From positions 1 through 25,233 of IMG/VR virus record IMGVR_UViG_3300046516_000791: DNA of 25,233 nt, one strand, 5' to 3'. Positions 1 to 25,233 of the stretch are shown one piece after another; the stretch's first letter is position 1, and the number at the start of each line of letters is the position of its first letter. Both the position numbers and the translations under genes were made by a program. The notes under the pieces were generated by a model. The model was not told where the DNA came from. It searched no databases and was given only the letters and a program-made list of their open reading frames with translations. The DNA comes from a virus.

Positions 1-63
1 GTCAGCAATCGAGATCGATCCCGGTTTTGGACACCGTATGGGGGTCGAGCGCGTCGTCGTCAC
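1..63 (-). CDS. 5' end of a late-operon gene, partial (possibly terminase small subunit)
   Basis: A GTG start at 63..61 overlaps the TGA stop of the HNH gene as GTGA, the same coupling used throughout this genome, and the frame stays open to the window edge. About 21 residues are visible, beginning V/M-T-T-T-R-S-T-P. Nothing in them is diagnostic. In many tailed phages the gene directly after a small HNH endonuclease is the terminase small subunit, so that is the positional guess. It is inference only. Confidence 0.5.
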   Translation of the reverse strand, partial: MTTTRSTPIRCPKPGSISIAD

Positions 64-401
64 CGCACACCGGATGAGAGGCGCGCGCGCGCGATACGGT
101 TTCCGAACCCGCCGTCTTGCGTCGCGGTCTTTCGATCGTGGCAAGGCTTCGTCATCGCCTGGAGGTTATCCCAGGCATACATCAGCGCGTCGTCTCCATC
201 GTGCGGCGTGCGGTGATCGACGACGGTCGCGGGATGTCCGCACCCGCACTCGCAAAGCGGATGCGTCGCGAGATACGCGGCGCGGAGATGGAACCAGCGG
301 CGCTTCGTGTAGTGCCGCGTCTTGCTCCGGTCATACGCGGCGCGGCGTTGCGCTTCGGGTTGCCAACCGGGCGGATGATACAGCGGCGAGCGGTCAGGCA
401 T
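60..401 (-). CDS. Phage HNH endonuclease
   Basis: A 113-residue HNH nuclease. The hallmarks are visible: an N-terminal basic helix (residues 20-42, ending in RRWFHLR), Cys50/Cys52/Cys54 in HPLCECGCG, the catalytic-type VDH at 61-63 followed by a proline two residues later, the Asn of DNLQ at 79, and CH-DRK at 87-91 closing the zinc/metal site. Small stand-alone HNH proteins of this size lie next to terminase genes in many cohesive-end phages, where they assist DNA packaging or end maturation; that role is family knowledge, not shown here. The start overlaps the preceding gene by 8 bp and the stop overlaps the next gene (GTGA), so it is part of a leftward operon leaving the window. Confidence 0.9.
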   Translation of the reverse strand: MPDRSPLYHPPGWQPEAQRRAAYDRSKTRHYTKRRWFHLRAAYLATHPLCECGCGHPATVVDHRTPHDGDDALMYAWDNLQAMTKPCHDRKTATQDGGFGNRIARARLSSGVR

Positions 402-600
402 CAGGCCGCACGCTGAATTCGATCTCGTGTTGCGTGATCAACCCGGCGATGTCGTCGGTCACGTCGAACTTTTCGCCCGTGACCTCGATGAAGCGGTTGC
501 CGTTGCTGGCGGTGATCTCACGCCAAGCGCGCGTCGCATAGAAGCGCTCCGACAGCACCGAATAGAACACCCGGATGGGGCGCGGTGATCGGCGGTGCAT
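394..600 (-). CDS. Small hypothetical protein upstream of HNH gene
   Basis: A 68-residue protein read from ATG at 600..598. The A of that codon is the last base of the upstream TGA (TGATG junction), which is why I prefer it to the longer reading from 630. It begins MHRRSPRPIRVFYSVLSERF and ends with an acidic, hydrophobic segment. I recognise no domain. It lies in the small late-operon leader cluster and its stop overlaps the HNH start by 8 bp, so it is presumably co-translated. Confidence 0.65.
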   Translation of the reverse strand: MHRRSPRPIRVFYSVLSERFYATRAWREITASNGNRFIEVTGEKFDVTDDIAGLITQHEIEFSVRPDA

Positions 601-713
601 CACACGCCGCACATCGTTCTGAGCCACCAATCGAACGCGGCGAACGTGATCTCACCCCGGCGCCACGCAAGCTCGATGCGGCGATTGTGCGCGCGCATCT
701 CCGGGGAGGTCAC
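600..713 (-). CDS. 37-residue hypothetical protein
   Basis: A very short reading frame from GTG at 713..711. The start overlaps the upstream stop as GTGA and the stop TGA shares one base with the next ATG. The product, beginning V/M-T-S-P-E-M-R-A-H-N-R-R, has a Trp-rich end (FAAFDWWLRTM). Coupling at both ends and full use of the space between two genes are the only evidence. It resembles the tiny orphan proteins commonly found before phage packaging genes. No function can be assigned. Confidence 0.5.
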   Translation of the reverse strand: MTSPEMRAHNRRIELAWRRGEITFAAFDWWLRTMCGV

Positions 714-1021
714 CGCGTGATCCCGATCGGCATGAACCGGCGCTCGATCGCGGCGGCGTCCATCGCGCGGCGCATGGTGGCGGCGATCCGATCGACGATC
801 TCGGGATCACATTGCCCGATCACCTGATGTCCCTCGGGTAGCTCGACGGGATCGAGGCAGCGCACGAGCACGGCGCGGCCACCGAAGTCGAGGCGAACAT
901 GCGAGCGGTGGCGCGGCCCCGTCTGGGGATCGAGGGGAAGCGCGATCGGATCGTTCCACACGACCCAGGAACGGGTATCGCGGCGCACGACGGCACCGCG
1001 AGGCAAGGGGTTGTCTGGCAT
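710..1021 (-). CDS. Hypothetical protein, first gene of the leftward late cluster
   Basis: A 103-residue protein from ATG at 1021 (MPDNPLPRGAVV). An in-frame ATG at 1057 would add 12 residues; neither has a good Shine-Dalgarno sequence. The middle is beta-rich (WVVWNDPIAL, RLDFGGRAVLVRC) and the C-terminus is an Arg/Ala-rich helix. No family is recognised. It follows the gene-free stretch at 1022-1480, so it is likely the first gene of its transcript, and it is coupled by GTGA to the next small gene. Confidence 0.65.
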   Translation of the reverse strand: MPDNPLPRGAVVRRDTRSWVVWNDPIALPLDPQTGPRHRSHVRLDFGGRAVLVRCLDPVELPEGHQVIGQCDPEIVDRIAATMRRAMDAAAIERRFMPIGITR

Positions 1022-1480
1022 GTTTGACGATCGAAGCGAGGGGCGAGGCGCAACCATCGCGACGATAAGGGAATCGCTACCACCGATCGCGGAAAGCGGT
1101 CAATCGCGTTGTCAAGAGTCAAGATTGGTAAATCGAGGGGCGAGATTGGCGAATTCGGACGGATCATCAGCGCGCGGCGCGACCGGGAAACCGGCGGATT
1201 GTGGCGGGTTTGAGCATATAGGGCACGCGGGGCGATAGGAAACGGGGTTCTATGGCAGGACCATGGTCACATAATTTTAGGACTGCCTTCGTCACATCGC
1301 CACAATTGTTACGCAATCGATGCACCCTTTAGCCGCACCTGGAGCGCGTTCCCGCCACCGTCCACCATCCCGACTCATGAGTGTGCGGGCACTTAAATCG
1401 CCGCCGTCGCGCTCCCTGGAAGGGCCATGGGCCGGTCCCGCCATGACTCCAGGAAAGTGACGATTGGAGCGTGCGCGCGA
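1022..1480. other. Gene-free region between early leftward and late leftward operons
   Basis: About 460 bp with no convincing reading frame on either strand. It separates the last early gene from the first gene of the late cluster, both transcribed leftward, so it is the natural place for a late promoter. Part of it (about 1240-1330) is AT-richer than its surroundings and contains TAAAAT on the minus strand (1279..1274), a good -10 hexamer without a good -35. I see no terminator hairpin and no tRNA fragment that would mark an attachment site. Confidence 0.5.
1074..1103 (-). promoter_or_regulatory. Candidate leftward promoter before the late cluster
   Basis: On the minus strand TTGACC (1103..1098) is followed after 18 bp by TAGCGA (1079..1074). 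Two more TTGAC hexamers lie just upstream (1115..1110 and 1122..1117). Transcription would start near 1067, just before the first late-cluster gene. The -35 match is good and the -10 is mediocre, so this is a weak prediction. Confidence 0.3.
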
Positions 1481-1738
1481 TTAGTTCGGGCGTCGAGCGT
1501 CGAGCGGATGTCCCTCGCGGCGATAGCTGTCGGCCAGAAGCTCGCGAGCTTGCATCGCGATGCCGTTGTGCATCTCCAGCCATGTCCGCGCCGTCTCCGG
1601 GTCGGCGGCATAGGTCGCGAGCACCTTGCCTATCAGGAAGGCGCACAGCTTCAGCATATCCTCGACGGTGGCGTTGAGGTCGCACAGCCGCATGAATATG
1701 CGTTTGACCTCCTCTGGGATCGCTTCCGGCTCCATCAT
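1481..1738 (-). CDS. Small helical hypothetical protein, last gene of early leftward operon
   Basis: An 85-residue, largely alpha-helical protein. The start has a strong GGAGG three bases before the ATG-ATG pair and a second ATG that may be the functional one. It begins MMEPEAIPEEVKRIFMRLCD and contains two long amphipathic helices around residues 6-45. No family is recognised. It is separated from the gene upstream by 33 bp with its own ribosome binding site, unlike the overlapping genes before it. Being last in the early operon and directly before the late region, it or its neighbour is a positional candidate for a late-gene activator. Confidence 0.75.
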   Translation of the reverse strand: MMEPEAIPEEVKRIFMRLCDLNATVEDMLKLCAFLIGKVLATYAADPETARTWLEMHNGIAMQARELLADSYRREGHPLDARRPN

Positions 1739-1771
1739 GGTCCTCCAGGTTGTCGACTCGACTCGGCGCGT

Positions 1772-2329
1772 TCACGATTCGCCCCACACGGATTCCCGGC
1801 CCCAGGAAGCCCGCACACGGCGCGGAGCCTCTCGCGGGGGCGACGACACGTCGAGATCGCCCAGGCGCGTCCCTGCCCACGCGAAGGCCAGCGCGCGCAG
1901 CGCTCGCACGGCGCGGTCGCGCTCCGTCTCCGGGTTGCGGCGACGGGCGGCGGCGATCGAGGCCCAGGATCGATCCTCGACGGCGCACGCGAAGCAAAGC
2001 GTCGCGAAGTCGGCGCCGATCGTGGTGTGCACGACGCGGAGGCGTGTGACGGTCGCGAGGAGGCCCAGGACGCGATGATGCGGGTCGGTCCCTCCGCTGA
2101 ACCGACAGGCTCCGGGCGATCCGCCTCCGGCCTGCAGCACGCGGCCCCAGGCGTCGCGATACTCGACGGCGGCTTGCCAATGGCCCGACGTGATCCGGTG
2201 CGAGGCGAGGAGCGCGTCGAGGCGTGTCCGCACCCTCCAGCCCTGGCGGAAGCTCACGGCATCGACGCGCGGCGGATCGATCGCCTCGAAGTGCTGCCCC
2301 AGGTCGGCGGTCGGCGCGTTGCTGGTCAT
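1772..2329 (-). CDS. Hypothetical protein resembling DUF6456-type phage regulatory proteins
   Basis: A 185-residue protein from ATG 2329, which overlaps the upstream stop as ATGA; a longer frame to 2536 is open but would run through two other genes. The layout of a short N-terminal helix pair (LDALLASHRITSGHWQAA), a central helix-rich block with several Leu/Val runs and a C-terminal R-A-L-R-A-L-A helix is like DUF6456-type proteins of alphaproteobacterial phages. This resemblance is from memory and weak. It sits at the downstream end of the early operon, where lambdoid phages carry their late antiterminator, so a regulatory role is plausible but not shown. Confidence 0.65.
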   Translation of the reverse strand: MTSNAPTADLGQHFEAIDPPRVDAVSFRQGWRVRTRLDALLASHRITSGHWQAAVEYRDAWGRVLQAGGGSPGACRFSGGTDPHHRVLGLLATVTRLRVVHTTIGADFATLCFACAVEDRSWASIAAARRRNPETERDRAVRALRALAFAWAGTRLGDLDVSSPPREAPRRVRASWGRESVWGES

Positions 2330-2505
2330 GGTTCGACAAGCTCCAGGTGATCCGCCTTGTGCCACGAGCGGAGGCGCGGCCACACGACAGCGACCGCGTC
2401 TTGATGGGTCTCGCGCACCCATCCGATCGCGTCGGCGAGGTCCGGTTGCGCGGCGCGCTGTTCGGGCGTGAGGCGGACGCGCGCGGTCGTCGCGAAGTTC
2501 GTCAT
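2326..2505 (-). CDS. 59-residue hypothetical protein
   Basis: A short gene beginning MTNFATTARVRLTPEQ and ending HKADHLELVEP. Both ends are coupled by ATGA overlaps: its start overlaps the stop of the duplicated-repeat gene and its stop overlaps the start of the next gene. Central Trp residues (IGWVRE, VVWPRLRSWH) suggest a small folded helical protein. No family is recognised. The exact tiling between neighbours makes it credible despite its size. Confidence 0.65.
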   Translation of the reverse strand: MTNFATTARVRLTPEQRAAQPDLADAIGWVRETHQDAVAVVWPRLRSWHKADHLELVEP

Positions 2506-2774
2506 CCCAGGTCGTCGTCGTGGTTGTCGCGTTCATCCCACGCCACGCGATCGGCGAAGCGATCGGGGGCGAACCTGATCGCGATCCGCTCCTCCAGGTC
2601 GAGGCGACGGTGAAGCTCGCGCCCGATCTCGTGCAACGTGTCGTCCGCCACGCGATCGGCGAAGCGATCGAGGGCGAACCCGATCACGATCCGCTCCTCC
2701 AGGTCGAGGCGACGGTGAAGCTCGCGCTCGATCTCGTGCAACGTGTCGTCGATCTCGTCCGCGCGGGCGGTCAC
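2502..2774 (-). CDS. Hypothetical protein built from two tandem 35-residue copies
   Basis: A 90-residue protein from GTG at 2774, coupled by GTGA to the gene upstream and by ATGA to the gene downstream. Residues about 10-79 are two consecutive, nearly identical 35-residue copies containing LHEIERELHRRLDLEER followed by RFADRVA. Each copy is a charged amphipathic helix, probably a coiled coil. A tail rich in Asp/Asn (DERDNHDDD) follows. The doubling is also seen at DNA level. Function unknown; a helical dimerisation or adaptor protein is possible. Confidence 0.7.
   Translation of the reverse strand: MTARADEIDDTLHEIERELHRRLDLEERIVIGFALDRFADRVADDTLHEIGRELHRRLDLEERIAIRFAPDRFADRVAWDERDNHDDDLG
2541..2750. 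repeat. Two tandem 105-bp direct repeats inside a coding gene
   Basis: Copy 1 spans 2541-2645 and copy 2 spans 2646-2750. By eye they differ at only four positions of 105. The unit is exactly 35 codons, so the reading frame is kept. This is a recent in-frame tandem duplication. Confidence 0.95.
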
Positions 2775-2974
2775 CGTCGCGGCCCCAGGCCAACCCACGA
2801 GCGGACGCGATTGCACAGCCCGCACGGCTTGCGGACGATCGCGGGCTTCGGCGGCGGGGGCGGACGGTGCGCGGCTCCGGGTCCGCGCCACGCGCTAGGG
2901 GGCGTCGGAAGCGCCAACGGCGGGCGTCCCATCCGGGTCGAGTAGAACAGCAACGGCTTCATGCGTGGCGGCAT
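2771..2974 (-). CDS. Small proline-rich hypothetical protein
   Basis: A 67-residue protein from ATG 2974, which has a clear GGAGG eight bases upstream. It starts MPPRMKPLLFYSTRMGRPP, has a Pro-rich middle and ends with a Cys pair (KPCGLCNRVRSW) that could be half a zinc site. It overlaps the end of the upstream gene by 80 bp in a different frame, unusually long for this genome. A later internal ATG (MKPLL or MGRPP) would shorten the overlap. The stop is coupled by GTGA to the next gene. No family recognised. Confidence 0.55.
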   Translation of the reverse strand: MPPRMKPLLFYSTRMGRPPLALPTPPSAWRGPGAAHRPPPPPKPAIVRKPCGLCNRVRSWVGLGPRR

Positions 2975-3146
2975 CGGCTGATCCTCCAGGTTTGTGCACG
3001 ACGCGGCGCGTGCGGCCATCCGGCAATGTCACGTCGAACGGAGGCGGTCCCATGTGGATCAGCCCCGGCCCCTTCGGAAGCTGAAGCCAGCCCTCGACGG
3101 GGTGCACGTATCCCCAGGGCAACCCGTCGTCGCCTTCGGCGCTCAT
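2895..3146 (-). CDS. Hypothetical protein
   Basis: An 83-residue protein, MSAEGDDGLPWGYVHPVEGW at its start, whose ATG overlaps the previous stop as ATGA. It reads as a small beta-rich protein (WGYVHPVEGWLQLPKG, FDVTLPDGRTRRVVHKP). The C-terminus overlaps the next gene by 80 bp. No domain recognised. It belongs to the early leftward operon, downstream of the helicase-loader-like gene. Confidence 0.65.
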   Translation of the reverse strand: MSAEGDDGLPWGYVHPVEGWLQLPKGPGLIHMGPPPFDVTLPDGRTRRVVHKPGGSADAATHEAVAVLLDPDGTPAVGASDAP

Positions 3147-3661
3147 GTCGGCGGCTCCGGTTGCGCGGCGCGCTTGTGGCCGTTGGGTAGCGGGTTGATC
3201 CGGTCAAGCTGTTCGGGCGTGAGGTATCGCGGACGCGGCTCGATCGGCCCGGTCGGAAGCGGTCGGCCCACCGTGTCTTTGTCGATCGCGGAGACACGAA
3301 GCGCGGCGGTCATCTCCGCGACGCAAGCGCGGACGTGCTCGATCTCCTCCGGCGTCGGCGGATCGCGCGGCGGTGGCGCGGGCGGCGGCGCGATCGCGGG
3401 GAACGGCGGGCGGGTTTGCTTCCAATGCTCGCCCAGCCATTCGGCCAGTTCGCCATAGGTCGGGAACCCCTTCACCGCGCGACGGGCGACGTGCTCCAGG
3501 CTGGCGGTCGTGAAGGCGGCATCCGGGAAGCGGTCGAGGAGCATCGGCACGAAGGCCGCGAGCTTCAGCGACGCCTCCTCACGGGTCATCGAGACCGCTG
3601 ATAAAACGGCGAGCGATTGGCACCACTTCCGCACCACGTTGACGTGCGTCGCTTTCGTCAT
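3143..3661 (-). CDS. Helicase-loader-like replication protein (putative)
   Basis: A 172-residue protein. Residues about 1-75 form a helical domain, with VVRKWCQSL near the start, then FVPMLLDRFPDAAFTTASL and RAVKGFPTYGELAEWLGEHW. This pattern is like that of phage helicase loader/inhibitor proteins (G39P type), where a run of helices ends in a FPT-x-x-E-L segment. The second half is Pro-rich and disordered and ends LTPEQLDRINPLPNG. The ATG at 3661 has GGAGG nine bases upstream, which favours it over the internal ATG at 3589 although it creates an 82-bp overlap with the DUF1376 gene. That neighbour supports a replication role: initiator followed by helicase loader. The assignment is by resemblance only. 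Confidence 0.65.
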   Translation of the reverse strand: MTKATHVNVVRKWCQSLAVLSAVSMTREEASLKLAAFVPMLLDRFPDAAFTTASLEHVARRAVKGFPTYGELAEWLGEHWKQTRPPFPAIAPPPAPPPRDPPTPEEIEHVRACVAEMTAALRVSAIDKDTVGRPLPTGPIEPRPRYLTPEQLDRINPLPNGHKRAAQPEPPT

Positions 3662-4322
3662 GGCGTTCGGCCTCCTCCTCCATCTCCTCGCGGATGATGT
3701 CGATCATCGCGTTCCGGCTTTCGCGGCGGCGCGGGTTGCTGCCGGTGGCGCGCGGGTTCGTCCCGTTCGACCTCGGGTCGTCTCCGGTCGCCCGTGGATT
3801 GGTTCCTTGCGCACGAGGATTCGATCCGTCCGCGCGACGCCCCGCTTGCGGGGCTACGGGGGGACCTTCTGAATCTGTCTCTGGCTCTGTCGCGCGCGCC
3901 CGCGCGAGTCCCGAATGGCAATTGCCATCAGCGTGGCTGGCATTTGCCATTCCCCATCTCGCCGAAGCGCCCGACTTTCCTGCCTTCGCTCGCGCTTCAG
4001 AAACCGCTTTTGCCTGCGCTATGGTGTCGTCAATTCGGGGGTGCCGCCATGTTCCCATTTGGCGACGGAAAAGCGACATCACGGGAGGCGATTGCGAGCG
4101 CCATTGTCGGGCGGGGCATTTGGTGATCAGGCGAAGCGCGGCCTCCTCCTCCGGTAAGCCGCCGCGTTTGAAATAGTGCATGATCAAAAGCACATAGAGT
4201 CCATGCTGAAACGTGCTCAGGTGCATGGTGTCGGCGAGATAGTCGCCGACGTTGAAGCGCATCCAATGGTCGAAATTGCTCACCGGATCCGGCACCCCCT
4301 GGAGGTCGTCAGGCCGTGGCAC
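3579..4322 (-). CDS. DUF1376 (YdaU-like) phage replication protein
   Basis: A 247-residue protein starting at GTG 4322; GTG at 4283 (V-S-N-F-D-H-W) is an alternative. Residues 17-75 carry the DUF1376 signature: W-M-x-F-x-x-G-D-Y-L-A-D-T, then LSTFQHGLYVLLIMHYFKRG, then a P-E-E-E-A-A-L-R-L segment and a Trp. Proteins with this domain replace the initiator (O-like) gene in many phages. Residues 166-200 are five heptad repeats of G-[STD]-[ND]-P-R-x-x, a flexible linker, followed by a C-terminal acidic helix (IREEMEEEAERHDES). Early leftward operon, directly upstream of the helicase-loader-like gene. Confidence 0.8.
   Translation of the reverse strand: MPRPDDLQGVPDPVSNFDHWMRFNVGDYLADTMHLSTFQHGLYVLLIMHYFKRGGLPEEEAALRLITKCPARQWRSQSPPVMSLFRRQMGTWRHPRIDDTIAQAKAVSEARAKAGKSGASARWGMANASHADGNCHSGLARARATEPETDSEGPPVAPQAGRRADGSNPRAQGTNPRATGDDPRSNGTNPRATGSNPRRRESRNAMIDIIREEMEEEAERHDESDARQRGAEVVPIARRFISGLDDP
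3723..3827 (-). repeat. Five in-frame 21-bp repeats (NPRAxG heptads)
   Basis: The DUF1376 gene encodes five consecutive seven-residue units, GSNPRAQ, GTNPRAT, GDDPRSN, GTNPRAT and GSNPRRR. They are regular at the protein level and clear but degenerate at the DNA level (gttcgtcccg-type units). They form a basic, flexible linker. Confidence 0.85.
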
Positions 4323-4758
4323 CGACCCGGCGTTCCGCGTCCCAGGCTTCCAATGCGTCGGCGTGTTTCAGCAACGCCCGACCGCCTCGGCGCATCCGTT
4401 CGACGTTGTATTGAACATCGGCGCGCGTTAGCAGTTCGCGGAGCGCATATATCGGCTCCTCAGACGATCGCGGCTGGCGCGGGTAGCGTTCCTGTAATGT
4501 CTCCGGGAACAGATCATCCTCCCCGTCGATGCTCGCTTGCACCTTGGCCTTGGGGTCATGCGCGCGGCGCAATTTTTGGCGCGCGATCTGCCTGATCTCC
4601 AGGTGGCATCCGACATAGCCAAGCGCGTGCAACGATCGAGGGAATTCGATCGCTTGCATCACCTGAGTCGCGATCCAGGACGGGCTAACCTCACCAACAG
4701 CGTGATAGTCGTCGATCACCTTTTGCACGGCGGCGTATAGTTGTTCCTCGGCTGTCAT
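4309..4758 (-). CDS. Hypothetical early phage protein
   Basis: A 149-residue protein read from ATG 4758 (MTAEEQLYAAVQKVIDDYHA), which overlaps the upstream stop as ATGA. The frame is open further upstream but that extension is the shadow of the neighbour. A helical N-terminus leads into EVSPSWIATQVMQAIEF and a central LHALGYVGCHLEIRQIARQK. The middle is acidic and the C-terminus again helical. Similar proteins are common beside replication genes of phages infecting Proteobacteria, but I know no assigned function. It overlaps the DUF1376 start by 14 bp. Confidence 0.75.
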   Translation of the reverse strand: MTAEEQLYAAVQKVIDDYHAVGEVSPSWIATQVMQAIEFPRSLHALGYVGCHLEIRQIARQKLRRAHDPKAKVQASIDGEDDLFPETLQERYPRQPRSSEEPIYALRELLTRADVQYNVERMRRGGRALLKHADALEAWDAERRVGATA

Positions 4759-5354
4759 GTCCGCATTCTCCCCAACCATGCCGCGACGCGCGGCGCCAGT
4801 TCTTTCGTCGTTGCTTGCATGTGGCCCAGCATCCCCTCGACCACTTCGTTCGGGTCGAGGTCGAGCAAACCATCGCGCTCGAAGTCGCGCAGTCGGCCCC
4901 AGAGCCACAGCGCTCCGGTCCCCACCTTGTCTTTTGGTTCCGGCGGTGCGTGCGCGGCGATGATGCCGTTCGTCGTCGGTCGCTCGCGTTGCAATTCTTG
5001 CTCGAACAGATCAGGCGGAACGGCGGCGAGCTTCTGCCATTGCGAGGATTGATCGCGGCTGATCCCGAGATCGGCGAGCGGTTGAGGATGTGTCGGATCG
5101 CGCGACACATCCTCATGCTGATTACTGCCGCGAGGCTTCGCTTTATCGCGATCTCGCAACAATTCACCGCATTTGCGTTCGGCGCGTAGTCTGATCTCGC
5201 ACGCCTGACGTTCCGCTTCGACGTTCTTGGCCTGCCGCGCATAGACCTCGATCGCCTGTGCCTTGTCGCGGATGTCTTTGACTTCATCGACGGCATACGC
5301 GGCGGCGATCGCGGTGCACATCGCATCGTATCGGACAAGCGCGGTCGCACTCAT
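4755..5354 (-). CDS. Conserved phage protein of unknown function
   Basis: A 199-residue protein from ATG 5354, coupled to the upstream stop by ATGA. The N-terminal half is a long helix (VKDIRDKAQAIEVYARQAKN) followed by ACEIRLRAERKCGELL. The middle has PLADLGISRDQSSQWQKLA, an HTH-like segment (LGISRDQSSQWQKL) that recurs in a widespread phage/mobile-element family. That family is usually found next to DNA modification or replication genes and has no proven function. The C-terminal part is acidic and helical. Here it sits between a VRR-NUC nuclease and the replication genes. Confidence 0.75.
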   Translation of the reverse strand: MSATALVRYDAMCTAIAAAYAVDEVKDIRDKAQAIEVYARQAKNVEAERQACEIRLRAERKCGELLRDRDKAKPRGSNQHEDVSRDPTHPQPLADLGISRDQSSQWQKLAAVPPDLFEQELQRERPTTNGIIAAHAPPEPKDKVGTGALWLWGRLRDFERDGLLDLDPNEVVEGMLGHMQATTKELAPRVAAWLGRMRT

Positions 5355-5785
5355 GCGGTGATCCTTCCACGCAAGGGAATTTTCCACGCGGTAAGCTGGT
5401 CGAGCACGGCGACGACGCTGTGACAGGTCGCGAGCTTCATCCCAGCCCCCTCCAGGCGTGGGAACACCTCACGCTGACCCTCGACGAAGCGTCGGCCCCC
5501 TCGACGGGTCGGCACCCATCGGGCGCGGCTCAACCCCTCGCCGGGGCGCTTCAGTTCGATGCCGTGCAGGGGTCCGCACAACACCAGGATGTCGGGCCAG
5601 TTTCGCTTCAGCCCCAGGCGGGCGAGCTTGGCGGCGTAGCGCGCGGGCAAGGGCATGTGCCCAGCCGCGAAGGTGGTCCATTCGGCGGGCGGGAGGAGGA
5701 GGAGATTGAGCGCGTCGGCGACGGCGGCGTGTAGATCATCCTCGACGGGAACGGGCGCGGTCAGGCGGAAAGGTGCGCGCCCCAC
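5351..5785 (-). CDS. VRR-NUC domain nuclease
   Basis: A 144-residue single-domain protein of the PD-(D/E)xK superfamily. Catalytic pieces in order: Glu15 in PVEDDLHAAV, Pro64-Asp65 in NWPDILVL, Glu77-x-Lys79 in GIELKRP, and Gln104 in EGQREVF, which matches the conserved Gln of VRR-NUC. Stand-alone VRR-NUC proteins of this size are frequent in phages and cut branched or flap DNA in known relatives. The start is GTG at 5785, four bases after the Cro-like gene's stop, and the stop is coupled by ATGA to the next gene. No exonuclease is seen beside bet, so this enzyme may be the nuclease partner in phage recombination; that is inference. Confidence 0.85.
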   Translation of the reverse strand: MGRAPFRLTAPVPVEDDLHAAVADALNLLLLPPAEWTTFAAGHMPLPARYAAKLARLGLKRNWPDILVLCGPLHGIELKRPGEGLSRARWVPTRRGGRRFVEGQREVFPRLEGAGMKLATCHSVVAVLDQLTAWKIPLRGRITA

Positions 5786-5788
5786 AAT

Positions 5789-6049
5789 CTAGGCCACCGG
5801 AGCGGCGGATCGACCCTTCGTCGTCTTGGCGCGGTAGGGGAAAGCTCCCTTGACCGGCGGACCAGCGGCGAGGCTTTCGATCGTGACTTCTTTCGTCGCG
5901 TGTTTGCGCGACAGCATGGCGACCAACGGCCAGTAATTCGGCGGGATGCCATTGACGCGCCAACGCGACACGGCGCTGTCGCTGCGCCCAACAAGCTCGC
6001 CGAGAGCGACATTACCGCCAAACAATTCGATGATCCGGTCGTGTCGCAT
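5789..6049 (-). CDS. Cro/YdaS-like HTH repressor
   Basis: An 86-residue DNA-binding protein from ATG 6049. Residues 6-45 form the HTH: IIELFGGNVALGELVGRSDSA followed by VSRWRVNGIPPNYWP, the W-R-x-x-G-I-P signature of Cro/YdaS-type proteins. A basic tail follows (AFPYRAKTTKGR). It is the first gene of the early leftward operon and is divergent from the XRE repressor at 6226, the normal arrangement of a lysis-lysogeny switch. Its promoter places transcription start at or within a base or two of the ATG, so the message may be leaderless. Longer readings upstream would run through the operator and are unlikely. Confidence 0.85.
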   Translation of the reverse strand: MRHDRIIELFGGNVALGELVGRSDSAVSRWRVNGIPPNYWPLVAMLSRKHATKEVTIESLAAGPPVKGAFPYRAKTTKGRSAAPVA

Positions 6050-6054
6050 ACCCG

Positions 6055-6084
6055 ACCATAAGCCCGGACTTGCACGGCGTGCAA
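6055..6084 (-). promoter_or_regulatory. Predicted promoter of the Cro-like gene
   Basis: On the minus strand TTGCAC (6084..6079) and TATGGT (6060..6055) are separated by 18 bp. The -10 ends five bases before the ATG of the Cro-like gene. The -35 is one arm of the 17-bp palindrome at 6069-6085, so a protein bound there would block polymerase. Confidence 0.55.
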
Positions 6085-6085
6085 G
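6069..6085. promoter_or_regulatory. Operator O1: perfect 17-bp palindrome
   Basis: CTTGCAC-GGC-GTGCAAG, a perfect 7+3+7 inverted repeat lying between the divergent regulators and over the Cro-like promoter. The same motif recurs at 6871-6887 and, degenerate, at 12545-12561 and 12750-12766. The expected ligand is the XRE repressor, the Cro-like protein, or both. Confidence 0.8.
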
Positions 6086-6225
6086 CCCACGAAGCGGCGC
6101 GCGGTTGCGTGGCGGCGGGCGCGGGAACCATTGCGCGCGGTCGGAATTGGTCGCAGGGTGCGCTATCGTCCTCGCGCCGAACGCGCGGGGCGATTTCATT
6201 CGTCCATTGCTTTGAGGTTTATGCA

Positions 6226-6780
6226 GTGCCAGAGCGACAGGCGAGCGGCGATAAGCTGTTGATGAAGGGCTTCGGCGAGCGCTTGCGCTTGCTGCGCAAG
6301 GCATATGGCGACAAATTCGGCGCGAAGCATCACAGCAAGGCCCGATGGGCCAAGCGCTTATGGGTGAGTCCGGCGATGTATGGGCGATGGGAGAAGGGAG
6401 ATCATCTGCCCAAGTTCGTCGATCTGCTTAGAATCTCCCTGCTTTTCCAGGTCGATCCGAATTACCTGATCGAGGGCGTTTTATCGGAACATCTGGAGCA
6501 ATGGCTGTATGCGGCGCTGAAGGCGGGGAACCCGGAATTATTGGACGCGGCGGGTTACTGGCAACGTCAAAGCGAACTTTTTTCGCTAGCCAGTCGAGCA
6601 CTCGCTGATGAGGAACCCGGACCTGACAGGTCGCGAGCGCGAGCAATTCGGGGCGATATATCAAATACGAAACGATCGTCGAAAAAAGCATCTGGTCCTC
6701 CCGAAAGCGGCGTTGATGATTTTTCGGCGCCTCCGGTGTCCCGTCTGAGGGGGCCAGCGAAACGCAAGCGTAGAACCTAG
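6226..6780 (+). CDS. XRE-family phage repressor (CI-like position, no S24 protease domain)
   Basis: A 184-residue protein. GTG 6226 is chosen because GAGG lies eight bases upstream; ATG 6262 is the alternative. The HTH occupies about residues 16-84: F-G-E-R-L-R-L-L-R-K-A-Y, then KARWAKRLWVSPAMYGRWEK with the recognition helix, then VDLLRISLLFQVDPNYLIEG. The rest is a helical oligomerisation-like segment and a basic, disordered tail ending PAKRKRRT. There is no LexA/S24 peptidase region, so SOS self-cleavage is not expected. It faces the Cro-like gene across the O1 operator and is followed by O2 and the rightward early operon. Confidence 0.8.
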   Translation: MPERQASGDKLLMKGFGERLRLLRKAYGDKFGAKHHSKARWAKRLWVSPAMYGRWEKGDHLPKFVDLLRISLLFQVDPNYLIEGVLSEHLEQWLYAALKAGNPELLDAAGYWQRQSELFSLASRALADEEPGPDRSRARAIRGDISNTKRSSKKASGPPESGVDDFSAPPVSRLRGPAKRKRRT

Positions 6781-6827
6781 AACAGCACAATCACCCCGCG
6801 CAACCCGTCAGGAAAACGCAAGCGCAA

Positions 6828-6850
6828 CGCGAATGTTCGCGCGGGATTTT
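6828..6850 (+). terminator. Weak hairpin after the repressor gene
   Basis: CGCGAA-TG-TTCGCG (6828-6841) can form a short stem, followed by a small T tract at 6847-6850. The loop is short and the stem only 5-6 bp, so it is at best a weak terminator for the repressor transcript ahead of the early promoter region. Confidence 0.3.
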
Positions 6851-6870
6851 CGACTTCGGGCATCCCCCCG

Positions 6871-6887
6871 CTTGCATGTCATGCAAG
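6871..6887. promoter_or_regulatory. Operator O2 before the rightward early operon
   Basis: CTTGCAT-GTC-ATGCAAG, a perfect 7+3+7 palindrome differing from O1 only in the innermost arm base and the spacer. Read rightward, its TTGCAT (6872-6877) could be a -35 with CCTAAC (6894-6899) as a weak -10 at 16 bp. This would be the promoter of the Gp157/bet operon, repressed by occupation of O2. Confidence 0.75.
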
Positions 6888-6934
6888 GTTCGGCCTAACC
6901 TCCCTGCTCCGGTTTCAGAGGAGCGAGGCGGCGG

Positions 6935-7477
6935 ATGTCGGACAGCAACATTGCACCACGGGTTCCCTCGGCTGGCCAGCTGGAGCGCGTCGTTTCAGCG
7001 TGGCAGCAATTGCGCGAGATGTATGCCCTCGACCCGTCGATCACAGAGGATGAGGAGGTGATCCGGAGGGCGCTGGCGGACGCGGAGATGCCGCACCCGG
7101 ATGTCCTACTCGATCGCTCGATCGACGCGCTCGTGTGGATCGAGCGGCGCGAGGTCGAGGCGAACGATCTGCGGCGCGAGATGGCCGAGCGGCGCGACAG
7201 GTATCGGGCGCGCGCGGAGACGGTGCGCAAGGTGATCGAGGCTTTAATGAACGCGACCGAAACGAAGTCGCGGCGCGCCAAATGGGGCGCGGCGAGCATC
7301 GCGGCGGGGCGCCCGTCGCTCGTGCTCACCGACGAACAGCTTGTGCCCGATGAATACTTCAAGACCGAGCGGACGTTGATGCGGACCCCGTTGATCGACG
7401 ATCTGGAGCAAGGCGTCGTTGTCCCCGGCGCGGTCATGTCCAATGCGGGACAGGTGTTGCGGATCAGGAAGCTCTGA
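6935..7477 (+). CDS. Gp157-family phage protein (siphovirus Gp157-like)
   Basis: A 180-residue protein. Residues 60-115 are a long charged helix/coiled coil (IERREVEANDLRREMAERRD). Residues about 120-180 carry the Gp157 C-terminal pattern: I-A-A-G-R-P-S-L-V-L, LVPDEYFK, a spacer, then G-V-V-V-P-G-A and a final V-L-R-I-R. Family members sit beside RecT, Bet or ERF annealing genes and have been linked to host-nuclease resistance, though mechanism is unsettled. AGAGGAGC lies 13 bases upstream of the ATG. It is the first gene of the rightward early operon, just behind operator O2. Confidence 0.85.
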   Translation: MSDSNIAPRVPSAGQLERVVSAWQQLREMYALDPSITEDEEVIRRALADAEMPHPDVLLDRSIDALVWIERREVEANDLRREMAERRDRYRARAETVRKVIEALMNATETKSRRAKWGAASIAAGRPSLVLTDEQLVPDEYFKTERTLMRTPLIDDLEQGVVVPGAVMSNAGQVLRIRKL

Positions 7478-7479
7478 CG

Positions 7480-8745
7480 ATGGCGCAGCAAGCTCGACGC
7501 GACGATCGACAGGCGATGACGATCGCGCCCCGTAGCGTGAAGCCCGCCAACTTCAACGGCACCGATGCAAGCTGGCGGGTCTTGTGCGACCTCTACCCGT
7601 CCGCCGAGACGCCGGAGATCGTGATGGCGGTCGTCGAGTATTGCGCGGTGCGGCGCCTGGACCCGTTCAAGAAGCCTTGCCACATCGTTCCGATGTATAA
7701 CTCGAAGTTGAGGCGCAAGGTTCAGGTCGTCATGCAAGGGATAAACGAAGTCGAGATCACGGCTTCGCGCACCCAGGCATGGGCCGGGATGGACCTTCCG
7801 CAATGGGGGCCGGATGTCGAGCGCGTGTTCCGTGGCACGTTCGACAACGACGACGGCACGACGCGCACCGTCGAGGTCGCGTTGACGTATCCGGCATGGT
7901 GCGCGGTCACGGTTTACCGGATCGTCGGCGGCGAGCCACGACGGTTCACCGAACAGCTTTTCTTCGAGGAATGCTATGCGCGCGCGGGCTTCCGCACGGA
8001 GGTTCCCAACGACCGATGGTCGAAGGCGCCCAGGCAAATGCTGCACAAGTGCACGAAGGCGGCGACGCTGCGCGCGACGTTCCCCGAGGAGGGCTTGGGC
8101 TACACCGCCGAGGAGATGGAGGATCAGGAAACCGACACGGGCGGCGTGACGATCGAGGGCGTGATCGACCAGGGTGATCCTGGCATGACGGAGCGCGATC
8201 GCAAGGTCGTCGAGCAACCGCCACCGTCGCCGCCCTCTGGCGAGGCGCTGACCGGCTTCGCTCCGCTCATGGAAGGCAACGGCACCATCTGGCTTCGGAA
8301 CCTGTCGGCGCTCCTCATGGCGGCGACGACGGAGGAGCGTGTCGTCTCGATCGAGTGGCACCCACGCGTGCGCGCTTCGCTAGACACGGCGCCGACGCTG
8401 ATCCGCGATCAGATCACCAGGATGATCAGCACGGCGCACGAGCGCGTGCGCAAGGTCGCGAAGCAACCGCCCCCACCCGATTGGCCCGCTCCTCCAGGCT
8501 TCGACAGCGGCGGCGACCCGGACGGCGGCAATCCTCCAGGCATCGAGGGATGGCCCGACGATCCGATCCTCGAATTGCTCGCGGAGGTCGAGGCGATGGA
8601 CCTGATCGCGCTCGACGGGCTGGCGACCAGCGCGGAATGGCGGGCGAAGGCGCGCGCGGCGATCGACTTTCCACCCGACGAAGATCGGTTGAACGAAGCG
8701 ATCGCGACGCGGCGAGCAATTCTGAAAGGGAACAAGGGAACATGA
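7480..8745 (+). CDS. bet: Phage recombination protein Bet (RecT superfamily)
   Basis: A 421-residue single-strand annealing protein. The Bet core is in residues 20-215: VEYCAVRRLDPFKKPCHIVP, VQVVMQGINEVEITASRTQA, a G-M-D-L-P-Q-W-G-P stretch, WSKAPRQMLHKCTKAATLRA and FPEEGLGYTAEEM. These match the conserved elements of lambda Redbeta relatives. It is about 160 residues longer than lambda Bet: a Pro-rich linker (about 235-245) leads to a separate helical C-terminal region (about 250-420) with another Pro/Gly linker (about 320-345). The extension is unexplained; in relatives the C-terminus contacts exonuclease and host SSB. AGGAA lies nine bases before the ATG. No lambda-exo or YqaJ-type exonuclease lies beside it. 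Confidence 0.9.
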   Translation: MAQQARRDDRQAMTIAPRSVKPANFNGTDASWRVLCDLYPSAETPEIVMAVVEYCAVRRLDPFKKPCHIVPMYNSKLRRKVQVVMQGINEVEITASRTQAWAGMDLPQWGPDVERVFRGTFDNDDGTTRTVEVALTYPAWCAVTVYRIVGGEPRRFTEQLFFEECYARAGFRTEVPNDRWSKAPRQMLHKCTKAATLRATFPEEGLGYTAEEMEDQETDTGGVTIEGVIDQGDPGMTERDRKVVEQPPPSPPSGEALTGFAPLMEGNGTIWLRNLSALLMAATTEERVVSIEWHPRVRASLDTAPTLIRDQITRMISTAHERVRKVAKQPPPPDWPAPPGFDSGGDPDGGNPPGIEGWPDDPILELLAEVEAMDLIALDGLATSAEWRAKARAAIDFPPDEDRLNEAIATRRAILKGNKGT

Positions 8746-8981
8746 GCAAATCACCAACGCGCGGCAAGCTGACCCACGATCATGAATTGCTGGTGATCTC
8801 GCGGGGGTTCGATCTCCTCGCGACGTTGCACCAGGATCGGCGGCGCTTCGTCGCGGAGTATTGGTTGAGCCGTCTCGACGCCATGCCGGTGATCGCCCAG
8901 GTCGAGGATCATCCGAGGGAAACGGCGGACGAACCCCCGATGATGCCGCACCTTCGAGGCGCGGCGTCGGCGGTTGCGTGA
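8742..8981 (+). CDS. Small hypothetical protein after bet
   Basis: A 79-residue protein starting MSKSPTRGKLTHDHELLVIS; its ATG overlaps the bet stop as ATGA. The middle is helical (GFDLLATLHQDRRRFVAEYW). No family is recognised. The stop shares one base with the next start (TGATG), so it is translationally coupled on both sides. Confidence 0.65.
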   Translation: MSKSPTRGKLTHDHELLVISRGFDLLATLHQDRRRFVAEYWLSRLDAMPVIAQVEDHPRETADEPPMMPHLRGAASAVA

Positions 8982-9250
8982 TGGTGGCGCGGACGGCTCC
9001 GGTCGAGATCGAGGCGGACGCGGGGAGCACGACGGCGACGGTCCCGTTGCTGATGGACGGCGACACGATCGCGGGGTTGCTGCGCGTCGATCGGCGGACC
9101 TTTCAACGGCTCGTGCACGCGGGCGAATTCGCGAAGCCGCTGATGATCGGACACAACACCCCACGCTGGCGGGCGAGTGATTACAACGCCTACGTGGCGC
9201 GGCTGCGCGAGGCCCAGGCGGCGGGCAAGCGGAGGCGGCGCGATGTCTGA
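8981..9250 (+). CDS. AlpA/excisionase-like HTH protein
   Basis: An 89-residue protein from ATG 8981 (TGATG junction); a longer frame exists upstream but overlaps the neighbour. Residues 24-70 look like a winged MerR/AlpA-type domain: L-L-M-D-G-D-T-I-A-G-L-L, then RVDRRTFQRLVHAGEFAKP, a loop with PRW and S-D-Y-N-A-Y-V. The C-terminus is Lys/Arg-rich. Such proteins act as excisionases or small transcription factors. The integrase is 4.5 kb away in the same direction, so an excisionase role is possible but not shown. Confidence 0.7.
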   Translation: MVARTAPVEIEADAGSTTATVPLLMDGDTIAGLLRVDRRTFQRLVHAGEFAKPLMIGHNTPRWRASDYNAYVARLREAQAAGKRRRRDV

Positions 9251-9455
9251 TCTGTATCCCGTCTCGCTCGATGACATGGTCGAGGAGGTCCGTCGCGAGT
9301 GTCAGTCGCGACGCTTCGCGTTCGGGATCGCGTGTCGCGAGGGGCGGATGAACCGGCGGCGGGCGGATCGGCGGATCGACGTGATGGACGCGGTTTTGAA
9401 ACGTCTGGAGGAGGAACGCGAACATGAGCGAGGAGCAATGGACGACCGAAGATAA
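9243..9455 (+). CDS. Small conserved phage protein, unknown function
   Basis: A 70-residue, highly charged helical protein. GGAGG lies eight bases upstream of ATG 9243. The pattern E-V-R-R-E-C-x-S-R-R-F-A-F-x-x-x-x-x-x-G-R-M, then RADRRIDVMDAVLKRLEEE, is like a small family found beside phage recombination genes. No function is known to me. It overlaps both neighbours (8 and 32 bp). Confidence 0.7.
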   Translation: MSDLYPVSLDDMVEEVRRECQSRRFAFGIACREGRMNRRRADRRIDVMDAVLKRLEEEREHERGAMDDRR

Positions 9456-9651
9456 GCGGCGCGACGGCTTGTCGATCGTCGCGGGGATCGACGGTTGGCT
9501 GATCCTGCCCGCCGAGGGGCGACCGGCGATCGATCGGTGCCCATGCTGCGATGAATTGTTCACGCGCGACGATCGAGGCTTTCGCGGCGCGCGGCTGGTC
9601 GCGGACATGATCTACCCGTTGACGGAGGAGGCCAGGGGCGATGCGAATTGA
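9424..9651 (+). CDS. Small Cys-pair hypothetical protein
   Basis: A 75-residue protein starting MSEEQWTTEDKRRDGLSIV, with GGAGG nine bases upstream. A CPCC motif (IDRCPCCDELF) in the middle suggests a one-sided metal site or a dimeric zinc finger. A helix with L-V-A-D-M-I-Y-P-L follows. No family recognised. It overlaps the previous gene by 32 bp and the next by 11 bp. Confidence 0.65.
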   Translation: MSEEQWTTEDKRRDGLSIVAGIDGWLILPAEGRPAIDRCPCCDELFTRDDRGFRGARLVADMIYPLTEEARGDAN

Positions 9652-9946
9652 TGCGTTGCACGGCCATGTCGGGATGCTGGCGTTGATGCGCGCGGTGCTC
9701 GAAGCGGGCGACGTGTTCGCGCTCGAAGCGCTGATCGCGACGCCGACCGATCCGACGCGCGGCGCGCATCATCTCGTGATGCGGATCGGCGATACGGCGG
9801 CGGCGCTGTCGCTGCCGGAGGCGCGATGGTTCGCGGATCAGATGATCAACCAGACCCACGGGCCGAAGGCGGGCGACCTGGAGTGCTTCGGGCGGTTGAT
9901 GCTGTCGATCCTGAAGGAAGCCCCCGGCCCACACGGCGCGCATTGA
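9641..9946 (+). CDS. Helical hypothetical protein
   Basis: A 101-residue protein, mostly helical, beginning MRIDALHGHVGMLALMRAVL with AGGGG just upstream of the ATG. Other recognisable stretches are SLPEARWFADQMINQTHGP and LECFGRLMLSILKEA. No domain recognised. The stop shares one base with the start of the next gene (TGATG). Confidence 0.65.
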   Translation: MRIDALHGHVGMLALMRAVLEAGDVFALEALIATPTDPTRGAHHLVMRIGDTAAALSLPEARWFADQMINQTHGPKAGDLECFGRLMLSILKEAPGPHGAH

Positions 9947-10038
9947 TGCGTCCGGTGCTGCGGGCGCGCGTGCTCCTCCAGGCGGTGACGATCAGCGCGG
10001 CGCTATGGGCGGTCGTGCTGTGGTGCATCGCGGGATGA
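9946..10038 (+). CDS. 30-residue membrane peptide
   Basis: A tiny gene tiled between two neighbours: the start shares one base with the previous stop (TGATG) and the stop overlaps the next start (ATGA). The product has a short basic N-terminus (MRPVLRARVLLQ) and one hydrophobic segment (AVTISAALWAVVLWCIAG), a probable single membrane span with its N-terminus in the cytoplasm. Small membrane peptides in phage early operons can act on host membrane functions; none can be assigned here. Confidence 0.55.
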   Translation: MRPVLRARVLLQAVTISAALWAVVLWCIAG

Positions 10039-10271
10039 CCCTGCCCCGGTGCTCCGACTGCGGACGCAAGTCGATGGCGGTCGCTCCGGGCGAGGTCGCG
10101 ACGGGCAAGCCCGACCGGGCGTGGTGCGAGCGCTGCGAGGAGGCCCACGGCTGGCTTGTGCGAGATCGGGGCACGACGACAGCGATCGACGGCCCCGGCC
10201 CGCGTAGCCGTGCCCAGGAGGCGCGGCGGCGATGGAAGATTCACAACAAGGGCAAGAGGAAAAAAGCATGA
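10035..10271 (+). CDS. Zinc-ribbon-like small protein
   Basis: A 78-residue protein from ATG 10035, coupled by ATGA. Two Cys pairs, CSDC at residues 6-9 and CERC about 22 residues later, form a plausible four-Cys zinc ribbon, with AWCERCEEAHGWLVRD around the second pair. The C-terminus is strongly basic (RRRWKIHNKGKRKKA), suggesting nucleic-acid contact. No named family recognised. Part of the overlapping small-gene string. Confidence 0.7.
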   Translation: MTLPRCSDCGRKSMAVAPGEVATGKPDRAWCERCEEAHGWLVRDRGTTTAIDGPGPRSRAQEARRRWKIHNKGKRKKA

Positions 10272-10810
10272 GCGAGCACACACACACCGAGACGACAACA
10301 GGTCGGCGGACGCGGCAGCGCGACGAAGCGCGCGACTTGCTAAAGCGGCTGCGGATCGACAACCCGAAGGCGGATCGCGCGGCGCTGACCAGACTGTATG
10401 TCGAGCACGTTCGTCCGATCATCCAGGACGGCGACGACGACGCGATCGAGGCGCTTGTGATCCTGCCGCTCCGGGAATGGATCGGCGCGAACATCGTCGA
10501 GCCACGCGGCCAGCGGAAAACAGCGGAGGAGCGCGCGGCGGAACGGGCGGCGCGGGTCGAGGAGATCGCGGCGCGCGACGCGGAGCGGGTCGAGGAGATC
10601 GTGACCCGGCGCTTGCTCGAATGGGAGATGCTCGACGGGCGCGCGTTGGGCGATCTCACGGGCGCGGATTGTCGCGGGCTGTCGGAGCGGTTGGGCGTGT
10701 TCTTTCATGTGATCTCGGATCAGATCCCTCCGCGCGCGAAGGTGCGCAACCACTTCACCGAACTTCAATTGCAGGCGCTCGCGCGGCATCACAAGCTGAT
10801 CGTGCCGTGA
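10268..10810 (+). CDS. Hypothetical coiled-coil protein
   Basis: A 180-residue protein from ATG 10268 (ATGA overlap with the previous stop), starting MSEHTHTETTTGRRTRQRDE. Residues 20-75 are helical, and residues 80-118 are a long Glu/Arg/Ala helix (EERAAERAARVEEIAARDAE) that probably forms a coiled coil. The C-terminal part is globular: GADCRGLSERLGVFFHVISD and HFTELQLQALARHHKLI. No family recognised. The stop overlaps the next gene's GTG start (GTGA). Confidence 0.7.
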   Translation: MSEHTHTETTTGRRTRQRDEARDLLKRLRIDNPKADRAALTRLYVEHVRPIIQDGDDDAIEALVILPLREWIGANIVEPRGQRKTAEERAAERAARVEEIAARDAERVEEIVTRRLLEWEMLDGRALGDLTGADCRGLSERLGVFFHVISDQIPPRAKVRNHFTELQLQALARHHKLIVP

Positions 10811-11430
10811 CGGAGGAGGAACGGCTTGCGAAGCGTCGCGAGGTATCGCGGCGCTATGCCGAACGCCATCCCGACCGGGTAAAGGCGTCGGCGGCAAAGC
10901 ATCGCGGGCAAAACCAGGAGCGGCTTCGGGTCGAGGCTCGCGAACGGGCGGCACGCAAGCGGCGCGAACTTGGAATGAAGGAACGACCACAACCCATGTC
11001 GCCCGAGGATCACGCCGCCTATTGGCGCGAATACCAACGGCAATGGGCAAAGCGAAAGCGGCGCAGTCTCGGGACACCGGAGCGAGCGACACCCACACCC
11101 AAGGAACGGGCGGCGAAGCGCGTCGCGGCGCAGCATCGGCGATTGGTGACGATGCCCCCAGAATGGCACGCGAAGCGCAAGGAACAGATGCGGCAATGGT
11201 GGCAAAGCATCTCCCCAGAGAAGCGGCGCGAATACTGGAAACGAAACTATGCCAAGCACGGCGAAGCATGGCGCGCGCGCGGGCGCCTTCAGAGTGCGCA
11301 AAAGGTCGCCGCCCTTGCGTTCCTTCGATCGGTCGGCGTGATCAGGCGCGGCGACGGCGGCGGCGGTCGGATGGATGCCCTTTACCGCGCCGCGCTCGCC
11401 TACGTGCGCCAGCAAGGGCTGATGCCATGA
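10807..11430 (+). CDS. Highly basic repeat-containing phage protein
   Basis: A 207-residue protein from GTG 10807, coupled by GTGA to the gene before. It is very rich in Arg, Lys and aromatic residues. A loose repeat of Tyr/Trp and Arg/Lys recurs: RYAERHPDRVKASAAKHR, AAYWREYQRQWAKRKRR, and the stretch from MPPEWHAKRKEQ to YWKRNYAKHGEAW. Such arrays occur in phage proteins that bind nucleic acid. The C-terminal 50 residues are a separate helical region (LAFLRSVGVIRRGDGGGGR). No function known. Confidence 0.7.
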   Translation: MTEEERLAKRREVSRRYAERHPDRVKASAAKHRGQNQERLRVEARERAARKRRELGMKERPQPMSPEDHAAYWREYQRQWAKRKRRSLGTPERATPTPKERAAKRVAAQHRRLVTMPPEWHAKRKEQMRQWWQSISPEKRREYWKRNYAKHGEAWRARGRLQSAQKVAALAFLRSVGVIRRGDGGGGRMDALYRAALAYVRQQGLMP

Positions 11431-11440
11431 GGAAGAAAGC

Positions 11441-11572
11441 ATGAGATCACAGATCGAATTCGCGTTGTCGCATCCGGTGTTCGACCCGGAGCGACAGATC
11501 GTCGTCGGCCACTATTGGCGGGCGGGCGACACGGTGTCGGCGTGCCTGACTGTGAACATCGGCGAGGAGTGA
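11441..11572 (+). CDS. N-terminal part of a gene split by an in-frame TGA
   Basis: A 43-residue reading frame from ATG 11441, with GAGGAA about ten bases upstream, starting MRSQIEFALSHPVFDPERQ and ending VNIGEE before TGA at 11570-11572. The same frame stays open after the stop, continuing A-V-Y-A-G-G-R-P-L-W-H-L-S-L without a break to 11860. The join reads naturally as a single protein if the stop codon is read as an amino acid (a TGG Trp codon would differ by one base). Possible explanations are a nonsense mutation, a sequencing error or programmed readthrough. No family named. Confidence 0.6.
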   Translation: MRSQIEFALSHPVFDPERQIVVGHYWRAGDTVSACLTVNIGEE

Positions 11573-11605
11573 GCCGTCTACGCTGGCGGGCGTCCCCTGT
11601 GGCAT

Positions 11606-11860
11606 TTGTCGTTGTGCCATCAGGAGCGGACGGGGCCAGTGCCCGTGCTCCGTTGGAGCCGGATGACGGTGCGGAAGGTCGAGATGATCCGCGATCGGAT
11701 CATGTCCATGTGCGGCACGACGGAGCGGCTGATCGAGGCCGACGACTTTCTGGCGAACCATGTCCGGGTCACGATGCAATGGCGCAAGCCGCTGGCGATC
11801 GAGGAGGTCGCGCGCTTGGCGCCGACGGTCGAGGTTCGCGAGCGAAGGGGAAGGGCATGA
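11606..11860 (+). CDS. C-terminal part of the TGA-split gene
   Basis: In the same frame as the 43-residue gene upstream. As a separate gene it would need a TTG start at 11606 or ATG 11663, neither with a good ribosome binding site, which is why I favour one interrupted gene of about 139 codons (11441-11860). The sequence includes GPVPVLRWSRMTVRKVEMIR, TTERLIEADDFLANHVRV and QWRKPLAIEEVARLAPT, a well-formed helical protein. The stop overlaps the next ATG (ATGA). No function recognised. Confidence 0.55.
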   Translation: MSLCHQERTGPVPVLRWSRMTVRKVEMIRDRIMSMCGTTERLIEADDFLANHVRVTMQWRKPLAIEEVARLAPTVEVRERRGRA

Positions 11861-12096
11861 GCGAGAGCACACCCGCGAAGCCACCACACGGCGCGCGTTG
11901 CCAGGAAGCCAGCCCGCTTTCGCACCAGTTCTATATCGCATGCGGTCAGCCGGCCGAATACGTCGTGAAAAATCGCGATCCCGATCCATACGCGATGTGC
12001 GCGGCGTGCGCGGTCCATAACGTGCGCAATCGCGGCGCGCGCTATGTGCTGGCTTCGGAGACATTCACCATCGCAACGATCGAGGGCGGACGATGA
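11857..12096 (+). CDS. Small Cys-rich phage protein
   Basis: A 79-residue protein from ATG 11857 (ATGA overlap). It has a leading Cys (GARCQEASPL), a second in IACGQPAEYVVKNRDPDPY and a CAAC pair in MCAACAVHNVRNRGARYV, giving four Cys and a His in the order of a zinc finger. Proteins with this Y-x-M-C-x-x-C-A-x-H-N pattern occur in other phages without assigned function. The stop is coupled by ATGA to the next gene. Confidence 0.7.
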   Translation: MSESTPAKPPHGARCQEASPLSHQFYIACGQPAEYVVKNRDPDPYAMCAACAVHNVRNRGARYVLASETFTIATIEGGR

Positions 12097-12374
12097 GCGA
12101 GGCCGTCCGCGTCTCCGGCCCCGGATACTTCGCGCGGCTCCATTGGCGCTTGCGGGCGCGCCTGCCCGTGTGGGTCGTTTACCGCCCGATCACGCGCGAA
12201 TACCCCGGCGCATGGGTCGCGCGGATGCACGTTGTCCTGCCGGAATTGCGACCGACGCGGTTCGTCGTGACCCATGACACGTTGCACGAATTGCGCGGGT
12301 TGCTGCCTCCGGGTTTGGTGAAGCTGGCGCGAGACGCGAACGACCCACCCGAGATCGAGGAGACATGGGCATGA
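12093..12374 (+). CDS. Hypothetical protein
   Basis: A 93-residue protein from ATG 12093 (ATGA). It is beta-rich: ARLPVWVVYRPITREYPG, AWVARMHVVLPELRPTRFVV, then a helical segment beginning THDTLHELRGLLPPGLVKL. The C-terminus is acidic. No family recognised. Coupled on both sides in the small-gene string. Confidence 0.65.
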   Translation: MSEAVRVSGPGYFARLHWRLRARLPVWVVYRPITREYPGAWVARMHVVLPELRPTRFVVTHDTLHELRGLLPPGLVKLARDANDPPEIEETWA

Positions 12375-12541
12375 CAGGCGCGCGCCGATGGCGCTTCGAG
12401 TGCCCTGAATGCCAGTTCGACCATGAGGAGGCGGGTCGGTTGGCAACCGACGCCGAGGTCTATTGCGGAATGTGCGCGGAGGATTGCGGTCGCGATGTGA
12501 GGTTGCGGCGCTGGCTGGCGTCGGGCGATCCGTCCACCTGA
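12371..12541 (+). CDS. 56-residue zinc-ribbon-like protein
   Basis: A short gene from ATG 12371, coupled by ATGA (an in-frame ATG at 12365 lies just before it). The product has CPEC near the start (RRWRFECPECQFDHEE) and CGMCAEDC about 20 residues later, so a zinc ribbon is likely. The tail is basic and Trp-containing (RLRRWLASG). It is the last gene before the second control region. Confidence 0.65.
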   Translation: MTGARRWRFECPECQFDHEEAGRLATDAEVYCGMCAEDCGRDVRLRRWLASGDPST

Positions 12542-12544
12542 TCG

Positions 12545-12561
12545 GTTGCAATCCATGCAAG
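12545..12561. promoter_or_regulatory. Operator-like site O3 (degenerate)
   Basis: GTTGCAA-TCC-ATGCAAG. It fits the 7+3+7 spacing of O1 and O2; the right arm is identical to O2 and the left arm has two changes. It starts four bases after the stop of the preceding gene. Confidence 0.5.
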
Positions 12562-12575
12562 GCGGACGCACCACC

Positions 12576-12615
12576 CATGCGCGTTCGCATGTTTTCTCGC
12601 ATGGTCGATCGCATG
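12576..12615. repeat. CGCATG repeats with 12-bp period plus an inverted copy
   Basis: CGCATG occurs at 12586-12591, 12598-12603 and 12610-12615, exactly 12 bp apart. An inverted CATGCG at 12576-12581 makes a 6+4+6 palindrome with the first copy. Iteron-like arrays of this kind are binding sites for a regulator or initiator. Confidence 0.6.
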
Positions 12616-12749
12616 CTTCGACGGAAACCCTTCTGTAGCAGCCATTTCCAGCGTCATCCGGCGTTGTTGACCACAACGCGGGGCGTCGCGACGGTGTGCG
12701 ACAGGGTGCGACTTTTTCTTGTGTTTTCAACCATTGGCGTCCACCTCCC

Positions 12750-12766
12750 CTTGCACGGAATGCAAT
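12750..12766. promoter_or_regulatory. Operator-like site O4 (degenerate)
   Basis: CTTGCAC-GGA-ATGCAAT. The left arm is identical to O1 and the right arm resembles O2 with one change at the outer base. It lies 59 bp before the start of the integrase block at 12825, a usual place for an operator. Confidence 0.55.
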
Positions 12767-12824
12767 GCCACGACAGGGTATGACATCCTGGACCGCATGA
12801 TTTCCGCATGAAAGGGACTCCAAC

Positions 12825-13076
12825 ATGACGACGTTTACCTACACCGACGCGGAGCGGGAACATCTCCGGGCGTGCTGCGAGGCGGCATGGCATTACGCGG
12901 CGAACGATCTCGCGGGCGATGTCGGATATTTCCGCTACCTCGCGGTCGAGCTTGAACGCGAGCACATCGCGGGCGACGAATTCCTCGAACCCGGCGAGGA
13001 CATCCCGACAGCGGCGCAGATGCACGAACAGGCGGACGCGATCGAGTGCGGGTGCGTCGGCGGGGAGTCGCTTTGA
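12825..13076 (+). CDS. Acidic small hypothetical protein
   Basis: An 83-residue acidic protein starting MTTFTYTDAEREHLRACCEA. It contains AAWHYAANDLAGDVGYFRYL and LEPGEDIPTAAQMHEQADAI, and a Cys pair near the end (ECGCVGG). No family recognised. Its leader (GAAAGGGACTCC before the ATG) and first codons (ATG ACG AC) nearly match those of the integrase, suggesting shared translational control. First gene after the second control region. Confidence 0.7.
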   Translation: MTTFTYTDAEREHLRACCEAAWHYAANDLAGDVGYFRYLAVELEREHIAGDEFLEPGEDIPTAAQMHEQADAIECGCVGGESL

Positions 13077-13384
13077 TGCGCGCGACGCTCCTCGCGGCGA
13101 TCCTGGCGGTCGGCTCGATCGCGACGGCCCAGGCGCAATTGAAACCCATCACGATCGAGGAGGTTCGGGCGTCAGTGGAGACGGGCGTCCCGCCGCTGAT
13201 CGCGCAACAGGATGCGCGCATGTTCGCGGACTGCGGACTGCCCCCGATCGTCCCGCAGTCTAACGCGGACATTACACGGGCGACGGCGGAGGCGAAGGCG
13301 GCGGGCGTCAACCTGCAGATCATCTGGATGCGCCACAACCTCAAAGGGATCGAGGCGTGTCTGGCCCGTCCGGGCAACCACTGA
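13076..13384 (+). CDS. Secreted (periplasmic) small protein with signal peptide
   Basis: A 102-residue protein from ATG 13076 (TGATG junction). The N-terminus is a classical Sec signal: MRATLLAAILAVGSIATAQA, a positive start, a hydrophobic core and an A-Q-A cleavage site before QLKPIT. The mature part of about 80 residues is mixed alpha/beta with two Cys (FADCGLPP, IEACLARP) that could form a disulfide in the periplasm. An exported protein next to the integrase and outside the lysis region suggests a host-altering role such as superinfection exclusion or lysogenic conversion, but this is inference. A strong hairpin follows the stop. Confidence 0.75.
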   Translation: MRATLLAAILAVGSIATAQAQLKPITIEEVRASVETGVPPLIAQQDARMFADCGLPPIVPQSNADITRATAEAKAAGVNLQIIWMRHNLKGIEACLARPGNH

Positions 13385-13395
13385 CCACACAAGGC

Positions 13396-13427
13396 AACGG
13401 GCGCTCCTCTGGCGGGAAGCGCCCGTT
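13396..13427 (+). terminator. Strong hairpin between secreted-protein gene and integrase
   Basis: AACGGGCGCT (13396-13405) and AGCGCCCGTT (13418-13427) form a perfect 10-bp stem with a 12-base loop. Only a weak T content follows (CTGCATT), so it may be a partial terminator or an mRNA-stabilising structure limiting integrase expression from the upstream promoter. Confidence 0.5.
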
Positions 13428-13457
13428 CTGCATTCCAACGTGAAAAGGACTCTTAAC

Positions 13458-14795
13458 ATGACGACTACCACTCAGGGCGCGGCGGGGCAAGCGGGCAAGC
13501 TCGCGACGGGCGCGGACATAAAGGCGGCGAAGGCGGGGGCGAAGCTCCGCTTCGGCGGCGGGCTTTACTTGCTGGTCGGCGCGGGCGGCGCGAAGTCGTG
13601 GCAGGTGCACTACCACGTCGCGGGCAAGCATCAGGCGACGATCGTCGGGCGGTGGCCCGATCTCGGGATCGTCGAGGCGAAGGGCAAGCGCGACGAATTG
13701 CGGCGCACGATCCGCGAAGGCGGCGATCCGGCGCACGATCGGCAGGAGGCGCGCACGGCGCGGCGTGACGGCGACGCGGCGACGGTGCGTGTGATCGGGG
13801 CGGCGTGGATCGCGTCGGCCCAGGTGGCACGGAGATGGTCCGCCGGCCACTTGCACGGGACGGAATTGCGGCTCGCCAATCACGTTTATCCGGTGATCGG
13901 GGATCGTCCGATCGGGCGGGTCACGGTGCACGAGATCGAGGCGCTGATCCTCGGCCTGTCGGCGCGCTTCCGGGCACAGGCGGTGCATGTGCGACAGGCG
14001 TTGCAATTGCTGTTCGACTACGCGGCGCGGCGCGATCTGATCCCAGGCGGGGTCAATCCGGTGCGCAAGATCGCGGAGGATTTGCCGAAGCGGGGTCCGG
14101 GCGACGACGTTTCCCAGGCGCGCGTCGGGACGATCGAGGAGGCGCGCACGGTGCTCCGGGCGATCGAGGCGACGCGGGCGGGTCCGTTCCTGAAGCTCGC
14201 GCATCGGCTGATCGCGTTGACGGCTGTCCGCAAGCTGGAGGGCGTCGAGGCGCGATGGAGCGAGATCGCCGAGGATGCGGACGGTATGACCTGGAAGATC
14301 CCCGGCGAGCGGATGAAGGGGCGGCGCGGCGCGAAGCGGGATCACGTCATCCCCCTCGCGCCCCAGGCGGCGGACGTGTTCCGGGCGGCGCGCGCGCTCC
14401 AGGACGCGGCGGGCGTCTCCTCCGACTTCGTGTTTCCGGGTCAGGGGATGCGCGGGAAGCTGTCGCGGTGCGCGATCAACGACGTGATGGAGCGCGTGCT
14501 TCCGGGCGTCGGGCTGGCGGGGCGGCATGTCGTGCACGGCTGGCGCGGCACGTTCTCGACGCTGATGAATGACGCGGACCCCGGCGCGGGGCGCGTGATC
14601 GATGTCATGCTCGCGCACAAGGCGTTCGGCGAGGTCGAGGGGCGATACAATAAAGCGACATTCGTCGCGCAGCGGCGCGCGCTCGCGACGACATGGGCGG
14701 ATCAGCTTCTCGACGGGCTTCCGTCCGCGTTCGCGCTGGTCGGGATGGTCGAGGCGGACGCGAGCAATGTCGTCGAGATGAGGAGGGCGGCATAA
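13458..14795 (+). CDS. int: P4-type tyrosine integrase (DUF4102 N-terminal domain)
   Basis: A 445-residue site-specific recombinase from ATG 13458. Residues 30-92 are the DUF4102 arm-binding domain (LRFGGGLYLLVGAGGAKSW, then IVGRWPDLGIVEAK). A SAM-like core-binding domain follows (about 105-200). The catalytic domain is complete: Arg258 (LTAVRKLEGVEARW), Lys287 in the M-K-x-R-R strand, His360-x-x-Arg363 (VVHGWRGTFSTLM), His387 (MLAHK) and the nucleophile Tyr397 (EVEGRYNKATF). It should be active and makes the phage temperate. Leader AAAAGGACTC lies before the start. I find no attachment site nearby; the following gene overlaps by one base. Confidence 0.93.
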   Translation: MTTTTQGAAGQAGKLATGADIKAAKAGAKLRFGGGLYLLVGAGGAKSWQVHYHVAGKHQATIVGRWPDLGIVEAKGKRDELRRTIREGGDPAHDRQEARTARRDGDAATVRVIGAAWIASAQVARRWSAGHLHGTELRLANHVYPVIGDRPIGRVTVHEIEALILGLSARFRAQAVHVRQALQLLFDYAARRDLIPGGVNPVRKIAEDLPKRGPGDDVSQARVGTIEEARTVLRAIEATRAGPFLKLAHRLIALTAVRKLEGVEARWSEIAEDADGMTWKIPGERMKGRRGAKRDHVIPLAPQAADVFRAARALQDAAGVSSDFVFPGQGMRGKLSRCAINDVMERVLPGVGLAGRHVVHGWRGTFSTLMNDADPGAGRVIDVMLAHKAFGEVEGRYNKATFVAQRRALATTWADQLLDGLPSAFALVGMVEADASNVVEMRRAA

Positions 14796-15082
14796 TGTGG
14801 CTCCCTGCGAACATCATCGCGGATGTGGATCGCGTCGCGCGGATTTATTACGTCGCCGTCGCGGAAACGAAGGCGTGGAACGAACACCGTCGCGACGGCG
14901 AGCTTCGGCTTTTGACGGGATGGTGTTGGAGCGCGCGCGGAGGCGGCGCGTTCCGACAGGGCTTCAAGACCCAGACCGTCGCATATCGCGATGCGTGGTA
15001 TGCGCTGGTCGAGAAGCGCGAGGCCCCGGCGATCGCGCGCGCTCGATTGCGCGTCGTCTCCGGCAAGGGGAGGGCGGCGTGA
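14795..15082 (+). CDS. Hypothetical protein after integrase
   Basis: A 95-residue protein whose ATG shares a base with the integrase stop (TAATG). It begins MWLPANIIADVDRVARIYYV and contains LLTGWCWSARGGGAFRQGF and a helical, basic C-terminus. No family recognised. Its tight coupling to int suggests co-expression with it. The stop shares one base with the next start. Confidence 0.65.
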   Translation: MWLPANIIADVDRVARIYYVAVAETKAWNEHRRDGELRLLTGWCWSARGGGAFRQGFKTQTVAYRDAWYALVEKREAPAIARARLRVVSGKGRAA

Positions 15083-15543
15083 TGCCCAAGGCCAAGGCGG
15101 CGACGCGCGATCAGATCGCGCGATACGGACACATCGCGGTGGCGTTGCGCGCGGCGATGAAGCAACGCGGATGGGGGATACCTGAATTCAACGAAGCGAT
15201 AGGGAAGGATCGCGGCGACGCGGGCGTGTTCAAATGGCTTCGCGGCACGGGCGGCATCAGCGAACAAAATCGTGCGCTGATCTCGCGCACCACCGGCATC
15301 CCGGAGCACGAGCTTGTCGCGCGCGTTCCGGGCGCTCCTCCTCCGGCGCGAGCGGTCGCGCTGGTCGAGGCGTTCCCAGCGAAGATCAGCACGGCGAGGG
15401 TCGGCGACGTGCTGTCGTTTACGGTCTCCGCGTCGGGCGAGGCGCGCATCCGGCTCGACGTGTCGATGCCACTCGCGACGGCGGCGCCGTTGCTGCGGAT
15501 GCTCCTCGACGCGGGGCTTGTGTTCAACGCGGAGGGCGAATGA
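15082..15543 (+). CDS. Second HTH-like DNA-binding protein
   Basis: A 153-residue protein from ATG 15082 (TGATG junction). Residues 12-78 look like an XRE-type helix-turn-helix: IAVALRAAMKQRGWGIPEFN, then VFKWLRGTGGISEQNRALIS and TTGIPEHELVAR. A linker (PGAPPPARAV) and a C-terminal beta/alpha domain of about 55 residues follow (VLSFTVSASGEARIRLDVSM, LLRMLLDAGLVF). It could be a second regulator, for example acting on the repeats at 12576-12615; that link is inference. Coupled to the next gene by TGATG. Confidence 0.7.
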   Translation: MPKAKAATRDQIARYGHIAVALRAAMKQRGWGIPEFNEAIGKDRGDAGVFKWLRGTGGISEQNRALISRTTGIPEHELVARVPGAPPPARAVALVEAFPAKISTARVGDVLSFTVSASGEARIRLDVSMPLATAAPLLRMLLDAGLVFNAEGE

Positions 15544-15752
15544 TGGCGATGGGACCCGGAAAGTATGACGAGATCGCCACGGTCGCGCGCGAGGCGGCGG
15601 GAGCACAGGCCGTCATCCTGATCGTGCTCAACGGCGCGCACGGTAGCGGGTTCAGCGTGCAGGCGGTCGGCGAGGATATCTCGACGCGTCTGCCCGCGCT
15701 GTTGCGCATGGTCGCGGACGGCATCGAACGGGACTTGAGGGGGGCGGTCTGA
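15543..15752 (+). CDS. Small conserved phage protein
   Basis: A 69-residue protein starting MAMGPGKYDEIATVAREAAG from ATG 15543 (TGATG junction); ATG 15549 is an alternative. Central ILIVLNGAHGSGFSVQA and a terminal helix LPALLRMVADGIERDL recur in small phage proteins of unknown function. No mechanism is known to me. Coupled to its neighbours on both sides. Confidence 0.7.
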   Translation: MAMGPGKYDEIATVAREAAGAQAVILIVLNGAHGSGFSVQAVGEDISTRLPALLRMVADGIERDLRGAV

Positions 15753-16120
15753 TGCCCCGCGCATACTTCATCGACGCGACGAAGCGGACGATCAGCGCGG
15801 TCGAGGTCGCGCACGGTTCGGACATGCTGGCGGACATGCGCAAGCTGCTCGGCGGATACATCGACATGGCGCACGCGTGGCCCTCCGGCGACGTGCTCTA
15901 TGTTGACGACGAAGGGTTGTTGAAGTCGCCGACGGTCGGCTTCCGCTTCGCGCTCCGTCTCGACGATCAGCCGCTCGCGGGGAATGGGATCGTCGTCGGG
16001 CGGGAGCTTCAGGGAGGCGCGGCGAAGCGTCATCCGGGCGGATACACGACGGCGGACCCCCGGATCATGCTCGCGCAGCTTGTCCCGCTCGTGACGTTCG
16101 TCCGCTTCGTCGGTGCCTGA
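15752..16120 (+). CDS. DUF3846-like protein
   Basis: A 122-residue protein, last in the rightward operon. The pattern LLGGYIDMAHAW, then VLYVDDEGLL, a stretch of small hydrophobics and LAGNGIVVGRE is like DUF3846, in which a G-G-Y-I-x segment and a V-D-E-E-G loop are conserved; function unknown. The start shares one base with the previous stop (TGATG). A strong terminator lies 36 bp after the stop. Confidence 0.65.
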   Translation: MPRAYFIDATKRTISAVEVAHGSDMLADMRKLLGGYIDMAHAWPSGDVLYVDDEGLLKSPTVGFRFALRLDDQPLAGNGIVVGRELQGGAAKRHPGGYTTADPRIMLAQLVPLVTFVRFVGA

Positions 16121-16155
16121 CGCTCCCTGGAAGATCCCACGGGGCGGCGACAGCG

Positions 16156-16183
16156 AGGGGTGTCCATTCGGGCACCCCTTTTG
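16156..16183 (+). terminator. Rho-independent terminator of the rightward operon
   Basis: AGGGGTGTCC-ATTC-GGGCACCCCT (16156-16179), a 10-bp stem with one G-T pair and a 4-base loop, followed by TTT and GCTTT. It lies between convergent operons. The minus-strand side lacks a T run, so it should act mainly on rightward transcripts. Confidence 0.9.
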
Positions 16184-16217
16184 CTTTGCGGCTCCAGGCG
16201 GCTCCAGGCGGGCGCGC

Positions 16218-16823
16218 TTAGCGCGTCGCGAGCTTGGCGGCGATCTCGCGGGCGGCGCCCACCGCCACGTTTTCCTGGCTGGCGTCGGGCGCGATCGCCC
16301 ATGCGAGATAGATCACGCCCACGAAGGACTCGCGCGTCGGCGGGATCGGGATGGCGCATCCCCGGCGCATCCCTCGTTCGGCAAGGCGACGCGCGAGCGG
16401 TGATCCGGTGTCGCGGAGGTCGAGACACGTCGGGCTTCCCTCCAGGACGGCGACAAGCGTCCCCACGTCGGAGGCGGTGACGATGATCGGCAATCGGCGT
16501 GGCGAGGGGATCACGGGGCGGTCGCCACTGTGCGCGCGGGCACCGAGGAACCACTGCGAATTGCTCGCGAGATCGACGGCCCACACTTGCACGAGATCGG
16601 CGGTCGTCTCCGACGACAGCTTTTCGAGCGCTTCGGGAATTAGCGCCTTTTTAAGTTCGGGCGCGTCAGGCGTCAGCCATGCTTCGAGCACCTCGGCGCG
16701 CTTTTCGTAGAGCACCCAGCCGACACCCAGAACGATGATCGTCACGACGACGGCGACGGCTTTCCAGGGTCGATCGACGAACTTCAGCACGCGATCGAGG
16801 AGGCCCATCGCGCGCTCGGGCAT
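16218..16823 (-). CDS. Single-pass membrane protein with GAF-like C-terminal region
   Basis: A 201-residue protein, last in the tail operon. ATG 16823 is the longest start; ATG 16808 (MGLLDRVLKFVDRPWK) is equally likely and neither has a ribosome site. After a short amphipathic segment a single membrane helix spans about residues 23-40 (AVAVVVTIIVLGVGWVLYE). The soluble remainder has a GAF-like look: SDVGTLVAVLEGSPTCLDLR, RGMRRGCAIPIPP and SFVGVIYLAWAIAPD. Similar one-span proteins end tail operons in other Mu-like phages. A role in lysis or superinfection is possible; none is shown. Confidence 0.7.
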   Translation of the reverse strand: MPERAMGLLDRVLKFVDRPWKAVAVVVTIIVLGVGWVLYEKRAEVLEAWLTPDAPELKKALIPEALEKLSSETTADLVQVWAVDLASNSQWFLGARAHSGDRPVIPSPRRLPIIVTASDVGTLVAVLEGSPTCLDLRDTGSPLARRLAERGMRRGCAIPIPPTRESFVGVIYLAWAIAPDASQENVAVGAAREIAAKLATR

Positions 16824-16851
16824 CAGGCGGGAGCGGCGCGCGCGGTCGGCG

Positions 16852-17877
16852 TCATATGTATTGCCCGCCGGTCGATTTGACCCCGACCAGATCGCCGGGG
16901 AGATAGTTTTCGTCTCCGGTGTTCGTGACGATGATCGCGTTCAGGGACACGCCATAGCGGTAACCGGTCGCGGCCCCGGCGAAAGCGCAGCCCCCGGCGT
17001 AAACGGTCGAGGCGCCAGCCGCCTGAATGAACATCTGCGAAAAGTGCGGATTGCCGACGATCGAGACGGCGGACCGTGTGATCGTCATATATCCGGCCTC
17101 GCCCACGCTCATGTGCGTGAGCGAGGGGGCGTTGATCGTGTAGGGGTTCCCCTCCGACGACACCTGACCCAGCAAGCATGCCATATGCCCGGTCTGGCAC
17201 GCGCCAAAGATTACATGACCGAACTTGATCGAGCCGCTGTTGACCGTCAGTCCGATGCCCGCGCTGGTATAATCTCCTCCAACGCCAGACGCTTTCAGCG
17301 TGACCCCTTTTACGTAGACATTCGCGCCGTTCGTCGTCTCGACGCATGGCCCGTTCGTCACGTCGAACACGACAAGATCAGGCGACGCGATGTTGCCCTG
17401 GATCACCACGCCATCCTGCGATACCAGCCCCAGGACCGTGCCGGAGCAACGGATCGGGGTGGTGTATGTGCCATCCGCGAATTGAATCGTCAGGTTGTGC
17501 CCGTTGAGGTCGAGCGTCACCGCCTGATTCCATGCGGCCTGACCGGTCGCGAGCGGCGTCGCGGGGGTCAACCCACTGTTCGAGTCGAAGCCGGTCGGCG
17601 AGACATACAGCGTCGTATCCTGAAACAGCTTCAGGCGACTCATCTTTTGCAGTGCTTGCAAAAGTTGTGTGTTGTCGGTCTTGTCGAGGATCAGCGCGGC
17701 GGCTTCGATGACGTTCGCAAGCTCCTCTTGCAGCATGTTCATGAATTCATAGCGGACGATCGTCGCGAGGAAGCCGCCCGATCCGGGCGATCCTCCGGTG
17801 AAGTATCCGGGCGTGCCCTGCGGGCGCGGCGCGGGCAGCGTCGGCGCGGCGGTCGGGTCGTCGATCCGGTGAACCAT
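16852..17877 (-). CDS. Tail spike/fibre with parallel beta-helix
   Basis: A 341-residue protein from ATG 17877, with GGAG eight bases upstream. Residues about 1-35 are a Pro/Gly-rich attachment region, and 35-80 are helical (FLATIVRYEFMNMLQEELAN). From about 90 on there is repeated short beta structure: TLYVSPTGFDSNSGLTPATP, then ISSPD-like and GVVIQGN rungs, GANVYVKGVTLKA and IGLTVNSGSIKFGHVIFG. The end (NYLPGDLVGVKSTGGQY) resembles the C-terminus of many phage fibres. It should be the receptor-binding or glycan-binding spike attached to the gp48-like baseplate protein. Host specificity cannot be predicted. Confidence 0.85.
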   Translation of the reverse strand: MVHRIDDPTAAPTLPAPRPQGTPGYFTGGSPGSGGFLATIVRYEFMNMLQEELANVIEAAALILDKTDNTQLLQALQKMSRLKLFQDTTLYVSPTGFDSNSGLTPATPLATGQAAWNQAVTLDLNGHNLTIQFADGTYTTPIRCSGTVLGLVSQDGVVIQGNIASPDLVVFDVTNGPCVETTNGANVYVKGVTLKASGVGGDYTSAGIGLTVNSGSIKFGHVIFGACQTGHMACLLGQVSSEGNPYTINAPSLTHMSVGEAGYMTITRSAVSIVGNPHFSQMFIQAAGASTVYAGGCAFAGAATGYRYGVSLNAIIVTNTGDENYLPGDLVGVKSTGGQYI

Positions 17878-17878
17878 C

Positions 17879-18526
17879 TCAATTCTCCACGGGCGACGAC
17901 GCGTCGTCGCTTTCAAGGGTTGTTGCGTCGCGATACTCGAACATGACGATCGTGTGCGCGGGCGCGGCGGCGCGGATCAGGCATTCCAATTGCTCGTTTC
18001 CCCACGACGCCAGCGGCTCCTCGACGGAGGAGAGATCGACGCGGAAGTAAACGACGGTGCTGGTCGATCCGGTGACGGTCCAGGCATACGCCCAGGCGGC
18101 GTCATAAAGCGGATCGTCGGCGCGGTTGATGTCAACGCGAAACGGCGCATAGGTCGTGATCTCGATCGTGTAGCCGTGTTCGGCGGCAAGCTCGATGAAG
18201 TAATCGATCGACTGCCCGCCGCGCCCCGCGAACTTGGCGCACACGGCGGCGGTGCGTTGTTGCAGCGTCGCGAGCGGCGGCTGGATGCACGGATCGGGCA
18301 GACCGAGCGAGGCTTCCCATTCCGGCAATAGCTCGGTCGTCGTGCAAGGGAACGTCTCGACCAACAGTTGATTGGCGCGGGCGCTGAGGCGCGCCCAGGT
18401 TGGCATGAGAGTCAGGAGGGCTTCGGCCTGCACGGTGCCCCAGCCGCGATGCCAGACGCGGCCACGCGGCAACAGGCGTTGAAACTGCCAGAGGTAATCG
18501 GCGGCGGTGTAAACGGGCGCGGGCAC
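17879..18526 (-). CDS. Mu gp48-like baseplate/tail protein (DUF2313, YmfQ)
   Basis: A 215-residue protein from GTG 18526. The N-terminus has YTAADYLWQFQRLLPRGRVW and the middle ELLPEWEASLGLPDPC, both typical of YmfQ/Mu gp48 proteins. LQQRTAAVCAKFAGRGGQS, YFIELAAEHGYTIEITTYAP, and a C-terminal section with AHTIVMFEY complete the pattern. It joins the baseplate wedge to the fibre encoded next. Gene order gp46-gp47-gp48-fibre is as in Mu. Confidence 0.88.
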   Translation of the reverse strand: MPAPVYTAADYLWQFQRLLPRGRVWHRGWGTVQAEALLTLMPTWARLSARANQLLVETFPCTTTELLPEWEASLGLPDPCIQPPLATLQQRTAAVCAKFAGRGGQSIDYFIELAAEHGYTIEITTYAPFRVDINRADDPLYDAAWAYAWTVTGSTSTVVYFRVDLSSVEEPLASWGNEQLECLIRAAAPAHTIVMFEYRDATTLESDDASSPVEN

Positions 18527-18528
18527 GA

Positions 18529-19641
18529 TCAGGTCACCGTCAGGATGCCCATCACGGGAAGCTGCCCCGGCCCCGCCGTCACCAGTTCGGCGGGTTGCAG
18601 CATGGTGAAGTGGTTGACGCCCACGGTTTGCGAGATCGCCTGATAAAGCTGCGAGGGATAGATCGTGCCGGCGACATCCCCGAGCACCAGGAAGGCGTCA
18701 TGCAACGAAGCGACGATCGCGGCTTGTGTCTCGGCTGTCGCGGGATCGAGCGATTCGAGGTGCACATCGATGGGGAACGGCACGGGCGCGGCGACGAACA
18801 CAAGCGCGGTCACCGGCTGCACCGGCCAGATGTGATCGGCGACGGCCAGCTGATCGCCGCTCGCGGTCGGCGCGCGCGTCTCCTCCGATGCCGCGCCATC
18901 GGTGCCTTGCGGGAAGCCGCCGTGCGCGCTGTTCGCTTCGTCGAACATGGGGAACACGATGACGGTTCCGGGGCCGTAGCCTTGCGGCTCGACGAAGGCG
19001 CGCGAGCATCCTGGCACTTCGAGCGCCCAGTCGATGTAATCGGACGCGGCACCGCCCTGCGGCGGCTGCGCGTATCGGAACAGCATCCGGGTCCGCAATT
19101 CGTCTTGCGTTTCCTGGTCGGCGCCACCGGTCAACGCGGTGACGGTCACGCCCCCGGAATTGATACCGGGGATCGGGCTGTCGATCGCGATCGCGACTCC
19201 GGCGTCGGCGTTCGTTCCGGCACCCATCACGGCGGCGGTGATCGGCACGACCATGACCCCGGTCGCGTCGATCGTGCCATCCGCCGTCGTCGTGTAGGGC
19301 GTGCCATCCTGGCGCGTGCATCCGGCACCGGCTGGCAACACCAGCGCGGTCGCTCCGGTGAATTGCGCGTAGCCGCTCGCGGGCGTGGCGTCTTTTTGAT
19401 AGATCCCGACCAGCGCGGCCCAGGCGTGAAGATACTCATCCGTCGCGGTGAAGGGCACGGATTGGCGCGCGACCCAGTCGATGTAGCCGTAAACGCTATA
19501 CGCCAGACCGGCCATCACCCAGGCGAGCACGCGGAGCACGGCGTTGCGCAACAGCCCGTCGAGGCCAGGAACCCCGGAGGTCGTGATGTCCTGAATCGCG
19601 GTGTTGCGCAGCGCGGTGAGGGTCGGTCGGGCGAAGGGCAT
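18529..19641 (-). CDS. Baseplate J-like protein (Mu gp47 family)
   Basis: A 370-residue baseplate wedge protein from ATG 19641 with GAGG eight bases upstream. It opens with MPFARPTLTALRNTAIQDI, a family hallmark, then LLRNAVLRVLAWVMAGLAY and a beta-rich body. VVPITAAVMGAGTNADAGVA and GGADQETQDELRTRMLFRYA, in the order expected for J-like proteins, precede the C-terminal PAGxLPVxGI-like end (GQLPVMGILTV). Length is normal for the family. It forms the outer part of the baseplate that changes shape on adsorption. Confidence 0.92.
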   Translation of the reverse strand: MPFARPTLTALRNTAIQDITTSGVPGLDGLLRNAVLRVLAWVMAGLAYSVYGYIDWVARQSVPFTATDEYLHAWAALVGIYQKDATPASGYAQFTGATALVLPAGAGCTRQDGTPYTTTADGTIDATGVMVVPITAAVMGAGTNADAGVAIAIDSPIPGINSGGVTVTALTGGADQETQDELRTRMLFRYAQPPQGGAASDYIDWALEVPGCSRAFVEPQGYGPGTVIVFPMFDEANSAHGGFPQGTDGAASEETRAPTASGDQLAVADHIWPVQPVTALVFVAAPVPFPIDVHLESLDPATAETQAAIVASLHDAFLVLGDVAGTIYPSQLYQAISQTVGVNHFTMLQPAELVTAGPGQLPVMGILTVT

Positions 19642-19645
19642 TTGA

Positions 19646-20299
19646 TTACCTCACCATCGCGCGCGGACGAACAGCGAGCGGCGCGGGAACGTGCACGGGC
19701 GACGGCAGCGCGGCGAGGCCCATCCAGGCCCATCCGAAAGTGAAGCGGGTCACGCTGCCATCCGGTTTGACGATCGCGATCGCGATCCCCAGCAAGGTCG
19801 ATCCGATCGCGGCACCAAGCCAGCCCGTGTTCACCACGACTTCCTTCGCGACCCCGTCGTCGATCAGCCACGCCAGCGCTTCCTCCGCGTAGCGGCGCGC
19901 GAGGCCCAGCGTGTCGCGGGTCTTTTTCGCGCGCTCCAATTGCCAGAGGTTCGAGCCAAGCGGGGCGTCGTTGTAAGGGTCGGCCCACCAGCCGCGACGG
20001 TCGCTCGATCCATCGGTCGGCACGAAGTCGGGCGTCGCGAGGCGATCGGTGAACAGCGACACGAGACAGGCCGTTTCCAGGTCTTGCCCGGTCTGGACAT
20101 CGCCCGTCGCGAGAGTCCAGTCGCCTTGCGCGTTGCGGTTGTCCCAGAGGATGTAGATGTCGCCCGCGTGATTGGCGGGCGGTAGCGGCCCATCCACCAG
20201 CGGAATGTTCAGCCCCAGCCCGGTCGGGTCCCATACCGCGTCCCAGGTCGTCGCGGCGTCGTCCCATTGCGTTGACGACCCCTCGATCCAGCCGGTCAT
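19646..20299 (-). CDS. Mu gp46-like baseplate protein
   Basis: A 217-residue protein from ATG 20299 (ATGA overlap with the PAAR gene; a longer frame from 20311 is possible). The family core is clear: LETACLVSLFTDRLATPDFV, SSDRRGWWADPYNDAPLGS, LWQLERAKKTRDTLGLARRY and EEALAWLIDDGVAKEVVV. The last 40 residues are a beta-strand end (VTRFTFGWAW) and a Pro/Arg tail. gp46 relatives are W/gp25-like baseplate components. Confidence 0.9.
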   Translation of the reverse strand: MTGWIEGSSTQWDDAATTWDAVWDPTGLGLNIPLVDGPLPPANHAGDIYILWDNRNAQGDWTLATGDVQTGQDLETACLVSLFTDRLATPDFVPTDGSSDRRGWWADPYNDAPLGSNLWQLERAKKTRDTLGLARRYAEEALAWLIDDGVAKEVVVNTGWLGAAIGSTLLGIAIAIVKPDGSVTRFTFGWAWMGLAALPSPVHVPAPLAVRPRAMVR

Positions 20300-20565
20300 T
20301 CGGATGACCATGTCGGGGAGCCTTCGACGATCATCGCGCCGCATTGGGTTGTGTCGGTCACGCGCGCGACCTTCAGCCCGTCAACGGTCGCGATCGCCGA
20401 TCCGGTGACGATCGGATTAACCCCGTGGCCTGGGATCGGACACGAATAGAGATCGGTCACGCGGGCGCATTTGATTCCATCGACGGTGCGCGTATCCGAT
20501 CCAGTAATGATGACCCCGCCGTGATCGCAATGATCGCCGAGGCGGGCGACGCGTTGCAGACTCAC
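20296..20565 (-). CDS. PAAR-motif spike tip protein
   Basis: An 89-residue protein from GTG 20565 (GTGA overlap). It has the PAAR plan: two halves, each with a G-S-x-T-x-x-V-D-G-x-K-x-A-R-V-T-D strand pattern, and metal-binding candidates His12, His15, Cys42, His47 (PIPGHG) and Cys75. PAAR proteins form the sharp, metal-bound tip of contractile spikes. Here the gene lies between the gp45-like spike and gp46. The start and stop are coupled to both neighbours. Confidence 0.88.
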   Translation of the reverse strand: MSLQRVARLGDHCDHGGVIITGSDTRTVDGIKCARVTDLYSCPIPGHGVNPIVTGSAIATVDGLKVARVTDTTQCGAMIVEGSPTWSSE

Positions 20566-21008
20566 GAGGCGGCGCTTTGGACTATCGGCGATGTCAACGT
20601 GATCGAGGTTTTCGCCTTGATGATCACCTTGTCGGCGTTGATCGTCAGCGTGTGCGGACAGGTGATCTCGATCATGCCGTTGTTCGCGAGCTTCACGATG
20701 TTGCCGCCATCGTCATACAGCGCGACCTCGCCCGACTTTAGGCTACGCAAGCGATACTTTTGATTACCGGTCGCGATGATTACTCCGTTCGATCGGTCAC
20801 CGGAGGCGAAGATCGCCATCGCGTCGGATCCCGGCATGGCGTGCGAGGCGAGACCGTAAATCTGGAGCACCGGCATCGCGTCGATCGTTTCATTAGGGAA
20901 ACCCTTGACCTGCGCGCGATGGATCGGGCCGCTGTCGTCGGTGGCGGTGATTTTCATCGGCATCACCGCCATCATCACCCGGCGATAGAGACGGCTTGCG
21001 GCGGTCAT
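20562..21008 (-). CDS. Mu gp45-like baseplate spike protein (gpV type)
   Basis: A 148-residue protein from ATG 21008 (ATGA overlap). It begins MTAASRLYRRVMMAVMPMKI, typical of Mu gp45, then an OB-fold-like region (PIHRAQVKGFPNETIDAMPV, MAIFASGDRSNGVIIATG) and a short beta-helix stem (EVALYDDGGNIVKLANNG, TINADKVIIKAKTSITL). Mu gp45 ends in its own metal-binding His-x-His tip; this protein ends SPIVQSAAS with no such motif, which fits a separate PAAR tip encoded next. Confidence 0.88.
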   Translation of the reverse strand: MTAASRLYRRVMMAVMPMKITATDDSGPIHRAQVKGFPNETIDAMPVLQIYGLASHAMPGSDAMAIFASGDRSNGVIIATGNQKYRLRSLKSGEVALYDDGGNIVKLANNGMIEITCPHTLTINADKVIIKAKTSITLTSPIVQSAAS

Positions 21009-22270
21009 GTCTCGACTTCCTCGCGGGTCAGCATCTTGTGCTCGGGTATCGGCGCGGGCGGCGTCGGCTGCGCGTTCGGCTTCGTCGGGTTGTTGTTGTT
21101 CACGTCGCTTTGCGTCGTCAGCACGTTCGGCGCGGTCGGCTCGACGCTGAAGGCTTCCTTCGGCCACAGCGACAACCGCGCGTGCTGCCCGCCTTCGTCG
21201 CGCAGATAGGTCACGGTGCCGATCAGCCAATCGCGGCGATCGAGCTTCAGTTGCGGCGCGTCGATCGCGGCGAGATAGTTCGGCGACCAGAGCTTACCGG
21301 AGGCGTCACGCCATGCGTCGGCGGTCACGGTGAAGTTGAAACTCTGGCCCCAGCGACGGTTCTTTTCCCAGATCGCGCGCTTACCGGCGAGCGGCTGACC
21401 CATCACGAATTGCTCGCTGATGATGTAGAGCTTGCGGAAGCGCTGGCTTCCGTCCGGGCGGCGCAGCGCGGCCATTTCATCGTCGCGCACGATCTCGCCG
21501 ACCCCTGGCGTATTCGTCCCGGCGTCGGTGCCAAGCGCCATCATCGCGATAAGGTGCCCCTCATATTCGGAATAGCGCTGGTCGGTCGAAAACATTACGT
21601 CGGCGGTCTCGACGTTGACTCCGATCTTGAAGCCCGACGCCATCGCATCGGTGCCGACTTTCGCGAGCATGATCGAGCCATCCGGCATGTCATAAACGAC
21701 CATTTCCGAATAGCGCGTGATCCGGTCGATGATTTCCCACACCGTCTCGCCCAGGTTGATGTTGAATTGCGGCACCTGGATGCCGTCGCCCGCCGTGCTC
21801 TGGACGGTGACGCCGTAGGGCGCGGCGAGCTTGCGCACGATGTCGAGCGTCGATCCGTTGAGCACCTGAAGCCCTTGCGTCGGCGCGCTTCCGGCGCTCG
21901 TGCCCGCGACCAGCGCGGAGCAATCGACCAGATCGCTGGACATGCTGCGGCCCTCGACGCGGATCGTGTGCTGCGAGGCGCTGATCGAGGAGGCGTATCG
22001 GTCAACGTATCCGGTCACCACGAGATCGGAACCGATTTTGACGATGCACGGGAGACCCGGCTTCAGGTCGATGTCGGCGGCGTTCGGGTAGCGCTCCGTC
22101 GCTTCGATGCTGAAGCTCGCGGGGATCGCGGCGAGCGGGCGCGTCACGGAGACGCGCTGCCATCCGGTGACGGTCTGGCCACCCACCGTGAGCGACAGGA
22201 CATCGGTCGATCCGGGCGGCGGGCCGGTCGGCCAGACGCCGTGCGCGGTGGCGCCGCTCGCGTCGCTCAT
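21005..22270 (-). CDS. Mu gp44-like baseplate hub protein (gpP)
   Basis: A 421-residue hub protein from ATG 22270, coupled by ATGA to the upstream gene. Early segments LSLTVGGQTVTGWQRVSVTR and FSIEATERYPNA match gp44, followed by VTGYVDRYASSISASQHTIR, RSMSSDLVDCSAL, the conserved ETVWEIIDRITRYSEMVVYD region and RRWGQSFNFTVTADAW near the end. The C-terminus is Asn/Pro-rich and disordered. It forms the hub on which the spike sits. Confidence 0.92.
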   Translation of the reverse strand: MSDASGATAHGVWPTGPPPGSTDVLSLTVGGQTVTGWQRVSVTRPLAAIPASFSIEATERYPNAADIDLKPGLPCIVKIGSDLVVTGYVDRYASSISASQHTIRVEGRSMSSDLVDCSALVAGTSAGSAPTQGLQVLNGSTLDIVRKLAAPYGVTVQSTAGDGIQVPQFNINLGETVWEIIDRITRYSEMVVYDMPDGSIMLAKVGTDAMASGFKIGVNVETADVMFSTDQRYSEYEGHLIAMMALGTDAGTNTPGVGEIVRDDEMAALRRPDGSQRFRKLYIISEQFVMGQPLAGKRAIWEKNRRWGQSFNFTVTADAWRDASGKLWSPNYLAAIDAPQLKLDRRDWLIGTVTYLRDEGGQHARLSLWPKEAFSVEPTAPNVLTTQSDVNNNNPTKPNAQPTPPAPIPEHKMLTREEVET

Positions 22271-22839
22271 TGGTTGAGGGCCGGAAAGCTGATCGGCATG
22301 AACAGCGGATGCGGCGGATCGGCGGACGCGACGATCCCCGGCTCGCGCGGCGTGTCGTGATACAGCGTCCAGGCTTCGGCGAGCGAGGGCATCGGCTGGC
22401 GCGTCTCGATCTCGACCAGCCACGCGAGGTTCGCGCCGCGCACGGCGAGGTCGAGGGCGACGGCGGCGCGCAGATCGCGGAGCGCCTGATAGGTGGCGTC
22501 GCGACCAGCGTCGCCGGCGCGCGTCGCCTCGGCGTCGAGGGCACCGCACACGGCGGCGCGCACGGCCTGGGCGTCTTGATAGCTGATCGGCTGATACAGC
22601 GTCGAAGCGCTCGCCAGGGCGGCGCAAGCGGCGCATCGCAGATTGGACGCGATCGCGTCCATCGCGGCGCGGGCATTGACGGCGAGCGAGCCGGTCCCTC
22701 CGATCGACAGCGGCGGCGGCATCCACCCGGCGAGGGGCAGGAGCATGCGGATCGCGTCGGCGGGATCGTTGGCGGACGCGGCGACGGCGTTCGCGAGATC
22801 GACAGCGGCGGCGGCGAAGGCGTCGGATTGCGCGCTCAC
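22267..22839 (-). CDS. C-terminal half of a DNA-circularisation (gp43-like) protein, separate gene
   Basis: A 190-residue protein from GTG 22839, coupled by GTGA to the DNA_circ_N gene before it. It is Ala-rich and helical (AVDLANAVAASANDPADAIR) and ends with PSLAEAWTLYHDTPREPG and a P-H-P-L-F-M-P-I-S-F segment. The last two are what the C-terminus of Mu gp43/DNA-circularisation proteins looks like. In most relatives the two parts are fused in one protein of about 450 residues; here they are two adjacent coupled genes. Confidence 0.75.
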   Translation of the reverse strand: MSAQSDAFAAAAVDLANAVAASANDPADAIRMLLPLAGWMPPPLSIGGTGSLAVNARAAMDAIASNLRCAACAALASASTLYQPISYQDAQAVRAAVCGALDAEATRAGDAGRDATYQALRDLRAAVALDLAVRGANLAWLVEIETRQPMPSLAEAWTLYHDTPREPGIVASADPPHPLFMPISFPALNQ

Positions 22840-23717
22840 AGGAAGCTCCCCAGGCGCGTGACCAGCGAGGCGGTGCTGTTGACCAGGGTCCGCGCGGTCG
22901 TCGCGGCGCCAAGCACGCTCTGGATCGTCGCGGTCACAGGCTGGAGGGTCGAGCGGCTTCCGGTCGCGTAGCGTCCGTGGAAGCCCGCCAGCCCGCGCAC
23001 GCTGTTGAATATCCGGGTCGCGTCACCGACGACGCCCATCGCGATCCCGGCGTAATGGCTCACGGTCGAGGTGACTTCCTTCGCGACGTTGCCAATCGAT
23101 TTCAGCGTCGACCCGAGATCGGAGGCGGATGCGCCCGTGAGCTTCGCGGCGAAGGCGAGCACGCTTTGCCCGGTCGCGGTCGCGGTCGTCGGATATTTCA
23201 CGTCCCCGGCGACGATGAAGGAAAACTGAAGCTCAACGACGCGACCACGCTCGCGGCGGTCGGCGCACGCGAATTCGAGGAGCACGCATTGCACGCTGCC
23301 CAGCGTCGGATGCACGAGCGTCCCGGCGCCGGATTGCTCGACGGCGCGGAGCATCGCGTCGCGCTGTTGGTAGCAGTCGTCGCCGACGATGAACGCCTGG
23401 ATCGCGAAGCGGCGCGGGAGCTTGCCTAAATCCTCCGCCCAGGCGTCGTCGCGGTAGGGGTATTCGTGGATCGCGACGCGACGGCCAGCGGCGGTGTCTC
23501 CGGCGTCGAGCACGAAGCCAACGCCACGCCAGCTTCCGGGTTGCAATTGCTGGAACCACGCGCCGCTGCCCCAGGAGAGGCCCGACGTGTCGAACAATTG
23601 CGAGGCGCCGAAGCTCTGCCCCAGGCGGGCGACATCGTTGACCAGCGACCCGGTCGTGTTGACGACGCTGGTCACCCCTGAGATCGCGCCGCTGATCTGA
23701 CCCAGGATGCCGCTCAT
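22836..23717 (-). CDS. DNA circularisation protein N-terminal domain (Mu gp43-like)
   Basis: A 293-residue protein from ATG 23717 (ATGA). The N-terminal 60 residues are glycine/alanine-rich. About 55-175 carry the domain: W-F-Q-Q-L-Q-P-G-S-W-R-G-V-G-F, GRRVAIHEYPYRDDAWAEDL, FAIQAFIVGDDCYQQRD, AVEQSGAGTLVHPTLGSVQC and a strand VVELQFSFIVAGDVKYP. The tail is helical. Named for an early report on Mu N protein; it is part of the tail/baseplate hub region and lies directly after the tape-measure gene, as usual. Confidence 0.88.
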   Translation of the reverse strand: MSGILGQISGAISGVTSVVNTTGSLVNDVARLGQSFGASQLFDTSGLSWGSGAWFQQLQPGSWRGVGFVLDAGDTAAGRRVAIHEYPYRDDAWAEDLGKLPRRFAIQAFIVGDDCYQQRDAMLRAVEQSGAGTLVHPTLGSVQCVLLEFACADRRERGRVVELQFSFIVAGDVKYPTTATATGQSVLAFAAKLTGASASDLGSTLKSIGNVAKEVTSTVSHYAGIAMGVVGDATRIFNSVRGLAGFHGRYATGSRSTLQPVTATIQSVLGAATTARTLVNSTASLVTRLGSFL

Positions 23718-25233
23718 ATGGACATCATGTCCTGATGCTCGACGCGCACGGGCGCGACGTTGACGGAACCCGTTCCGGTCGCGGTCGCGGCGCTGTTCGG
23801 CGGCGGGTTCTTGTGCGTGATCGAGACATCGACGGCACCGTTCGGCGGCTGTGGCGGCGGCACGGTCACGGGGCGCGCGGCGGCGAGCGGCGGCGGGAAC
23901 TGGACCGGCGCGTTCGGATCGACCCCGACAGGCTTCGGCGGCGCGTAGGCGACGGCGGCTCCGGGTGGGGCTGCGGGCGGGGCGTAGGCGACGGCTCCGG
24001 GTGGGGCTGCGGGCGGGGCTCCGGGTGGGGCTCCGGGCGGCACGGCTCCGGGCGGCGCGGCGGGCGCGGCGGCGGTGACGGGCGGCTGGCCTCCGGTCGC
24101 CATCGCGACACCCTTCGCGATCGCGTCTTGCGGTATCTGTCGATTAAGCTCGACGTGCGACATCGCGTTAACCAATCGGCGCAGCGTTTCCGGGTCGCGT
24201 GTGTTCAGCGGCGCGTTGGGATCGATGCCCATTTCCTTCGCGACACGACCTAAATACCCCTTTGTGTCGTTTTCGTTGGGCGGCGCCCATCGCGCGATCT
24301 GTTGCGCGAGCGTCGTCGTGCCGTGCTTTTCGGTGTTGATCTGAAGCTGTCGCACGGCCCCGGCGACACCCTCCTCCCAGGACTCGAAATGACGGAAGCG
24401 GCCCTCGGCGGCTTGTCCGGGCAGCGCTGTCAGGTTCAACGGGTTGCGGTTGCGCTCACCAGTCGAACCGCCTTGCTCGCGGGCTGGCGCGTATGATCCG
24501 GGCGCGCCGGGACCAAGCGCGGTCACGGGCGGCTGCACGCCTCCGGGCGGCTGCACGCCTCCGGCTGGCTGCACGCCTCCGGCTGGCTGCACGCCTCCGG
24601 CTGGCTGCACGCCTCCGGCTGGCTGCACGCCTCCGGCTGGCGCATAGCCGCCTCCGCGCGCGGGTTCTCCGGTGCCGCCGCCCGACGGGTAGGACACGCG
24701 TTGCACGCCTCCAGGGGCACCCCCGGCACCGGACGCGGCAGCGGCGTCGCCCACCTCGCGGAGATGGTTGAAAGCATCCTCGAAACCCTTCGTCACGGCG
24801 CGCGCCATGCTGTCCCAGAATTCGCTGCCCCCGGCGATGCCAGCGGCGGCGGGGCCACCGGGATGATAGGCGGCGGGCGTCACACCTCCGGGCAGGTATC
24901 CACCGCTCGCGCTTTGCTTCTGGATCGCTCCAGGCGGACGCGCCCAGGCGCCTCCAGGGGCGGCGTTGTCGCTCGGCTGCGGTGCCCAGGCGCCTCCCAG
25001 CGCGGCGGGCGGCTTCGCGGGCGGCGCCCAGGCGCCCCCGGGCACGAAGTCGGGTTGCTTCGGATAGCTCGGGGTCTCCCCCGGCTTCGGCATGTCGTTG
25101 GGATCATGCGTGCCGCTCCAAAAGTCGGACATCGTTTTCTTGACGCGCTCGAAGCTCTTGCCCACCGCGTCGGCGAGATCGATGCCCGCCTGTTTTATTT
25201 CGTCCCAATGACGAACGACCTCGATCGACAGCC
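23714..25233 (-). CDS. Tape-measure protein C-terminus with muramidase-like domain (partial)
   Basis: At least 505 residues are visible; the frame stays open to the right edge (L-S-I-E-V-V-R-H-W-D-E-I-K), so a GTG at 25165 is internal. W-D-E-I-K and helical flanks are typical of tape-measure proteins. Then come Gly/Pro-rich segments, including three GGAWA units and six VQPAGG-type units. Roughly 24130-24460 encodes a peptidoglycan-hydrolase-like domain: ERNRNPLNL, GRFRHFESWEEGVAGAVRQL, GTTTLAQQIARWAPPNEND, and MSHVELNRQIP. A long A-P-P-G-rich stretch and a beta end (GAVDVSITHKNPP) follow. The protein sets tail length and probably cuts the cell wall on entry. Stop overlaps the next ATG (ATGA). 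Confidence 0.85.
   Translation of the reverse strand, partial: LSIEVVRHWDEIKQAGIDLADAVGKSFERVKKTMSDFWSGTHDPNDMPKPGETPSYPKQPDFVPGGAWAPPAKPPAALGGAWAPQPSDNAAPGGAWARPPGAIQKQSASGGYLPGGVTPAAYHPGGPAAAGIAGGSEFWDSMARAVTKGFEDAFNHLREVGDAAAASGAGGAPGGVQRVSYPSGGGTGEPARGGGYAPAGGVQPAGGVQPAGGVQPAGGVQPAGGVQPPGGVQPPVTALGPGAPGSYAPAREQGGSTGERNRNPLNLTALPGQAAEGRFRHFESWEEGVAGAVRQLQINTEKHGTTTLAQQIARWAPPNENDTKGYLGRVAKEMGIDPNAPLNTRDPETLRRLVNAMSHVELNRQIPQDAIAKGVAMATGGQPPVTAAAPAAPPGAVPPGAPPGAPPAAPPGAVAYAPPAAPPGAAVAYAPPKPVGVDPNAPVQFPPPLAAARPVTVPPPQPPNGAVDVSITHKNPPPNSAATATGTGSVNVAPVRVEHQDMMSI
24533..24640 (-). repeat. Six tandem 18-bp repeats (VQPAGG) in the tape-measure gene
   Basis: The unit ctgcacgcctccggctgg begins at 24533, 24551, 24569, 24587, 24605 and 24623 with one small variation. 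Each unit encodes V-Q-P-[AP]-G-G on the minus strand. The length stays a multiple of three, so repeat-number change would keep the frame. Confidence 0.95.

Follow-up and report, generated by a model that had tools for sequence, protein, structure and literature searches.

The window analysed here, a 25,233 nt stretch of viral DNA (IMG/VR record IMGVR_UViG_3300046516_000791), contains an apparently broken gene that is most likely intact. It runs from an ATG at 11441 through an in-frame TGA at 11570-11572 to a final TGA at 11858-11860, and we consider it very likely to be a phage selenoprotein gene, whose internal UGA is read as selenocysteine (Sec) by way of the host SelB and a displaced SECIS element (Table 1). 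With confidence that is still high, if a shade lower, we would extend this to a family of phage selenoproteins that occurs in the Sec form only and carries a new class of SECIS, in which a closed RNA domain makes up for a displacement of the hairpin by 51-69 nt. The in-frame TGA is real and far beyond chance. The gene consists of 43 codons, the TGA codon and a second part of 95 codons, making 139 residues; an earlier note on this DNA gave the second part as 96 codons, a figure that on recount includes either the TGA codon or the final stop. A long antisense open reading frame (window 11447-12064, minus strand) lies in codon register with the gene and is conserved as its shadow only.

Table 1. 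Features of the recoded gene and its RNA element (window positions unless a locus is named)
Feature	Position	Strand	Basis
Joined gene, 139 residues with the internal UGA as one residue	11441..11860	+	Alignments, AlphaFold2 model
Shine-Dalgarno-like AGGA, 7 nt 5' of the ATG	11430..11433	+	Window sequence; AGGA/GGAGG-like sites in many relatives
In-frame UGA, proposed selenocysteine codon, residue 44	11570..11572	+	TGA in 81/81 distinct relatives
P1 helix, 5' strand CGCUGGC	11581..11587	+	Compensatory pairs, minimum-energy fold
Spacer looped out by P1, length variable among relatives	11588..11634	+	Minimum-energy folds
P1 helix, 3' strand GCCAGUG	11635..11641	+	Compensatory pairs, minimum-energy fold
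P2 hairpin, SECIS-like, CCG-[U]-GCUCC-GUU-GGAGC-CGG	11643..11662	+	Synonymous constraint, codon null, covariation, fdnG SECIS match
Bulged U of P2	11646	+	U in 73/74 strict P2 elements; position 77 with the U of UGA as 1
P2 apical loop GUU	11652..11654	+	GUU 59, GGU 14, GUC 1 (n=74)
Relatives without P2	L064:1054, L076:681, L219:2911		Proximal GGUC-loop hairpin

Relatives of the gene were collected in scans of IMG/VR viral contigs (25, 75, 65 and 80 loci) and collapsed to 81 distinct genes, with protein identities down to ~48%. The UGA is invariant: every one of the 81 carries TGA at this codon, and TAA, TAG, Trp, Cys and all other sense codons are absent from the position. This invariance was not built into the search, because the patterns of the 75- and 80-locus scans left the UGA codon out and that of the 65-locus scan had Cys in its place, the matches still being UGA genes only. 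The relatives come from about 60 metagenomes, as counted by eye in the table of the 75-locus scan, and none were found in the phage, plasmid and GTDB species collections (two GTDB scans). Cys-containing relatives exist for most selenoprotein families, being usual and not strictly required; here no Cys form was seen among the 81 distinct genes, the scan with the Cys pattern included. Two contigs hold two copies of the gene, G001 (L027 and L046) and G003, where the second copy (L240, G003:C1:31948-31972, minus strand) has a rearranged N-terminus, keeps both the UGA and P2, and has an in-frame upstream extension which by eye resembles the start of a DNA methyltransferase. The C-terminal tail of the family, QWRKPLSIEEINRMAPTAEVRERKGRP, occurs alone at L227:2196-2273, fused to unrelated sequence.

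Conservation is of the translation type on both sides of the UGA. In the first 12 codons 3' of the TGA, pairs of genes differ on average by 0.13 at codon position 1, 0.11 at position 2 and 0.56 at position 3. The motif xVYAGGRPLWxLSL directly 3' of the UGA ranks with the most strongly conserved stretches of the protein, no codon ahead of +28 is conserved as a start, and AlphaFold2 models the joined protein as one domain spanning residue 44 (mean pLDDT 89.7, pTM 0.85). Since the differences are mainly synonymous, the motif is conserved, an early start is lacking and the product is a single domain, ribosomes must pass the UGA in frame, and we regard its recoding as close to certain. The earlier note had proposed from the letters that both halves belong to a single protein, with local readthrough as a live option, and both proposals are borne out; in none of the 81 relatives do the halves stand as distinct genes. 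The general change of code that the note had set aside is indeed unlikely, as TGA is also the terminator of this gene in most relatives, whilst neither selenocysteine nor a conserved downstream RNA element had been foreseen. Other frames were considered as the real gene and rejected: in most relatives stops interrupt the +1, +2, -1 and -2 frames on one side or on both, and they interrupt the in-register antisense frame in 38 of 64 C-parts, with conservation that tracks the plus frame.

About 75 nt downstream of the TGA lies the P2 hairpin, which consists of lower pairs, a bulged U, a 5-bp upper stem and a G(U/G)U loop. Synonymous codon choice elsewhere is near the codon-usage prediction at most codons, but codons +28 to +32 are nearly frozen, with same-codon rates of 0.92, 1.00, 0.73 and 0.72 against an expected 0.36, 0.28, 0.25 and 0.28. 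Watson-Crick pairs throughout the upper stem are seen in 45 of 56 representatives, compared with 2.9 +/- 1.7 (maximum 10) under synonymous shuffling, and the variants of the stem, GCUCC/GGAGC, GGUCC/GGACC, GUCCC/GGGAC and GCUCA/UGAGC, differ by compensatory changes; L055, L057 and L147 have a single mismatch in the stem. A second helix, P1, is formed by bases 9-15 after the UGA, which pair with bases just 5' of P2; 4 of its 6 pairs covary, and in L046 its register is shifted with pairing retained. The RNA structure is under selection, with compensatory changes in 11 of the 14 pairs of P1 and P2 together, a number matched by 0 of 500 shuffles. P1 is on weaker ground than P2 because coding constraint alone favours it to some extent, with 4.48 of 5 pairs observed, a synonymous null mean of 4.08 and a maximum over 1000 nulls of 4.34. 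No match to the RNA element was found in Rfam.

Only three relatives (L064, L076 and L219) are without P2, and in each of these a 6-bp hairpin, whose GGUC loop is that of E. coli fdhF, stands 15 nt downstream of the UGA; this hairpin is otherwise present in just 1 of the 74 genes with a strict P2. It looks like a replacement SECIS at the canonical place, a pattern that was noticed post hoc, in which two of the three genes are related and the coding constraint on AGGRPL helps the hairpin to form.

The P2 hairpin matches the SECIS elements of alphaproteobacterial fdnG genes. In the fdhF SECIS of E. coli, U17, G23 and U24 are invariant and 11 nt lie between the UGA and the upper hairpin (PMC8659212); numbered on NC_000913 with the U of UGA as 1, these are the bulged U and the G and U of the loop, and their equivalents in the window are the bulged U at 11646 and the G and U of the P2 loop. 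As is asked of a SECIS, P2 has its bulged base six nt before the loop G (a U in 73/74), a loop of the required kind and an upper stem of five pairs, within the 4-16 bp range. With fdhF and fdnG it shares an in-frame UGA within the coding sequence, the bulged U so placed, the G-U of the loop, the five-pair upper stem and lower CGG/CCG pairs, and with three of the fdnG genes a GUU triloop: the fdnG SECIS that lie beside Sec genes in Roseomonas, Sinorhizobium and Paracoccus read CGG-U-GUCCA-GUU-UGGGC-CCG or -CCA, and P2 in many relatives reads CGG-U-GCUCC-GUU-GGAGC-CCG. A GUC loop is found in both Terrarubrum fdnG and the phage gene L082. Against this, the phage P2 is about 60 nt farther from the UGA and stands behind the closed helical domain P1, whereas in fdnG a lower stem next to the UGA encloses the hairpin, and the fdhF/fdnG protein family is unrelated to the phage protein.

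Searching 97 kb with a covariance model trained on 44 phage P2 sequences and no others gave as its top three matches the SECIS elements of fdnG in Paracoccus, Roseomonas and Sinorhizobium (E-values 0.0004, 0.0006 and 0.0027), the next match being at 1.2; the Terrarubrum fdnG SECIS and E. coli fdhF were not reported in that search. In 821 kb of phage DNA the same model matched this gene, together with two matches at E > 0.1. A strict test of SECIS layout, which is matched about once per 21.5 kb in control loci, picks out P2 and all four alphaproteobacterial fdnG genes, and an exact scan for the P2 core gave 71 stretches, of which this gene accounts for at least 57, while the remainder, L300 included, read as chance matches. 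A P2-like match on contig G042 lies within a proline/glycine-type repeat and was rejected as looking like chance. On a Terrarubrum plasmid (L100:20021) there is a chance-level match to the layout with a TGA 19 nt upstream.

Where P2 departs from known bacterial elements is in its spacing. Bacterial SECIS have been described by a rule of 16-37 nt from the UGA to the apical loop (PMC13188914), and along the sequence this distance is 79 nt in the window; because its linear spacing breaks the rule, we class the element as a variant and not as a canonical bSECIS. The bulged U, at position 77 in the window, ranges from 68 to 86 among relatives, and the direct spacing from UGA to bulged U has a median of 73 nt, compared with 13 in E. 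coli fdhF. In the minimum-energy folds, however, P1 closes a domain between the UGA and P2, and with closed helices skipped, 46 of 69 genes have a UGA-to-bulged-U path of 12 or 14 nt (13 in fdhF); a path of 10-16 nt is seen in 73% of the genes, compared with 33% after synonymous shuffling. Counting the closed P1 domain as looped out brings the spacing to the canonical value, and P1 probably serves to loop out the extra RNA and so set P2 at the canonical place.

The machinery for such decoding would have to be that of the host. The window also holds genes for RecT, an integrase and a baseplate protein, and on account of these neighbours it comes from a tailed phage or prophage; the gene itself lies in the early region, near RecT and small regulators, with an integrase nearby in a minority of loci. 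No selB was found in 50 phage contigs and no tRNA-Sec above the cut-off in 39, and neither 60 loci nor the array of 25 tRNA genes on contig G018 contained a UCA anticodon. A phage-encoded suppressor or Sec tRNA was accordingly rejected, there being no UCA anticodon and the matches to the tRNA-Sec model below the cut-off being ordinary tRNAs. As the phage contigs searched have neither selB nor tRNA-Sec, Sec machinery must come from the host. The tRNA array (L248, G018:C1:35000-40110) is on a phage contig that also carries this gene. The baseplate J protein has its nearest relatives in phages of Acetobacter (43.5%) and Komagataeibacter, which hints, and only hints, at an alphaproteobacterial host resembling the acetic acid bacteria. 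Roseomonas, which belongs to the family suggested by these phage relatives (Acetobacteraceae), has selB, selD and fdnG, with selB on 11 of its plasmid records; nested selB/selC genes have been described in Rhodospirillales (PMC8124441).

We would therefore envisage the following, as a proposal. The UGA at 11570-11572 would be decoded as selenocysteine by the SelB and tRNA-Sec of a Sec-making alphaproteobacterial host, with the bulged U, five-pair stem and G-U loop of P2 forming the putative SelB-binding part of the SECIS. The closed P1 domain would loop out about 60 nt of RNA between the UGA and P2, which would thereby come to lie, at a backbone distance of 12-14 nt, directly in front of a ribosome that has paused at the UGA, and the product would contain Sec.

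The best of the alternatives, though we think it improbable, is that the UGA is read through by a near-cognate tRNA, for example that for Trp, stimulated by the RNA but with no part played by SelB or selenium, so that a short and an extended product are made. UGA is the leakiest of the stop codons, structured RNA is present on its 3' side and the phage contigs are without Sec machinery, all of which would suit such a reading. UAG, however, never substitutes for UGA in the 81 genes, and the base after the UGA varies (A 31, G 23, C 8, T 2), which argues against a simple leaky context; nor would near-cognate reading account for the SelB-type bulged U and G-U loop of P2 and its match to the fdnG SECIS, or for two halves that build one domain.

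It is very unlikely that there are two coding units, a 43-codon ORF and a second part that is reached by reinitiation or an internal start such as the GTG at codon +28 inside P2. An in-frame GTG is present at that codon in 60 of 64 aligned genes and an ATGA or GTGA overlaps the UGA, but the overlap opens a different frame with stops in most relatives, the GTG is kept because the pairing of P2 is conserved, and codons +1 to +14, well ahead of it and with no conserved start before them or up to +28, are among the best conserved and vary mainly synonymously. Slightly less likely again is that P2 binds SelB, or is some other regulatory hairpin, with no recoding of the UGA: a role in translational control has been ascribed to SECIS RNA in E. 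coli (Thanbichler and Bock 2002, as cited in PMC8124441), but this would leave unexplained why an invariant UGA is flanked on either side by conserved coding sequence. Finally, a recent point mutation, sequencing error or pseudogene has a negligible chance of being right, with nothing found in its favour and TGA in every one of the 81 relatives from about 60 metagenomes; the TGG-to-TGA change and the error that the earlier note had entertained are refuted by the same count, and the alignment it had suggested for a Trp at this position in relatives yielded none.

The product would be a small early-region protein. No convincing family match was found in Pfam, PHROGs (weak matches only), NCBIfam, PADLOC or, by sequence, the PDB. 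By structure nearly all of the best 47 neighbours are HIT proteins, albeit weakly, the best Z of 6.7 being below 8 and the Foldseek E 0.06; the HIT catalytic motif HxHxH is not conserved in alignments A1 and A4, where the C-terminal strand is VTMQWRKP. Our guess would be a protein with perhaps a HIT-like fold in which Sec 44 acts as nucleophile or redox centre.

We found no bacteriophage selenoprotein in the open literature, a search that leaves most subscription papers outside its scope and in which absence is not proof; phages are not mentioned in PMC13188914 or PMC12013277. Bacterial Sec decoding is thought to need a hairpin 16-37 nt from the UGA and prediction programs apply this rule, so that genes with a displaced SECIS will be missed or called as two fragments. 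If our reading is true, it is the effective and not the linear spacing between UGA and hairpin that matters, and the family offers a natural test of the way in which SelB reaches the ribosome. The selenoproteome would also gain a protein family absent from the family libraries searched, and some phages would rely on the selenium metabolism of their hosts, their host range being limited to those that make selenocysteine.

Amongst known systems, the coat protein UGA of phage Q-beta has, to our knowledge, no SelB-type hairpin, and its readthrough product is an extension and not one compact domain. It resembles the present gene in that an in-frame stop is read through in a bacteriophage (PMC8310308). 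The only viral selenoproteins met with in the open literature are those of eukaryotic poxviruses, and the glutathione peroxidases of fowlpox and molluscum contagiosum viruses are, like the one proposed here, virus-borne selenoprotein genes that use the Sec machinery of the host, in fowlpox also with the SECIS inside the coding sequence (PMC8310308). They differ in belonging to eukaryotic viruses, in having eukaryotic SECIS and in being taken from host glutathione peroxidase genes, whereas the phage gene represents a bacteriophage-wide family that has been found only with UGA.
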